Shown here: positions 1 through 64,000 of the stretch, one piece after another | Layout: every line of letters begins with the position of its first letter | How positions within the stretch are numbered: the first letter of the stretch is position 1 | Source of the DNA: Paenibacillus polysaccharolyticus | GTDB lineage: Bacteria > Bacillota > Bacilli > Paenibacillales > Paenibacillaceae | Direction: 5' to 3' | Assembly (NCBI RefSeq): GCF_900102085.1 | Contig: NZ_FMVM01000013.1 | Coordinates: forward strand, 62,001-126,000 | DNA length: 64,000 nucleotides | Program-made: the position numbers and the translations under genes | The notes under the pieces: model-generated | What the model was told of the DNA's origin: nothing | What the model saw: the letters and a program-made list of their open reading frames with translations, nothing else | Database searches by the model: none

Positions 1-2
1 AC

Positions 3-809
3 AATGCACGGCTGCTGCTGGAGCATGTACTGGGCGTCTATGGCGCCCAGTATTACATGATGCAGCCGGAGCCGTTCCCCAGCGGGCTGCGTAGCCGCTG
101 GGAAGACGCCGTCACGCGCAAGGCTGCGGGTGAGCCGGCGCAGTACATTATCGGCAGCCAGGAATTCTACGGGCTGCCGTTCGAGGTCACGCCGGCCGTG
201 CTGATTCCGCGGCCGGAGACCGAGCTGCTGGTCGAAGCTGTGCTACGCGCAGCAGACCGTGTGTTTGCCGGCGACGGCGGTGCCGTGTGCGCCGTCGACA
301 TTGGCACGGGCAGCGGCGCCATCGCGGTCACGATGGCTTCGCTTCGCCCGCAGTGGCAGGTGTCCGCCGGGGACCTCTCGGCGGATGCCCTGCACGTGGC
401 CGCGCGCAACGCGGCCGCGAACGGCGTGCAGATCGACTTCCGTGAAGGCGATCTGCTTGCACCGTTCGCTGGGGAGCGGTTGGACATCCTGGTGTCCAAC
501 CCGCCCTACATCCCGGCGGGAGATATCGCCGGGTTACAGCAGGAGGTGCGCGATCATGAGCCGCGCCTCGCTCTGGATGGCGGTCCGGACGGGCTCGCCC
601 CGTACCGCATCATGATAGAGCAGCTGAATCTGTTGCCTGCGCCGCCGCAGATTGTCGGTTTTGAGCTGGGCATGGGCCAGGCTCACGACGTGGCGGCTTT
701 GCTGGAATCGGCGGGGCACTGGCCGGAGATTATCATCGTTCCCGACCTTGCCGGAATTGAGCGGCATGTCCTGGGTGTTCGACCTTCGGAACAGGTGACA
801 AAAATGTAA
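3..809 (+). CDS. prmC: Peptide chain release factor N5-glutamine methyltransferase PrmC (5' end outside window)
   Basis: Methylates the glutamine of the GGQ loop of release factors RF1/RF2 using S-adenosylmethionine. The reading frame is open from the first complete codon at base 3, and residues before the ATG at 57 (NARLLLEHVLGVYG) look like the normal PrmC N-terminal helical domain, so the true start lies upstream of the window. Visible motifs: IPRPETE, the SAM-binding loop DIGTGSG (about 297-317) and the catalytic NPPY at 498-509. The first 600 bases are clearly richer in G+C than the next gene. In Bacillus this gene follows prfA, which should lie just outside. Identification is secure; only the start is missing. 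Confidence 0.95.
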   Translation, partial: NARLLLEHVLGVYGAQYYMMQPEPFPSGLRSRWEDAVTRKAAGEPAQYIIGSQEFYGLPFEVTPAVLIPRPETELLVEAVLRAADRVFAGDGGAVCAVDIGTGSGAIAVTMASLRPQWQVSAGDLSADALHVAARNAAANGVQIDFREGDLLAPFAGERLDILVSNPPYIPAGDIAGLQQEVRDHEPRLALDGGPDGLAPYRIMIEQLNLLPAPPQIVGFELGMGQAHDVAALLESAGHWPEIIIVPDLAGIERHVLGVRPSEQVTKM

Positions 810-843
810 GGCACGTAAGTTTTCTTTTTGCCGCGAAATCCTC

Positions 844-849
844 TACAAT
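844..849 (+). promoter_or_regulatory. Possible promoter of the first ftsW/rodA-like gene
   Basis: TACAAT at 844-849 lies 17 bases after a weak -35 (TTTCTT, 821-826), about 45 bases before the chosen start. A very similar arrangement (TTCCAT, 17 bases, TACAAT at 2263-2268) precedes the second paralogue. Inference from sequence only. Confidence 0.4.
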
Positions 850-894
850 GGGGTATGCCGAAGATTTTCTGAATGCTTGGAGGAACATAAAGAC

Positions 895-2124
895 ATGCTG
901 CACAAATTCAAAAAGATCGACTACTCCATCGTTTTTATTTTGGTGATCCTGATGGTCATTAGTATCATGGCCATTTACAGTACTACGTTTGGTCGTCCAA
1001 AGGTTGAGGGATTCTCCAAAAATATGATTGTATTTTATGTTTTGGGTTTTGTTGTTTTTTTCGGAATGTCCATGATCAACTATAAATTTATCGTCAAAAA
1101 TTATTTATATATCTATGGGCTGGGTCTGTTACTGTTAGTTCTGGTTTTGTTCATTGGTAATGAGTATTACGGAGCCCAAGGTTGGCTTTCGATTGGCGGA
1201 ATCAGTCTTCAGCCTTCGGAGTTGTTCAAGCTATGTCTGATTGTCATGTTATCGACACTGCTCGCCAGGAAGAAGAACAGGCCTTTGTTTTTTGGGCGAG
1301 ATGTCATTCCGATCAGTTTGTGTGTGCTGCCGCCCTTGCTGCTTGTATTGTTGCAAAATGACCTGGGTGCGGTACTCAGCTATATTTTTATCTGGATCGG
1401 TTTATTATGGATCGGCAATATCAAATTTTCACATGCATTGATTGGTTTTGTACTGGCGGTAAGTGCTATCGTTGCTGGCATACAGGCATACATTCATTAT
1501 CATGATGAAATTACAAGTTTCCTCAAAGATATTAAACGTGCACACTGGGCAGAACGGTTCGACCCGTGGCTTGTGCCTGAACTGACATCGAGAGACGTCT
1601 TGTGGCAAACGTACAATGCCAAACTTGCCATTGGTTCTGGTGGGGTTACGGGTAAAGGCTACATGGAGGGTACCACCATTCAATCCAATCGGGTACCTCT
1701 GGCCTATGCAGACTCGATTTTTGTACAGATTGGTGAAGAGTTTGGCTTTGTTGGCGCATCGGTACTTCTTTTATTGTATTTCATCCTGATTCATAGGCTA
1801 GTCTTAATCGCTTTGGAATGTAAGGATCGCGTAGGTGCTTATTTGATTGTAGGTATTATTGCGATGATTCTGTATCAGGTCTTTGTCAATATCGGGCCGT
1901 TTATCGGACTCATGCCACTGACAGGTATCACCTTGCCATTCATTAGTTATGGAGGAACATCACTGCTCATTAACATGATCAGTATGGGCATTGCCATGAG
2001 TATCAAGGTACACACCGAAGAGAATGAAGATATCCTGGGAGCAGCGGAGCAACCGAGTATTACGGAACTGATCTTGAAGCTGTTCAGACGCAAACCTGCG
2101 CAACAGGAGCAACCGGAACAGTGA
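895..2124 (+). CDS. FtsW/RodA/SpoVE family (SEDS) protein, first tandem copy
   Basis: SEDS-family polytopic membrane protein; members polymerise lipid II into glycan strands during elongation, division or spore cortex synthesis. The 409-residue protein has about ten hydrophobic segments, the family motif KLAIGSGGVTGKG, an extracytoplasmic block HWAERFDPW and the acidic site YADSIFVQIGEEFG that corresponds to the catalytic Asp region of RodA. The frame is open from a TTG at 877, but GGAGGA at 879-884 lies 10 bases before ATG 895, which is therefore the better start. A close paralogue of equal length follows. I cannot say whether it serves elongation, division or sporulation. Confidence 0.9.
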   Translation: MLHKFKKIDYSIVFILVILMVISIMAIYSTTFGRPKVEGFSKNMIVFYVLGFVVFFGMSMINYKFIVKNYLYIYGLGLLLLVLVLFIGNEYYGAQGWLSIGGISLQPSELFKLCLIVMLSTLLARKKNRPLFFGRDVIPISLCVLPPLLLVLLQNDLGAVLSYIFIWIGLLWIGNIKFSHALIGFVLAVSAIVAGIQAYIHYHDEITSFLKDIKRAHWAERFDPWLVPELTSRDVLWQTYNAKLAIGSGGVTGKGYMEGTTIQSNRVPLAYADSIFVQIGEEFGFVGASVLLLLYFILIHRLVLIALECKDRVGAYLIVGIIAMILYQVFVNIGPFIGLMPLTGITLPFISYGGTSLLINMISMGIAMSIKVHTEENEDILGAAEQPSITELILKLFRRKPAQQEQPEQ

Positions 2125-2164
2125 ACATGAATGTTTACAGAAATATTGAAAAAGAAGTCAGATC

Positions 2165-2220
2165 AACCTTGGAATCGTTCTTCCCGGCATTCGCTGAGGA
2201 ACGGACTTTCAAGGTTTTTT
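2165..2220 (+). terminator. Possible Rho-independent terminator after first SEDS gene
   Basis: AACCTTG at 2165-2171 pairs with CAAGGTT at 2210-2216, with an inner GTTC/GAAC pairing (2177-2180, 2199-2202), followed by a T run. The stem is imperfect and the loop long. Confidence 0.5.
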
Positions 2221-2262
2221 GCTTTAAAATCAACCGGATTTCCATTCTCCCATCCAATTAGG

Positions 2263-2268
2263 TACAAT
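2263..2268 (+). promoter_or_regulatory. Possible promoter of the second SEDS gene
   Basis: TACAAT at 2263-2268 with TTCCAT 17 bases upstream (2240-2245). It follows the putative terminator of the first paralogue, which suggests that the two genes are separately transcribed. Confidence 0.4.
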
Positions 2269-2328
2269 GGTAATATTGATCATTATTGGTAAAGTGCGAT
2301 GTGTGAACTAGGGGGATATTCAAACATC

Positions 2329-3555
2329 ATGTGGAAAACGGTAAAGAAGCTGGATGGCGTCATTCTTTTTGTTCTGTTGTTGTTAATGGCGATTAGTATA
2401 CTTGCGATTTATAGTGGAACACGCTTTGATCCCAAACTCGCGAATCATCATGTGAAAACAATCTATTTCTACGTGGTTGGGTTCATTGCAGTCATCGGGA
2501 TTGGTTTGTTTAATTACAAATTGTACGTAAAATACGCTTTTCTTCTATATGGTATAGGCATTGTTTTCTTGATCCTGGCCAATGTGCTTGGAAGTACGTT
2601 GAATAACGCGAATGGCTGGCTGAAAATCACGGAAAGCATTTCGTTTCAACCTGCGGAATTGTTCAAAATGATCCTTGTTCTATTTCTTGCCCATTTAATT
2701 GTGAAGCGTAAACGTGGGGAGCTCGGGTTCTGGAGAGATGTCGTACCGATTGGGCTCTGGACGTTTATTCCGTTCGCACTGGTTATGGCTCAGAATGACC
2801 TGGGTAACGCTCTCGGTTATGTGGTCATTCTGGTTGCTATTTTATGGATTGGCAATATAAAGCTGAAACATGCGTTAATCGGGCTGGCGATTGTGGGTGC
2901 TTTCTTTATTGGTTTCATCAAATCGTATACCTTCTACCATGATGAAATATTCGCCTTTTTGGAAAAGATCAAACGGGAGCACTGGGCTGAACGGATCGAT
3001 CCGTGGCTTGTACCCGAGAAAGCTACAGCCAAAGCGATGTGGCATACAAAAAATGCAGGACTTGCCATCGGATCGGGCGGGATTATGGGCAAGGGTTTTT
3101 TGGAAGGAACTTCGGTTCAAAGCGGACGTGTGCCGTATACGTATTCGGATTCCATCTTTGTGGTGGTCGCGGAGGAATTTGGTTTTGTCGGAGCTTCGCT
3201 CTTAATCCTGTTATATTTTATCCTTATCCACCGGATGGTGTTAATCGCACTGGAGTGCAAAGAAAGGGCCGGACCCATTATCATTGTGGGTATTATCGGG
3301 ATGTTACTCTATCAGGTGTTTGAAAATGTAGGTGCATTCCTTGGCCTCATGCCTCTAACGGGCATTACCCTGCCGTTCATTAGTTATGGCGGTACGTCTT
3401 TGCTGATCAACATGGCCTGTATTGGGCTGGTGATGAGCATTAAGTTGTATGGTGATGAAGACGAGGATGAATGGTTTCCAGAGGAGCAATCACCATCATG
3501 GATGCAGCGGATTCGGAGTCTGATGAAAAAGAAAAAAGAGAATAGCGCGATGTAG
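2329..3555 (+). CDS. FtsW/RodA/SpoVE family (SEDS) protein, second tandem copy
   Basis: Paralogue of the preceding gene: same length (408 residues), same order of membrane segments, and long identical stretches such as HWAER.DPWLVPE, GFVGAS.L.LLYFILIHR and LMPLTGITLPFISYGG. The SEDS motifs GLAIGSGGIMGKG and YSDSIFVVVAEEFG are intact, so it is probably an active glycan polymerase rather than a decaying copy. An upstream in-frame ATG at 2299 exists, but the purine-rich AGGGGGA at 2310-2316 fits ATG 2329, and this start matches the paralogue in length. The C-terminus ends in an acidic then basic tail. Confidence 0.9.
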   Translation: MWKTVKKLDGVILFVLLLLMAISILAIYSGTRFDPKLANHHVKTIYFYVVGFIAVIGIGLFNYKLYVKYAFLLYGIGIVFLILANVLGSTLNNANGWLKITESISFQPAELFKMILVLFLAHLIVKRKRGELGFWRDVVPIGLWTFIPFALVMAQNDLGNALGYVVILVAILWIGNIKLKHALIGLAIVGAFFIGFIKSYTFYHDEIFAFLEKIKREHWAERIDPWLVPEKATAKAMWHTKNAGLAIGSGGIMGKGFLEGTSVQSGRVPYTYSDSIFVVVAEEFGFVGASLLILLYFILIHRMVLIALECKERAGPIIIVGIIGMLLYQVFENVGAFLGLMPLTGITLPFISYGGTSLLINMACIGLVMSIKLYGDEDEDEWFPEEQSPSWMQRIRSLMKKKKENSAM

Positions 3556-3625
3556 TTGTGTTTTTCACGAGTTGGAGGAATTATTCAGATTAAAGTAGCA
3601 TCTAATCCATTACTGTCTTCGAAAG

Positions 3626-3654
3626 AAAGCTTAGTGGTCACTAAGCTTTTTTTA
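3626..3654 (+). terminator. Rho-independent terminator
   Basis: Inverted repeat AAAGCTTAGTG (3626-3636) and CACTAAGCTTT (3639-3649) followed by a T run. Ends transcription of the second SEDS gene. The rest of the gap to spoIIR (about 3655-3838) shows no gene. Confidence 0.9.
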
Positions 3655-3839
3655 TATGCCCGAGAAGAGATGGTTTAGGGGCATTTCGTAGAATAAATGA
3701 GTGCTGAAATCATCTCCTTTTAGTAAGGAATCTCTTTTCGCAACCGGCATAATGAGTATATCTGTGTTTCTTTCCCGATCTATAAAGCCAATTCATCCGT
3801 TTCTATGAAAAGTTTTAATAGATTTCTGGTTTGTACTAG

Positions 3840-3867
3840 GTTTACTTCTTCCTCTACCGGGCATACT
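3840..3867 (+). promoter_or_regulatory. Candidate sigma-F promoter of spoIIR
   Basis: GTTTA at 3840-3844, 14 bases, then GGGCATACT at 3859-3867, which fits the GGNNANANT -10 of forespore sigma-F promoters; the -35 has one mismatch to GYATA. The spacing equals that of the spoIIQ promoter in this window. B. subtilis spoIIR is sigma-F dependent. Confidence 0.55.
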
Positions 3868-3919
3868 GATAGACATGAGAGAGTTGCAGCTGGATATCGG
3901 AACCGAGGGGGAGAACGGG

Positions 3920-4585
3920 ATGAACAGACGAATTGGTAAAGAAATTGGACTTATCCTTGTATGTCTTATGATGATCATTATGATGTGGGAAGGTCAGAAA
4001 ACCGATGCGGCTGTTGCTGCTACTACTATTCCGGAGCAATCGATCCGTTTGCGGATTCTAGCGAATTCCGATGCGGCGGGAGATCAGCTCGTGAAACGTG
4101 AGATTCGGGATGCGGTCGTTGCACAGATGGGCGAATGGGTTGGGGCGCTGGAAAATCCGCAAAGTCTGGAGCAGGCTCGGTATGTCATTCGTGAACATCT
4201 GTCCGAGATTGAGAATCGGGTAGGAGAAGAGCTAATGAAACGTGGTCTAACTTATGATTATCAGGTGGAGCTTGGCACGGTTCCTTTTCCAACAAAGCTG
4301 TATGGGGGTACGGTATACCCTGCTGGCGAGTATGAAGCGGTACGGATTACGCTGGGCGAAGGCAAAGGGCAGAACTGGTGGTGTGTACTGTTCCCGCCAC
4401 TCTGTTTCATCGATGCAAGTACAGGGGACGCGCTGGCTAAACCAACGACAACGACAGTCTCTGCCTCAGCTGCGGATGCTGTAGAGGTGAAAGCAACTGT
4501 GCAAGGTGAAACGCCTGAAGCGAGATTCTTCCTGTGGGATGTGGCTGTGAAAATATGGGATTGGGTAGCAACTTTATTCGCCTAA
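3920..4585 (+). CDS. spoIIR: Stage II sporulation protein R
   Basis: Forespore-made secreted signalling protein that triggers SpoIIGA to process pro-sigma-E in the mother cell. The 221-residue product has a basic N-terminus, one hydrophobic export segment (about residues 8-25), and the SpoIIR blocks RLRILANSDAAGDQ.VKREIRDAV and GQNWWCVLFPPLCF. An in-frame ATG at 3875 is upstream, but GAGGGGGAG at 3905-3913 sits correctly for ATG 3920, whose product starts with a normal export signal. It lies between a terminator and the tsaC gene, as in Bacillus. Family identity is clear. Confidence 0.93.
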   Translation: MNRRIGKEIGLILVCLMMIIMMWEGQKTDAAVAATTIPEQSIRLRILANSDAAGDQLVKREIRDAVVAQMGEWVGALENPQSLEQARYVIREHLSEIENRVGEELMKRGLTYDYQVELGTVPFPTKLYGGTVYPAGEYEAVRITLGEGKGQNWWCVLFPPLCFIDASTGDALAKPTTTTVSASAADAVEVKATVQGETPEARFFLWDVAVKIWDWVATLFA

Positions 4586-4744
4586 CAACGAATATGAGAC
4601 ATATTAAAAAGCAGTACAATATAGAATAAAAAACTAAGGGATGGAAGTTTCGTTGCAAATGTGCAGGGAGCTTCCTTTTCTACATGAACAGGATATGCGG
4701 GAGAAGTACCCTATGGTTGGATCGAACCTGTAACGTTATAGATA

Positions 4745-4753
4745 TGGTATACT
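4745..4753 (+). promoter_or_regulatory. Extended -10 promoter for sua5
   Basis: TGG TATACT (4745-4753) is an extended -10 box; no good -35 is seen at 17 bases. It lies about 50 bases before the sua5 start. Confidence 0.5.
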
Positions 4754-4802
4754 TATATGTACTGAAATTGAACCTACTTGAAGTTTAGGGATGATGATAT
4801 AT

Positions 4803-6050
4803 ATGAGCAGAGAGCACGAAAAGGTACAACAACCCTCGTTAGAGGACAAGCATGATCATGCGGCGGTAGAGAGAGCTGAGGTGGAACACAATACAGCCTT
4901 TTGGGATGTCAGAGCACTTTTGCATGAGCAGAGTGAGGGCGAGAACATAAATGTGCACGTTCAAGAGATTTCCCCAGTATCGGATGTGAAAAAGGGGAGC
5001 GCCGCCCGCGAAGCGGCGCTCGCTGACTTGCAGGCTGCCGCGGCCTGCCTTCGTCAAGGGGGGACGGTTGCCTTCCCGACCGAGACGGTCTACGGCCTCG
5101 GCGCAGACGCTCGCAGCACGGAAGCAGTGGAGGCGGTATTTGCCGCCAAAGGGCGGCCATCCGACAATCCGCTGATTGTGCATATCGCGCACCGTGACCA
5201 GCTGCATGAACTGGTCACTGAGGTGAATGCAACAGCGGAAGCGCTGATGGCGGCCTTCTGGCCGGGCCCGCTGACGCTGGTGCTGCCGGTTAGGCCAGGG
5301 GCGGTGTCCCCGCGGGTCACTGCCGGGCTGGACACGGTGGCCGTGCGCATGCCGGACCACCCGGTGGCGCTGCCACTCATTGCGGCGGCGGCATGCCCCG
5401 TGGCTGCGCCAAGTGCGAACCGCTCCGGGCGGCCTAGCCCAACCCTCGCCGCACATGTGCGGGAGGATCTGGATGGCCGCATCGGCGGCATTGTGGACGG
5501 CGGCCCCACGGGAGTGGGCGTCGAGTCCACCGTGGTGCAGGCCGGTGACGACGGTACCGTCACCATCCTGCGCCCTGGCGGCATCACGGCGGAACAGCTG
5601 TCCGCCGTAGCCGCCCGTGTCGCCACGGACCCGGCGCTTCTCGCCGAAGGGTCCGGTGGCGACAGCACTAGCCCGGCGCCGCGCTCGCCGGGCATGAAGT
5701 ACACGCACTACGCACCCGCAGGGGCGCTGTGCGTCGTAGAGGGGCCGCCCGCAGCGGTGGCGGCCTGGACCCGCGCCGCCCTGGCGGAGGCGGCACAGCG
5801 CGGGGAGCGTACCGCGGTGCTGGCGTTCACCGAGCACGTGGAGCAGTACCGCGCCGATGCCGTATTCTCGCTGGGTAACGCCAGCGAGCTACAGGAAGCT
5901 GCGCGCAGGCTATACGCCGCGCTGCGCAGCTGCGATGAGCAGGGAGCCACATATATTGTGGCGGAAGCCTGCTCGCGCGAAGGGCTGGGAGCAGCCGTCA
6001 TGAACCGGCTGCTCAAGGCGGCAGGCAACCAACTTATTCAAGTTGGCTGA
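4803..6050 (+). CDS. ywlC: L-threonylcarbamoyladenylate synthase (Sua5/YwlC) with N-terminal extension
   Basis: Makes threonylcarbamoyl-AMP from threonine, bicarbonate and ATP, the first step of t6A modification of ANN-decoding tRNAs. The YrdC domain begins near residue 68: PTETVYGLG (about 92-100), KGRPSDNPL (about 116-124), SANRSGRPSPT and GVESTVV; the C-terminal Sua5 domain begins at the linker RSPGMKYTHYAP. The roughly 65-residue N-terminus is charged, unlike the family, and has ordinary base composition; from about 4995 onwards, where the conserved domain begins, the gene is strikingly G+C rich. AGGG at 4787-4790 is too close to ATGs 4791 and 4794, so ATG 4803 is preferred, though the start could be later. 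Long antisense frames here are composition artefacts. Confidence 0.93.
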   Translation: MSREHEKVQQPSLEDKHDHAAVERAEVEHNTAFWDVRALLHEQSEGENINVHVQEISPVSDVKKGSAAREAALADLQAAAACLRQGGTVAFPTETVYGLGADARSTEAVEAVFAAKGRPSDNPLIVHIAHRDQLHELVTEVNATAEALMAAFWPGPLTLVLPVRPGAVSPRVTAGLDTVAVRMPDHPVALPLIAAAACPVAAPSANRSGRPSPTLAAHVREDLDGRIGGIVDGGPTGVGVESTVVQAGDDGTVTILRPGGITAEQLSAVAARVATDPALLAEGSGGDSTSPAPRSPGMKYTHYAPAGALCVVEGPPAAVAAWTRAALAEAAQRGERTAVLAFTEHVEQYRADAVFSLGNASELQEAARRLYAALRSCDEQGATYIVAEACSREGLGAAVMNRLLKAAGNQLIQVG

Positions 6051-6305
6051 GCCGCCTACCTAAACGCTCCTGCCCACAGGATCAGGAGCGAGCCTCAACT
6101 TTTGCAAGCATTCATCTCGCTTGCATGCAGTCGTCACGTTTAACGTCCCAATCTACTATTTTCATATTAGCAAGGGCGCCCTTGATCTGTTTTTTCTCCG
6201 AAAGCTGTATCCATACTTCTTAGCTCCGTTTCCCTGTAACCGTCATGTTTGAGTTCTTGTCCGCATATCGTGTACAAGAACCTTATGTGACTTGGGGGTA
6301 TGAGG

Positions 6306-6866
6306 ATGTGGGATGTGTCTGCCCATGTAGGGCAGTTGGTAACCATTCTGATTATGGCGGTTGCGCTGGGGCTTGATGCATTCTCGCTGGGCATCGGCAT
6401 TGGCATGAAGGGTATACGGCTACGTGATGTACTGAAAATTAGCACCGTTACGGCACTGTTTCATGTCATCATGCCGCTTGCTGGCATGTATATGGGGAAG
6501 TATGTCAGTTCCTTGCTGGGCAATATTACGAATTATGCAGCAGGCGGCCTGCTGGTACTGTTAGGTGCTCACATGATTTTGAATGCATTTCGTGAAGGGG
6601 AAACCAAGCTGGTCGATCATCGATCTTTGCTGGGTATTCTTTTGTTTTCGCTTAGTGTCAGCGTAGATTCATTCTCTGTCGGGGTATCGCTCGGTATGTT
6701 CAGCAGTGATCTTGTCCTGACGATCTTGGCCTTTGGTTTCTGCGGTGGTTTGATGTCGATCATGGGGCTGCTCCTGGGACGTAGGGTAAGTCAGAATTTG
6801 GGCGATTACGGTGAAGCTGTAGGTGGGGCGATCTTGCTTGCCTTTGGACTTTTGTTTATATTTTAA
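6306..6866 (+). CDS. mntP: Manganese efflux pump MntP/YtaF-like
   Basis: Small six-helix inner-membrane exporter; MntP proteins remove excess Mn(II). The two homologous halves each carry the acidic signature, here ALGLDAFSLGIGIG and SVSVDSFSVGVSLG, with the conserved Asp in a transmembrane helix. GGGGG at 6294-6298 is one base from ATG 6300 but seven from ATG 6306, so the latter is chosen (186 residues). Its place between sua5 and ywlE is that of B. subtilis ywlD. A small G+C-poor leader (6060-6290) separates it from sua5; I see no manganese riboswitch there. Confidence 0.9.
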   Translation: MWDVSAHVGQLVTILIMAVALGLDAFSLGIGIGMKGIRLRDVLKISTVTALFHVIMPLAGMYMGKYVSSLLGNITNYAAGGLLVLLGAHMILNAFREGETKLVDHRSLLGILLFSLSVSVDSFSVGVSLGMFSSDLVLTILAFGFCGGLMSIMGLLLGRRVSQNLGDYGEAVGGAILLAFGLLFIF

Positions 6867-6931
6867 AAAATAAAGCGGTTGAACGATAAGATAGGTAGTT
6901 CACATCTTGATTATATGGGGAGGCTATCACA

Positions 6932-7504
6932 ATGAAACATATTTTGTTTGTATGTACAGGAAACACGTGCCGCAGCCCCATGGCAGAAGGGCTTCTGCGG
7001 AAACTTGCAGCCGAGCGCGGTATCGAGGTACATGTTCGTTCAGCAGGTGTGGCTGCATCGTCAGGCATGCCGATATCACGTCATGCCGAAGCAGTTTTGA
7101 AGGATCATCAGGCAGAGGGTCCATCCCAGTCTACACAGCTTAGTGAAGCGTTGGTCGAATGGGCAGATCTGATTCTGACGTTAACCCGCAGTCATAAGCA
7201 ACATGTGATGCAGGTGTTCCCGAATTCCATTCAGAAGACCTACACGCTGAAGGAATATGCCGAGAATGATACACAAGTGCTTCAAGATCTGGAGGAATTG
7301 GACAGCCTGTTTGCTACACTGGAGATGAAACGGGCCCTGGGCCAGGAAATTCTGGCCTCGGAGAGGGAGCGTGCAATCGAAATTCGGCAGCGTATTCCGA
7401 GTTTTGATATCTCTGATCCGTTTGGTGGTAGCCGGGACGATTACAATATTGCGGCAGCAGAGATTCGTACAGCGTTATCCAAGCTTCTGGATAAGCTTGA
7501 ATAA
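6932..7504 (+). CDS. ywlE: Protein arginine phosphatase YwlE (low molecular weight phosphatase family) with insertion
   Basis: Removes phosphate from phosphoarginine on proteins, opposing the McsB kinase and ClpCP degradation. The phosphate loop CTGNTCRS starts at Cys8; Thr12 is the residue that gives YwlE its arginine specificity. The general-acid Asp is in the late DPFGG. GGGGAGG (6917-6923) supports ATG 6932. The protein has 190 residues instead of about 150: between TLKEY and the DPFGG catalytic loop lie about 40 extra, charged, probably helical residues. This could affect substrate access. Identification is sure; the role of the insert is unknown. Confidence 0.92.
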   Translation: MKHILFVCTGNTCRSPMAEGLLRKLAAERGIEVHVRSAGVAASSGMPISRHAEAVLKDHQAEGPSQSTQLSEALVEWADLILTLTRSHKQHVMQVFPNSIQKTYTLKEYAENDTQVLQDLEELDSLFATLEMKRALGQEILASERERAIEIRQRIPSFDISDPFGGSRDDYNIAAAEIRTALSKLLDKLE

Positions 7505-7599
7505 TTCAGCTGTACAGAGACAAGATACAGAAACAGAACATGGAATGTAAATTAACCGTTGATTTTAAAGTGGGGTTGATTTATGATGAAGGGGAAAAC

Positions 7600-7717
7600 A
7601 GGGATCCGGTGTAACTGGCGACGAAGTGGGCACAACCACAATGGAGCACCGGAACAAACGGCCGGTCGCCTGGGCAAAAGAGCAATTCTGCGATACCCGC
7701 AGACTGCTCTTTTTTTC
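7600..7717 (+). promoter_or_regulatory. ZTP (pfl) riboswitch with expression-platform terminator
   Basis: The segment matches the pfl/ZTP aptamer: P1 CCGGTG (7605-7610) with CACCGG (7647-7652), the conserved AACTGGCG, the small hairpin GTGGG/CCAC, ATGGAGC, then the second subdomain with CGCCTGGGCA near 7667-7676. An intrinsic terminator follows directly: AGAGCA (7679-7684) with TGCTCT (7705-7710), inner TCTGCG/CGCAGA and a T run. ZTP signals folate shortage (10-formyl-THF), and this class commonly controls glyA, folD, fhs and purine genes. Here it lies upstream of ywlG and glyA, so it probably couples serine hydroxymethyltransferase to one-carbon status. Confidence 0.88.
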
Positions 7718-7738
7718 GTCTTTCATCTGATTTTTCGC

Positions 7739-7744
7739 TATAAT
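7739..7744 (+). promoter_or_regulatory. Possible secondary promoter after the ZTP terminator
   Basis: A perfect TATAAT at 7739-7744 without a convincing -35. It could give riboswitch-independent transcription of ywlG and glyA. Confidence 0.3.
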
Positions 7745-7788
7745 AGTACCTGAAATGCCATGCAACGTATGTGTAGAGCAAACCTTCA

Positions 7789-7985
7789 CTATATAAGTTG
7801 AACGATTCTTTTACACTTTAACGGAGAGGACAGAAAAAAACTGGAAAAGCGGAGCGGTCGCCTTTATCACCGGATTTTCCCCTTTAGAAAAGGGAAGCGA
7901 AAAAATCTGGGGATAACAGCGATTGGAAGGTTATTCTGTCATTGGAGTGGACTGTGTAAAAAAAGCTTTAGTTCAACTTGTATAG
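7789..7985 (+). repeat. Dispersed structured element, copy A
   Basis: 197-bp intergenic element. Termini: CTATATAAGTTGAAC (7789-7803) and its near complement GTTCAACTTGTATAG (7971-7985). Inside are TTTACAC/GTGTAAA, a helix GACAGAA (7829-7835) with TTCTGTC (7934-7940), a small hairpin GCGGAGCGGTCGC, and a core arm TTATCACC (7864-7871) with GGGGATAA (7909-7916) capped by CCCTTT/AAAGGG. The conserved GATAACAGCGATTGGAAGG follows. Sits between the ZTP riboswitch terminator and ywlG. Nearly the same sequence as copy F. No coding potential. I do not recognise a named family. Confidence 0.85.
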
Positions 7986-8018
7986 ATAGCGGGCATGATT
8001 TTATCGGGAGGCGATAGG

Positions 8019-8612
8019 ATGACTATTGAACTGGATTCAGAACAACCCGGATTGCAACAACAGACAGCATCAATCCTGCGCGAACTGGCGACAGCCGGTA
8101 AACTTGGCTCTGGCCATGTTGTTGTTATTGGCACGAGTACAAGTGAAGTTGCAGGTCAGCGCATCGGAACAAGTGGTGCCGTCGACGTGGCAGATCAGTT
8201 GCTTGCAGGTATTCGCGAGGTGCAGACAGAGTTTGGTTTCGACACTGTATTTCAGTGCTGTGAGCACCTGAACCGGGCGCTTGTGATGGAACGTAGGTTG
8301 CTTGAGCGGCTTGGACTGACAGAGGTTGGCGCTGTACCTGTGCCGAAAGCTGGTGGTTCCATGGCATCTACCGCCTATCGTTCACTGTCCGATCCATGTC
8401 TGGCTGAGCATGTCCAAGCCCATGCAGGTATGGATATCGGGGAGACTATGATTGGCATGCATCTTCGCCATGTTGCGGTTCCTTTTCGGACATCGCTTCG
8501 TTACATTGGAGAGGCTCGTGTTACAGCAGCACTTACACGTCCGAAACTGATTGGCGGCGAACGTGCGGTTTATCGAATGGAAGAACAACCTGATTCGACC
8601 TTTTGTGACTAA
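8019..8612 (+). CDS. ywlG: UPF0340/TIGR01440 family protein YwlG
   Basis: Conserved Firmicutes protein of unknown biochemical role, 197 residues. Recognised by VVVIGTSTSEV.G..IGT.GA, FQCCEHLNRALV.E and VPVPKAGGSMA, blocks of the YwlG family; soluble, no membrane segment. An upstream in-frame ATG exists at 7995, but GGGAGGCGAT (8006-8015) fits ATG 8019. It lies between ywlE and glyA as in Bacillus, although rpiB, which is next to ywlE in B. subtilis, is absent here. It is likely cotranscribed with glyA under the upstream ZTP riboswitch; copy B of the dispersed element separates the two. Confidence 0.88.
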   Translation: MTIELDSEQPGLQQQTASILRELATAGKLGSGHVVVIGTSTSEVAGQRIGTSGAVDVADQLLAGIREVQTEFGFDTVFQCCEHLNRALVMERRLLERLGLTEVGAVPVPKAGGSMASTAYRSLSDPCLAEHVQAHAGMDIGETMIGMHLRHVAVPFRTSLRYIGEARVTAALTRPKLIGGERAVYRMEEQPDSTFCD

Positions 8613-8615
8613 CGT

Positions 8616-8800
8616 ATAAAGTGAAATGATGTTTACACGTAAACGGAGAGTGCAACACCAATCTGGAGAAGCGAAGCGTTCACGTTTATCACCGAATTTC
8701 CCCTTTATCAAAGGGGTTCAAAGAAATTTGGGGATAACAGTGATCGTAAGATGGTGATGCAATCGAAGTCAGGAGTGTAACCTGAAGGCTCGCTTTATAA
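8616..8800 (+). repeat. Dispersed structured element, copy B
   Basis: Starts four bases after the ywlG stop and ends 15 bases before the glyA ribosome binding site. Termini TATAAAGTGA (8616-8625) and TCGCTTTATA (8791-8800); then TTTACAC/GTGTAAC. The inner helix TGCAACACCAATCT (8652-8665) with AGATGGTGATGCA (8750-8762) is entirely different in sequence from copy A but equally well paired. Core arm TTATCACCGAATTT (8687-8700) with AAATTTGGGGATAA (8725-8738), capped by CCCCTTT/AAAGGGG. GAAGCGAAGCGTTC small hairpin is conserved. Confidence 0.85.
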
Positions 8801-8829
8801 CTTCATTATAATTTAGGAGGAATTTAATC

Positions 8830-10077
8830 ATGGAACAATTGCGTAAAAATGACCCTGCAGTATTGGAAGCGATGAATCTTGAACTGAAACGTCAACAGAA
8901 CAACATCGAGCTGATCGCATCCGAGAACATCGTAAGTGAAGCGGTAATTGAAGCACTCGGCTCCGTTCTGACGAATAAGTACGCTGAAGGTTATCCAGGC
9001 AAACGTTACTATGGTGGCTGTGAGCATGTCGATATCGTTGAAGATATCGCGCGTGATCGTGCGAAAGAACTGTTTGGTGCAGAACATGCGAACGTGCAAC
9101 CGCACTCCGGTGCACAAGCGAACATGGCTGTATATCTGGCAGCATTGAAGCCTGGTGATACCGTTCTGGGTATGAACCTGGCACATGGCGGTCACTTGAC
9201 CCATGGTAGCCCGGTTAATGCTTCTGGTTTGCTTTACAACTTCGTTGCGTATGGTGTTCAAGAAGATACATTCCTCATTGATTATGATGAAGTTCGCAAA
9301 GCAGCATTCAAACATCGTCCTCGTCTGATCGTAGCAGGTGCAAGTGCATACCCACGTACGATTGATTTTGAAAAGCTGGCTTCCATCGCCAATGATGTTG
9401 GCGCGCTGTTCATGGTTGATATGGCACACATCGCAGGACTTGTTGCAGCTGGACTGCATCCTAACCCGGTGCCACATGCACACTTCGTTACAACAACAAC
9501 ACACAAAACATTGCGCGGACCACGTGGCGGTATGATCCTGTGCCGCAAGTCATGGGCAGCTGCCATTGATAAAGCGGTATTCCCAGGTTCCCAAGGTGGA
9601 CCTTTGATGCACGTGATCGCTTCAAAAGCTGTAGCGTTCGGTGAAGCATTGCAACCTTCGTTCAAAACGTATGCTCAGAACGTGGTGAAAAACGCACAGG
9701 TGCTGGCTGAAACATTGATCGCTGAAGGATTGAACATTGTATCCGGCGGTACAGACAATCACTTGATGCTGATTGATACTCGTAGCGTAAACATCACGGG
9801 TAAAGAAGCGGAACATGTGCTTGATTCCATCGGTATTACAGTGAACAAAAACGCGATTCCATTCGATCCAACAAGCCCGTTCATTACAAGCGGTATCCGT
9901 ATTGGTACACCTGCTGCGACTTCCCGTGGTATGGACGAGAAAGCAATGGTAGCAATCGGTAAGATCATTGCGAAAACTCTTAAAAATCCAAAAGATACAG
10001 CAACACTTGATCAGGCACGCGCAGAAGTGACTGCACTGACGGATCAATACCCACTCTACACCGACCTTAAATACTAG
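8830..10077 (+). CDS. glyA: Serine hydroxymethyltransferase
   Basis: PLP enzyme that interconverts serine plus tetrahydrofolate with glycine plus 5,10-methylene-THF, the main one-carbon source. 415 residues, the normal length. Visible: substrate-binding [28 protein letters not shown], and the PLP lysine Lys226 in [14 protein letters not shown]-terminal [22 protein letters not shown] (8815-8822) places the ATG at 8830. Upstream are copy B, ywlG and the ZTP riboswitch, consistent with folate-responsive control. No anomalies. Confidence 0.98.
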
Positions 10078-10094
10078 TATTACTTATAAATATT

Positions 10095-10288
10095 GCTCTG
10101 CTGTTTGGTTTTGAAGGTTGTTAAAATGGAATACAGAGGAACGAAGTGAGCAGAATGAGGCCGTAGAAGCGAAGCGCTCGCATTTATTCCCGAATTTTTA
10201 CCTACCTAAGGTGATTCATAAAATTCGGGGATAACGGCGATCGAAGGAGCATTCTGGTGGCGGAGTGGTATTGTATTACAAAAGAGCA
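10095..10288 (+). repeat. Dispersed structured element, copy C (diverged ends)
   Basis: Core conserved, ends diverged. Outer GCTCT/AGAGC (10095-10099, 10284-10288) and a partial TTGTTAAAATGGAATAC/GGTATTGTATTACAA pairing. Inner helix GCAGAATG (10150-10157) with CATTCTG (10250-10256), again a different sequence from other copies. Conserved GTAGAAGCGAAGCGCTCGC. Core arm TTATTCCCGAATTTT (10184-10198) with AAAATTCGGGGATAA (10220-10234). The cap is CCTACCTAAGG instead of CCCTTT..AAAGGG. Follows glyA. Confidence 0.75.
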
Positions 10289-10341
10289 TCTTTAGTGTTC
10301 ACGCGTATTTTGAGCATTCAACTCACACAACAGCACGAGCA

Positions 10342-10379
10342 AACAGGACCGGATGAATCATTTTCCGGTCCTGTTTTTG
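10342..10379 (+). terminator. Rho-independent terminator after glyA and copy C
   Basis: AACAGGACCGG (10342-10352) with CCGGTCCTGTT (10365-10375) and a T run. It ends the glyA transcript. Confidence 0.92.
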
Positions 10380-10439
10380 TAGGATTTGCTTTTCTGTAAT
10401 GATTAGGTGCCCTTTGATGGTGTAATTCAGTGTGGGTGA

Positions 10440-10448
10440 TGATATAAT
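10440..10448 (+). promoter_or_regulatory. Extended -10 promoter for upp
   Basis: TGA TATAAT (10440-10448) is an extended -10; no clear -35. Lies after the terminator and 87 bases before upp. Confidence 0.5.
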
Positions 10449-10534
10449 ATACAGGATTTATCGAGCCTGTGAATGACGGCTAGGTATATTTGGAAATGCT
10501 TAACTCATGAAGAACTTACCGGAGGGACAATTTA

Positions 10535-11164
10535 ATGGGAAAATTAGTAATATGTGATCACCCCCTGATTCAACACAAACTGACGTTTATACGCGACATG
10601 CGTACGAATACGAAAGATTTTCGTGAATTGGTTGATGAAGTAGCAACATTAATGGCTTACGAGATTACAAGAGATGTTGAGTTGGAATCCATTGATGTAC
10701 AAACGCCTGTAGCTGCGACACAAGGAAAAGTAATTTCTGGACGTATGCTTGGACTGGTACCGATTCTGCGTGCGGGACTAGGGATGCTGGATGGCGTTGT
10801 GAAGTTGTTGCCAGCGGCAAAAGTAGGACATGTTGGTTTGTTCCGTGACCCGGAAACACTGCAACCGGTTGAATACTACACCAAGCTGCCTACAGATGTG
10901 ACTGAACGTCAACTTATTGTGATTGACCCGATGCTTGCAACAGGGGGATCGGCAATCGCAGCGATTGACGTGCTCAAAAAGCGCGGATGCACTCAGATCA
11001 AAATGATGAACCTGGTCGCAGCGCCAGAGGGCGTAAAAGCAGTACAAGATGCACATCCAGATGTAGACATCTATGTAGCTGCGCTTGACGACCGTCTGGA
11101 TGATCACGGATATATCGTGCCAGGACTTGGCGATGCGGGAGACCGTTTGTACGGAACGAAATAA
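10535..11164 (+). CDS. upp: Uracil phosphoribosyltransferase
   Basis: Salvages uracil with PRPP to UMP. 209 residues, standard size. The PRPP loop is [17 protein letters not shown], and the uracil-binding C-terminus [21 protein letters not shown] is complete. CGGAGGG (10519-10525) supports ATG 10535. It is followed 39 bases later by wecB, so the two may be cotranscribed. In Bacillus it likewise precedes the atp operon. I see no PyrR-binding leader. Confidence 0.97.
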
Positions 11165-11203
11165 GCATATTTTCATGCGGATTAGAAAAGGAGCTTTGCT
11201 CAA

Positions 11204-12361
11204 ATGTCCAAAAAAATTAAAGTGATGACTATTTTCGGGGTGCGTCCAGAAGCGATCAAGATGGCTCCGCTGATTCTGGAATTGCAGAAACATCCCGACT
11301 CTATTGAGTCGATTGTTTGCGTAACTGCGCAACATCGCCAGATGCTGGATCAGGTTCTTGAAGTTTTCGACATTCATCCCGATTATGATCTGGATGTCAT
11401 GAAAGATCGTCAGACCCTGAACGAAATCACCATTCGTGTTCTTGGCGGTCTGGAGCCGGTTTTGCGTGAAGCCAAGCCAGATATCGTGCTCGTTCACGGT
11501 GATACGTTGACTACATTTGTAGCCAGCTATGCAGCCTTCCTGCAACAGATTCAGGTCGGACACGTGGAAGCCGGTCTGCGGACGTGGAATAAGCTGTCAC
11601 CTTACCCGGAAGAGATGAACCGCCAGTTGACGGGTGTTTTGGCCGATCTGCATTTTGCGCCAACGGACTGGTCTTCTTCCAATCTTGCCAAGGAAAATAA
11701 ACCGGAGTCTAGTACCTACGTCACAGGCAACACGGTAACAGATGTGTTTCAATATACAGTACGGGAGGATTACAAACACCCGGTACTTGATTGGGCCCAA
11801 GGCAAACGCCTGGTGCTGATGACTGCTCATCGCCGCGAATCTCAAGGCGAGCCTCACCGCAACATTTTCCAGGCCGTCAAACGTATTGCTGACGAATTTG
11901 AAGATATTGCCATCGTGTACCCGGTGCACCCTAGTCCTGCTGTGAAGGAGCCGGCTCACGCGATTTTGGGGAATCATCCCCGTATTCAGTTAATTGATCC
12001 GCTAGACGTAGTGGATTTGCATAACTTTTACCCGCACACTCACTTGATCCTGACTGATTCAGGCGGTTTGCAGGAAGAAGCGCCTTCGTTTGGTGTGCCT
12101 GTTCTTGTATTGCGCGATACTACAGAGCGCCCGGAAGGCATCGAAGCAGGTACGCTGGAATTGGTAGGGACAGAAGAGGAACGTGTATATGAACGGACCA
12201 AGGCTCTGCTTACGGATGAAGCACTGTATGCAAGCATGAGTCAAGCTGCTAATCCATACGGTGATGGACATGCATCGGAAAGAATTGTCAATGCGATTTT
12301 GCACCATTTTGGCGTAAAAAGTGAGCGTCCGGAATCATTTCACAGAAAGTTCAAAAAATAA
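11204..12361 (+). CDS. wecB: UDP-N-acetylglucosamine 2-epimerase (non-hydrolysing)
   Basis: Converts UDP-GlcNAc to UDP-ManNAc, the donor for ManNAc-containing wall polymers. 385 residues with GT-B fold landmarks: FGVRPEAIKMAP, VHGDTLTTF, GHVEAGLRTWNKLSPYPEEMNR, TAHRRES and LTDSGGLQEEAPSFG. AAGGAG (11188-11193) serves ATG 11204. It sits between upp and the atp operon, away from the polymer genes tagO, tagA and csaB at 34.7-38.1 kb, but its product is the substrate of TagA there. Equivalent to MnaA/YvyH of Bacillus. Confidence 0.96.
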   Translation: MSKKIKVMTIFGVRPEAIKMAPLILELQKHPDSIESIVCVTAQHRQMLDQVLEVFDIHPDYDLDVMKDRQTLNEITIRVLGGLEPVLREAKPDIVLVHGDTLTTFVASYAAFLQQIQVGHVEAGLRTWNKLSPYPEEMNRQLTGVLADLHFAPTDWSSSNLAKENKPESSTYVTGNTVTDVFQYTVREDYKHPVLDWAQGKRLVLMTAHRRESQGEPHRNIFQAVKRIADEFEDIAIVYPVHPSPAVKEPAHAILGNHPRIQLIDPLDVVDLHNFYPHTHLILTDSGGLQEEAPSFGVPVLVLRDTTERPEGIEAGTLELVGTEEERVYERTKALLTDEALYASMSQAANPYGDGHASERIVNAILHHFGVKSERPESFHRKFKK

Positions 12362-12423
12362 TTCACATTTTCTGTTGGATTTATAGAGGGGATAGCATAC
12401 AGTTAAACTGTACGGTTTACGCG

Positions 12424-12453
12424 GGTTTATGGGCTTTCTTAAGCTGTAGACCC
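12424..12453 (+). terminator. Strong hairpin after wecB, possible weak terminator
   Basis: GGGTTTA with TAGACCC enclosing GGCTT/AAGCT. It is followed only by a T-rich stretch, not a clean T run, so termination is uncertain. Confidence 0.4.
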
Positions 12454-12488
12454 GTCGTTTCTCCCTTTAAAACGCTAAAATCAATCAA

Positions 12489-12518
12489 TTGACAAAGGCT
12501 CTCATCATTCAGTAAAAT
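12489..12518 (+). promoter_or_regulatory. Promoter of the ATP synthase operon
   Basis: A consensus -35 TTGACA (12489-12494), 18 bases, and TAAAAT (12513-12518). Transcription would start near 12525, leaving a short leader before atpZ at 12548. Confidence 0.8.
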
Positions 12519-12547
12519 TAACTGGGATTGCAAGGGTGGCGTGGAAA

Positions 12548-12802
12548 ATGGCCGATTCGAACAAACCAAATTCATCCCGTAACCATGATGATAAGGTCTG
12601 GAAAGCAATGGGACTCGTGACAGCTTTTGGGATCGAGATTGCCTTGCTCGCTGTTGCCGGATATTACGCTGGCTCGTGGTTGGACAGGACCATTGGAGGC
12701 AACGGAATATGGATCGCCGTAAGCGTTCTCTTTTTTCTTGCGGCAGGCGGGGTAAGCATTTACTTTATTGCTAAAAAATTCATGGGGGAAAGTGATGAGT
12801 GA
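12548..12802 (+). CDS. atpZ: AtpZ/AtpI family protein
   Basis: Small two-helix membrane protein of 84 residues at the head of the ATP synthase operon. Contains the family pattern of two hydrophobic helices (about residues 19-40 and 50-74) joined by AGSWLDRTIGGNG; a charged hydrophilic N-terminus precedes them. AtpZ, with AtpI, has been linked to Mg2+/Ca2+ transport or Fo assembly in other Bacillota. The frame is open from GTG 12536, but AAGGG at 12532-12536 fits ATG 12548. It overlaps the next gene by 8 bases. Confidence 0.82.
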   Translation: MADSNKPNSSRNHDDKVWKAMGLVTAFGIEIALLAVAGYYAGSWLDRTIGGNGIWIAVSVLFFLAAGGVSIYFIAKKFMGESDE

Positions 12803-13172
12803 ACTAGCCAGATATCGCAGATGGATGACCGTTTCCGTCATGTACATTCTCATGATTTGTTTTCTGACGGCTGCATTTGCACCTCGTTTGGAAACGATTG
12901 CTTTGGGACTGGCCCTGGGTGTTAGCATCAGTTTGATTAATGCATTTTACCTGGGCTACAAGGTGAGGAAGATGTCCGATGATGCGGCAGAAGGTAATCT
13001 GAAGCGTGTGAACCTGGGATTTTTGACAAGAGCGGCGCTCGCAGTGCTTGGTATTTACATATCGATGCGCTTTCCGCAGTACTTCAATACATATGCGGTT
13101 GCAGGCGGTCTGGCCATTGCGCAATTTTCCCTATTAATTATAGGGATCATCATGTCCCGCAAAGCAGAGTGA
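12795..13172 (+). CDS. atpI: ATP synthase subunit I
   Basis: Four-helix membrane protein of 125 residues, aiding assembly of the c-ring in other species. ATG 12795 lies inside the end of atpZ (overlap 12795-12802) with GGGGG six bases upstream, indicating translational coupling. Position directly before atpB and the hydrophobic pattern identify it; sequence of this family is poorly conserved. Confidence 0.82.
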   Translation: MSELARYRRWMTVSVMYILMICFLTAAFAPRLETIALGLALGVSISLINAFYLGYKVRKMSDDAAEGNLKRVNLGFLTRAALAVLGIYISMRFPQYFNTYAVAGGLAIAQFSLLIIGIIMSRKAE

Positions 13173-13219
13173 TTTTGAGTGTGGCAACTTTCAGGTAGAG
13201 AAAGGGGTGAGAAAAAAAT

Positions 13220-14038
13220 ATGCATGAAGCTCCAGTGATTATGCTTGGTGGATTTCATCTGGACTTGTCCGTACTATTGATGTTGATTGTAACCAGCGCC
13301 ATTGTCTTCATATTTGCCATCATCGCTACACGGAACCTGTCGGTGGATAATCCGGGAAAGCTGCAAAACTTTATGGAGTGGGCTGTTGAGTTCGTTCGTA
13401 ATCTGATATCCAGTACGATGGACATGAAGAAAGGCAAACACTTTATTTCTCTCGCACTTACGATGATTTTGTTCATCTTCGTAGGAAATATGCTTGGGCT
13501 TCCATTCCAGGCCGTTACCGATGTTAAGGATGTTAATGCAGCTACCGTTTTCGGGAAACCAATCGTTACAGCGGTTGAGGCTTATGAAAAGGCTCACGCG
13601 AAGGACCCAGAAGCGCATCCACATATCGAGCTGGCTTGGTTCAAATCACCAACAGCTGACTTGTCCGTAACGATGGGACTAGCTCTTGTAGCCTTCCTCG
13701 TAGCACATGGACTTGGACTGTTCAAGAACACTAGAGGTTATCTGAAGCACTATGTGCAACCGTACGCGTTGTTCCTTCCGATTAATATTATCGAGACTGC
13801 GTCCAAGTTGCTCACGCACGGCATGCGTTTGTTCGCGAATATTTTTGCGGGTGAGGTGCTGATTGCAACCATCCTCAAACTGACCAGCTTTAAAGTGCTG
13901 GGCGCTATTTTCGCAATACCGCTACTTGCAGTGTGGCAAGGTTTCAGTATCTTTATCGGCGGGATTCAAGCTTTCGTTTTCGTCATTCTAATGATGGTGT
14001 ACATTTCACAGACCATCGAAACGCACGAAGAACATTAA
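13220..14038 (+). CDS. atpB: ATP synthase Fo subunit a
   Basis: Proton channel of the Fo sector. 272 residues, multiple helices; the critical arginine is in the block ASKLLTHGMRLFANIFAGEVL, and the C-terminal helix has GGIQAFVFVILMMVYIS. AAAGGGGTGAG (13200-13210) supports ATG 13220. Residues about 93-145 form a longer loop than usual (VNAATVFGKPIVTAVEAYEKAHAKDPEAHPH), probably exposed. Second gene of the core atp operon. Confidence 0.96.
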   Translation: MHEAPVIMLGGFHLDLSVLLMLIVTSAIVFIFAIIATRNLSVDNPGKLQNFMEWAVEFVRNLISSTMDMKKGKHFISLALTMILFIFVGNMLGLPFQAVTDVKDVNAATVFGKPIVTAVEAYEKAHAKDPEAHPHIELAWFKSPTADLSVTMGLALVAFLVAHGLGLFKNTRGYLKHYVQPYALFLPINIIETASKLLTHGMRLFANIFAGEVLIATILKLTSFKVLGAIFAIPLLAVWQGFSIFIGGIQAFVFVILMMVYISQTIETHEEH

Positions 14039-14073
14039 GTTTTAGACCTGCGGGGATCTCTCCATCAGGCTGA

Positions 14074-14337
<264 letters not shown>

Positions 14338-14352
14338 GACATAACACAGTAC

Positions 14353-14388
14353 GGCGGGGAAGGCTGTAGCCCTCCGCGCCTTCTTTTT
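14353..14388 (+). terminator. Terminator-like hairpin between atpE and atpF
   Basis: GGCGGGGAAGGCT (14353-14365) pairs with AGCCCTCCGCGCC (14368-14380) and is followed by TTCTTTTT. In the middle of an operon it should terminate only partly, or stabilise the upstream 3' end. Confidence 0.65.
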
Positions 14389-14450
14389 AGCTAGGAACTT
14401 ATCCTGTAAGGGATAACGGTTTAGGATACCTCCAGGAAGGAGTGAACAGA

Positions 14451-14939
14451 TTGAGTTTCTTATGGGAAAATACGCTTCTTGCGATTATCGCATTTTTGGT
14501 TTTATACTGGCTGCTTAGCCGTTATGCTTTCGGTCCGTTGTTCTCCATCATGGAAAAGCGTCGTGAACTCGTAATGAGCCAGATGAATGAGGCTGCTCAG
14601 ACTCGGGAACAGGCGATTGCTTATGTGGAGGAGCAAAAACAGGCTCTGGAACAAGCGCGCAAAGAAGCTCACGACATTATTGAACAATCCAGACAAACGG
14701 GTGGCAAGCAGGCTGAATCCATTCTGGCTGATGCCAAAGCTGAAGCAACTCGTCTCAAAGACGATGCTGTACGTGAAATTGAGAGCGAGAAGAACAAAGC
14801 GGTTGCCGCTCTTCGCAGCGAACTGGGTACTGCTTCCGTTCAGATTGCTTCCAGATTGATCAAAAAAGAAGTTGAGAACGGTCCAGCACAAGAGGAACTT
14901 GTGAACCAATACCTCAATGAGGTAGGGGGCCGACAATGA
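14451..14939 (+). CDS. atpF: ATP synthase Fo subunit b
   Basis: Peripheral stalk: one N-terminal membrane helix (about residues 7-25) and a long charged coiled coil ending at the delta-binding C-terminus. The frame is open from GTG 14442, but that codon overlaps the ribosome binding site AGGAAGGAG (14434-14442); TTG 14451 is correctly spaced and gives 162 residues, the usual length. Its stop overlaps the atpH start (ATGA). Confidence 0.93.
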   Translation: MSFLWENTLLAIIAFLVLYWLLSRYAFGPLFSIMEKRRELVMSQMNEAAQTREQAIAYVEEQKQALEQARKEAHDIIEQSRQTGGKQAESILADAKAEATRLKDDAVREIESEKNKAVAALRSELGTASVQIASRLIKKEVENGPAQEELVNQYLNEVGGRQ

Positions 14940-15484
14940 GCCGCGATACGATTGTTGCCAAGCGTTATGCAAAAGCATTGTTCGAAGTTGCTCTTCAGCA
15001 GCAGCAAGTGCTTGAAGTTGAACAGGAACTGCGTGCCGTTGTCAGTGGATTAACCGGAGATCAAGAGATTATCAAATTTATTGTTTCTCCAAACATCTCT
15101 GATGAAGCCAAGCGAAATGTGCTTCATGCAAGCCTTGATGGCAAAGTGTCCGAACCTGTCCTTCGCACGGTTTTGCTTCTGATTGAGCGTGGCCGCGTGG
15201 AATTGTTGCAAGACCTGTTGGATGATTATGTGAGAATCGAAGGGGATTCCCTTGGAATCGCCGATGCTCGCGTATACTCGACCTATGCATTGAAGGAAGA
15301 AGAGAAAGAAGCGGTAGCCCGTGAGTTCGGTGGCCGTGTGAATAAAAAGATCCGTATCGAGAACATTGTTGATCCTGCACTGCTGGGCGGATTGAAAGTC
15401 GCCATTGGCGATACGATCTATGACGGCAGCTTGGCTGGCAAGCTCGAACGTCTTGAGCAGTCTTTTAACAGACGAGTACAGTAG
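14936..15484 (+). CDS. atpH: ATP synthase F1 subunit delta
   Basis: Links the b stalk to the top of F1. 182 residues with the N-terminal RYAKALFEVA helix bundle and the C-terminal LLGGLKVAIGDTIYDGSLAGKLERL signature. ATG 14936 overlaps the atpF stop codon, giving translational coupling; 16 bases separate it from atpA. Confidence 0.95.
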   Translation: MSRDTIVAKRYAKALFEVALQQQQVLEVEQELRAVVSGLTGDQEIIKFIVSPNISDEAKRNVLHASLDGKVSEPVLRTVLLLIERGRVELLQDLLDDYVRIEGDSLGIADARVYSTYALKEEEKEAVAREFGGRVNKKIRIENIVDPALLGGLKVAIGDTIYDGSLAGKLERLEQSFNRRVQ

Positions 15485-15494
15485 ATTGGGGTGA

Positions 15495-17015
<1,521 letters not shown>

Positions 17016-17071
17016 ATAGATGATTGTAGCTGCGGAGTTGTCTAACCGATTCCGCATGTCTGCATGCAAAA

Positions 17072-17128
17072 CTTTGACTCAGTCAAAGCAGGAATATGCT
17101 TACGAAGTAGTTTTGACTATGTCAAAAC
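17072..17128 (+). other. Twin hairpins upstream of atpG
   Basis: Two perfect small hairpins sharing the same stem core: CTTTGAC (17072-17078)/GTCAAAG (17082-17088) and GTTTTGAC (17110-17117)/GTCAAAAC (17121-17128), the second ending 4 bases before the atpG ribosome binding site. No T run, so not terminators; may affect mRNA stability or atpG translation. Confidence 0.65.
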
Positions 17129-17145
17129 TTTAAGGTGGTGAAATC

Positions 17146-18018
17146 ATGGCAAAAGGCATGCGCGAAATTAAGCGGCAAATTAAAAGCGTACAAAGCACAA
17201 AGCAGATCACCAAAGCAATGGAGATGGTTGCAGCTGCAAAACTGCGTAAAGCGCAGGAAAAAGCAGAGGCCGCACGTCCTTATTCAGAGAAGTTGAAAGA
17301 AGTTGTGGCGAGCATTGCCTCCAGCACCCAAGGTATTCAGCACCCGATGCTGGAAAGCCGTCCGGTCAAAAAGACAGCGTATCTGATCATTACGTCAGAT
17401 CGGGGTCTTGCAGGTGGATACAATGCGAACGTTCTGCGTCAGGTGAGTCAGACTCTGAAAGAGCGTCACAACTCCCAGGACGAGTACGAATTATTCGTTA
17501 TTGGTCGTAAAGGGCGTGACTATTTCAGAAGACGCGAAATAGCTATGGCTTCCACAACTACAGATCTGTCGGACTCACCTTCATTCGCAGATATCAAATC
17601 CATCGCTCATGAGGCAGTTCATGGATTTGAACTGGCTGATTTTGATGAATTGTACATTTGTTATAACCGCTTTGTAAATGCGTTGACCCAGATTCCGACA
17701 ATGGAGAAACTTCTCCCTATGGAAACACCTGAGTTAACTCCTGCGGATGGACCGACTGCGAGCTACGAGTATGAACCGTCAGCTGAGGCTGTGCTGGAAG
17801 TTTTGCTTCCGCGTTATGCGGAAACATTGATCTACGGTGCACTGTTGAATGGTAAAGCGAGTGAACTGGGTGCGAAGATGACAGCAATGGGTAATGCAAC
17901 CAAAAATGCATCGAAACTCATTAACGATCTGTCATTGACTTATAACCGTGCCCGTCAAGCAGCGATTACGCAGGAGATTACGGAAATTGTGGCAGGTGCC
18001 AACGCAGCACAAGGCTAA
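17146..18018 (+). CDS. atpG: ATP synthase F1 subunit gamma
   Basis: Central rotor shaft, 290 residues; N-terminal [32 protein letters not shown] and C-terminal [26 protein letters not shown] are the typical coiled-coil halves. AAGGTGGTG (17131-17139) precedes ATG 17146. The 130-base gap before it, with two hairpins, is the longest gap between atpF and atpC. Confidence 0.97.
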
Positions 18019-18098
18019 CCGTTTTTTATTTAATGAAGGCTTGCACTGCAAAAATGAACGAACGGAATTTTGTTTTTGCCAAAGTAGCAGGCTTGTAG

Positions 18099-19517
<1,419 letters not shown>

Positions 19518-19580
19518 TCTGAGTCCAGGATTGTCCTTATGAAGCGAGCTATCCTTCGGATAGTTTCAGGAGGGATGGAA

Positions 19581-19985
19581 TTGAGCACCTTTTTGTTGGA
19601 GATCGTAACGCCTGAGCGTCTCGTCTATTCACAGCAAGTGGATAGCGTCATCGCTCGCGGTATTGAAGGGGAACTGGGGATTCTCCCTGGTCATATCCCG
19701 ATGGTCACACCTTTACAGATTGCACCGATCACGATCAAAAACGGAAAAGAGAATAAGCAAGTCGCCATCGGCGGCGGCTTTATCGAAGTCCGCAAAGATA
19801 AGGTTGTTGTACTCGCAGAGAGTGCCGAATTCCCGGAAAGCATCGATGTGGATCGTGCGCGTGCGGCCAAAGAGCGGGCAGAACGCCGGCTTGCCAGCCA
19901 AAGCAACCAGGATCACTTTGATCACCGTCGTGCAGAGATTGCTTTGCAAAAAGCGGTTAACCGGATCAACGTATTTGGCAAATAA
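19581..19985 (+). CDS. atpC: ATP synthase F1 subunit epsilon
   Basis: Inhibitory and connecting subunit, 134 residues: beta-sandwich domain with EGELGILPGHIPMVTPL, then a C-terminal helical hairpin ending in RAEIALQKAVNRINVF. AGGAGGG at 19568-19574 directly abuts ATG 19575, so TTG 19581 (MSTFLLEIVTPERL) is the better start. Last gene of the operon. Confidence 0.93.
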   Translation: MSTFLLEIVTPERLVYSQQVDSVIARGIEGELGILPGHIPMVTPLQIAPITIKNGKENKQVAIGGGFIEVRKDKVVVLAESAEFPESIDVDRARAAKERAERRLASQSNQDHFDHRRAEIALQKAVNRINVFGK

Positions 19986-19998
19986 AGTAACTTATGGA

Positions 19999-20037
19999 GC
20001 CCGGCGGCATTGTCTGCCGGGTTCTTTTACTCTTTTA
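19999..20037 (+). terminator. Terminator of the atp operon
   Basis: CCCGGC (from 20000) with GCCGGG (20016-20021), then TTCTTTTACTCTTTT. Moderate T run. Confidence 0.8.
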
Positions 20038-20632
20038 TGAAGAAATAATGATAGAAATAAAAAAGTGGAATACGATGATGAATTGCCACTACGCTATTTA
20101 TGGATTTGAACGTTAGAGAGTTTTCTCTTTATATAGTATGAATAGCTTCAAATAATTAGATTCACATTTCAATGATCAGGTGAATAAGATGTAGGACTTA
20201 AGTAGTATGGGCATATCACCCTGATAGAACTAATTTTACGAGATTCAGTAGAATTATTTCCGAGGAAATGACAGAATCGATATCGTTATAACGCTATTTT
20301 ATGTCGTTTTAGTCACCCATTACTGGCGGATAAAAATTAAAATTTTTTTTGAAGTGGAAATCAATGTAGTTGACAAGTAATAGTGAAACAGCCTATATTC
20401 CTTAGAGTCAGCAGATGCAGGAAGTAGGGCGCTAGATGTCCATCATCTTGCAGAGTTGAATTGTTGTTGCTTGATCAGGTATGCATCAGAGATCTTGTCA
20501 ATTCGAGGGGGACCTGACAGTAGAACAGAGATATTTTTCTGGTTTTCGCTCATTCCTGTGTACTAACAAGTTATGGGGGTTAGGCATATGATATGCCGAT
20601 CGCTGCAACAATCAAGGTGGAGGTAAGAAGAT
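20038..20632 (+). other. A+T-rich intergenic region before ywzB
   Basis: About 600 bases without a credible gene: frames are short and lack ribosome binding sites. A good promoter, TTGACA (20370-20375), 18 bases, TATATT (20394-20399), implies a leader of about 230 bases for ywzB. I see no known riboswitch in it. Confidence 0.5.
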
Positions 20633-20890
20633 ATGGGTAATGATCTGGCGAATCAGGTGAACCAGACATTGAGCACAAACAGCCTGATCTCAATTGTCGT
20701 TTCTCTTATATGTATAGCGATTACATGGTGGTCATTGCAAAATCTGAAATTGGATTTAGTGATCAGACAGCCGAAAGGTCCTCAGGGGAGACTGTTACAT
20801 TTGTTGCTGGCCATTATTCTAGGGCATGCCGTTGCTGGCTTTGTTATTGATTATTTGTCCTGGACTCAAATGTTAAGAAATTTGTTTTAA
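20633..20890 (+). CDS. ywzB: DUF1146 family membrane protein (YwzB)
   Basis: 85-residue protein with two membrane helices (about 17-38 and 56-76) joined by a conserved polar segment LKLDLVIRQPKGPQGRLL, typical of DUF1146 proteins, whose function is unknown. AAGGTGGAGG (20614-20623) precedes ATG 20633. In B. subtilis ywzB likewise follows the atp operon and precedes murAA; ywmB, found there between them, is not present here. Confidence 0.85.
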   Translation: MGNDLANQVNQTLSTNSLISIVVSLICIAITWWSLQNLKLDLVIRQPKGPQGRLLHLLLAIILGHAVAGFVIDYLSWTQMLRNLF

Positions 20891-21411
20891 TGTTGAGATG
20901 GTTGGTTAATCATCTGTTAGGTTCTTCAAGCGGCTCATTGTCGAATAACATCGATTAATTGTGTTAACAATTAGAGTATGAGCTGTCGGCCAAAATATAA
21001 GAAAGAAATGTGAACGTTTAACTGACCAAATTTGAATTGTTTATGTAAAAAATGCTTGTATCGAACAATTCAACAATGTTATGATGGAAGTTAGGGAATT
21101 CACAATTTTTCACTAATTATGTAGGTTATAAAGGGGATATCCGGTAGTTACCGGCTAAAAACCATCCCAATTGGTCTGTTCTGATGCTAAGATGGCCTTT
21201 TTAATGACTTTTCAAGCCATAAAGCAGGATGTACAGTACACATGGTATCATCGATATGAATTATACAAACCAATTCTTTTCTGATCAGACATCTGTGCTT
21301 ACATGCCAGAATATGTCGAAATTCCACACACAGCAACAGTCCTTTCTATCACAGTGGGGCTTACGTATTCCGGAATGAGGAAAAGGGAATAAAAGCGCGG
21401 AGGGAACCATG
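20891..21411 (+). other. murA upstream region
   Basis: No gene. A probable promoter TTGTAT (21056-21061), 18 bases, TATGAT (21080-21085) would give a leader of about 320 bases. The leader holds the perfect hairpin CCGGTA-GT-TACCGG (21141-21154) and a weak terminator-like pairing CCATC (21162-21166)/GATGG (21191-21195) followed by CCTTTTT. No known riboswitch recognised. Confidence 0.45.
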
Positions 21412-22758
21412 ATGAGCAAATTTATCGTCCGCGGTGGCAAAAGGTTGACCGGAAGTGTCAAAGTTAGCGGCGCTAAAAATTCTGTTCTTCCGATCATCGC
21501 TGCCTCTCTCTTAGGGGAAGAAGGACAAAGCGTTATTATTGACGCACCTCCTCTAGACGATGTGATGACGATTAACAAAGTGTTGGAATCGCTAGGAGCG
21601 GGAGTTACATACCGGGACGAAGTGATTACCGTAAATGCGGAGAACCTTACTTCCTGTGAAGCCCCGTATGAATGGGTTAGTAAAATGCGGGCGTCTTTTC
21701 TGGTCATGGGGCCTTTGCTGACGCGTTTGGGTAAAACAAGAATCTCATTGCCTGGTGGATGTGCCATCGGTACACGACCGATTGATCAGCATCTCAAAGG
21801 GTTTGAAGCCATGGGAGCCGAGATTAGCTTGGGCCAAGGTTATATCGAAGCACGTAGCCAAGGACGGTTGCGCGGGGCGAAAATTTATCTGGATGTGGCT
21901 TCTGTAGGTGCCACTCAAAATATTATGATGGCTGCAACTTTGGCCGAAGGTGTTACGGTTCTGGAGAATGCGGCGAAAGAACCTGAGATTGTCGATCTGG
22001 CTAACTTCCTGAACGGGATGGGTGCAAAGGTTCGCGGAGCCGGTACGGGCGTTATTCGTATCGAAGGCGTTGAGAAACTGTCTGGTGTTAAGCATACGGT
22101 AATTCCAGATCGTATTGAAGCAGGAACGTATATGGCTGCCGCAGCAATCTCTGGTGGTGACGTATACGTTGAAGGTGCGATCTCTGATCACTTGGGTTCC
22201 GTTATTGCTAAACTTGAAGAAATGGGTGTAACAGTACAGCCTGACGAGAATGGCGTGCGTGTTATTGCAGACCGTCCACTCAAAGCAGTGGATGTCAAAA
22301 CGTTACCATACCCAGGATTCCCGACAGATATGCAATCCCAAATGATGGCTTTATTGCTGGCATCCGAAGGAACGAGTGTTGTGACTGAAACGGTTTTTGA
22401 GAACCGCTTTATGCATGTTGATGAGTTCCAACTGATGAACGCAGAAATCAAAGTTGAAGGAAGATCCTCCATCATTACAGGCAATGCTAAGCTGAAAGGT
22501 GCTAAAGTGACAGCTACAGACCTGCGTGCAGGGGCTGCTCTGATCATTGCTGGCTTGGTCGCTGAAGGCACAACTGAGGTAGGTGGTGTACATCACATCG
22601 ACCGTGGTTATGTACATTTGGCAGAAAAGTTAAATGGCCTCGGGGCAGATATCTACCGAATTTCGGTGGAGGAGCCTAAGCTGGATGCAGTTAAGGCGCC
22701 TAGCGAAAAGGTTGAGGAAGAAGTTCCTATGTTTAAAGTACAACCAACTTGGGTGTAA
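21412..22758 (+). CDS. murA: UDP-N-acetylglucosamine 1-carboxyvinyltransferase
   Basis: First committed step of peptidoglycan synthesis: transfers enolpyruvate from PEP to UDP-GlcNAc. 448 residues; AKN at 21-23 and the fosfomycin-target cysteine Cys117 in [11 protein letters not shown] are at the canonical positions, so it should be fosfomycin sensitive at the target level. GGAGGG (21399-21404) favours the second of two adjacent ATGs (21412). The acidic C-terminal tail after DIYRI is longer than usual. In Bacillus this is the murAA position. Confidence 0.97.
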
Positions 22759-22824
22759 ACCCTCGTTTATATCACATAGCGTTATTTCTGTATAGCTACC
22801 CTACTGTGGAGAATACAGGAACAA

Positions 22825-22882
22825 GATCAAACGTATCGTATCTGTTTGATGAAGCTGAGCCTCCGGGCTTGGCTTTTTTTTG
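22825..22882 (+). terminator. Terminator after murA
   Basis: AAGCTGAGCC (22852-22861) with GGCTTGGCTT (22866-22875) and a long T run; a second hairpin ATCAAAC/GTTTGAT lies just upstream. Confidence 0.9.
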
Positions 22883-23230
22883 TTCTTTTTACAAGTTCAA
22901 ACGATATATGAGGATGGTCTGTTAAGGACCTGATTCTATTAATACCTGATCCTAACTTTGTATAACATAACATCTAGGCTTATATCTATTTTGACCATAT
23001 GAAAGAGCGGGTGTTCCATACCCATTGATCGGGATGCACTGTGTAAACCGCGTAGTAGCAATGCTTTCAGGTATCTACTTATACAAAGGAAGAGGTGCTC
23101 ATTAAATAACAACGGTTCGCGTTTCTCTTAAATCCGGTTCTATCAGATCGAGTGGAGTCATATCTTAAACTATGGATTTGAGAAAAAAACCAGCCATGAC
23201 CTGGTCATCGACAACGGAGGGGTATCACGG
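22883..23230 (+). other. spoIID upstream region
   Basis: No gene seen. CATACCCAT at 23017-23025, 14 bases after CATATGA, weakly resembles a mother-cell sigma-E promoter, which controls spoIID in B. subtilis; the -10 has two mismatches, so this is only a candidate. Confidence 0.3.
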
Positions 23231-24625
23231 ATGAAAGAAGCTCGTGTACAACTAAAAGTACCTCTTGCCCCGCGGCCCGGAATGCAGGGATCAGAGGAGA
23301 ATTTAATTCAGGATGCAGAGAAAGACAGGTTGAATCCTGAGAAGAAGAGAGGTGCCCCGTTACAGATGGCAAAGGTGCAAATCGTAATGGGGAGCAAGCA
23401 AGAAACGATACATGCTAAACGTAGGGGATTGTCTACGGAGGAACTGAAACAGGAAACTACAGAGCATATAAATATCCCGCTTATTGAGTTGGATGCGTTT
23501 CGTAAGGTCAGACGTCGTCGTATGCGTGCATTCGGTCGCCGTCACGGCTGGGGACGCCACCCAGGGCGTTGGCAGCCCGCAGTAGCGGTATCAGTACTGC
23601 TTGTTCTAGCGATATGCATTCCGGTCATCCTGGTGTGGCCGCGAGCAGGAGAACAGGTAAAATCTACGCCTGCTTCTACAGGTGTGAACGCTGGTACCGG
23701 TCTACAGTCTCCTAATCCTGTGCCCGCATTACCTGTAAGCTATCCTGAGCCGAATGTGCGTGTTTACTTGTCTGCTACCGGGACAACGTTGGAATTACCA
23801 CTTGAGACATATGTGACGGGAGTAGTTGCTGCTGAGATGCCAGCTGACTTCGAGCTAGAAGCGTTAAAAGCACAAGCGATAGCTGCTCGCACATTTATCG
23901 TGAGAAGACTTGCTGCAAACGATACAAGTGGTGTACCTTCAGGCACAGCAGATGTCACGGATACGATTAGTCATCAGGTCTTCATTCCACCCGATCAGGT
24001 CAAGGCGGATTGGACAAGGTTAGGTAAAGCAAAGGAATGGGAAAAACTTCAGCAGGCCGTTCGTGAAAGTCGCGACGCAGTTATGACGTATCAGGGTCGT
24101 GCGATCACAGCATCCTTTTTCTCAACCAGCAATGGATATACAGAAAATGCAGAGGATGTGTGGGGCAACGTTGTTCCCTATTTGAAAAGTGTAGCTAGTC
24201 CCTGGGATAAACAGCTTGCACCAGGTTTTGAAGAAACAATTACGATGAAGCGCAGTGAAATTTTGCAGAAGATGAACCTGGATGCAATTCCGGTGTCAGC
24301 AGATAAGAATGGTTCCTGGATCAAAGTGTTATCTACGACCAAGGGGCATCGTATTAAAGAAATGCAGATTGCAGGTGAAACGTTCAGTGGCCCGGAAGTT
24401 CGCAAACGCCTCGGACTCAGATCCAGCCAGTTCAGCTGGAGAACAACAGGCGATGAAGTGCAGATTACAACGTATGGTTACGGCCATGGAGTGGGTATGA
24501 GTCAATGGGGAGCAAATGGTATGGCGCAGGAGGGGCACACGGCTACAGAGATTCTGAAACATTATTACACGGGAATCTCATTCGGACAGGCATCCAAGAT
24601 GCTAGCCTCAAAGCAGGGGAAGTGA
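23231..24625 (+). CDS. spoIID: Stage II sporulation protein D, peptidoglycan lytic transglycosylase
   Basis: Part of the SpoIID-SpoIIM-SpoIIP machine that degrades peptidoglycan during engulfment. 464 residues: a basic, unusually long cytosolic N-terminus (about 1-113), one membrane helix (about 114-136), a linker, then the SpoIID domain with the catalytic Glu202 in VVAAEMP, QAIAARTF, and the C-terminal GYGHGVGMSQWGANGMA. The start ATG 23231 follows GGAGGGG; a later start would remove part of the N-terminal extension, so its length is uncertain. B. subtilis SpoIID has 343 residues with a short N-terminus. Confidence 0.95.
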   Translation: MKEARVQLKVPLAPRPGMQGSEENLIQDAEKDRLNPEKKRGAPLQMAKVQIVMGSKQETIHAKRRGLSTEELKQETTEHINIPLIELDAFRKVRRRRMRAFGRRHGWGRHPGRWQPAVAVSVLLVLAICIPVILVWPRAGEQVKSTPASTGVNAGTGLQSPNPVPALPVSYPEPNVRVYLSATGTTLELPLETYVTGVVAAEMPADFELEALKAQAIAARTFIVRRLAANDTSGVPSGTADVTDTISHQVFIPPDQVKADWTRLGKAKEWEKLQQAVRESRDAVMTYQGRAITASFFSTSNGYTENAEDVWGNVVPYLKSVASPWDKQLAPGFEETITMKRSEILQKMNLDAIPVSADKNGSWIKVLSTTKGHRIKEMQIAGETFSGPEVRKRLGLRSSQFSWRTTGDEVQITTYGYGHGVGMSQWGANGMAQEGHTATEILKHYYTGISFGQASKMLASKQGK

Positions 24626-24677
24626 GTATAGTGAGTGGTTCTCTACCAACCTCCCGTTCCGGAGCTTTTAAGATTTG

Positions 24678-24908
24678 GCTATATATGTGGAAAGTGAGAG
24701 CGTACGGGGAGAGCAGGGGACAGAAAAGACCTGTAGAAGCGAAGCTGAAAGCTTTTTAAAAAAAGCTGCATCGGAAGCATAAACTTGCCTTTACTACCGG
24801 ATTTCACCTTTGAAGAAGGGGAGATCGAAGAAATTCGGTAGTAACAGCGGTCGGAAGGTTTTCTGGCCCCGGAGCGGCGCACGCACTATCACTTTACGCA
24901 TATATAGC
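24678..24908 (+). repeat. Dispersed structured element, copy D (longest, best termini)
   Basis: 231 bp. Terminal inverted repeats of about 28 bases begin GCTATATATG (24678-24687) and end CATATATAGC (24899-24908); internal differences are largely compensated or G-U. Inner helix GACAGAAAAGACC with GGTTTTCTG (24858-24865). Conserved TGTAGAAGCGAAGC, here with an enlarged arm GCTGAAAGC.. to 24779. Core arm TTACTACCGGATTTC (24791-24805) with GAAATTCGGTAGTAA (24830-24844): compared with other copies, TTATC/GATAA has become TTACTA/TAGTAA, paired on both sides. Between spoIID and spoIIQ. Confidence 0.85.
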
Positions 24909-24948
24909 ACTCTTTGAAAGCTGCGTGAAAATTTTTAGAGTCGCGCGT

Positions 24949-24976
24949 GTATAAAAGAGTTGCACCCGGTAACACT
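24949..24976 (+). promoter_or_regulatory. Sigma-F type promoter of spoIIQ
   Basis: GTATA (24949-24953), 14 bases, GGTAACACT (24968-24976): a full match to the forespore sigma-F consensus, 20 bases before the start codon. B. subtilis spoIIQ is sigma-F dependent. Confidence 0.75.
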
Positions 24977-24995
24977 TGTTACTGAGGTGATCAAG

Positions 24996-25733
24996 ATGAA
25001 TGAAAACAACAAAAAATCAATCCAAGAAGAAACTCCTAAAACAACTCAAGGAGTACCGGCAGCTCAGCCCTCTTCATGGAGAAAAGCAATGTCCAAACGT
25101 TGGGTTTTCCCGGCAGTCTACATCGCAGCAGCAGGCATTATACTAACTCTAGTGTGGGTCTATCAGGGAACAGGCGGCAAAGCGCTGAACCCGGACTCTC
25201 CTAAAGAATCAGTAGAAACAGGCGCAGCGAGCAACGAGGGAGCCGTTACAGGTGGGGATCAGGAAAGTGTGGAAGTTGTTGCAAAGTCGGAAAATTTTGT
25301 TTGGCCAGTAGCATCTCCTTCCGAGATCTCGGTTGTGAAACCATTCTATGACAACGAGGCTTCAAGTGAAGAGCATGAAGCAGCGATGGTCCAGTACAAT
25401 GACACATTTATTCCGAATACGGGTGTCGATCTGGCACGCGGTGATAACAAATCATTTGAAGTCAAAGCAGCACTCAGCGGTAAAGTTACACGTGTTGAGC
25501 AAAATCCGCTTACAGGTCAAGTGGTGGAGATTACTCACAGCGATAACCTGAAAACCGTATACCAAAGCCTTGCGGACGTCAAAGTAAAACAGGACGATGA
25601 AGTGAAGCAAGGAGATGCGATTGCATCTGCTGGTGTGAGTGAGCTTGGAAAAAACCTAGGAAATCACCTTCACTTTGAAGTTTATGAAGATGGTCAGCCT
25701 GTAAACCCGCAAGGATATCTTCCGGAAAAGTAA
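24996..25733 (+). CDS. spoIIQ: Stage II sporulation protein Q, LytM-like
   Basis: Forespore membrane protein that binds SpoIIIAH across the engulfment space to form the feeding channel and ratchet. 245 residues: membrane helix about 37-57, then a LytM/M23 domain (NTGVDLARG to GNHLHFEV). The first zinc ligand, normally His in HxGxD, is Asn here, while the final HxH is kept, so endopeptidase activity is unlikely, as in B. subtilis. TGAGGTGATC supports ATG 24996; an upstream ATG-like start at 24960 overlaps the promoter and is rejected. Confidence 0.93.
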   Translation: MNENNKKSIQEETPKTTQGVPAAQPSSWRKAMSKRWVFPAVYIAAAGIILTLVWVYQGTGGKALNPDSPKESVETGAASNEGAVTGGDQESVEVVAKSENFVWPVASPSEISVVKPFYDNEASSEEHEAAMVQYNDTFIPNTGVDLARGDNKSFEVKAALSGKVTRVEQNPLTGQVVEITHSDNLKTVYQSLADVKVKQDDEVKQGDAIASAGVSELGKNLGNHLHFEVYEDGQPVNPQGYLPEK

Positions 25734-25760
25734 ATGATTTTTACCGCACTAACATGATGG

Positions 25761-25788
25761 GCAGGGGTGAATAACCTCTGCTTTTTTT
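25761..25788 (+). terminator. Terminator after spoIIQ
   Basis: GCAGGGGT (25761-25768) with ACCTCTGC (25774-25781), then seven T. Confidence 0.92.
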
Positions 25789-25841
25789 ATGCTTTTCAGA
25801 AAATAATGGGACCTTCGAAGCTTGTCACACCTCTAAACCGC

Positions 25842-25869
25842 GAATATATAGGCATGCTCCTCATATAAT
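25842..25869 (+). promoter_or_regulatory. Candidate sigma-E promoter of spoIIID
   Basis: GAATATA (25842-25848), 13 bases, CATATAAT (25862-25869), matching the mother-cell sigma-E pattern. spoIIID is sigma-E dependent in B. subtilis. Confidence 0.6.
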
Positions 25870-25904
25870 GTACCAAACTATCCACACAGTAGGGAGGCGG
25901 GAGC

Positions 25905-26192
25905 GTGCACGATTACATCAAGGAACGGACCATCAAAATTGGTCGCTGCATTGTTGAGACGAGAAATACGGTCCGTACCATTGCCAAAGAATTCGGCGTG
26001 TCAAAGAGTACTGTGCATAAGGATCTGACGGAGCGTCTGCCGGAAATTAACCCTGATCTTGCTGACCAGGTGAAACACATTTTGGAATACCATAAGTCGA
26101 TCCGTCATTTGCGGGGCGGTGAAGCGACCAAAATCAAGTACAAAAAAACGAGTGGAAAAAAACGTGAGGTGCTGGCTTCCGCCAAATCATAA
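25905..26192 (+). CDS. spoIIID: Sporulation transcription factor SpoIIID
   Basis: Small mother-cell DNA-binding regulator of sigma-E and sigma-K genes. 95 residues, the normal size; helix-turn-helix TVRTIAKEFGVSKSTVHKDL (about 22-41) followed by the basic C-terminal helix used for DNA contact. GTG start 25905 is preceded by AGGGAGGCGGGAG. Flanked by spoIIQ and mbl as in Bacillus. Confidence 0.96.
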   Translation: MHDYIKERTIKIGRCIVETRNTVRTIAKEFGVSKSTVHKDLTERLPEINPDLADQVKHILEYHKSIRHLRGGEATKIKYKKTSGKKREVLASAKS

Positions 26193-26412
26193 GCAAGTTC
26201 TTTGAGAACTAGGCCAAAAAGCTCACAGCATGGATTGAATCCCTCCCCTGAAGTATGATATGTTAAAAGCTGGTACAGGATCGAATTATGACATCTTATC
26301 AGCCCGATTTTTACATATATATGTTGCACTTTGTCGAACGAGCGGTGACGTGATAAGAGACACTTTTTCACAGGATACGCTGACCAAATAATATCACTTT
26401 GGGGGCTCTTTT

Positions 26413-27411
26413 ATGTTTAGCAAGGATATCGGTATTGATCTTGGCACGGCAAACGTGCTTATTCACGTGAAAGGAAGCGGAGTTGTTCTCAATGAACCTT
26501 CCGTCGTGACCATTGAAAGCGATACGAAGCGGGTCCTTGCTGTCGGGGAAGAGGCGCGTCGTATGGTGGGGCGTACGCCGGGTAACATTGTTGCCATTAG
26601 ACCGCTGCGCGATGGCGTTATTGCGGACTTCGAAATTACGGAAGCCATGCTTAGACATTTCATTAGTCGTGTAGGGGCAAGAAGCTGGTACAGCCACCCG
26701 CGAATTTTGATCTGTGCACCAACGAATATCACTTCTGTAGAGCAGAAGGCCATCCGCGAAGCAGCGGAGCGCAGCGGTGCCAAAGAAGTATTTCTGGAAG
26801 AAGAGCCGAAAGCGGCTGCGATCGGGGCAGGTATGGATATTTTCCAACCGAGCGGCAATATGGTCGTGGATATCGGCGGCGGAACGACTGACGTTGCAGT
26901 CCTGTCTATGGGCGACGTAGTCACCGCCTCTTCTATTAAAGTTGCGGGGGACAAGTTCGACGAAGCGATTATCAAGTTTATTAAAGCAAAATACAAACTC
27001 ATGATCGGAGAACGTACAGCCGAAGATATCAAAATCGCAATTGGTACCGTTAACCCTGCGGGTCTTCAAGCTGAGATGGATGTTCGCGGCCGTGATATGG
27101 TAACCGGTCTGCCGGTTACAGTTACTGTGTCAGGTAGTGAAGTGCAGGAAGCGCTATGGGATTCCGTGCAATCCATTATCGTTGCAGCCAAGTCGGTACT
27201 GGAGCGCACACCACCTGAACTGTCTGCGGACATTATTGATCGTGGTGTCGTTTTGACTGGTGGAGGTGCATTGCTGAACGGATTGGATGAACTGTTGTCC
27301 AATGAATTGCATGTTCCGGTATGGGTTGCAGAGGATCCGATGCACTGCGTTGTAAAAGGAACAGGCATTATGCTGAATAATTTGGATCAAGTAGTTAAGA
27401 AAAAGTTCTAG
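26413..27411 (+). CDS. mbl: MreB-like actin homologue Mbl
   Basis: Bacterial actin that directs lateral wall synthesis with the elongation machinery. 332 residues; phosphate 1 loop DLGTANVLI, phosphate 2 DIGGGTTDVAVLS, and the adenosine motif VLTGGGALLNGLDELL are intact. The place after spoIIID identifies it as Mbl rather than MreB or MreBH, which is inference. A TTTGGGGG ribosome binding region precedes ATG 26413. The 220-base gap upstream has the hairpin AGTTCT/AGAACT (26196-26210) and the palindrome ACATATATATGT near 26312. Confidence 0.94.
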   Translation: MFSKDIGIDLGTANVLIHVKGSGVVLNEPSVVTIESDTKRVLAVGEEARRMVGRTPGNIVAIRPLRDGVIADFEITEAMLRHFISRVGARSWYSHPRILICAPTNITSVEQKAIREAAERSGAKEVFLEEEPKAAAIGAGMDIFQPSGNMVVDIGGGTTDVAVLSMGDVVTASSIKVAGDKFDEAIIKFIKAKYKLMIGERTAEDIKIAIGTVNPAGLQAEMDVRGRDMVTGLPVTVTVSGSEVQEALWDSVQSIIVAAKSVLERTPPELSADIIDRGVVLTGGGALLNGLDELLSNELHVPVWVAEDPMHCVVKGTGIMLNNLDQVVKKKF

Positions 27412-27427
27412 TTTGCCGATATAAAAA

Positions 27428-27485
27428 GCAGGTAGGTTCACCGAAAAGGTGAACAGAACGGACAAACAGCTACCTGCGTTGCAGG
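27428..27485 (+). promoter_or_regulatory. Switch-like structured leader upstream of flhO
   Basis: GCAGGTAG (27428-27435) pairs with CTACCTGC (27470-27477) around the inner hairpin GTTCACC (27436-27442)-GAAAA-GGTGAAC (27448-27454). The same CCTGC (27473-27477) can instead pair with GCAGG (27481-27485) as a tight hairpin close to the flhO ribosome binding site. The two folds exclude each other. No T run. Not a riboswitch class I recognise. Confidence 0.6.
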
Positions 27486-27514
27486 GACAAGCGTTTAAGG
27501 AGAGGGGTTCATTC

Positions 27515-28399
27515 ATGTTAAGAGGTCTGTACACCGCTGCTGCGGGAATGATTACAGAGCAACGCCGCCACGACACTGCTACACAGAATATCGTAAATAT
27601 GAACACAACGGGATACAAACAGGTGAATAGCGTAAACCGCTCCTTCCCGGAAATGCTCATTACTTTAACGGGCGGGGATGCGAATCTTCCAACAAAGCGG
27701 CTGGGCAAACTCAACTCGGGCGTATTTGCTGAGGAAAGCTTATCCATGAATGTTCAAGGCGCTCTTATGGAAACGAAACGTACAAGTGATTTTGCAATCT
27801 CATCGAATTTGAGTATGAATGATCCGCAGACCAATCAACCCATTCGGTTTGATGCTTCTGGCAAGTTTGTACGAGCAGATGGAACGGTCACGTACCAGCC
27901 GCAAGCATACTTTACCGTTCGAGATGCACAGGGAAACACGCGTTATACACGTGATGGTCATCTGGATGTTAATGGAACAGGGCAACTTCTCAGTTCTACC
28001 GGTTCTCAGGTGCTGGACAGTAATGGGCAACCGGTTGTATTGACAGGTCCTGTGGATCAATTTAAAGTGGATGAGCAAGGCCGCCTTGTTAATGCGGTTA
28101 CAGGTGTTCCAACAGGCGTTACGCTTGGAATCAGTATTATTGACCAGCCGAATCAGCTTGTTCGTCAAGGTGACGGTAATTTTAGTCTGAATGAAGATAA
28201 TGGTGCAACGGCTCGGACGATGAATGCTACTGATATTGTGCAGATTCATCAAGGTTATCTGGAAGGGTCGAATGTAGACGCCTCTCAGGCTACCGTTGAC
28301 ATGAATGCGGCATTTCGTGCCTATGAAGCGAACCAGAAGGTCGTTCAGTTCTATGACCGCAGTTTGGAAAAGGCTGTTAACGAAGTTGGTCGTGTCTAA
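27515..28399 (+). CDS. flhO: Flagellar hook-basal body rod-like protein FlhO
   Basis: Rod/hook-type axial protein exported by the flagellar type III system; FlhO and FlhP form the distal rod region in Bacillus. 294 residues with N-terminal MLRGLYTAAAGMITEQRRHDTATQNIVNMNTTGYK (FlgBC/FlgG family signature) and the C-terminal heptad helix ATVDMNAAFRAYEANQKVVQFYDRSLEKAVNEVG. AAGGAGAGGG (27497-27506) fixes ATG 27515; the upstream frame runs through the structured leader and is not translated in my reading. Confidence 0.92.
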   Translation: MLRGLYTAAAGMITEQRRHDTATQNIVNMNTTGYKQVNSVNRSFPEMLITLTGGDANLPTKRLGKLNSGVFAEESLSMNVQGALMETKRTSDFAISSNLSMNDPQTNQPIRFDASGKFVRADGTVTYQPQAYFTVRDAQGNTRYTRDGHLDVNGTGQLLSSTGSQVLDSNGQPVVLTGPVDQFKVDEQGRLVNAVTGVPTGVTLGISIIDQPNQLVRQGDGNFSLNEDNGATARTMNATDIVQIHQGYLEGSNVDASQATVDMNAAFRAYEANQKVVQFYDRSLEKAVNEVGRV

Positions 28400-28485
28400 C
28401 GCCAATTGTAATTGTAACCATATTACCGCGTAGTGATGGGCGATAAGCCCTTTGCGGAGCAAAGCAGGGGAGGTAAAATCACCGC

Positions 28486-29322
28486 ATGAATAATTCCATG
28501 ATTAGTGCTAAGGTGTCGATGACTGCGATTCAGCAACGGCTGGATGTCATTTCCGATAATATTGCCAACGTGAATACGGCAGGCTATAAAAGTAAACAGG
28601 CAAACTTCGAAGATGTATTGACCCGTATACAGCAACAAGATGATAAGTATAAGCAGGATGGGCGTTCGACACCGATGGGGTATAACCTTGGTTTTGGAGC
28701 ACGTCTGGTCAATCTCACCAGAGATATGTCCCAAGGTAGCATGCAGGAGACAGGTAACCCGACAGACCTAGCTATCGAGGGCAATGCGATGTTTGCTGTT
28801 CAGGCAGATGGTCAGAAAGTATGGACACGTCAAGGTGCATTCCACTTTGTGCCAGATATGCGTCCAAAAGCGAATCCGAACGACCCTGACCTGATGGTGC
28901 TTGTCAATGGCGATGGAAATTTTGCTCTGAATCGTCAGGGAGAGCCGATGACGGCTCCAATGAACAGCACAGTTGCATTTGATGAGAAAGGTAATCTGCT
29001 GATACGTCAGGGTAATGGTAATGCCGTGATTTCAGGACAGCTACAGATGGTGGATATTGAGCGTCCTGAAGGACTTGTGCAATTAGCGGACAACCTCTTT
29101 GGTTTAGGTGCTGGGTTAACCGAGAATGACGTATTCGGGGCTAATGCAGCAACACGTGTACCTCAGGCATCGATCCGCACTGGTTTCCTTGAGCAATCCA
29201 ACGTAGATATGACACAGGAGATGGCGTTGCTCATGCAAGGTCAGAGGACTTATCAACTGGCGGCACGGGCGCTCACGTCTAGTGATTCCATGGCGGGTCT
29301 TGCCAATAATATGAGAGCATAA
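28486..29322 (+). CDS. flhP: Flagellar hook-basal body rod-like protein FlhP
   Basis: Partner of FlhO; 278 residues with the FlgG-type N-terminus MISAKVSMTAIQQRLDVISDNIANVNTAGYKSK and C-terminus SNVDMTQEMALLMQGQRTYQLAARALTSSD. GGGGAGGT (28466-28473) precedes ATG 28486. The next gene begins 12 bases after its stop, so epuA is cotranscribed. No other flagellar genes occur in the window, as in B. subtilis where flhOP are also separate. Confidence 0.93.
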   Translation: MNNSMISAKVSMTAIQQRLDVISDNIANVNTAGYKSKQANFEDVLTRIQQQDDKYKQDGRSTPMGYNLGFGARLVNLTRDMSQGSMQETGNPTDLAIEGNAMFAVQADGQKVWTRQGAFHFVPDMRPKANPNDPDLMVLVNGDGNFALNRQGEPMTAPMNSTVAFDEKGNLLIRQGNGNAVISGQLQMVDIERPEGLVQLADNLFGLGAGLTENDVFGANAATRVPQASIRTGFLEQSNVDMTQEMALLMQGQRTYQLAARALTSSDSMAGLANNMRA

Positions 29323-29333
29323 AGGTGAATGGG

Positions 29334-29561
29334 ATGACAGAAACACAGCAGCAGAACAGCAAGCCGGAGCAGAAGGAAGTCAAGAAGAAAAAGAAGAGTT
29401 GGTGGCGCATCGCAAGATGGTTTCTGATTCCGCTTTTGCTTGTTCTTGCCCTCGCTGGCGGAATGGTCGCTGGGTATGTGGTACTGGGCAAACAGGATAT
29501 CGGTTCCGTATGGCAATGGAGTACCTGGAAACATGTCTATGATCTGGTATTTGCTCCATAA
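29334..29561 (+). CDS. EpuA-like small membrane protein (often named RNA polymerase subunit beta)
   Basis: 75 residues: a lysine-rich cytosolic N-terminus, one membrane helix (about 31-51) and a short outer segment ending STWKHVYDLVFAP, the hallmark of the EpuA/PF11772 family. Databases often label these as RNA polymerase beta, a transferred error; function is unknown. GGTG at 29324-29327 serves ATG 29334, with the flhP stop adjacent. Confidence 0.8.
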   Translation: MTETQQQNSKPEQKEVKKKKKSWWRIARWFLIPLLLVLALAGGMVAGYVVLGKQDIGSVWQWSTWKHVYDLVFAP

Positions 29562-29575
29562 GATAACGAGTTCAG

Positions 29576-29610
29576 CGAAAACTCCTGCGCAGGCAGGAGT
29601 TTTCTTTTTG
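29576..29610 (+). terminator. Terminator after epuA
   Basis: AAAACTCCTGC and GCAGGAGTTTT flank a 4-base loop, followed by CTTTTT. Ends the flhO-flhP-epuA unit. Confidence 0.93.
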
Positions 29611-29635
29611 GTGTTGAAAACAGTATAATGATGGA

Positions 29636-29650
29636 TGACGTTTAACGTCA
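29636..29650 (+). promoter_or_regulatory. Perfect palindrome, possible operator
   Basis: TGACGTTTAACGTCA with odd centre, 8 bases after a TATAAT (29623-29628) that lacks a clear -35. Could be a repressor site or hairpin. Does not match cre or FapR consensus. The remaining gap to 29815 shows nothing coding. Confidence 0.35.
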
Positions 29651-29815
29651 GAAGAGGCCTCCCCTGCGAAAGACATTGCTTGTCATCGCGAAGAGAGACC
29701 CCTTATCTCAACCTTCACTACTGCAGTCATGAAGGATATTACTAGTGTTAACCCTAAAACAACATTTCATACAACATTAAAAATGAAACTCATTTTATAT
29801 GAGGATCGACTTGAT

Positions 29816-30001
29816 CATGCTCGTTTAATGTTTTCCGCACTACAGTAAGTGGAGGGAAGAGAATTGTTCAAAAGAAGCAAAGCGCTCGCGTTTGTCACAG
29901 AATTTTACCCTTTATAATGGGATCAAAAAAATTCAGGGACAATGGCGATCATAGAACAATCTCTTTCCGAAACGACGCTATTGCGCCGGCATTATTGCAT
30001 G
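29816..30001 (+). repeat. Dispersed structured element, copy E
   Basis: 186 bp upstream of fabZ. Outer CATGC (29816-29820)/GCATG (29997-30001) and TAATG/CATTA. Inner helix AAGAGAATTGTTC with GAACAATCTCTT (one bulge). Core arm TTGTCACAGAATTTT (29892-29906) with AAAATTCAGGGACAA (29928-29942): the TTATC/GATAA of other copies has changed to TTGTC/GACAA, a compensatory A-U to G-C change. Conserved GAAGCAAAGCGCTCGCG hairpin and CCCTTTATAATGGG cap. Confidence 0.82.
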
Positions 30002-30042
30002 TTGGAGAGCCTTGTATAAACACCCCGAGAGGAGATTAAATT

Positions 30043-30474
30043 GTGTTAGATATCAAACAAATTCAATCCATTATCCCACATCGCCCGCCGTTTCTGTTGG
30101 TGGACAGAATTTTAGAGATGGAGGATGGCAAACGTGCTGTCGGTTTGAAAAACGTAACGATTAATGAACCGTTCTTCATTGGACATTTCCCTGAGTATCC
30201 GGTAATGCCAGGCGTATTGATCACAGAAGCGTTGGCTCAGGTTGGCGCGGCAGCTATGCTGAATTTAGAAGCAAACAAAGGCAAAATTGGTTTCTTGGCG
30301 GGACTCGACAATTTCCGGTTCCGTGGCCAAGTTGTGCCTGGGGATACGTTGATTCTGGAAGTGGAAATTACACGTCTTAAAGGCTCGATTGGTAAAGGTC
30401 AAGCTACTGCCCGCGTGGATGACAAAATTGTCGCTGAAGGCGAAATCATGTTTGCACTGTCAGACCCAAGCTGA
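30043..30474 (+). CDS. fabZ: 3-hydroxyacyl-ACP dehydratase FabZ
   Basis: Dehydrates 3-hydroxyacyl-ACP in fatty acid elongation. 143 residues, hot-dog fold; catalytic His48 ([11 protein letters not shown]) and Glu62 (LITEALAQ) present. Start GTG 30043 preceded by GAGAGGAG (30027-30034). Flanked on both sides by copies of the dispersed element in the same orientation. B. subtilis fabZ (ywpB) also follows flhP. Confidence 0.96.
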
Positions 30475-30501
30475 TTACATAGGCATGTATATATCATGCA
30501 G

Positions 30502-30688
30502 ATAAGTTGTACTAATTCTTTACACTTAAACGGAGAGGACAGAGAAAACCTGAAAAAGCGAAGCGTTCGCCTTTATCACCGGATTTTTGCCTTTTAGAAA
30601 AGGGAATACAAAAAATATGGGGATAACAGCAATTGGAAGGTTGCTCTGTCATTGGAGTGGACGTGTAAATATCTTTAGTCCAACTTAT
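30502..30688 (+). repeat. Dispersed structured element, copy F
   Basis: 187 bp between fabZ and the phosphoglucomutase gene, close kin of copy A. Termini ATAAGTTGTACTAA (30502-30515) and TTAGTCCAACTTAT (30675-30688); TTTACAC/GTGTAAA. Inner helix GACAGAG (30538-30544) with CTCTGTC (30644-30650); copy A has GACAGAA/TTCTGTC, so both sides changed together. Core TTATCACC (30573-30580)/GGGGATAA (30619-30626). GCGAAGCGTTCGC small hairpin is perfect here. Confidence 0.85.
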
Positions 30689-30752
30689 GACTACGCTGAA
30701 CAGCTACGTGCATAAATAGAATTTTTATATAGACGGAAGGGGCTTATTGGAT

Positions 30753-32474
30753 ATGGAACAGTTAAGCGCAGCAGCAGCCGAGACGTTACAACAATGGTTG
30801 GAGGATGCTTCTATTGATGAAGCAACGAAACAGGAGCTTCGGGATCTGAAGGATCAACCCAAAGAGCTGGAGGAGCGTTTCTACAGAAATCTGGAGTTTG
30901 GTACAGGTGGATTGCGCGGTGTTATTGGTGCCGGTAGCAACCGGATGAACAAATATACGGTCGGTCGTGCTACACAAGGCTTTGCCCGTTATTTGCTGGA
31001 GCAGCATGGGGACAAGGAAGGCAAACCTTCGGTTGTCATCGCACATGACTCCCGTCATTTCTCACCTGAATTCTCGCTGGATGCGGCGCTGGTACTGGCG
31101 GCTAATGGTATCGTAGCCAAGCTGTATCCTTCCCTGCGTTCTACACCACAGTTGTCTTTCAGTGTGCGTCACCTGCAAGCTACAGGTGGTATCGTTGTAA
31201 CAGCAAGCCATAACCCGCCAGAATACAACGGATACAAAGTGTACAACCATGAAGGCGGACAATTGGTGCCGCATGAAGCAGAGCAAGTCATTCAATACAT
31301 TCAAGAGGTGCCTTCTCTTGCAGATGTGAAAAAAATGACACGCGAAGAAGCCGAAGCACAAGGTTTGCTGGTTTGGCTTGGTGAAGAAAACGATCAGGCA
31401 TTCGTAGACACCGTGGCAAGCCGCAGTCTAAGCCGTGAGCTGATTCAATCCGGCATCGGCCGTGATTTCAAAATCGTATATACACCGTTACACGGTACAG
31501 GCAATCTTCCGGTTCGCCGCGTACTGGAGCAGATCGGATTCGAACAGTTGTATATTGTCGCTGAACAAGAGCAGCCGGATGCTGAATTTTCCACAGTGAA
31601 GTCCCCTAACCCGGAAGAGCGCGAAGCGTTCACACTGGCAATGAAGCTGGGCGAATCCGTAGGCGCAGACATTCTGATCGGTACAGATCCGGATGCAGAC
31701 CGTATGGGTGCTGTCGTAAAAGACAAGGATGGCAAATATTTCGTCTTGTCCGGTAACCAATCGGGTGCCATTATGGTACACTATCTGCTCAGTCGTCTCC
31801 AAGAGACAGGCGCGCTGCCAAGCAACGGTGCAGTAATTAAAACGATTGTAACGAGTGAGATGGGGGCAGTTATCGCTCAGCATTACGGTGCAGAAGTGAT
31901 GAACACCCTGACAGGCTTTAAATATATCGGTGAAAAAATGAACCAGTTCGAAGCAACCGGAAGTCATACTTTCCTCTTCGGATATGAAGAGAGTTATGGC
32001 TACCTCTCCGGCAACTATGCCCGTGACAAGGATGCTGTCCTTGCCTCGATGTTGATTGCCGAAGCGGCTGCTTACTATAAGAGTCAAGGCAAAACACTCT
32101 ACGATGTGTTGCAGGAGTTGTACAACCAGTTCGGATTCTTCCTCGAAAAACTGGAGTCCCGCACGCTGAAAGGCAAAGACGGAGTCGCACAGATTCAGGC
32201 GAAAATGACCGACTGGCGTTCTAATCCGCCGAAGGAAGTTGCGGGCATCGCTGTGCAAGATGTGCTGGACTACTCTTTGGGTCTGGACGGCCTACCGAAG
32301 GAGAACGTGCTGAAATTTATTTTGGCAGACGGATCATGGTTCTGCCTGCGTCCTTCCGGTACAGAGCCGAAGATCAAAGTGTACTTCGCTGTGCGCGGTG
32401 AGAGCTTGCAAGATGCAGAGAGCCAGATCGAACGTCTGGTTTCGGAAGTTATGTCGCGTGTAGACGCGCAATAA
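30753..32474 (+). CDS. pgcA: Phospho-sugar mutase (phosphoglucomutase PgcA type)
   Basis: Interconverts glucose-6-phosphate and glucose-1-phosphate for UDP-glucose and surface glycans. About 573 residues, alpha-D-phosphohexomutase family with all four sites: phosphoserine loop TASHNPP (Ser about 152), metal loop DPDADR, sugar loop GYEESYGY and phosphate loop RPSGTEPKIK. TTG 30747 or ATG 30753 could start it; GGAAGGGG (30735-30742) is nearer the TTG, but ATG gives the usual terminus. Close relatives may use mannose phosphate too. Confidence 0.92.
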   Translation: MEQLSAAAAETLQQWLEDASIDEATKQELRDLKDQPKELEERFYRNLEFGTGGLRGVIGAGSNRMNKYTVGRATQGFARYLLEQHGDKEGKPSVVIAHDSRHFSPEFSLDAALVLAANGIVAKLYPSLRSTPQLSFSVRHLQATGGIVVTASHNPPEYNGYKVYNHEGGQLVPHEAEQVIQYIQEVPSLADVKKMTREEAEAQGLLVWLGEENDQAFVDTVASRSLSRELIQSGIGRDFKIVYTPLHGTGNLPVRRVLEQIGFEQLYIVAEQEQPDAEFSTVKSPNPEEREAFTLAMKLGESVGADILIGTDPDADRMGAVVKDKDGKYFVLSGNQSGAIMVHYLLSRLQETGALPSNGAVIKTIVTSEMGAVIAQHYGAEVMNTLTGFKYIGEKMNQFEATGSHTFLFGYEESYGYLSGNYARDKDAVLASMLIAEAAAYYKSQGKTLYDVLQELYNQFGFFLEKLESRTLKGKDGVAQIQAKMTDWRSNPPKEVAGIAVQDVLDYSLGLDGLPKENVLKFILADGSWFCLRPSGTEPKIKVYFAVRGESLQDAESQIERLVSEVMSRVDAQ

Positions 32475-32508
32475 AACAAATGGTACTGTAAGAAAAAGAT
32501 GCAGAAGG

Positions 32509-32549
32509 CCTCTCCGCACCGTAAGGTTGGTTGGCGGAGGGGTTTTTCT
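32509..32549 (+). terminator. Terminator after pgcA
   Basis: CCTCTCCGC (32509-32517) with GCGGAGGGG (32534-32542) and TTTTTCTTT. Confidence 0.92.
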
Positions 32550-32665
32550 TTGAAATAAAATGGATCGTGTGCTGGCATATTAGAGAGTGTGTCAACACAT
32601 GCTGAACGTAAGAATTATAAGAGCAGAACGGGCATTTGGTTCCAACAACTGAGGAGGTACACGTA

Positions 32666-34687
32666 GTGCGTCAAAAATGGCTTTATTGGAATAACGCTTC
32701 CCGGAAGTGGTTGTGGCTCATCGTTATTATTGGTTTGGTGGCGTCCATCCCGGTCATCCGTGACCGGGTGCAGACAGAATCTTCTACAAACAAAGTAGAA
32801 CTGGTCTTCAACTACCGAGGACTCTTGGATATTTCCGCGTATCAGGCTCACCCGCAAGATTTCATTGATCAACAAATGACACGTCTGAAAGACGCTGGTG
32901 TGACAACGATGGCTGTGTTTGAGAGTACGCTGGACGAACTCAAAAAAACACGCCGATTGATGGTTTACTCAGGTCAGGATCTTGCGAATATGACCAAAGA
33001 AGTGATTCCTTCCAATGCGAACTATACCTATGTATTGTTCACATCTGAAGAGAATGCGCAGACTTATACCCCTATTATTGAACAAACGTTCGCTGAGCGT
33101 CAGATCCCGGTTCAACCTTGGGAGTATGAAGGTCGCAGCGGCTTAATATTGCAGACACCGCCGGAGAATGCCAACATGCAGCCGATGCAGCCTGACCCGG
33201 TTGCGGTGAAAATGCTGCGTGATAAAGGTTTTCATATTTTACCCCGTATCTCCGACACGGTACCTTATAACCAACAATCGATGGAACGTTTGCTAACCTT
33301 CTTCGAAGAGAATGGCGTAACACGTATCCTGTTTGATGGGGATGCAGTGAAAGGGTACAATGATAATGCAGAGATGAAAAGTCTGGATCAGTTTGCCCAG
33401 CTTCTGAACAAACATCATATTGGTCTGGCGGCGATTGAAAATCTGAAGAAGCCACAGGCAGGATTCCAGACGCTGGCTTACAAAATTGATTACAACGTAA
33501 CTCGTCTCTATTCACTAAGCGACTCCGATGCGAATCTGAAAGAAGATACCATTGCCGACCGTTTTGTACTGGCAACCAAAGACCGTAATATTCGCATGAT
33601 TTATATGAACGCTTCACCTAGCCGGAATACGGCCAAAGCTGAGATCACCGACCCGATCGAAAATTTGATCAAAAGTTTGGGTGAGCCAGGACATGCCGTT
33701 GAACGTATGGCCAAACACGGCTTTGAGCTTGGACAGGCTGAAGCATTTACTGTTAAAGATTCGTCTATTCAACGGTATGCAAAGCTGATCGCTCTTATCG
33801 GAGCAATCGCTTTGATCACACTGATGGTTTCATATTTTGCACCTGTATTCACCATTGCAGTGTTCCTGCTTGGACTAGTAGGAAGCGCGGGTCTGTTCCT
33901 GTTGAAACCTACATTGCTGGAGCAAGGAATCGCCTTGCTGGCGGCCATTTCCGCACCAACTATTGCGATGGTACTGGCGGTTCGTACAGTGAATGCAACA
34001 CAACTGCGTCAACCGGATGCCCCTGCGGGTCGTCGTTTGGCACAGACCCTTGTTTTATATGTAAGAACATCGATCATTTCGTTCGTAGCTGTACCATTTG
34101 TGATCGCATTATTGAATAGCATTACGTACAGCCTGGTTATTAACCAGTTCCGTGGAGTCAGCTTGTTGCACTTCGCTCCGATTGGTCTGGTTGCGATCTA
34201 TATTATATTCTATCGTGGTTCCGGTTCAATCTCTGTGAAACAAGTGAAAGACATGCTTCGTATGCCGATCAACATTTTGATGGTTGTACTGGCGCTTGTT
34301 GCTGCTGCTGTTGGATATTATTATTTGAGCCGTACAGGGAACGCTGGTTCCGTTACACCATTTGAGATGTTCCTGCGTACCACGCTGGAAGATACGTTTG
34401 GCGTTCGGCCTAGATTCAAAGAATTTGTACTGGGACACCCGCTGTTTATCGTAGGCGTGTTCGCCGCTTTAAAATACCGTAAAGTGATTTTTGCGCTAAT
34501 CATCGCCACGATGGGTCAATTGTCTATGGTCGATACGTTTGCGCATATTCATACACCAGCTGTACTGTCACTGATTCGTGGGGTGATGGGACTCGGACTT
34601 GGCTTGATCTTTGGTATCATTGCTGTGGGTGTGTGGCAAGTCGCGGAAGGATGTTGGAAAAAATGGTCACCACTTCTAAAAAGTTAG
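32666..34687 (+). CDS. DUF5693 family polytopic membrane protein
   Basis: 673 residues, function unproven. One N-terminal membrane helix (about 17-33), a roughly 350-residue extracytoplasmic region with alternating helices and strands, including LVFNYRGLLDISAYQ and VTRILFDGDAVKGY, then eight to ten C-terminal membrane helices. GAGGAGGT (32651-32658) sets the start at GTG 32666 rather than TTG 32636. It overlaps csaB, so the two are translationally linked. I infer a role in export or assembly of the pyruvylated wall polymer from this context; the architecture would suit a polymer-handling membrane protein, but no motif proves it. Confidence 0.8.
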   Translation: MRQKWLYWNNASRKWLWLIVIIGLVASIPVIRDRVQTESSTNKVELVFNYRGLLDISAYQAHPQDFIDQQMTRLKDAGVTTMAVFESTLDELKKTRRLMVYSGQDLANMTKEVIPSNANYTYVLFTSEENAQTYTPIIEQTFAERQIPVQPWEYEGRSGLILQTPPENANMQPMQPDPVAVKMLRDKGFHILPRISDTVPYNQQSMERLLTFFEENGVTRILFDGDAVKGYNDNAEMKSLDQFAQLLNKHHIGLAAIENLKKPQAGFQTLAYKIDYNVTRLYSLSDSDANLKEDTIADRFVLATKDRNIRMIYMNASPSRNTAKAEITDPIENLIKSLGEPGHAVERMAKHGFELGQAEAFTVKDSSIQRYAKLIALIGAIALITLMVSYFAPVFTIAVFLLGLVGSAGLFLLKPTLLEQGIALLAAISAPTIAMVLAVRTVNATQLRQPDAPAGRRLAQTLVLYVRTSIISFVAVPFVIALLNSITYSLVINQFRGVSLLHFAPIGLVAIYIIFYRGSGSISVKQVKDMLRMPINILMVVLALVAAAVGYYYLSRTGNAGSVTPFEMFLRTTLEDTFGVRPRFKEFVLGHPLFIVGVFAALKYRKVIFALIIATMGQLSMVDTFAHIHTPAVLSLIRGVMGLGLGLIFGIIAVGVWQVAEGCWKKWSPLLKS

Positions 34688-35820
34688 TCATCTCAGGATA
34701 CTATGGATTTAACAACAGCGGAGATGAAGCTGTACTGAAATCCATTCTGACTGCCCTCCAAGAAGAGAGCCAGCGGTCCAATGTTACCATTGAACCAATT
34801 GTGCTCTCCATTAATCCGGAGTGGACAACCTCGATGTATGGCGTTCGTGCTGTACATCGCATGAAGCTGAAGGAAGTTCGTGAGGCACTGAAGGAAAGTG
34901 ACGGACTTATCAGTGGCGGCGGAAGTCTGCTGCAGGATGCAACTGGATTGAAGTCCATTCCTTATTATCTGGGTGTGATCAAGCTCGCTCAGTGGTTGAA
35001 AAAACCTACATTTATCTATGCGCAGGGTATTGGCCCTGTTCACCGTAAAATCTTTAACCCGATGATCAAATCGGTATTTAAATCCTGTACCTATGTATCG
35101 GTTCGAGACGAGCAATCCGCAGATTATCTGCGTCGTCTTGGACTGAAGTGGAATCAGATTCATGTCGTGCCTGACCCAGTGATGGGTTTACCCTTGCCGG
35201 ATACAGCATCACCAGTCCGGGATGAAGCGGCCCCTTCCACTGCTGGGGAACAACCAACTCATGCCAAACTACCGGTGATCGGAGTGTCTGTTCGGTTCTG
35301 GGAATCGGATCGTAAGGAATTGACGGCTATTGCGGCTGGATTGAAGAAGCTGGCTACGAAAAAGGCTGTCCATCTGCGCTTTATGCCGTTTCATCTGCCC
35401 GATGATGTGCAGGCATCCCGTTTCATTATGGAAATGATTGATGATGTGACAAGCAAAGGTAGTGAAATTAGTATTACGGACGATCTTACTGATCCTCAAC
35501 AAATGCTGGAGGAAGTCAGTCGCTGTGATCTGATGATCGGCATGCGTCTGCATAGTTTAATCTACGCAGCTTCACAGTATGTCCCACCTGTGGGTATCTC
35601 GTATGATCCCAAAATCGATCAGTTCCTGCTTCGACTGGAAAGTGAGCCTGCAGGCAATACCAGTTCACTGGATGGGGATAAATTTGCAGAAACGGTTGCT
35701 GGATTGCTGGAACATCGTTCACAATGGTTGAAGCAACATGAAGATCGTATTACTGCATTGAAGCAGGAGGCCGTAGAGCCTGCCAAGCAAATTATTACCT
35801 ATTTAGGCCGCAAAGGATGA
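34663..35820 (+). CDS. csaB: Polysaccharide pyruvyl transferase CsaB
   Basis: Transfers pyruvate from PEP onto the wall polymer (a ketal on ManNAc in Paenibacillus alvei), creating the ligand of SLH domains. 385 residues; GYYGFNNSGDEAVL at the N-terminus, SGGGSLLQDATG, YAQGIGPV, and the late MRLHSLIYAASQ.VPPVGISYDPK are CsaB signatures. ATG 34663 is chosen; ATG 34651 is in frame and possible. The first 25 bases overlap the DUF5693 gene. tagA follows after 7 bases. Three SLH-domain proteins are encoded downstream. Confidence 0.94.
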   Translation: MVTTSKKLVISGYYGFNNSGDEAVLKSILTALQEESQRSNVTIEPIVLSINPEWTTSMYGVRAVHRMKLKEVREALKESDGLISGGGSLLQDATGLKSIPYYLGVIKLAQWLKKPTFIYAQGIGPVHRKIFNPMIKSVFKSCTYVSVRDEQSADYLRRLGLKWNQIHVVPDPVMGLPLPDTASPVRDEAAPSTAGEQPTHAKLPVIGVSVRFWESDRKELTAIAAGLKKLATKKAVHLRFMPFHLPDDVQASRFIMEMIDDVTSKGSEISITDDLTDPQQMLEEVSRCDLMIGMRLHSLIYAASQYVPPVGISYDPKIDQFLLRLESEPAGNTSSLDGDKFAETVAGLLEHRSQWLKQHEDRITALKQEAVEPAKQIITYLGRKG

Positions 35821-35827
35821 GATAACA

Positions 35828-36586
35828 ATGAGTCAGACCGGATCTATTCCTACCGTTTCCATCTATGGTATCCCCTTTTCCAAACTAACGATGAAAGAAA
35901 CGGTACAGGTGCTTGAAGAAGCCGTGTTGTCGAAACAGCCGCATCAGGTTATCACTGCCAATCCAATTATGGTTATGGCTGCGCTAGAAAATCCCGCAAT
36001 TATGAAGGTGATGAAGGATGCGGAGATGATTGTTCCGGACGGAACCGGCGTGGTATGGGCTGCCGGCTACTGCGGTGATCCTGTAGCAGAACGAGTGCCC
36101 GGCTTTGAACTTTTACATGAATTGTTGCGGGTTGGAGAAAACTATCGGTGGGGCGTGTATTTGCTTGGTTCGACTCCTGAAGTGATTCAAGAAACGGCAG
36201 TTCGGTTACAACAGCAGTATCCGGCTATTCGTATTGTGGGTTACCGCGATGGTTTCTTCGGTTCGGATGAGGATGAACAGGTGGTGGCCTCTATTCGGCA
36301 GGCTGAACCTGATCTGTTATTCGTCGCTCGCGGAGCGGATACCCAAGAACCTTGGATTCACAAATACAAGCATGCATTGCAAGTTCCTGTCATGATGGGG
36401 GTTGGCGGTAGCTTTGATATCATCTCGGGCAAAATGAAACGGGCACCTAAACTGTTCCAAAAGTTAAGACTGGAATGGTTCTATCGTCTGCTTCGTGAAC
36501 CTAGCCGGGCTGGACGGATGCTTGCGCTCCCGAAATTCGCATTGAAAGTGATGCGGGACAAAGAAAACGTGACAAAAGTCCGATAA
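35828..36586 (+). CDS. tagA: WecG/TagA/CpsF family N-acetylmannosaminyltransferase
   Basis: GT26 enzyme that adds ManNAc from UDP-ManNAc to GlcNAc-PP-undecaprenol. 252 residues; family blocks TANPIMVMAALENP, PDGTGVVWAA, GSTPEVIQ, VGYRDGFFG, ARGADTQEPWIHK and the C-terminal FQKLRLEWFYRLLREPSR. Cotranscribed with csaB (gap of 7 bases, ribosome binding site AAAGGATGAG within the csaB end). Uses the product of wecB (11.2 kb). Confidence 0.94.
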   Translation: MSQTGSIPTVSIYGIPFSKLTMKETVQVLEEAVLSKQPHQVITANPIMVMAALENPAIMKVMKDAEMIVPDGTGVVWAAGYCGDPVAERVPGFELLHELLRVGENYRWGVYLLGSTPEVIQETAVRLQQQYPAIRIVGYRDGFFGSDEDEQVVASIRQAEPDLLFVARGADTQEPWIHKYKHALQVPVMMGVGGSFDIISGKMKRAPKLFQKLRLEWFYRLLREPSRAGRMLALPKFALKVMRDKENVTKVR

Positions 36587-36716
36587 AAGCAGGTAATTAC
36601 GAGATAAATGCTTGTTTTTGCTAGAAATTGAGGATAGCTTTTCAGAAATGATCAGCGTATAATTCATTCCGGCACATACGTGTGTCACTCGAATGAAAAC
36701 ATTCTTTGATTGCACT

Positions 36717-36895
36717 AGGCACTCCCGCTAAAGGAGCTGTTACACTTCATTACTACGATTGCAAGAGAACCTTCGATCGCCCTTATCCCCAAATTTCTAT
36801 TTATCCTTGTTCAAGGATGAAATTCGGTGATAAAAGCGAACGCTTCGCTTCTACAGGTTTTCCCTTGCACTCTTCGTACCGTGTAACTGTTGCCT
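36717..36895 (-). repeat. Dispersed structured element, copy G (inverted)
   Basis: 179 bp between tagA and tagO, in the opposite orientation to the other six copies. In + strand terms: AGGC/GCCT ends, GTTACAC/GTGTAAC, inner helix GCAAGAGAACC (36761-36771) with GGTTTTCCCTTGC (36856-36868), core TTATCCCCAAATTTC (36783-36797) with GAAATTCGGTGATAA (36819-36833), cap ATCCTTGTTCAAGGAT, and the AGCGAACGCTTCGCTT small hairpin. Minus-strand reading gives the conserved GTAGAAGCGAAGCGTTCGC. Confidence 0.82.
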
Positions 36896-37014
36896 CAGAA
36901 TCAACAATAAATTTTCATCAAAAGTGAAAAACAATGTTTCTTTATATATAGAAAAAGAGAACAGGGGATTTATAATTTTTCTGAAGGTATTATAATTGGG
37001 GGTCGAATGTTCAA

Positions 37015-38142
37015 ATGGTAGCGATCTTTATCATTGGATTTCTGGTGTCAATGGGACTTGCTTTAGCTCTTACACCACTTGTTAAAAAGTTCGCAGTCCG
37101 CATCGGTGCAATGGATACACCGAATGCACGTAAAGTGCATACACGTATTATGCCGCGTCTTGGCGGATTGGGTATTTTTCTGGCATTTATTATTACGGTT
37201 GCTGCGTTGCTTCCGTTTGTCTCCGCTTGGTTTACAACTCGCGATATGAGTTTTGTCAGTGCATTTCTGGTCGGAGGCTCCATCATTGTATTGATTGGTG
37301 CGCTGGATGACCGTTTTGAATTGTCTGCCAAAGTGAAACTGCTTGGACAGATCGTGGCTGCGTCCGTCGTTGTATTTGGATTTAACATCCGCGTAGACTT
37401 CGTGAACATTCCGTTTCAGGATGCGTATTCTTCACTCGAAACGTGGGTGTCTATTCCGCTGACGATTCTGTGGATCGTTGGTGTAACCAACGCGATTAAT
37501 CTGATTGACGGACTGGATGGTTTGGCTGCCGGTGTATCAGGGATTGCCATTGGTACCATTGCAGTGATGTCTTTCCTGATGGGTAATACGATGATTGCTC
37601 TGATGTGTCTGGTATTGCTCGGTAGCATTATCGGGTTCTTGTTCTTTAACTTCCACCCAGCGAAAATATTCATGGGAGATACCGGTTCACTATTCCTTGG
37701 TTTCTCCCTGGCGATGCTTTCGATGCTCGGATTTAAACAGATTGCAGTCGTGTCCTTCATTACACCGCTGATTATTATCGGTGTACCGCTCTCGGATACA
37801 TTGTTCGCGATTATTCGCCGTGCGGTGCAACGGAAACCGATCTTCTCACCGGATAAAGGTCACCTGCATCATTGCTTGCGTGAGCTTGGATTCAGCCATC
37901 GTCAGACCGTACTGATTATCTATGGTATTGCTGCGTTCTTCGGTGTGCTGGCTATTATCCAGTCTTCGGCTGCGATGTTTGAAGCTAACTGGGTAACCTT
38001 TGTTGTGATCTGTATCATGATGTTCTTCCTGCAAGTTGGGGCAGAAGTCATTGGACTTGTAAGTAAAACGAGAAAACCAGTGATTAACTTCCTGATGCGT
38101 ATGCGTGTGAAGCTTAATCCACAGACCCGTTCGAAATCCTAA
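37015..38142 (+). CDS. tagO: Undecaprenyl-phosphate GlcNAc-1-phosphate transferase (TagO/WecA family)
   Basis: Starts wall polymer synthesis by moving GlcNAc-1-P from UDP-GlcNAc to undecaprenyl phosphate. 375 residues, about eleven helices; catalytic aspartates in LDDRFELS, the block NLIDGLDGLAAG, HPAKIFMGDTGSLFLG, and the UDP-sugar loop KGHLHHCLRELG. TTGGGGGT (36998-37005) serves ATG 37015. Separated from tagA by copy G and probably has its own promoter in 36900-37000 (A+T rich, several TATAAT-like boxes). Completes the tagO-tagA-csaB route. Confidence 0.94.
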   Translation: MVAIFIIGFLVSMGLALALTPLVKKFAVRIGAMDTPNARKVHTRIMPRLGGLGIFLAFIITVAALLPFVSAWFTTRDMSFVSAFLVGGSIIVLIGALDDRFELSAKVKLLGQIVAASVVVFGFNIRVDFVNIPFQDAYSSLETWVSIPLTILWIVGVTNAINLIDGLDGLAAGVSGIAIGTIAVMSFLMGNTMIALMCLVLLGSIIGFLFFNFHPAKIFMGDTGSLFLGFSLAMLSMLGFKQIAVVSFITPLIIIGVPLSDTLFAIIRRAVQRKPIFSPDKGHLHHCLRELGFSHRQTVLIIYGIAAFFGVLAIIQSSAAMFEANWVTFVVICIMMFFLQVGAEVIGLVSKTRKPVINFLMRMRVKLNPQTRSKS

Positions 38143-38193
38143 AAAATTATTTCGTTTCCTGCTATCGTTCAATATTCTAATACTAGACCCTTG

Positions 38194-38224
38194 CCTTATC
38201 CCGATTGGGATAAGGTTTTTTGTT
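38194..38224 (+). terminator. Terminator after tagO
   Basis: CCTTATCCC (38194-38202), loop GATT, GGGATAAGG (38207-38215), then T run. Confidence 0.95.
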
Positions 38225-38309
38225 TTTTTTGAGATTTTTACTAAATAATTGGAACCTTTTTGCCGATAAATACTGGTAACTGACTTAAAAAGAGGAGAGA
38301 TGATACGTA

Positions 38310-41300
38310 ATGCAACAAAAGAAACGGCCGTTGATTTGGATCATGTTGGTCACCATGGTGCTCTCGTTGTTCCCACAAGGTCTATTCGGTGGGTCCGTTG
38401 CTTCGGCTGCCAACGCACTGACTACCTACTTTACACCAGATAATACCGCCATTAGTCAAACGGCGGATTTGAACATTGAAGACTCAGCAAATGCTAGATT
38501 TTTGACTCGGGATCGAGCTTATCAGACGACTCAGGGGACAATTACAATAACAGGTGCATACGCTTTTGTATCCAAAGATACGATGCGTGTCAAAGTCGAA
38601 CAGCTTAACTCGGTTAGTGCACCGAGCAACAAAACGAAATGGGAGCCTGATGCTACCCGTTCCAATACCACTGCAGTAACTGCGAGTACGAGCGGTAATA
38701 ACAACTTTACGGCAAACAACATCACCTTGTTTCCGGGTTTTAACCGGATTACCTTCACAGGAACTCAAGGATCAGTAGAACGTTCAGATACGTTTTATGT
38801 GCTGTATGATCAGGTTCCATTTATCCAGGATTTTAAAATCTTTACGGACCCAAGTACAGGTTCCAATACATCCTATGGTTTGAATGAAGGTGCGCAGACA
38901 GTTGTCAATACACAGTTTGTGTCTGTTCAAGGTAAAGTGCAAAATGCAATTAAAGTAACTGTTTCATTGAATGGTGGAGAAGAACTCGATTCGTCTTTGC
39001 TTCAAAACGGAACATTTTTCACGCCACAGTTAAAACTGACTGCTGGTTTGAATAATCTGAAATTTAGAATTGCCAACGGTTCGGATTCTATCCTTACCGA
39101 ACGTGCAGTGTATTACTACGACAAGGATCAGCCATTCTCTACGCTCAACGTTTCATTAACGAGCGGTGGAACTACAGATACGAAATCGCTACTGAACAAT
39201 ATCCCGACATTTTCGAATGCAGCTACCGAAGCCAAGCTTGAAGTTCAGATGGTGCTTCCTTATATCGCAAGCAATAGCTCATTTAAGGATTCAGGATCGT
39301 TCACAGTCAATGGAACAACGATGACGTTCAGCAACGCAACGGAAACCATTATTCCCGGTCCGGATGGGTCAACGCCTGAATACCGAATCGTTACATTCAC
39401 AACCGATAATGCGTATCCGTTACAAACATCAACCACAACACCAGCTGAAATTTTAAAGAATCAAACGGTTAACGCCGTTGTAGGGCATGGAACATTTAGC
39501 TCTGGATATCAAGGGAAGTTTACTTATGCTCCAGGTGTTAAAGCTATTACCAATATGTACTATCTTCCAGATTATAGTGGTGGTGCAGTAACCAATAAAG
39601 TACCACTGGACAATGCACAGATTGCTACAGCAGATTTTTATATTATGGTGGAGTCTAGCCAAGCTATTGCAGGCGAAATCGTAAAAGGTGAATACCTCCC
39701 AACCGGAACAACCAAGTTGACGATTGAGGGAGCACCAACAGGAACGAATGCGCCTACCGGTCTTTCAAACAATCAAGCGGTCTACTTGGTAAAAAATGTG
39801 GCCAATGGCACGCAGAAAATTCGTTTTTATTATGGAAATCCTGATCCACATTACGATGTTACCGTATCGTATGCTGCCAAAAGCTATATTTACGTAGCCA
39901 ACTTGTATGATGGACAGAACTATACATTCAATTCAAAAACGACCCAGTCCTTAACGGTCAATGGTGAGTTCGTTGGATTCAGTACACTTGTATCTCCTCC
40001 ATTCACAAGTCAATTATTTGTGAATGGTGTAGCCAGAACTCCTGCTGGTTTCCCGGGCACCAACGGTAAGTTCTCCTTCCCGTTGACTATTGGGGGTACG
40101 GGAGAACTTGTATATGGAGAGAATACCATCACCATTACAGGCACGGATAAAGACGGTGCAGGTAAGACTAAGGTCATTGAGAAAAAAATCAGAATTTACA
40201 TTTCAGACAGCAATGTGTCCAATATTGATAAATTCATGCCGGTCCCTGTTCCAACGGATGGTCGTGTGGAATTCAGCAAGGCAGATGTTAGTGTATACAC
40301 CCCTGAAGAGATGGTCAATATCTTCAAAGTGACGCCGGACTTCATTATTCGTGATGGAAAGTATGTAACGAGTAAGGATAGATATGACCTGGTGTTTAAG
40401 GGTGGCGGTGCCACTATTGCAAATCTGTACTCTGGTTCCAAGCTGATCTACAGCTATCCGATTCCAGCAACGGATACAGGAGATCCAAACAAGGCAACTC
40501 AAGATGGTCATATTGCTGACTTTGCGGGGAATCAGGATGAATTCATGATTCGGATCCGGAACTATATCTTTGATGCACCAGGTAGCCATGTGTACACATT
40601 AGAGCTGATCAACAGCACGGGAGCCAGAACGACACAACGGTTGGAGATCTTAAGAGAACCATCTTCTTATCGTATCTTGTCTCCTGTAGCGACAGTAGGA
40701 CAACAGATTGTCGTTAACAAAAACTATGTACATTTTGATATTGAAGCTGAGGGTGCAACACAGGTATTGATTGGTAAGGAAGCGGCTGTTAAACGTCCGG
40801 ATATGGATAACCGTTTTGTCCTGGATTATGTAGGATTGTCTCCGGATAAAAACAATGCGATCAAAATTCAGATTACGCGAGAAGGCGGTAAGATTAACGA
40901 TACGGTTAACGTGTTCTATACAAGCACCGTTGGAGTAGATGCACAGTATATGGCTCCGAAAGTGGCTAACAAATATTCTGCATTTAATAAGAAGCTGGAA
41001 TTGTCGTTCCCGAAAGGAACCATTCTGCAATCCGCTTCCAAATCAAGCAGTGGTGTAATCAAGTTCTACCCGGACAATAAAATTCTGTTTGGTATTGCTG
41101 ATCCGAAGGACGGCGTACTGGAACGAAAAAATGATTACGGCTTTAATATTGGACAGGCAGATCCACGCAGTACGGGAGGTTTGTCACCAATCACAGTTCC
41201 GACGATTTTGACAGAGATGTTTAACTCCAACCTGACGACAAGCAACTTTGTTCCAGTATCCGATACTTACTGGATTAATGGAGGAATTGGTGAACTTGGA

Positions 41301-42215
41301 GATAAAGGGACAAGCGGATATAAGCCAGGAACCAATGGGGTAACACCGTACTCTCTAGAAGGAAGCTTTACACAATTCCCGACAGAACGGATATTGGTGC
41401 CTTCTAACCGAGGTACGTTGACTCTTGCCTACGATCCTTCGATTGTAGATGAAGTAGGTTCGACCATTAGCGTATTCCGTTACTCCGATAAGAGCAACAT
41501 CGGACAGTGGGAACCGATTGGTGGAGCTGTGGATACGAAGAAACATACCGTTACCGTTTCTTTCGACGAGTTTGGTTATTACAAAGTAATGAAGCAAAGT
41601 AAGAGCTACCCGGATATTACGAACCACCCGTGGGCAAGAAATATCCTTAATGCTCTGTATTCCAAAGGCATCATGAACAATTTGCGCTTTAACGCTTTTG
41701 GTGCAGATGATCAGACGACACGTGGTGAGTTTGCTACCCTGTTGGTCAAAGGTTTGGATATTCCATTGAAGTATTCGAATATACAGACCTTCTCAGACGT
41801 TTCGCCAACAACCAGAAGTGATACGTGGGATTATGCTTCTATTGAGACAGCAGCCAAAGCAGGGATCATTACAGGACTCAGTGATGGATTCTTTGGTGTG
41901 GAAGATCCAATTACACGTGAGCAAGCGGCAGTAATGATCGCACGAGCGATGAGCATGAAGCTTGCTGCGAATGATAGTAAGCTCGCGGGGACATTGTCTA
42001 AATCCTTCCAGGATTCTAATCAGATTGAGTACTATGCCCGTCCTTCGGTGCAGGCTGTATCCAAGGCAAAAATCATGGAAGGCAGCCCCGTGCAGGGCAA
42101 TGCCAAATCATTCCTCTTCAATCCGAAAGGTAACCTGACTCGTGCTGAAGCAGGTAAAATTGCTGTAGAATTGTTCAAGAAAGGTACCAAACTTTTCCCT
42201 AAAACGCTAAGCTAA
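38310..42215 (+). CDS. Large secreted protein with C-terminal SLH domains (1301 residues)
   Basis: Export signal (residues 1-33, ending SVASAANA), then about 1,050 residues of beta-rich repeats, with several Ig-like units of 90-100 residues, e.g. VSVQGKVQNAIKVTVSLNGG and LTVNGEFVGF, and three SLH domains near residues 1107-1295 (SYPDITNHPWARNILNAL; TRGEFATLLVKGL; ITREQAAVMIARAM; LTRAEAGKIAVELF). SLH domains bind pyruvylated SCWP. AGAGGAGAGA (38291-38300) fixes ATG 38310. Immediately downstream of csaB-tagA-tagO, so likely made to be anchored by their product. Enzymatic activity is not apparent. Transcribed alone between two terminators. Confidence 0.9.
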   Translation: MQQKKRPLIWIMLVTMVLSLFPQGLFGGSVASAANALTTYFTPDNTAISQTADLNIEDSANARFLTRDRAYQTTQGTITITGAYAFVSKDTMRVKVEQLNSVSAPSNKTKWEPDATRSNTTAVTASTSGNNNFTANNITLFPGFNRITFTGTQGSVERSDTFYVLYDQVPFIQDFKIFTDPSTGSNTSYGLNEGAQTVVNTQFVSVQGKVQNAIKVTVSLNGGEELDSSLLQNGTFFTPQLKLTAGLNNLKFRIANGSDSILTERAVYYYDKDQPFSTLNVSLTSGGTTDTKSLLNNIPTFSNAATEAKLEVQMVLPYIASNSSFKDSGSFTVNGTTMTFSNATETIIPGPDGSTPEYRIVTFTTDNAYPLQTSTTTPAEILKNQTVNAVVGHGTFSSGYQGKFTYAPGVKAITNMYYLPDYSGGAVTNKVPLDNAQIATADFYIMVESSQAIAGEIVKGEYLPTGTTKLTIEGAPTGTNAPTGLSNNQAVYLVKNVANGTQKIRFYYGNPDPHYDVTVSYAAKSYIYVANLYDGQNYTFNSKTTQSLTVNGEFVGFSTLVSPPFTSQLFVNGVARTPAGFPGTNGKFSFPLTIGGTGELVYGENTITITGTDKDGAGKTKVIEKKIRIYISDSNVSNIDKFMPVPVPTDGRVEFSKADVSVYTPEEMVNIFKVTPDFIIRDGKYVTSKDRYDLVFKGGGATIANLYSGSKLIYSYPIPATDTGDPNKATQDGHIADFAGNQDEFMIRIRNYIFDAPGSHVYTLELINSTGARTTQRLEILREPSSYRILSPVATVGQQIVVNKNYVHFDIEAEGATQVLIGKEAAVKRPDMDNRFVLDYVGLSPDKNNAIKIQITREGGKINDTVNVFYTSTVGVDAQYMAPKVANKYSAFNKKLELSFPKGTILQSASKSSSGVIKFYPDNKILFGIADPKDGVLERKNDYGFNIGQADPRSTGGLSPITVPTILTEMFNSNLTTSNFVPVSDTYWINGGIGELGDKGTSGYKPGTNGVTPYSLEGSFTQFPTERILVPSNRGTLTLAYDPSIVDEVGSTISVFRYSDKSNIGQWEPIGGAVDTKKHTVTVSFDEFGYYKVMKQSKSYPDITNHPWARNILNALYSKGIMNNLRFNAFGADDQTTRGEFATLLVKGLDIPLKYSNIQTFSDVSPTTRSDTWDYASIETAAKAGIITGLSDGFFGVEDPITREQAAVMIARAMSMKLAANDSKLAGTLSKSFQDSNQIEYYARPSVQAVSKAKIMEGSPVQGNAKSFLFNPKGNLTRAEAGKIAVELFKKGTKLFPKTLS

Positions 42216-42241
42216 TTTATCCGATATGGAAATGTTTTAGG

Positions 42242-42282
42242 AAGAACCTGTCCCTTTAACAAGAAGGGGCAGGTTCTTTTTA
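42242..42282 (+). terminator. Terminator after the 1301-residue SLH protein gene
   Basis: AAGAACCTGTCCCTT (42242-42256) with AAGGGGCAGGTTCTT (42264-42278), then TTTT. Confidence 0.95.
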
Positions 42283-42420
42283 TGGGTAAATATGAGATTG
42301 TATAGAATGCATTTATAATAGAAGGAAACAGTTTTTTACCAATAACTATTTTTGTAATTTGCTAGAGATTAAGATACAATAGCGGTAAATACACAATGAT
42401 CTAGAGGGTGAAGTTAGCTT

Positions 42421-42762
42421 ATGAAACCGATTTATTCCAAGGCCCAACTGGGCTACATGAAGGCAAAGACACAGTTTGAGAAGCAGGCAGTCTTTCTAGA
42501 GAAAAAACTAGAAGATACACGTAAGACTCAGGAGATCTCCCAGGAAGTAATGGAAGGGCTTGTTCAGACGACCGGCTTCCATGATGCGTATAATAATCTG
42601 GTTCTAGCGGAAAACGAATTGATCGAATGGTCTCATACCACAATGAAACATGAGAAGACGTATCGTGAGAACCGTATCGCGATTGATGACATGTATTTGA
42701 AACTAAATAGTGATCCCAAAATGCGTGCACAGATTATTGATTTAGCAATGAAGATTCGATAA
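42421..42762 (+). CDS. Small cytoplasmic coiled-coil protein, unrecognised
   Basis: 113 residues, no signal or membrane segment; highly charged and almost wholly helical in appearance, with heptad-like stretches (AKTQFEKQAVFLEKKLEDTRKT). I do not recognise a family. AGAGGGTGAAG (42403-42413) before ATG 42421 and a terminator after it argue that it is a real, independently expressed gene. It lies between two SLH-protein genes, but nothing in the sequence links it to the surface. Confidence 0.75.
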   Translation: MKPIYSKAQLGYMKAKTQFEKQAVFLEKKLEDTRKTQEISQEVMEGLVQTTGFHDAYNNLVLAENELIEWSHTTMKHEKTYRENRIAIDDMYLKLNSDPKMRAQIIDLAMKIR

Positions 42763-42781
42763 TCTACAAAATTAAAACATG

Positions 42782-42812
42782 AAAGAGGGCCAATGGGCTC
42801 TCTTTTTTTATT
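42782..42812 (+). terminator. Terminator after the coiled-coil protein gene
   Basis: AAAGAGGGCC and GGGCTCTCTTT around AAT, followed by seven T. Confidence 0.88.
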
Positions 42813-43108
42813 TTGAATATTGTGGAATTTGTCGCTTCATTGTCATAAACAGCGGGTATAAATAAACGTCCGTCTCATTTCTGAAAACTTCATGTCGCAG
42901 ATATTAAACCAGCAAAGTGGCGCTGTGACTGGTTTTGAACATGCTAGAAACCTGCGCTGCATCAACACATAAATAAATTCAAAACTTTTTTTAAAGAATG
43001 CGCAACTTTTTGAGATCTACTGCGTTTAAGATGTAGAGTCAAAAACATTGGGGAACTTACCAAGAATGACCTCGTGAAGAATCTTGTCTATTTATTAGAA
43101 AAAATTGC

Positions 43109-43137
43109 TTTACGGCACGAGAGACCCATTGTATAAT
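43109..43137 (+). promoter_or_regulatory. Promoter of the S-layer gene
   Basis: TTTACG (43109-43114), 17 bases, TATAAT (43132-43137). It gives a leader of about 200 bases that carries the hairpin TCTGTGA (43205-43211)/TCACAGA (43217-43223). The stretch 42813-43100 before it shows no gene; further promoters may lie there, as is common for S-layer genes. Confidence 0.75.
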
Positions 43138-43274
43138 ACGTAAGGTAGGATTAGGAAACTACTCTATTTACGTGTGATTCTATTATTATTCTAGGTAACA
43201 AGTTTCTGTGATATGCTCACAGACATCATTTATATTAACTTGCTCAGAACTCTGGAAAGGGGGTGCAACAATAT

Positions 43275-43346
43275 ATGAGGAACACGAGCGACCCTATTAA
43301 AGAAAATTCAAATGTTATGAACACCCAAGGAGGAGAAAAAAAGGTT
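43275..43346 (+). promoter_or_regulatory. Alternative upstream translation start of the S-layer gene
   Basis: ATG 43275, preceded by AAAGGGGGTG (43256-43265), is in frame with the main start 43347, which has its own strong site AAGGAGGAG (43327-43335) inside the upstream frame. Use of the first start would add 24 polar residues in front of the signal peptide. Confidence 0.55.
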
Positions 43347-46298
43347 ATGAAGAAAATTTTATCCGTAGCATTGTCTACAGCAATGGCATTCTCAATGTTT
43401 GCTTCTGTAGCATTCGGTGATACAGCAGTTTCCCCGCAACAACAGTTTGACGCATTGAAAGCAAAAGGTATCTTCGAAGGCTTCCCTAACGGTACAGCTG
43501 GATTGGATCAAGAGATGACTCGCGGTCAATTCGCAAAAGTTATCACTAAATTGCTCGGTTTGAAAGAAGTAACTGGTCAATTGTCTTACAAAGACAAAAA
43601 CTACACAGCTAAAAACTGGGCTGTACCTTACATCGAAGCAGTAACTGCTGCGGGTATCATGCAAGGTAAAGACACAACTAAAAAAATCTTTGACTTCAAC
43701 GGTAAAGTGACAATCGCTGAAATGGCGACGATCCTTACTCGTGCGCTTGACCTGGAAGTTCCAGCTGAAACAAACAACAATGCTCCAGAATGGGCTAAAA
43801 AAGACGTTCAAGCAGCAATCAACGCTGGTCTGGTAGATGCTAACGCTAACTTCACAGCTAACGCTTCCCGCCAATTGCTGGTAGGTGCAGCTTATGCAGT
43901 GGATCAAGCTCAAAGCTTGAAAGTTTCTTCTTACGAAGTAAGCGAAGCTGGTAAAGTCGTTACTTTCAAAATCAGCGATGGTGAATCCGTTAAAGTAACT
44001 TTGGATAAAGCTCTTGAAGCTAACAAAGAAACTGAAGTGAAATTCACTTACAAAGAAAAGCAATTCACTGAGAAAGTTACTTACAAAACAACTGCAGCTC
44101 AAGCTGTAGCTTCTGCAACTGCTACAAACTTGAAAGAAATCACAGTTAAATTTGATGGTACTGTAGATCAAATTTCTGCTGAAAGCAAAAACAACTATGT
44201 TGTTAGTGGAGTATCTTTTAAAAGCGCTACGTTGTCCGATGACAAAACAACTGTAACTTTGTTGGTAGACCAAAGCTCTTCTGCTTTGACAAACCAAAGA
44301 GTAACTAGCTTGCAGGTTAACAACGTTAAAAATTCTGATGCTACTAAAACTATCACACAAAAAGTTGAGTTTACTCCACTTGATGTTGCAGTTCCAGAAG
44401 TAAAAGAAGTTAAAGCGTTGGGAACTAAAGCTTTCAAAGTAGTATTCAGCGAACCAGTTAAACCTGAAAGTGTTATCTCTTCTTCATTCCGCGTAGATAA
44501 CAACGTAATCGCTGCTTCTGTGAAATATGTTTATCCTAACACTGCAATCGTAACTACAGACTTGTCTGCTGGCGAGCACACATTGCGCGTAAGTGGTGTT
44601 CAAGATTACTCCGGTCTGAGTATCGTTCCAGTAGAAACTAAATTCACTGCAGCTGTAGATACAGAAGCACCTAAAGTGGTTTCTGTTAAATCTAACGACT
44701 TGAAAGAAGTTACTGTAGAATTCGATGAAACAGTGAAAAGCGTTGCAAGTGCATATGCTAACACTACGGGCAACACTGCTCAATCCATCGAAATCAACGA
44801 CAACAAAGTAACATTGAAATTCAACAATCCGTTGAATGTATCTGAGAATACAGTTTATCTGACTGCAGTTTCTGACTACAGCAATAACTCTGCTTCTGTT
44901 GATGCAAAAGTAACTCCAACATTGGATACTGTTCGTCCAACAGTTGTAGGTACTGAGTTCAAAATGGAAAATGGAAACTACTTCGCTGAGATTCAATTCA
45001 GCAAATCTTTACAAAATGATCCAAACAGATCTGACAGAGCTACAAATCCAGAAAATTATGTTCTGAAAGATGCTGATGGTAAAGTTGTAACTGTTACAGG
45101 ATTGAACTCTAAAGGTAACCCTGTAATTGCTCCAACTTACAATTCTACTGATAAAAAAGTTAGAGTTAATCTGGGTAGCAGCTTGAAAGATGATGCAACT
45201 TACACATTGACTGTATCTGGTATCGCTGATACTGCTTACATCGGAAATGTATTGTTGCCTTACACTGCTACGTTGAATGCAAATACTGCACAAAACGGTA
45301 AAGTAACTCGTGTTTGGTCTTCTTTCACTGATAACACTCGTTACGTTTATGTTCAATTCAATAAAACATTAGCTACTAGTGGCGAAGGTAATGCTCTTGA
45401 AGCAGCTAAATACACTGTTTCTTCAGTACTGAATGGAGCTGCTACTCCATCTTACCAAATCGCAAAAGAGAACAATGACATCAACTTGATCTCTACAAAC
45501 ACTGTTCGTATTGCGACTACTGGAAGTGGTATTCCTACTGGTTTTGATTGGAGTAAAGCAGTTGTTACTGCAAGCTACATTAAAGATTCCGAAGGTAAAT
45601 ATTTCAACAACGGTTCTTACAATGTTGGAGACAAAGTAACTGATTCTAAAGTTGCAGTTACTGGTGACGTGTATGCTACTAGTCACAATGAAATCAAAGT
45701 TAAATTTGATGCAGCATTGTCAAGTGTTAACTTGGGAGACTTCCAAGTTAACGGTGTGAAATCTCAACCAACTTCTTATACTTTGGCTGACAACAATAAA
45801 ACACTGTTGCTGAAATTTGCTGATAATGCAGTTCCAGTTAATGCAGCTAATGTAACACTTGAGATTATTAACACTCAAACTCAAGATGCTTTTGGTAACA
45901 AAATCACAGCAACTGGTGCTACTCCAATCGTAGTTAAAGATGGTATTGCACCAACAGTTTCTTTGAATGATATCACTAAAGATGCTGCAGGTACTGCTAT
46001 TACTATCATTGTTGACGGATCTGAAAGCCTGGCTGCAGATTTGGTTAACTACAATCAAAACTACATCAATGGACTCTTCACTGTTGATGCAGGTACTGGT
46101 GTGAAAATCACTAATGTTCAAGCTCTAGTTGGAGCTAACACTATCACTATTACAGCAACTGCTGATACTAATGTATCTGGTAAAGTTGTAAATGTTAAAT
46201 TTGATGGTGCTAAAAACAAAGCAGCTGAAGCTATCACTGATGGACGCGGTAACGCACTTGGTGAGTTCACATTTGGTAAACAACTTGCTAGTAACTAA
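43347..46298 (+). CDS. Probable major S-layer protein with N-terminal SLH domains (983 residues)
   Basis: Signal peptide MKKILSVALSTAMAFSMFASVAFG, then three SLH domains (about residues 25-200: MTRGQFAKVITKLLGL, VTIAEMATILTRAL, NASRQLLVGAAYAV), then repeated beta domains of Ig/SwmB type with recurring LKEITVKFD, LKEVTVEFDETV, FKVVFSEPV and VYVQFNKTL segments. Codon use is extremely biased (GCT, GTT, ACT, GAA, AAA, AAC), unlike every neighbour, indicating very high expression. Strong promoter, long leader and terminator also fit the main S-layer protein. Amino terminal SLH placement contrasts with the other two SLH proteins here. Start 43347 is preferred; 43275 or GTG 43263 are possible. Confidence 0.9.
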   Translation: MKKILSVALSTAMAFSMFASVAFGDTAVSPQQQFDALKAKGIFEGFPNGTAGLDQEMTRGQFAKVITKLLGLKEVTGQLSYKDKNYTAKNWAVPYIEAVTAAGIMQGKDTTKKIFDFNGKVTIAEMATILTRALDLEVPAETNNNAPEWAKKDVQAAINAGLVDANANFTANASRQLLVGAAYAVDQAQSLKVSSYEVSEAGKVVTFKISDGESVKVTLDKALEANKETEVKFTYKEKQFTEKVTYKTTAAQAVASATATNLKEITVKFDGTVDQISAESKNNYVVSGVSFKSATLSDDKTTVTLLVDQSSSALTNQRVTSLQVNNVKNSDATKTITQKVEFTPLDVAVPEVKEVKALGTKAFKVVFSEPVKPESVISSSFRVDNNVIAASVKYVYPNTAIVTTDLSAGEHTLRVSGVQDYSGLSIVPVETKFTAAVDTEAPKVVSVKSNDLKEVTVEFDETVKSVASAYANTTGNTAQSIEINDNKVTLKFNNPLNVSENTVYLTAVSDYSNNSASVDAKVTPTLDTVRPTVVGTEFKMENGNYFAEIQFSKSLQNDPNRSDRATNPENYVLKDADGKVVTVTGLNSKGNPVIAPTYNSTDKKVRVNLGSSLKDDATYTLTVSGIADTAYIGNVLLPYTATLNANTAQNGKVTRVWSSFTDNTRYVYVQFNKTLATSGEGNALEAAKYTVSSVLNGAATPSYQIAKENNDINLISTNTVRIATTGSGIPTGFDWSKAVVTASYIKDSEGKYFNNGSYNVGDKVTDSKVAVTGDVYATSHNEIKVKFDAALSSVNLGDFQVNGVKSQPTSYTLADNNKTLLLKFADNAVPVNAANVTLEIINTQTQDAFGNKITATGATPIVVKDGIAPTVSLNDITKDAAGTAITIIVDGSESLAADLVNYNQNYINGLFTVDAGTGVKITNVQALVGANTITITATADTNVSGKVVNVKFDGAKNKAAEAITDGRGNALGEFTFGKQLASN

Positions 46299-46319
46299 TA
46301 GTAATTAGTTGATTTCTGG

Positions 46320-46357
46320 AACAACCTTGCATCTTTATAGATGCAAGGTTGTTTTTG
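46320..46357 (+). terminator. Terminator of the S-layer gene
   Basis: Perfect 14-base stem AACAACCTTGCATC (46320-46333) / GATGCAAGGTTGTT (46340-46353), then TTTTG. The rest of the gap (46358-46642) is A+T rich with no gene seen. Confidence 0.96.
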
Positions 46358-46642
46358 TTTACATTATGATTTAGGAAGTTCAATAATTCGCCTGATCTTC
46401 AATATGAAAATGTTGTAGATTGAGTAAGTGTGACTTATTTGTTCTCAGAGAGATCTGACTTTATTTGATCAGGAACTCTTATTTTAAATGGGTACATACG
46501 AAGATTTTGATCTATTATTTATGAATGAGTACTCTTTTTCTTAAATTAGCATTATTAGATAATTCACAACAACATCGTAACTTTCTTCCCTTCCCAAACG
46601 TTTATACTATATAGCAACAAGCAACTTATGGGAGGTTTGGAA

Positions 46643-49237
46643 GTGGATCAAAAGAAAATGGTTGTGAGCTTGCTCGCAAGTGCAATGTTGATCAGTTCAA
46701 CGGTTGGTACAGTGATGGCTGCCAATACAACAACGAAATCATCTGCCAGCAGTAGCGATAGTAAAACAACAACACCGAAAAAACAGGTTGTACATACCTT
46801 GGGGAACCTGGCCCCTGTTAAAGTGACTGCACGAAGTACTGTAAGATTAACGGATGTGAATATTCTGGCTCAGGATGATGGGAACGTCGTGACATATACG
46901 CTATCGTATCAGAATAATGACAGTAAACCTCTAATGATGATTGATTATTGGAGTAAGGTAAAGACGAGTGGAGGCACAGTGTTCTCCCCTAAACTGATCG
47001 CGAAGGATCAGGAAAAGAAATCAATTTCCCCTGGTTCCACGGTAGAACTGACTTATGTCATGAAAGCAGGACGTGAAGTAAAGATCAGTGACCTGAACTT
47101 CCTCATCGTGAAATGGGATTTTAGTCAAGCCAACTATGAGCGAACACTGGGCAAGTTTAATGTGCCCGCTTCCTATAGCATTACTACACCCGTGGGTAAA
47201 CCGAAGACGGTTCGTCTGAGTGACTCTGCGGTGAAAGTTAAAGTTTCTGGCATCAAAGTCTATCCAGGTGAAGATAAGAAACAGTATGTGAAAATTGGTG
47301 TGAATTTAAACAATATTAGTTATAAATTATTGGAGAATCCAAATATCAAGTGGATTTTGCGTACACCAGGTGGAGCTAATTACCCGTTAACGCCAGATAA
47401 AGACAGTGCTACGGTGAGTATTCAAGCACAGGCGAACAAATCTCTTGGTCTGATGGCTTCTCTTCCTACATCGGTGAAACTGCAAAAGTCTGAGTTGCTG
47501 CTTGTCGAAGAGCAGGGTGAAGAGAAAAGTGTGCTTCCTGTGGCCGCTTTGCAACTGCCTGAGGCAAGTAAAAGCAATGTTGAAGTAACGGCAAATCAGG
47601 CGAATATTATTTCGATTGATGGACAGCCTCTCTCGACGTTGCTGAGCTCATCCAGAGTGCGTGTAGAAGATGAGGAATATACGTTGAACATGCAGATGGT
47701 ACTCAAAAACGAAGGGAAAAAGGCCATCAAGGTACCAACGTATTCCTTCGAAGTACGTACAGCCGATGGAACGATTAATCCCATTGAGACGAAAGCATTG
47801 GATAATTTAAAATTAAACCCAGGCGATATCAAAACGATTAAGCTGAGTGGAACATTCCAAGGGGATGGTGACACGAGCAAGATGAAGTTGTATGTGATGA
47901 GCCCTAAGGATAAGACCGAGGGCACGGATACGACAACGGCAACTCCAGCGAACGGATTGGTCTTCTCTTATCCTGTTGGGGTCTATATTTTGCCTGAATC
48001 ACCATCTGGCGGAGATGCTCTGACTACAGAAACAGTCATCAAAAACAATAAAGGTACATTTGGCGTATCAATCGGTTCGTTACAACGTCTGCCGTGGTTG
48101 GATAGCGATATTATTGCCGCAAAGGTAACGATTCGCAATGCATCAACCAAAACGGTACAACTTCCTGAACTGGAAGCGATGTTTACAATAGATTCGGCTC
48201 AAATCGATGGAGATAAAAAGTTAATTTACACGCAATCCGGCAAACTGTTAGGCGCAGGTATGACAACTGAAGCTTATCTGTTAACTAAAATCCCATCGGA
48301 TCTGCGGATGTCTCGTCTGGAACTCAGCTTGAATGAAAAGGTGAGTGAAGAAGAAACAAACGAATGGATTACACTTAATACTTCTGGATTCATCCAAGCA
48401 GTGTCCTATGTCTCTAACGGTAAAACGTACACATCCGGTTCGGGGGATAAAGAGACGGAAATGGGTGCTCGTAGAACAATTCGTTATCCAGGGGCATCAT
48501 CCGATATCGTGTATACCGAATTTGAGATGACCAATAAATCACTCCGTCAGAGTGGACTTGGCAAGCTGGTAGCTTACTATAAATCAGCAGATGGTCAGTA
48601 CTATAGAGCTACAGCGAAACAATCCGAGCGTCTACCGGGACCTGGACAAAAATCGATTGTAACCTTCTGGGCTAAATTGCCGAAATCCGTTACATTCTCT
48701 GACTTGAAGCTGGTTGTAGGTGAAGGGGTTGCTGATGGCAAGTTTGTAACTGGTGAAGGGGAAGCGACGGCTTACGTGAACGCTATGGCATTTGAGGTTC
48801 CGCCAGTCTCCATTAATGTGCAGACTTCCCTAAGTAATATAGACCTGTATCCGTATAACCTTACTGCCAATATTGTACGTGCTTATCTGGCAGGCACCAC
48901 GTCTGTACAGATTGAGATGAATTACACACTCACTCGTAACGAAGAGACAGAGATGGCTGAGAATGAACACAAATTGATTATTACATTCACTGATCAAACA
49001 GGGAAGACATATGAAAAAGAACTGACTGTGGGCACAGATATCAAGGTAGGTAAGAACCAAACTATTACATGGAGCATTGAGGATAGCATTTTCGAGAAGC
49101 TTCGTGGTGGTTCGTATCGTATTAGTCTAGATGACCAGTTCCAAGGACAGCGCATTCGTCTAGCAGAGCAAAGCTATGGTTACGATGTGACAAAACTTCC
49201 AAAGGAAGAACCGATCATTAATTTTGATTCTAAATGA
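46643..49237 (+). CDS. Large secreted protein of unknown function (864 residues)
   Basis: Signal peptide MDQKKMVVSLLASAMLISSTVGTVMAA, a Ser/Thr/Lys-rich spacer, then several beta-sandwich-like units, with recurrent patterns of the type VTYTLSYQNND, YTLNMQMVLKNEGKKAIKVP, VKVTIRNASTKTVQLPEL and VQIEMNYTLTRNEE, reminiscent of DUF11-like or bacterial Ig-like repeats. No SLH domain, sortase motif or catalytic signature. GGGAGGT (46630-46636) sets GTG 46643 as start; ATG 46628 would overlap it. Its position next to the S-layer gene suggests an S-layer-associated or wall protein, which is inference only. Confidence 0.8.
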   Translation: MDQKKMVVSLLASAMLISSTVGTVMAANTTTKSSASSSDSKTTTPKKQVVHTLGNLAPVKVTARSTVRLTDVNILAQDDGNVVTYTLSYQNNDSKPLMMIDYWSKVKTSGGTVFSPKLIAKDQEKKSISPGSTVELTYVMKAGREVKISDLNFLIVKWDFSQANYERTLGKFNVPASYSITTPVGKPKTVRLSDSAVKVKVSGIKVYPGEDKKQYVKIGVNLNNISYKLLENPNIKWILRTPGGANYPLTPDKDSATVSIQAQANKSLGLMASLPTSVKLQKSELLLVEEQGEEKSVLPVAALQLPEASKSNVEVTANQANIISIDGQPLSTLLSSSRVRVEDEEYTLNMQMVLKNEGKKAIKVPTYSFEVRTADGTINPIETKALDNLKLNPGDIKTIKLSGTFQGDGDTSKMKLYVMSPKDKTEGTDTTTATPANGLVFSYPVGVYILPESPSGGDALTTETVIKNNKGTFGVSIGSLQRLPWLDSDIIAAKVTIRNASTKTVQLPELEAMFTIDSAQIDGDKKLIYTQSGKLLGAGMTTEAYLLTKIPSDLRMSRLELSLNEKVSEEETNEWITLNTSGFIQAVSYVSNGKTYTSGSGDKETEMGARRTIRYPGASSDIVYTEFEMTNKSLRQSGLGKLVAYYKSADGQYYRATAKQSERLPGPGQKSIVTFWAKLPKSVTFSDLKLVVGEGVADGKFVTGEGEATAYVNAMAFEVPPVSINVQTSLSNIDLYPYNLTANIVRAYLAGTTSVQIEMNYTLTRNEETEMAENEHKLIITFTDQTGKTYEKELTVGTDIKVGKNQTITWSIEDSIFEKLRGGSYRISLDDQFQGQRIRLAEQSYGYDVTKLPKEEPIINFDSK

Positions 49238-49296
49238 TTACATTTTGAATCAAGGTTATGGAAAAGAAGCAGTATTTAAATTATGTACTGTATAGT

Positions 49297-49334
49297 AAAC
49301 CTCGCTTCCCCATGCAGGGGAGCGAGGTTTTACT
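49297..49334 (+). terminator. Terminator after the 864-residue protein gene
   Basis: AAACCTCGCTTCCCC (49297-49311) with GGGGAGCGAGGTTT (49317-49330), then TTAC; strong stem, short T run. Confidence 0.85.
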
Positions 49335-49400
49335 TGTCCCATCTGACCTTTTTCTCTATAGTTAAAGTTAATAGATTACCAGAGGAGGAACAAATTACAG

Positions 49401-49964
49401 ATGAAACCTTATATGAAAGTCTCTTTGGCTGCACTGGCGATTGGTGTTGGCGTGTGGGTCGGGGCGGTATATAACGATACGGCGATTGGTGCGGGCACGA
49501 GTCAACCGGGAACCGCAGATGATCCGGTGGTAACGAAGAGTTATGTGGATCAGCAGATTGCAAAAGCGCTAGGTGGCGGAGCTACTACAAGTCCAGGCGC
49601 GTCCACTGGCAACAATGGATCGACGGGAACAGGCAACACAGGTGGATCAAGTACTGATCCGGGGTTGCCGCCGCTGGTATCAGGTACAACCGATGCCGTA
49701 GAGATTGTAACCGTGAAGCCGGGTCAACAGCTCCTCGGCAAATCTGGCGCGGAGTTCATTGTACGTAGCGGTAAAGCCGTGATTGTCAGTGAGGGTACGA
49801 ACGGTGTAGCCGATCTGACGGACGGGGTGGACCTGACGAATGGGCAGGCAGCGCCGACCAATCACCTGCTTTCTTTTCCAAGGGACGGACGTGGCATTAC
49901 GGTTCTGGATGGTAACAAATACAGCCTCACGGTCATGGTACGCGGTGGATATACGTTGAAATAG
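49401..49964 (+). CDS. Small exported or membrane-anchored protein, unrecognised
   Basis: 187 residues: N-terminal hydrophobic helix (about 6-24) without an obvious lipobox, a coiled stretch VTKSYVDQQIAKAL, a low-complexity Gly/Ser/Thr linker (about 54-90) and a compact C-terminal domain containing VEIVTVKPGQQLLGKSGAEFIVRSGKAVIV. The linker resembles a spacer that would hold the domain away from the membrane. AGAGGAGGAAC (49381-49391) serves ATG 49401. No homologue recognised. Confidence 0.72.
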   Translation: MKPYMKVSLAALAIGVGVWVGAVYNDTAIGAGTSQPGTADDPVVTKSYVDQQIAKALGGGATTSPGASTGNNGSTGTGNTGGSSTDPGLPPLVSGTTDAVEIVTVKPGQQLLGKSGAEFIVRSGKAVIVSEGTNGVADLTDGVDLTNGQAAPTNHLLSFPRDGRGITVLDGNKYSLTVMVRGGYTLK

Positions 49965-50111
49965 GTTGTGTAGTTTGGTACGGAATTATTCTCTTTTATT
50001 TGCAGTCTATTGCTCAGATTAACCAGTTCTAACAATCATTAATACGGCTAGCCGGGCAAGTTCCTGCTCACTCTATACTTGTAGACAACCAACAACGGAG
50101 GTGCAGGAACA

Positions 50112-50387
50112 ATGGCTAGAAGTAATAAGAAGGTCGTACCGGAAAGTCGTCAAATGCTCGATCAGATGAAGTACGAAATTGCTGCCGAGTTTGGTTTGAA
50201 TGTTGGATATGGTGGTCGTAGCAGTTTAGCTGGCGCAGATACGGAGTTCGGTGGAGAACTTGGCGCGATCAGCGATCATTCCTATGGGCAGTACAAAGGC
50301 TGGGGACATCTCACTTCGCGGGAGAATGGATCGGTCGGTGGAGAGATTACGAAACGCTTGATTCGTCAGGCAGAACAGCACCTCTAG
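50112..50387 (+). CDS. Alpha/beta-type small acid-soluble spore protein with internal insertion
   Basis: Coats and protects spore DNA. 91 residues. Both family boxes are present: the GPR protease site region LDQMKYEIAAEFGL and the C-terminal GGEITKRLIRQAEQHL. Typical proteins have 60-75 residues; here about 25 extra, Gly-rich residues (around SSLAGADTEFGGELGAISDHS) lie between the boxes. AACGGAGGTGCAGG (50095-50108) is a very strong ribosome binding site for ATG 50112. Likely forespore sigma-G controlled, though I could not define its promoter. Confidence 0.88.
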   Translation: MARSNKKVVPESRQMLDQMKYEIAAEFGLNVGYGGRSSLAGADTEFGGELGAISDHSYGQYKGWGHLTSRENGSVGGEITKRLIRQAEQHL

Positions 50388-50411
50388 AACTCATACGTAA
50401 CGTACCCTGAA

Positions 50412-50440
50412 TTGACACCACTTGACAAATACGATAAGAT
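50412..50440 (+). promoter_or_regulatory. Near-consensus promoter directly before a terminator (metK upstream)
   Basis: TTGACA (50412-50417), 17 bases, TAAGAT (50435-50440); a second TTGACA at 50422-50427 lies in the spacer. The terminator below begins about ten bases after the predicted start point. Confidence 0.75.
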
Positions 50441-50455
50441 GGCAGTTGAGGTATG

Positions 50456-50488
50456 CAACCTTTTCCACTAGGGAAAGGTTGATTTTTT
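50456..50488 (+). terminator. Terminator/attenuator in the metK upstream region
   Basis: CAACCTTTTCC (50456-50466) with GGGAAAGGTTG (50471-50481), then ATTTTTT. With the promoter just above it this would define an RNA of about 40 bases. It could also end the spore-protein transcript. Confidence 0.85.
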
Positions 50489-50540
50489 GTTAAGGCAATT
50501 ACCTGAAAAATCCTTGTCTTCGTTATTGCGGATCAGTGTC

Positions 50541-50558
50541 CTTATTATACTGTAAGCT
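50541..50558 (+). promoter_or_regulatory. Possible direct metK promoter
   Basis: TATACT after a 17-base gap from TTATTG, within TTATTGCGGATC..TTATTATACT (around 50524-50554). A second weak box TATAGT is near 50615. No S-box or other SAM riboswitch motif is recognisable in 50390-50640. Confidence 0.35.
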
Positions 50559-50640
50559 TCTTCGAGGGTATAGTGAACGAATCGCCGTTATGTTTTGTTC
50601 GGGCAATCGCCATACTATAGTTATGGGAGGTTGAAACTTC

Positions 50641-51843
50641 ATGTCTATTAAAGGCCGACATCTATTTACATCAGAGTCTGTAACCGAAGGACATCCGGAT
50701 AAAATCTGCGATCAGATCTCGGACGCCGTATTGGACGCGTTTCTTGCGAACGATCCAAACGCTCGTGTAGCGTGCGAAGTTTCGGTAGCAACAGGTCTTG
50801 TGCTTGTTATTGGTGAGATCAGCTCTGCGTCTGAATATGTGGACATTCCGGCAATTGTACGGAATACAGTAAAAGAAATTGGGTACACTCGTGCCAAGTA
50901 CGGTTTTGATTATAATACATGTGCGGTACTGACATCACTCAATGAACAGTCCGCTGATATTGCACAAGGTGTTAATGCCGCGCTGGAGCATCGTGATCCA
51001 GAGCAAATGGCACGTGAAACAGAGAACATTGGTGCAGGTGACCAAGGTTTGATGTTTGGTTTTGCAACGAACGAAACACCGGAGCTAATGCCGTTACCCA
51101 TCGCATTGTCTCACCGTATTGCACGCCGTCTGGCGGAAGTGCGTAAGAACGGTACGCTGGATTACCTTCGTCCGGATGGTAAGACACAAGTGACGATCGA
51201 ATACGACGGTGACAAACCGGTACGTGTGGACACGATCGTTGTATCTACACAGCATGCGGAAGAGACAACACTGGAACAAATCCAGAAAGACATCAAAGAG
51301 CAGGTCATCCTGCCTGTTGTCCCAGCAGAGTTGCTGGATGAGCAGACGAAATATTTTATTAACCCTACAGGGCGTTTCGTTATTGGCGGACCTCAAGGGG
51401 ATGCAGGACTGACTGGACGTAAAATCATTGTTGATACATATGGTGGTTATGCACGTCATGGCGGTGGTGCGTTCTCAGGTAAAGATCCGACAAAAGTAGA
51501 CCGTTCTGCAGCTTATGCCGCTCGTTATGTAGCGAAGAACCTGGTTGCTGCGGGTCTGGCTGACAAAGTGGAGATTCAGCTCGCTTATGCGATTGGTGTA
51601 GCGAATCCGGTATCCATTAACGTGGACACATACGGAACAGGCAAAGTTAGCGAAGAGAAGCTGGTGGAACTGGTGCGAGACAATTTCGACCTTCGTCCAG
51701 CTGGCATCATTCGTATGCTGGATCTGCGTCGTCCGATCTACAGACAAACGGCTGCTTACGGTCACTTTGGCCGTACAGATCTCGATGTACCTTGGGAACA
51801 AGTGGACAAAGCAGAACTCTTGAAAACACAAGCGGGTCTGTAA
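50641..51843 (+). CDS. metK: S-adenosylmethionine synthase
   Basis: Makes SAM from methionine and ATP. 400 residues; [25 protein letters not shown], the hexapeptide GAGDQG in [12 protein letters not shown], and [23 protein letters not shown] are intact. GGGAGG (50625-50630) precedes ATG 50641. In B. subtilis metK is under an S-box riboswitch; none is visible here. Placement beside surface-protein genes is probably fortuitous. Confidence 0.97.
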
Positions 51844-51859
51844 TACGTCAGGCAAATAT

Positions 51860-51898
51860 AAAGCTCTTGGTTCCGTTTAGGAACCAGGGCTTTTTTTG
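51860..51898 (+). terminator. Terminator after metK
   Basis: AAAGCTCTTGGTTCC with GGAACCAGGGCTTT (from 51880), then seven T. Confidence 0.95.
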
Positions 51899-52091
51899 TC
51901 ATGAGCTCCTGAGAATCTTATTAAATAATAGACTCTTCTAGCCTAGTAATCTTAAAGACAAGTAAGCCCAATAAATTATAAATTAAATGTAATATATATC
52001 CAAATAACTAACAGATATTCCTTCTGTGGCCGACATACATATAGAGGTCTGTACATCAGACATAAGGATTAAGGATTAGGGGGAAGGATAG

Positions 52092-55000
52092 GTGTTTGTG
52101 AAAAATTGGGCCCGTAAGGGATGGATTACACTATTAATCGTGATGTTAATGACACAGGGTTTGCTAGGCGGCTGGATAGGTGGAAATACAGCTTATGCCG
52201 CAGATGACTTGGCTGCGAAGGGAATTAGCGCCACATTACCTTTGTTAAATGCAACACAGGCAGACGGAACACAGCCGCTGAAGATTGAATTTACAAACCC
52301 GGTGAGAAAAGTAGCGAATACGCAAGAGCTAATCATTATCCGCCGACTTTCGGATAACTCGGTTGTGCGTAGTATCAATGTTGGTGACCCGACTGTAAGT
52401 ATTACACCTGATAATGTGGCTGTTGATCCAGATCTGGGAAAGGTGGTCACAATTACGCCTAGTCCTGCATTGCCAGGTGGAAGTTTCTATGTCTCTATTG
52501 GTAATCGATCTTTTGTATATGCGGATGGCCAAACTTTTTTTGAAGGACTGGATAAGGAGTGGACCTTCCATGTCGCTACTGCAAGTCCGGCCAAACTGTT
52601 GAATCGAACACCGCAAACGGCATCTACGGGCGTATCGCCTTCAGCAAATCTCACATTGACCTTTGATCAAGCGATGTCTAGAGGTACCGGGAAACTACAG
52701 ATTTATCAAGGGAATGAATTGTTTGAAGAGGTGGATGCGAACTCTTCGCAAATTAGTTTTAACAGCTCACAAACCATTGTGACGATTGACCCTGTTCGAA
52801 ACTGGGCAAATAATAGCACCGTATACATAGCTATACCCGAAGGTTTTTTCCGTGATGCGCTTGGGAATGACACGGCTGCGATCCAGCGAATCGACTGGGG
52901 ATTCAGTGTGATCTCCGATCCATCGGCTATCACAGTGGCTTCTTTGTCTCCAGCAAATGGAGCAACAGGCATAGCTCTTACGACGGAACTAAACGTAACC
53001 TTCACCCAAGAATTGGATACCAATTATTCCGCTCAAGCCATCCTGAGAAGTTCAAACGGCGGTACGGTGAACGCAACAACGATCATTAACAGCTCCAACA
53101 ACCGTCAGCTGCGTATCATTCCGCAATCCAGCCTGACGAGTAACACAACGTATACGGTGGATATTCCGGGTAACGTCTTCCGGGATCGGTCCGGCAATCT
53201 GTTTACAGGCCTAACGGGGACAACCTCGTGGACGTTCAGAACCTTGTCTGTTGACACGACACCACCGGTGCTCAAAACAGCAAAAATGTACAGCAATACG
53301 ATTATTCGTTTGACGTATGATGAATGGTTATCTACGTTTGACCTGTTGCCTTCCAGCTTTGCAGTGACGGTCAATGGAGATAATCGCAGTGTAAGTACGG
53401 CGTATGTTTCAGGGGATAGCGTGTATGTTGTGCTGGATACAGGTGTCGCTGTAGGACAAGTTGTGAAAGTAGCTTATACCGTCCCGACGACAACTTCACG
53501 TAGAGTTCAAGACTTGTCCCTGAACTCTGCGGTCTCCTTCTCGGCACGAGATGTAGAGAATGGACTGGACTCGATCATGTCCAAACCTCGTGAAGGTGTG
53601 GCATATACAAACAGCATCGTTCTCTACTATCCGGAGACGGTATATATTAACTCCAGTGATGCGTATAAACAGTTCAGTGTTACTGCCGATGGCAAAACCA
53701 TTGGCGTAAGCAGCATCTCAACCAACACTAGCTCACAGATTACGTTGAACCTTAGTTCTTCAATTAGCAATGGTGAGGTGGTACGAGTATCGTATCAGCC
53801 AGGTGACCAGCCTGTAAAAGATAGCCGCGGGCAGCCGCTTGCAGGTTTCAGCGGTTTCTATGTGCGGAACAGTAATGATTCAAAGCCGCCTGTATTCCAG
53901 AAGGCTGAAGTTAATGCTAATAAGCTGTGGATGTATTACAATGAGCCGCTAAGCCGGTTAAACAAACCGATGAATAATCAATACTCGGTACTGGCAGACG
54001 GCAAAGCGATCTTTGTTAACAATGTAGACATTGATGATGATCTGGTGACACTAACGCTGACAACTCCAGTGACAAGTACGCAAGTGGTGACGTTATCTTA
54101 TGTACCGGGAACCTCTCGCTTGACGGATATGGCTAACAATCAGGCCGCTTTACTGGATCTTGTACCTGTGACACAGACCTTCGGAAACGGTACAATTCTG
54201 TCCGGTATTCTGCAGGGAGATACGGTCCAGATTAACTTCCGAAACACATTAAAATCAGAAGCTGTACTGACTCCCTCGCAATTTAAAGTACAGTCTGGCA
54301 ATGAAATCATTCCGGTTAGCTCCGCCTCGGTTAATGGGTCTGTTGTGACGGTTAAACTGTCCAAAGCTGCTCAGACCGGACAGGTTGCTACAGTGACGTA
54401 CACCCCAGATGGTGTTCAGCTTAGAGATGCTTTGAATACAGAAGTGGCTGCGTTCGGACCATTGACGTTGCAAGAGAAGACAGCGACTACGACGCCAACA
54501 GATAATACATCGTTAGGACTCCCAGCGTGGCTGACGGAACGTAATGCAAATAACTCCGGTTTTGCTCAAAGTATGTTAATTCTAAGTACAGATGCAGCAA
54601 CAGCTAAGATGGCATCATCTCGTTATAACCGAACAATACAGCAGTACACACTGGACGAAAATAAACTTGAACAGGCGTTCAATTATGCCTCGAACAGCTT
54701 TAAGTTGAATCAACCGATCATATTCGAAGTCCCAACGACGAGTGAAGCAGCCTATGTGGGTATTCCATTCCACAAGCTATCCCAACTGGCAGGCAAATAT
54801 CGTGCAGGTACGATCGGTGTCAAATATAAAGACAATGTATGGATGGTCCCTCTTGCAGATCTGAAGTTTGTAACAATGGGACAAAGTGCGGGAATCACAA
54901 CGGCTCCAGGGACAGCGACCCTGTACGTACAGATGGAGCCTGTGCCAAGACTTTCAGCAGGTGCCATGGACTTCATGTTATCCAGATCCAACGCACAGAG

Positions 55001-55811
55001 TCTGGGAGAAGCAACAGAAACCTATGTTACGCTCTTTAATGGAAACACGGGGAAGAGTGTAGAGCAAAATATTAAAAGTGAATATTTAACGAAGGTGCCT
55101 GGAAACACATCTACACTGTTAACCACCTTGACAGCGATTGACCCCAACTCACAATCGTTATCGTATATACCGACAGCTTATCGAACCTCTTCGACAGGGA
55201 TCGTAGCACGTGGTTTGTTGGATGGAAACCGCGTGATTGCACCGATCACCCATCTGGTCAGCTTCCCTAAAGCATCGGACTGGTCTAGGGAAGCGTTAAC
55301 GGAACTCGCTTCCAAATGGATTATCACTTCAGATAATCTGGACAAGTATAATACCAAAACGAATATCACTCGTGCCGAGTTTGCTGAACTTGTTGCAAGA
55401 GGTTTGGGACTCAAACCGGATGCATCTGCAACATCATTTACGGACCTTGGCAGAAAACCTGAGACCAATGGATATATTGGTGCTGCAGTAAAGGCAAAGA
55501 TTATTCAAGGGGTAGGCAATGGGAAGTTCCAGCCAAACAGCCCGGTCACGCGTGAACAAATGGCGATTATGCTCGTCAAAGCAATGGATTTCGTAGGCCA
55601 GCCTCCGGCACTTCAGGAAAAGGCAGAGGATACGCTCAAGGTATTTAAGGATAAAGCCAAGATCAAAGCCAAGGATTCGGTAGCCAAAGCCGTGCAAACA
55701 GGAATCATCCAAGGGCATCTCGATGAGACCTTCAAGCCTACGGGTAAGGCGACCAGAGAACAAGCGGCGGTCATGTTAAAACGGATGTTGGATCGGATTG
55801 GTTATCTGTAA
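52092..55811 (+). CDS. Large surface protein with Big_5/SwmB-type repeats and C-terminal SLH domains (1239 residues)
   Basis: Signal peptide (about 1-36, ending AYAADD), then Ig-like domains: two or three Big_5 units (TPQTASTGVSPSANLTLTFDQAMS; SPANGATGIALTTELNVTFTQELD), then repeated SwmB-like units marked by VVKVAYTVP, VVRVSYQPGDQPV, VVTLSYVPG and VATVTYTPDGV, each with VKDSRG/LTDMAN-type ends; then a unique region about 815-1040 and three SLH domains (about 1055-1239: ITRAEFAELVARGLGL, VTREQMAIMLVKAMDF, ATREQAAVMLKRMLDR). GTG 52092 and GTG 52098 are both possible starts; GGAAGG is at 52082-52087. Probably anchored to pyruvylated SCWP. Confidence 0.9.
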   Translation: MFVKNWARKGWITLLIVMLMTQGLLGGWIGGNTAYAADDLAAKGISATLPLLNATQADGTQPLKIEFTNPVRKVANTQELIIIRRLSDNSVVRSINVGDPTVSITPDNVAVDPDLGKVVTITPSPALPGGSFYVSIGNRSFVYADGQTFFEGLDKEWTFHVATASPAKLLNRTPQTASTGVSPSANLTLTFDQAMSRGTGKLQIYQGNELFEEVDANSSQISFNSSQTIVTIDPVRNWANNSTVYIAIPEGFFRDALGNDTAAIQRIDWGFSVISDPSAITVASLSPANGATGIALTTELNVTFTQELDTNYSAQAILRSSNGGTVNATTIINSSNNRQLRIIPQSSLTSNTTYTVDIPGNVFRDRSGNLFTGLTGTTSWTFRTLSVDTTPPVLKTAKMYSNTIIRLTYDEWLSTFDLLPSSFAVTVNGDNRSVSTAYVSGDSVYVVLDTGVAVGQVVKVAYTVPTTTSRRVQDLSLNSAVSFSARDVENGLDSIMSKPREGVAYTNSIVLYYPETVYINSSDAYKQFSVTADGKTIGVSSISTNTSSQITLNLSSSISNGEVVRVSYQPGDQPVKDSRGQPLAGFSGFYVRNSNDSKPPVFQKAEVNANKLWMYYNEPLSRLNKPMNNQYSVLADGKAIFVNNVDIDDDLVTLTLTTPVTSTQVVTLSYVPGTSRLTDMANNQAALLDLVPVTQTFGNGTILSGILQGDTVQINFRNTLKSEAVLTPSQFKVQSGNEIIPVSSASVNGSVVTVKLSKAAQTGQVATVTYTPDGVQLRDALNTEVAAFGPLTLQEKTATTTPTDNTSLGLPAWLTERNANNSGFAQSMLILSTDAATAKMASSRYNRTIQQYTLDENKLEQAFNYASNSFKLNQPIIFEVPTTSEAAYVGIPFHKLSQLAGKYRAGTIGVKYKDNVWMVPLADLKFVTMGQSAGITTAPGTATLYVQMEPVPRLSAGAMDFMLSRSNAQSLGEATETYVTLFNGNTGKSVEQNIKSEYLTKVPGNTSTLLTTLTAIDPNSQSLSYIPTAYRTSSTGIVARGLLDGNRVIAPITHLVSFPKASDWSREALTELASKWIITSDNLDKYNTKTNITRAEFAELVARGLGLKPDASATSFTDLGRKPETNGYIGAAVKAKIIQGVGNGKFQPNSPVTREQMAIMLVKAMDFVGQPPALQEKAEDTLKVFKDKAKIKAKDSVAKAVQTGIIQGHLDETFKPTGKATREQAAVMLKRMLDRIGYL

Positions 55812-55876
55812 ACATATAAAGCTGGATTTAAACCCATTCAATTATGAAGGTTTAAATATTAATATGCAGGATGATT

Positions 55877-55916
55877 CCCAGGTATGGAGGTTTACTCTAT
55901 ACCTGGGTCTTTTTTT
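55877..55916 (+). terminator. Terminator after the 1239-residue SLH protein gene
   Basis: CCCAGGTAT (55877-55885) with ATACCTGGG (55899-55907), then eight T. Confidence 0.94.
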
Positions 55917-56076
55917 ACCAGAAAAGCCCTTAATATTCATGATTAACGTAACTTTTTCTACAAAAAACAGTCTATTAATAGAAGGGTATGCTAGGGATCA
56001 CGCTGTGAGACTGTCACTAGGCAGGATCTGTGTGATATCTAAGATTGATATACAAGATGGGAGAGACGTTTCAAAC

Positions 56077-58800
56077 ATGCTGGGGAAACATGGGAAACAG
56101 CTGGAAGGCGTTAAGTACAATAAGGCAAAGAAATGGGCAATTGTAACACTGGCTGGTGTGATCTGGATTGCGCCTGTGATGAGTGCAGGAGGACAGATGT
56201 GGTCAGGGACTTCGTGGCAATCCGTAGCCGCGGCCGCATCGACGAATACGAGCAAGCTGGGCGAAGAGATTTTGACTTCGGGTGCGAAGCTCATGAAATA
56301 CAGATATACGACAACACGTTCAGGTTCGAAGGTAAATGTGCTTGCCGATGTGATCCAGGTAGACTTGCAAAATCCATACGTGAAACTGGATGTAATGACA
56401 GGCAAGGGAAATAAATTAAACAGTAAACAAAGCACTGGCGGTATGGCGAAGGAAAACGGCGCGGTCGCTGCGGTGAACGGAGATTATTTTAACGTATCCG
56501 GAGAAATGTCACCGATCGGCGGTCAAGTTTCTGACGGTGTATTGGTGTCTACGCCTTCGGAACTGAAGGGCATGTATGCTCTCACGGTAACCAAAGATGG
56601 CAAGCCCATGATTGATGAATATTCATTTGACGGCACAGTAAAGGCGCAGGATGGTTCAACATTCGCTCTGCGTGGGATAAATAAGGAGGACTATACGGTT
56701 GAAACGGGAGCGGGTACATACAGCCATGTGAACTCCATGTATATTTATACACCTGCATGGACGTCGACCAAACGTCCGAATGATCCTTCCACAACGCCGA
56801 CGGAGGTACTCGTTCAGAATGGTGTCATCACGCAAATTTCGGATAAAAAGGCATTAAATATGACCGTACCGCCGGACGGGTATATCCTCCGTGCACATGG
56901 TACAGCGGCAACATGGGTCATGAGTCACCTGTCTGTTGGACAAACAGTTGGAGCAGATTACAAGTTGGTTGCCAAAACGACAGGACAGTCTGTTGACCCG
57001 AATAATCTGGAAATGATGATTGGCGGTCATACAATTCTGGTAAACGGAGGTCAGGCTGCTTCCTTCTCGCGGAATATTGCTTCTTCCGGCATAGGTGGTG
57101 TTCGTGCCAGAACCGCGGTAGGATATTCTCAGGATGGGCGGTATGTATATATTATTGCAGCCGAGAAAAACGGCAACAGCAGCGGCATGTCCTTGACCGA
57201 ATTACAGTCATTTATGACCAGTATCGGGGTATGGAAAGGCATGAATCTGGATGGCGGCGGATCAACGACAATGGTTACACGTCCACTGGGTGAACAATCC
57301 GCAAGTCTCACATTTAACACCGAGTACGGTACCGAGCAACGTCAAGTTGTAAATACACTTGGAGTATTCTCGACGGCACCTGAAGGCAAGTTGAAAGGTT
57401 TTGCGGTGAGCGGCAACCAGACGTTGCTCGCAGGTCAGGAAGGAAAGTACTCTGCAAAAGGCTATGACACGTACTACAACCCGATCTCGACAGGCAATAT
57501 TCCGTTGACCTGGAAATCCAGCAATAACGGCATTGTCAGCGTTAGCAACGGAACGATTAAAGGTGTGAAGCCGGGTACAGCAACGCTGACGGCAACAAGT
57601 AGCGGAGCGTCTTCCTCTATCAAAGTAACGGTGCTGGGTGGTAACGAGCTGGCTTCCTTAACTGCCGGATCTGGTCTTGGCTCACTCCAAGCGGGAACTA
57701 CACTCTCGATTCCAGTGACAGCTACAACAAAGAGCGGACAAAGCGTGACGGTACCGGCCGATTCCCTGACATGGGAATTCATTGGATTTAAAGGAAAAGT
57801 GTCAGGTGACCAGTTGACGGTATCGTCTGTAAATGATGGAGCACAGGTTGGTTATGCAATCGGCCGATATGATGGTTACAGCACGGTTGTTGTACTCTCT
57901 GCAGCAGCGAGCGAAACGATCTGGGAAAATTTCGAAAACGCGAACTATCCGATTAACTTCACAACAAATGTAGCAGGGGTGACAGGCTCGGCCGCAGTCG
58001 TGGCAGGAACCGGTGAGAAGGCAGGCTCAAAGGTACTGCAACTCAGTTACGATATGACGGGCGGAACCGGTAAAATGTATGCTTATGCTCAGCTGAACGG
58101 TTCAACAGGCAGAGACGTATCAGCAGCCGCAACGTCCATGTCGATGGATGTGATGGGTGACAAGAGTCTGAACTGGCTACGTGCAGAATTTACGGATGCT
58201 AAAGGCAAAACGGTATATGCCGATCTGGCTAAAGTCATCGACTGGAATGGATGGAAGAAGGTTAATGTTGACCTGAATGGACTGAACATCGCTTATCCGG
58301 CGAAACTGAAACGTGTGTATGTCGTGAATGTAGAAGATGGACAGGATGAGCGTGCAATGACGGGAACGATTGCGTTCGACAACATTGCGTTCACCATGCC
58401 TTCCAAATCCAGCGAAGTTGGATTGCCTACAGGTACAGCTTCACTGGTACTTGGACAGAAGTCTATGACAGTAAACGGGACAAAAAAGACCATTGATGCA
58501 ACACCGGTTCTTAAGAATGGAACTACGTATGTACCGATCAAACATGTACTGGATGCCTTTGGCGGACAGGCGAACTGGGACGGTAAAAATCAGCGGATTA
58601 CAGTAATCCGCGGCAGCAAACTGATCGATCTGGTGGTAGGTCAGAAAGAATTTGTTCTCAATGGCAAAAGACAGAGCGCAACGGTTGCACCTTACGTAAG
58701 TGGGGGCAGGACTTTAGTCCCTCTCAGACTCGTTTCCGAGCAACTTGGGTTGACTGTAAAATGGGAACAGAACACGAAGACCGTTACCATCTCATCGTGA
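56077..58800 (+). CDS. Phosphodiester glycosidase (NAGPA-like) with Big_2, carbohydrate-binding-like and copper-amine-oxidase stalk domains
   Basis: 907 residues. N-terminal membrane/signal helix (about 20-45), then a NAGPA/DUF2233 domain (about 65-435) with AAVNGDYFN, GGVRARTAVGYSQDG and MNLDGGGSTTMV; NAGPA-type enzymes remove GlcNAc-phosphodiester caps or act on wall polymers. Then a Big_2 unit (WKSSNNGIVSVSNGTIKGVKPGTATLTATS), a jelly-roll-like region (ENFENANYPINF onwards) and a C-terminal stalk domain (YVPIKHVLDAFGGQANWD; TLVPLRLVSEQLGLTVKW). The frame is open back to 55798 but crosses the preceding terminator; GATGGGAGAG (56056-56065) supports ATG 56077. Possibly modifies teichoic or SCWP polymers. 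Confidence 0.87.
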   Translation: MLGKHGKQLEGVKYNKAKKWAIVTLAGVIWIAPVMSAGGQMWSGTSWQSVAAAASTNTSKLGEEILTSGAKLMKYRYTTTRSGSKVNVLADVIQVDLQNPYVKLDVMTGKGNKLNSKQSTGGMAKENGAVAAVNGDYFNVSGEMSPIGGQVSDGVLVSTPSELKGMYALTVTKDGKPMIDEYSFDGTVKAQDGSTFALRGINKEDYTVETGAGTYSHVNSMYIYTPAWTSTKRPNDPSTTPTEVLVQNGVITQISDKKALNMTVPPDGYILRAHGTAATWVMSHLSVGQTVGADYKLVAKTTGQSVDPNNLEMMIGGHTILVNGGQAASFSRNIASSGIGGVRARTAVGYSQDGRYVYIIAAEKNGNSSGMSLTELQSFMTSIGVWKGMNLDGGGSTTMVTRPLGEQSASLTFNTEYGTEQRQVVNTLGVFSTAPEGKLKGFAVSGNQTLLAGQEGKYSAKGYDTYYNPISTGNIPLTWKSSNNGIVSVSNGTIKGVKPGTATLTATSSGASSSIKVTVLGGNELASLTAGSGLGSLQAGTTLSIPVTATTKSGQSVTVPADSLTWEFIGFKGKVSGDQLTVSSVNDGAQVGYAIGRYDGYSTVVVLSAAASETIWENFENANYPINFTTNVAGVTGSAAVVAGTGEKAGSKVLQLSYDMTGGTGKMYAYAQLNGSTGRDVSAAATSMSMDVMGDKSLNWLRAEFTDAKGKTVYADLAKVIDWNGWKKVNVDLNGLNIAYPAKLKRVYVVNVEDGQDERAMTGTIAFDNIAFTMPSKSSEVGLPTGTASLVLGQKSMTVNGTKKTIDATPVLKNGTTYVPIKHVLDAFGGQANWDGKNQRITVIRGSKLIDLVVGQKEFVLNGKRQSATVAPYVSGGRTLVPLRLVSEQLGLTVKWEQNTKTVTISS

Positions 58801-58847
58801 TATGGTATGATATATACCGGAAACGATAGAAATGGAGTCGAACAAAC

Positions 58848-60008
58848 GTGGATTTACAAGCCGATGCCATAGACCGCGTCATAAAAAACGCCATACAAGT
58901 CATGGAAAACAGCAAATATCAAATGTTTGAAATCATGGACTCCACTCGTGATGAGCTGAAGACGCTCAATGAAGAGTTGAAGTCGGTGCTGAAGGAAACG
59001 GCGGAAACGATCGAGAAAGTAGATCAATTGGAGCTGAATTACCGCCGTTCCCGGATCCGGCTTACAGAGGTGAGCCGCGACTTTGTCCGCTATTCGGAGC
59101 ATGATATCAAGCAGGCGTATGAAAAAGCGACACAGCTACAGCTGGATCTGATGATTTATCGTGAGAAGGAAATGTATCTAAAGGCCCGTCGGGATGATCT
59201 GCAGAAGCGTGCCAAAAATGTGGAGGCTTCTGTAGAACGTGCCGAGACAATTGGTTCGCAGATGGGCGTTGTGCTAGAATACTTGTCAGGAGAGCTGGGT
59301 CAGGTGACCCGGATTATCGAGTCTGCCAAGAATCGACAAATGATTGGTTTGAAAATAATTTTGGCCCAGGAGGAAGAGCGGAAACGTATTGCCCGCGAGA
59401 TTCATGACGGGCCTGCGCAGATGCTTGCTAATCTAGTGCTTAGGACGGAAATTGTAGAAAGAATGCTCATGAAGCAGGATTTTAAGATGGTTCAGGCCGA
59501 AATAGTAGATTTGAAAGGCCAGGTTCGTTCAAGTCTTGAAGAAATGAGAAAAGTTATATTCAATCTGCGTCCTATGGCACTGGATGATCTGGGATTGATT
59601 CCAACGCTTCGAAAGTATGTGCAGGATTTTGAAGTAAAAACAAAAATTCGGTCGCTTTTTGAAACAAGAGGCAAGGAACATCGTCTCTCATCTGCAATGG
59701 AGGCTGCAATCTATCGTCTCGTGCAGGAAGGTCTGTCTAATGCTGCCAAGCATGCTTATCCCACATATGTTGTCGTAGAAATTACATACCAGGCTCAGCT
59801 CGTCAAAATTGTCGTTCAGGACAATGGGCTTGGGTTCAAACCGGAGCTTCTTGCCAAGAAAAGCAAGGATCACAACCACTTCGGTCTGATCGGGATGAGA
59901 GAACGGGTTGAACTGTTAGAAGGAAGAATAGAGATTGAATCCGCAGAGAACCAGGGAACCAAAATAGTCATTCATATCCCGACAAACGTGGATAAGGGAA
60001 AGGAGTAG
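58848..60008 (+). CDS. degS: Two-component sensor histidine kinase DegS
   Basis: Soluble kinase without membrane segments, as DegS. 386 residues: long N-terminal coiled-coil sensor domain (about 1-170), then HisKA_3 with phosphorylated His186 in REIHDGPAQM, and the HATPase domain (EGLSNAAKHAYP; DNGLGFKPE; GLIGMRERVELLEG). GTG 58848 preceded by TGGAGTCG. degU follows after 4 bases. DegSU controls exoenzymes, motility and competence, and comFA lies just downstream, as in B. subtilis. Confidence 0.96.
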   Translation: MDLQADAIDRVIKNAIQVMENSKYQMFEIMDSTRDELKTLNEELKSVLKETAETIEKVDQLELNYRRSRIRLTEVSRDFVRYSEHDIKQAYEKATQLQLDLMIYREKEMYLKARRDDLQKRAKNVEASVERAETIGSQMGVVLEYLSGELGQVTRIIESAKNRQMIGLKIILAQEEERKRIAREIHDGPAQMLANLVLRTEIVERMLMKQDFKMVQAEIVDLKGQVRSSLEEMRKVIFNLRPMALDDLGLIPTLRKYVQDFEVKTKIRSLFETRGKEHRLSSAMEAAIYRLVQEGLSNAAKHAYPTYVVVEITYQAQLVKIVVQDNGLGFKPELLAKKSKDHNHFGLIGMRERVELLEGRIEIESAENQGTKIVIHIPTNVDKGKE

Positions 60009-60012
60009 CAGG

Positions 60013-60735
60013 ATGGAAAACCGTGATACTGGAAAAACATCAATTAAAGTTCTCTTGGCTGATGATCATCAGCTGTTCCGAGAGGGCTTGAAACGCATTT
60101 TAAATATGGAGGACGACATTGAGGTCATCGGGGAATGTGGCGATGGCATTCAAGTGCTCGAATTCTGTAATCAGGATAAACCCGATATCGTTCTGATGGA
60201 CATTAACATGCCTGTAGAGAACGGCGTCGAAGCCACTGAGAAGCTGCGCGAGCTGTTCCCGGATGTAAAAGTTATTATTTTGTCCATTCATGATGATGAA
60301 AGTTATGTATTCGAAACACTCCGTAAGGGAGCCAACGGATATTTGCTGAAGGATATGGAAGCAGAGTCGCTGATCAACGCGATTCGTTCCGTTCATGAAG
60401 GGCATGCATTTATTCATCCTAAAGTAACGGGCAAACTGATTATGCAACTTCGTCGTATGACGTATCTTAACGAAACAGGTGCGATGAGCGAAGGCGCTTC
60501 GAAGGAAGCAGGCGTTAAATTTGTTGCTGGAGACAATAACCCGCTGACACGTCGTGAAGCTGAGGTATTGCGTTTAATGGCTGAGGGTAAGAGCAACAAG
60601 ATGATTGGTGAATTTTTGTTCATCAGTGAAAAAACAGTGAAAAACCATGTCAGCAGCATTCTGCAGAAGATGGAAGTGGACGACCGTACACAGGCCGTTA
60701 TTAACTCCATCAAATATGGCTGGGTTACACTCTAA
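60013..60735 (+). CDS. degU: Response regulator DegU (NarL/FixJ family)
   Basis: 240 residues: receiver domain with Asp17/18, phospho-acceptor Asp63 in VLMDINMP, then a LuxR-type helix-turn-helix (NPLTRREAEVLRLMAEGKSNKMIGEFLFISEKTVKNHV). AAAGGAGTAGCAGG supports ATG 60013. Same operon as degS. The linker (about 145-165) is somewhat longer than in B. subtilis DegU (229 residues). Confidence 0.96.
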   Translation: MENRDTGKTSIKVLLADDHQLFREGLKRILNMEDDIEVIGECGDGIQVLEFCNQDKPDIVLMDINMPVENGVEATEKLRELFPDVKVIILSIHDDESYVFETLRKGANGYLLKDMEAESLINAIRSVHEGHAFIHPKVTGKLIMQLRRMTYLNETGAMSEGASKEAGVKFVAGDNNPLTRREAEVLRLMAEGKSNKMIGEFLFISEKTVKNHVSSILQKMEVDDRTQAVINSIKYGWVTL

Positions 60736-60969
60736 TTCTAATAATTGTTATACAGGTATCTACTCGCGCCCTATCCAGTTTGGATTGGTTTGCGGGTTGA
60801 TGGACTTTATCACTGTACATGAACACAGTGTAAGGGTGTCCTGAACATTGGTTCAGGCGAGCGCCGACTGGTTGTTTGACTGTAACCCTTCGGAATACGC
60901 TGCATATACTGCGGTATACAGGGATGTTCGCCATGGGTGAACATGACCTTCCGAGGAGGTGCAGTTGCC

Positions 60970-61362
60970 ATGGTTGCTCATCTGACTATGATTCTGCTCA
61001 TATACTTCCTGGCGGCAATGGCCGTTCATCTTATGCACCAGCGCCATACTTCCCGCCCGGAGTCCGAAGGCTTCGAGCAGATTTTGCTCATTCCTTCCAA
61101 TCAGGTAGGACGGATTGAAGGCATTATTCGATCACTTTGTCTGGAATTATTATATCGCGGCAAGAGCTTTACATTAACGGTGGTCGCCGAGCAACAAGAG
61201 GCAGAGACGATAACCATTATTGAGAAGATGATGCAAAGGCAAGGCATGGAGTTGTCTTATCTGCCTGCTGTGCCAGCAGAACTTGAACATACCGGGCAGA
61301 GGAATGGTGACTATCGCCTCATTGATCTGCGTAGGTCCAATGATGAAGCTGGGTGCAGATAA
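60970..61362 (+). CDS. Small membrane-anchored protein, unrecognised
   Basis: 130 residues: N-terminal membrane helix (about 4-22), then a basic segment and a soluble domain FEQILLIPSNQVGRIEGIIRSLCLELLYRGKSFTLTVV with alternating strands and helices. Family not recognised; such proteins occur between degU and comFA in Paenibacillus as far as I can infer. CGAGGAGGTG (60952-60961) favours ATG 60970 over ATG 60937. The 234 bases between degU and this gene hold small hairpins but no recognised regulatory element. Confidence 0.75.
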   Translation: MVAHLTMILLIYFLAAMAVHLMHQRHTSRPESEGFEQILLIPSNQVGRIEGIIRSLCLELLYRGKSFTLTVVAEQQEAETITIIEKMMQRQGMELSYLPAVPAELEHTGQRNGDYRLIDLRRSNDEAGCR

Positions 61363-61413
61363 TCCTCACATTTTACACGTTTGCAGACGTTGATATGCCG
61401 ATTCGATATGAGA

Positions 61414-61446
61414 AAGATTACAGCTTGAGGCTGTAATCTTTTTTTT
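61414..61446 (+). terminator. Terminator before the comFA leader
   Basis: AAGATTACAGC (61414-61424) with GCTGTAATCTT (61430-61440), then a run of T. Isolates degSU and the small protein gene from comFA. Confidence 0.94.
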
Positions 61447-61663
61447 GTAATTGTAGCCAAGTCTGCCTTTAAATTGAATATGGGTTTTATTGCAATCTAT
61501 GGTTAAAGACTGGATTTATCACTACAAATGACGCTGAAGAAGCATTTTGAAGTCAGACGTCTTAACTTAGAAGTATAGACTGATAAAACTGGAAAAAGTT
61601 GCGCATATACAAAGGAAAAATTCCAAACTTTTAAATGAGTTAATACGTGACGTTAAGGTTGTC

Positions 61664-61691
61664 TTGACGGACAGAATGCAAAACCATATAC
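61664..61691 (+). promoter_or_regulatory. Promoter of the comFA leader
   Basis: TTGACG (61664-61669), 16 bases, TATACT (61686-61691). Transcription would begin near 61698, about 215 bases before comFA. Between 61447 and 61660 I see no gene. Confidence 0.7.
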
Positions 61692-61697
61692 TTGATT

Positions 61698-61881
61698 TAT
61701 ATGGAAATTGAGGAAGAGAAGGGTCGAACTAAGTAGCTGAAGGAACGGGATACGGTGAGGTTGAAATTCGAAATGCTTTAGAAGATGGTCATCGTATGAA
61801 TAATTATAATCACTGTGATATGCAGAATGGACATGAAGCACATGCTCCGGCGAAGCCGTCGGTCAGCATGTGCTTTTTTTG
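61698..61881 (+). ncRNA. comFA leader RNA or independent small RNA ending in a terminator
   Basis: Promoter-to-terminator interval of about 180 bases with no convincing reading frame. The 3' end is a terminator: AGCACATGCT (61837-61846) with AGCATGTGCT (61865-61874), an inner CCGGCG/CGTCGG pairing and seven T, 34 bases before the comFA start. Either an attenuator controlling comFA or a small RNA with read-through. Does not match T-box, S-box, c-di-GMP or 6S patterns as I know them. Confidence 0.55.
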
Positions 61882-61914
61882 TTTTTCGGATACGAACAGG
61901 GGAGGGAAGACGCG

Positions 61915-63897
61915 ATGCAGGTTGGGGTTTACGTGTACCGGGCGGAGGAAGAGTGGGATATGGTCATGTCTCTCGACATTCAGGTGGATGTCATGTGGTG
62001 GCTTGAGGGCATGAGTGAAAGGCATGTGCAACAATGGCTGGTGTTAAGCATGTATCTTCCGTTAAGTCAGGCTTCGTGGCTGGTAGATCAATTCGTACCC
62101 GAGCGTAGCATGGATATGTGGCGTATGGAGGCGTGGCAAAGCTACTTCAATACCAAGCTGGACTTGTATGAGCATCTCTCGGGTGAAATAGAGGCAAGGA
62201 GAGTGTTGGTCGAACAGGCGGAGGCAGGGAAATGGAAGAATGGAAATGGATTGGACAGAGGGGAGAACGATAAAAGGGGAAAAGGAATTGGTAGGGATGG
62301 AGGGAAAGGGACTGCAGCTATGCGTGCAGTTAGGGTGGGCGGGATGCCGAAGCCATATCCCGCCGAGTATTGGGCTCAGCTGGAGCAGTGCGCAGCTCTG
62401 CTGGCTGAGCGGATGAGCGGCCGCCAATTACTGGCGGCCGAGGCCGAGGCGCTGCTGGCGGCGGAGCCCGCCATGCCGCCAGGGGGCTGGCGCGCGGCTG
62501 CGCAGCTCGCGCGCTTGCATGGGCGGCTGCAGCTCACAGCCGCCCTCGAAGGGCCTGCCACGCGCCGCAGGTTCGCGTGGCTCGGCCGCGCGCGAAGCGC
62601 GCCCCGCTGCCACCGCTGTGGCAGCGAAGCCAGGCAGCGCGTGCCCTGCGCTGCCTGCGGCCTGGCGGCGTGCGCCTACTGCGAGGCATGCCTCGCGCTA
62701 GGGCGTAGCCGTGCTTGTGCGCTGCTGCTACGCAGTGCAGCGCAAGGGGCCGTGCCCGCACGCGGCGAAGCATCGCGTGGCACGGCCCTGGCCCCCACCG
62801 GCGGCGGACTCGCCCGGTGGGGGCTAAGCGCAGCGCAGAGCGCGGCAGCAGCCGCGGCGCTCGCGTTTTTGGCCCGGCCGCCCGCAGGGGATGGGCCGGG
62901 GCGGTTCTTGCTCTGGGCCGTGACCGGGGCCGGCAAGACCGAGATGATTTTTCCACTAATCCAGCACACCCTGGATCATGGGGGACGAGCATTGGTCGCT
63001 ACACCGCGCAGGGATGTTGTACTGGAGCTGGCTCCGCGCCTTGCCAAAGCATTCCCGGACACCTCGCTCGCAACGCTGTATGGCGGAAGTTCGGAGCGCT
63101 GGAAAGACGCGCAGCTTACTCTGGCCACCACACACCAGCTTATGCGTTTTTACCAAGGTTTTGATCTGGTGATCATCGACGAACTTGATGCATTTCCTTA
63201 TCATAACGATCCCATGCTGGCCCACGCCGCTACATCTTGCTGTAAACCGGAGGGGCATTTTATTTATTTGTCCGCTACGCCGCCAACCCGTTTGCAACGT
63301 GAGGTCGCTTTGGGCAAACTTGCTCATGCCAAAGTGCCTGTCCGCTTCCATCGACATCCGCTACCTGTACCGAAGCTGATCAACATGTCTACTATGGCAC
63401 AATGCATCAAACGCAAACAACTTCCAGCTACCATCGTGAGTAGCATTCGTACTTCCTTACAACGTGATGCTCAGGTGTTTGTTTTTGTAACGCGTATCGC
63501 CCAGATTGAGGCCTTTGTGCTCCTGATGCGTCGGACTTTTCCTGGGATCTCAATTGAAGGCACTTCATCGCAGGATGCGGAGCGGGCTGCCAAAGTCATT
63601 GCATTTCGTGAACGCTCCATCCGTCTGCTCGTGACAACCACCATCTTGGAGCGAGGCGTGACGATCCCGCGTAGCGATGTGTTTATTCTGGATGCAGACA
63701 ACGGACTTTTTGACGAGGCTTCGCTCGTACAGATGGCAGGCCGGGCAGGGCGCTCCCTGGATGATCCGGCAGGCCGTGTCGTATTTGCTGCATCCCGCCG
63801 TACTCGTTCCCAAGTGAAAGCTGTATCCCAGATCCGCAAAATGAACGCTATTGCCCGTCGCAAACGTTACCTCCGTACGCCAGCTCCAAGATCATAG
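61915..63897 (+). CDS. comFA: Competence DEAD-box helicase-like protein ComFA with long N-terminal extension
   Basis: ATP-driven motor for uptake of single-stranded DNA during transformation. 660 residues, against 463 in B. subtilis. A non-conserved, hydrophilic N-terminus (about 1-215) precedes a four-cysteine zinc module (CHRCG.. CAACG.. CAYCEAC), then the helicase: Walker A GAGKTE, Walker B IIDELDAFP, SATPP and QMAGRAGRS. GGGGAGGGAAG (61899-61909) fixes ATG 61915. Bases about 62380-62940 are far richer in G+C than the flanks and produce long spurious antisense frames. No comFB/comFC is within the window; after the stop, 103 bases to the window edge show nothing. Confidence 0.93.
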   Translation: MQVGVYVYRAEEEWDMVMSLDIQVDVMWWLEGMSERHVQQWLVLSMYLPLSQASWLVDQFVPERSMDMWRMEAWQSYFNTKLDLYEHLSGEIEARRVLVEQAEAGKWKNGNGLDRGENDKRGKGIGRDGGKGTAAMRAVRVGGMPKPYPAEYWAQLEQCAALLAERMSGRQLLAAEAEALLAAEPAMPPGGWRAAAQLARLHGRLQLTAALEGPATRRRFAWLGRARSAPRCHRCGSEARQRVPCAACGLAACAYCEACLALGRSRACALLLRSAAQGAVPARGEASRGTALAPTGGGLARWGLSAAQSAAAAAALAFLARPPAGDGPGRFLLWAVTGAGKTEMIFPLIQHTLDHGGRALVATPRRDVVLELAPRLAKAFPDTSLATLYGGSSERWKDAQLTLATTHQLMRFYQGFDLVIIDELDAFPYHNDPMLAHAATSCCKPEGHFIYLSATPPTRLQREVALGKLAHAKVPVRFHRHPLPVPKLINMSTMAQCIKRKQLPATIVSSIRTSLQRDAQVFVFVTRIAQIEAFVLLMRRTFPGISIEGTSSQDAERAAKVIAFRERSIRLLVTTTILERGVTIPRSDVFILDADNGLFDEASLVQMAGRAGRSLDDPAGRVVFAASRRTRSQVKAVSQIRKMNAIARRKRYLRTPAPRS

Positions 63898-64000
63898 TCA
63901 TCATTACATCAACATACACAACTGAACTTGAATAAGCTCACTACAGACTAATCGTTGATGCGAACCATTATTTACGCCAGTATCCACCTTCAAACAAAAC

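Follow-up and report, generated by a model that had tools for sequence, protein, structure and literature searches.

Covarying arms, in-place inversion and strand-specific folding in an intergenic hairpin repeat of Paenibacillaceae

The 217-nt gap between a DUF436 gene (7995-8612) and glyA (SHMT, 8830-10077) in Paenibacillus polysaccharolyticus raises the question of whether matched changes on the two arms of a repeated hairpin reflect selection on a folded molecule or the way in which such a repeat mutates. An earlier note, made from the letters alone, had claimed that pairing and not sequence is kept in this element, and that two-sided changes at many positions are hard to explain without selection on a folded RNA or a hairpin DNA. 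The present analysis covers the whole stretch of 64,000 nt in which the gap lies (hereafter the window) together with the rest of the genome and its relatives.

Positions 8616-8800 are copy B of an imperfect hairpin repeat of roughly 140-190 nt, of which nhmmer and a covariance model (R1) found seven copies, A to G, in the window. Copy B lies on the + strand (8615-8799, core 8632-8770) between outer arms TATAAAGTGAA (8615-8625) and TCGCTTTATA (8790-8799), the right one containing TTTAT. Further in come the GTTTACAC arm (8631-8638), which pairs with GTGTAAC at 8775-8781 in the computed fold, the GGA side (8645-8647) of a conserved GNA/GNA internal loop whose partner is GAA at 8765-8767, the left strand TGCAACACCAATCT (8651-8664) of the covarying helix with its partner at 8749-8761, the conserved AAGCGAAGC (8669-8677), the core arm TTTATC (8685-8690) facing GATAA at 8733-8737, and an apical hairpin CCCCTTT/AAAGGGG (8700-8716). 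The inner helix, TGCAACACCAATCT/AGATGGTGATGCA, holds an A.A mismatch and a bulged A. Copy B folds with a z-score of -3.7 as RNA and -4.7 as DNA; the weakest-folding copy of the window is F (z -1.8). The other + strand copies are A (core 7810-7949, ends at about 7789 and 7985), C (core 10130-10267, in the slot between glyA and upp), D (24700-24876, with an optional hairpin module; its left end was extended by inspection, R1 alone giving 24732-24876), E (29839-29974) and F (30519-30659), and copy G (36751-36887) lies on the - strand.

This repeat is abundant and confined, as far as it was searched, to one family. The genome itself holds at least 147 R1 matches at E <= 0.01, one of them partial (best 150 of 2419 candidates scored), and at least 42 repeat places by blastn (40 of 119 candidates scored); the complete genome G015 holds at least 148 at E <= 1e-4 (best 150 of 2525 scored). 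With stricter filters for searches spanning more than 40 genomes, and with match counts that are lower bounds because only the best 54 (genus), 22 (family) or 13 (class) candidates per genome were scored, the repeat was found in 60 of the 60 Paenibacillus genomes searched, own genome included (1 to at least 54 matches each, 36 genomes having at least 54 scored matches apiece), and in 121 of 148 genomes of the family, representing 13 of 19 genera. The draw from the class gave 22 matched genomes out of 250, every one within Paenibacillaceae, and no R1 match outside that family. A pattern scan of named loci gave at least 117 stretches, and the 80 named loci listed are all from Paenibacillus. One P. 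xylanexedens locus is 100% identical to genome G026 of the genus where they match. Five genomes of the genus (G005, G017, G020, G042 and G051) have just 1-6 matches each, and may have lost the repeat or never have been invaded.

A plasmid collection contained the repeat in one record, from Paenibacillus sp. IHB B 3084; the phage collection searched gave no match, and carriage by phages was rejected on that ground. Rfam returned nothing at the repeat copies when the whole window was scanned at gathering scores, and one weak, chance-level match up to E 5 in 7700-10400 (copies A, B and C); a known Rfam family was rejected, since these searches gave no match above the curated score. The sole Rfam match in the window at gathering scores reaches 56 bits and is a ZTP (ZMP/ZTP) riboswitch at 7601-7682, which precedes both copy A and the DUF436 gene. 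No earlier report of the repeat was found in the open-access literature searched, literature on Paenibacillus repeats included, although a description may exist elsewhere. The repeat is most likely a structured, MITE-like intergenic repeat of the bcr1/Correia/ERIC kind. Copies can also stand in tandem arrays of three to four in the own genome (L403-L405; C11:17965-18893, C15:26204-26785 and C31:222925-223516), the first two arrays stopping shortly upstream of a likely gene start. A 391-bp piece at C23:307300-307790 (L399) has the ends of the repeat, but its interior is unrelated and likewise folds strongly. At 5490-5710 of locus L158 there is a different insertion, some 220 nt long and bounded by the inverted ends GTTCAAAAAGTC / GACTTTTTGAAC. 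It recurs in L265-L267, is missing from most of the other relatives shown and represents another MITE-like family.

The arms quoted in the earlier note are all present in the sequence: the inner helix reads GACAGAA/TTCTGTC in A, GACAGAG/CTCTGTC in F, GCAGAATG/CATTCTG in C and AAGAGAATTGTTC/GAACAATCTCTT in E, beside the form of copy B given above, and the core arm changes from TTATC/GATAA to TTGTC/GACAA (E) and TTACTA/TAGTAA (D). To put numbers on such changes, 45 cores of the own genome (from 48 hits, after dropping two truncated L036 pieces and omitting copy D for its insertion) were aligned with MAFFT using no structure, and 36 pairs were scored (alignment A1). Of the 1620 cells, 96.7% pair, against 91.4% in shuffled columns and 37-51% with the partner slid. 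Two-sided changes occur at 20 of the 36 pairs (7.0 +/- 1.4 shuffled, 4-13 slid) and in 78 cells (15.1 shuffled, 9-17 slid), values that none of 500 shuffles reached. On a FastTree tree with Fitch changes, which is weak since it is built from short palindromic repeats, 43 two-sided events lead from pair to pair (1-6 in slid controls), and two-sided events of any kind number 53 (17-27 slid). In 105 copies from named Paenibacillus loci (alignment A4, which was fitted to the covariance model), 30 of 36 pairs are two-sided against 15.3 shuffled, with 347 two-sided cells against 84.7. Covariation in the repeat is therefore real and beyond chance, and chance palindromes were rejected on the same shuffled and slid controls.

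The earlier note had proposed to count two-sided against one-sided substitutions, and to abandon its claim if the latter proved as common. One-sided changes are indeed as common: the 78 two-sided cells stand beside 52 one-sided paired and 53 unpaired ones, and the 43 events on the tree beside 32 one-sided pair-keeping and 35 pair-breaking ones. We judge that yardstick poor, since the slid controls yield so few pair-keeping two-sided events. It should also be emphasized that 40 of the 78 cells fall in four columns (21, 22, 30 and 33), largely as one shared haplotype. At pairs with a Watson-Crick consensus, GU wobbles outnumber AC by 28 to 10 in A1 and by 78 to 43 in A4, these tallies counting cells and not independent events.

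Pairing is not all that is kept. In the GNA/GNA internal loop, whose middle position is free, G.A is retained in 98 and A.G in 102 of the 105 copies; 87 of these copies carry AAGCGAAGC without any change. A mismatch at 51-120 is kept in 38 of the 45 A1 copies. The inner A.G mismatch is not general: 40 of these 45 copies keep it, but in A4 the position is paired in 62 of the 105 copies. When orthologs of one slot are compared, AAGCGAAGC is more conserved than the stems in three of five slots (C, D and E) and not in B and G. The claim that pairing is kept thus stands, including for orthologs at fixed sites, whereas its second half, that sequence is not, is too strong, because the loop and AAGCGAAGC are themselves conserved.

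Fixed sites could be followed in eight relatives whose fetched stretches are largely syntenic with the window (19 kb in G002, most of the window in the others). All eight species with data (own genome and seven relatives) have a copy in slots D, E and G. Slot C is filled in the own genome and six relatives and empty in G003 and G011. These four slots show a single orientation wherever they are filled: + for C, D and E, - for G. Slot A is filled in the own genome and at locus L125 and in none of the eight other relatives, and copy F has no counterpart in any of the relatives compared. Two-sided pairs were seen within the old slots at 7 of 64 (B), 12 of 55 (C), 7 of 54 (D), 20 of 61 (E) and 10 of 56 pairs (G). 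Summed over these five slots there are 108 two-sided cells, 103 one-sided paired cells, 44 AC and 109 other mismatches, in structures that were derived from the same slot alignments and so lean towards pairing. Such covariation inside slots indicates that pairing was followed after insertion, though with breaks; that non-standard cells (the AC and the other mismatches) outnumber two-sided ones speaks against a selected RNA.

Slot B behaves differently from the other four. It is + in the own genome, G015, G003 and G011, - in G001, G002, G008 and G012, and empty in G010. The sequence GATGGTGATGCAATC is shared by six of the eight B-slot copies and was found once among 117 other loci, at L149, which is again a B slot. 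The flanks are unturned, and parsimony on a tree of 6.4 kb requires at least two inversions among the six copies with GATGGTGATGCAATC and three among all eight. The sharpest case is L125 (P. xylanexedens DE0019), which is absent from that tree. Here, 5.2 kb round B align straight with the window at 92.7% identity (DUF436 93.9%, glyA 94.7%), and cores A and C lie the same way round in both (93.6% and 92.9% identical), whereas the B core is 89.2% identical when inverted and 54.0% as it stands. The inverted segment is exactly 8615-8799, with the outer arms as its bounds. Since L125, G001 and G012 are all -, it is probably the own copy of the window that flipped. Furthermore, the flips of B between species make it unlikely that the repeat serves glyA in a strand-specific way.

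PMC8604942 describes how template switching between inverted arms homogenises the arms and inverts the spacer, and at hairpins such switching is a published source of multibase compensatory changes (PMC8794818). An inversion of exactly the length of B fits what template switching between hairpin arms predicts. Other changes come as blocks. At slot 5939 of L158, L269 is the same in the outer stems and differs in the inner hairpin as a block. At slot 845 of L158, near-identical orthologs differ in whether they carry a module of about 38 nt; L282 has it at a second point, and L284 has it at the first and the second point alike. What separates the B copies of L211 and L213 is this module together with a few single changes. 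The own genome gave 30 module matches: 28 fall within a match to the repeat, one overlaps such a match and one stands beside a truncated repeat. A free-standing module was rejected on the count of 28. Because of block change and module gain or loss, the counts of two-sided cells overstate the number of independent events.

These observations are the best case for the strongest rival, in which the two-sided changes are purely mutational, made by DNA template switching between the arms and by exchange between copies, with no selected RNA. The inversion in L125 inside straight flanks, the two or more flips among the six slot orthologs, the block difference between L158 and L269, the published multibase changes and the frequent pairing of the inner A.G mismatch all suit it. 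Copying of one arm from the other should nevertheless mend mismatches, and the G.A and A.G of the internal loop and the 51-120 mismatch persist in most copies; nor does this account predict the asymmetry between strands in wobbles and folding energy, or the sense bias described below. We therefore regard it as unlikely, though worth keeping in mind. The earlier statement that two-sided changes are hard to explain without selection on a folded RNA or hairpin DNA went too far, given the block changes, the clustering in four columns, template switching and the inversion of B; selection on a folded single strand is still favoured, in view of strand-specific folding and the unrepaired G.A mismatches.

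The + strand of the repeat folds better in 102 of 112 copies, by 5.6 kcal/mol on average, and its fold is also the more stable one in 35 of 40 slot orthologs. Gene context was read for the same 112 copies with a simple longest-ORF caller, after omission of 15 of 120 hits (ten shadows on the opposite strand, four weak hits and one truncated by the end of its locus); the copies are not independent, since some loci are orthologous. Between tandem genes, 59 are sense and 11 antisense; 12 copies are divergent and 11 convergent, nine lie at locus edges and ten overlap a called ORF. Sense tandem copies lie at a median of 54 nt after the upstream stop and 65 nt before the next start. The 11 convergent copies argue against selection on an RNA. 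In all eight species, copy G runs antisense to the genes on either side, and its + strand still folds better in seven of them, so transcription of the neighbours cannot be the whole reason for the fold of the + strand.

Replication could also impose a strand. In G015, 115 of 148 copies run with replication and 33 against, assuming the origin at coordinate 0. Context was read, with the same caller, for all 33 of the latter and for 67 of the 115 former. Copies running with replication comprise 47 tandem sense, two tandem antisense, nine divergent, five convergent and four overlapping, and those against it seven tandem sense, 14 tandem antisense, ten convergent and two overlapping. Tandem pairs on the leading strand have 47 copies with and 14 against replication, those on the lagging strand two and seven (Fisher p 0.002 on raw counts), which indicates that gene strand matters beyond replication, on as few as nine lagging-strand pairs. 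Altogether, the strand data fit selection on the fold of the + strand, RNA being the best candidate; single-stranded DNA is also possible, as B folds as DNA.

The latter possibility takes a definite form in a second rival, where the folded strand would be the ssDNA substrate of a Y1/HUH transposase of REP/IS200 type and selection would act on mobilisation. The z-score of B as DNA and the excess of G015 copies running with replication are in line with it, and one-strand G.T wobbles would persist in DNA hairpins too. Against it, orientation tracks genes beyond replication, covariation goes on after insertion, and Y1_Tnp was found in only 40 of 75 genomes of the genus, with one gene in the own genome and none in G015 for all its repeats, although a past presence is conceivable. 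We hold this reading to be quite improbable. Among the same 75 genomes, RVT_1 occurs in 44 and is without match in the own genome; neither a Y1 transposase nor a reverse transcriptase was accepted as an evident present partner, given G015 without Y1 and the own genome without RVT_1.

Site states carry the argument for mobility, since neither a general target duplication nor an autonomous element was found. Among 29 relatives at slot 845 of L158, 19 are filled, nine empty and one has the arms only. Young copies have 17-nt terminal inverted repeats, CTATATAAGTTGAACTA and its complement, which are eroded in old copies. The 103 entries scored for target duplication, some of which are false ends or the same copy read from either strand, showed no direct repeat of fixed length beyond the inverted ends; single flanking direct repeats exist, such as TATAGAT at the L280 site. 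The own genome has 96 end matches with two mismatches at most (six for a reversed control pattern) and no unexplained inverted end pair 0.6-4 kb apart that would suggest an autonomous element: in candidate pairs such as those at C17:195236 and C29:114965, a lone end stands next to a copy that is either complete or deleted, and several short pairs are internally deleted copies. In about 1.6 Mb of loci, three of 125 end matches lie away from a core, and the one examined is a deleted copy. In 33 of the 45 cores at least one frame stays open across about 140 nt; five different frames are involved, the commonest in 20. A copy at L028 is flanked, unlike most others listed, by a 9-nt direct repeat GAGATAGAT. 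In another subset (L019, L130, L135, L306 and others) the outer arms are GTTCAACTA with TAGTTGAAC-like partners where other copies have GTTGAACTA and TAGTTCAAC; this is a transversion matched on both sides of the terminal repeat.

The sense bias, the short distance to the next start and the conserved loops would all be explained if the repeat were an ordinary cis-regulatory RNA of the genes downstream (a riboswitch, a leader or an attenuator). The downstream neighbours in the window are unrelated to one another (DUF436, SHMT, UPRTase, an M23 peptidase, a FabA-like protein and phosphoglucomutase), the copies flip, come and go between relatives, and Rfam gave no match, all of which makes this explanation very improbable; a riboswitch of one pathway was rejected on the unrelated genes. 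In 7700-10400, three terminator-like sites (2.2 in shuffles), none within B, and promoter-like sites at shuffle level also count against it, and a terminator was rejected. SINE-like mobilisation through RNA by a reverse transcriptase, which the sense bias and RNA-like fold would suit, is the least credible of all, as the own genome lacks an RVT_1 match and terminal inverted repeats suit DNA elements better.

On balance, we think it probable that the repeat is a non-autonomous, Paenibacillaceae-wide element and that selection acts on the fold of its + strand, probably in the form of RNA, with template switching and block exchange supplying the matched changes. Template switching and exchange between copies would make changes on both arms at once, and selection would then retain the versions able to fold. 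The + strand would be selected as a folded single strand, most likely RNA in the leader of the downstream gene or between cistrons, where a self-closing hairpin may be tolerated and, by analogy, may serve as a site of mRNA processing or stability; such roles are reported for Correia, ERIC and bcr3.

Known repeats offer parallels, for bcr1 and ERIC by description only. The bcr1 element of the Bacillus cereus group is described as a MITE-like intergenic repeat with up to 130 copies per strain, many of which lie in UTRs or between cistrons; it is confined to a single taxon and is listed as a family with a common fold (PMC6542083, PMC3446304, PMC2267715). Repeats of TTTAT are linked to mobility in bcr1, and the TTTAT in the right arm of copy B may be fortuitous. 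The present repeat resembles it in being MITE-like, intergenic, single-taxon and of common fold, and differs in its taxon, having no R1 match outside Paenibacillaceae in the class draw. Correia elements of Neisseria are reported to be short, to have terminal inverted repeats, to lie mostly just upstream of genes and to be processed by RNase III in mRNA (PMC10969869), and in-place inversion is reported for them (PMC10969869, its reference 52). The likeness, in terminal inverted repeats and in-place inversion, is one of behaviour; the host differs, and here the flip was seen between species, at one of five old slots, and not in culture. ERIC of enterobacteria, intergenic, with tens to hundreds of copies and a reported effect on mRNA decay (PMC10969869), is likewise intergenic and of high copy number in another host. 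REP/REPIN sequences, reported as 20-40 bp long with GTAG or CGTC tags and Y1 transposases (PMC3733652, PMC3116915), are similarly palindromic, extragenic and numerous. In contrast, the present repeat is 140-190 nt long, and 35 of the 75 genomes of the genus have no Y1_Tnp match.

A bolder view is that of a mobile, modular structured-RNA family that spreads among the genomes of Paenibacillaceae, settles sense a short way before gene starts, swaps whole hairpin modules, flips reversibly by template switching and has its fold selected as RNA; we offer it as speculative and, taken as a whole, rather unlikely. Compensatory change in repeats does not by itself prove RNA function, and this calls for caution. 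Covariation, inversion and unrepaired mismatches occur here in the same copies, so that the choice between selection and template switching becomes testable, and copies can be traced at fixed sites, since each of the eight species with data has one in slots D, E and G. If a mobile structured RNA is indeed at work, orthologous copies of this repeat could separate covariation made by mutation from covariation made by selection, event by event.
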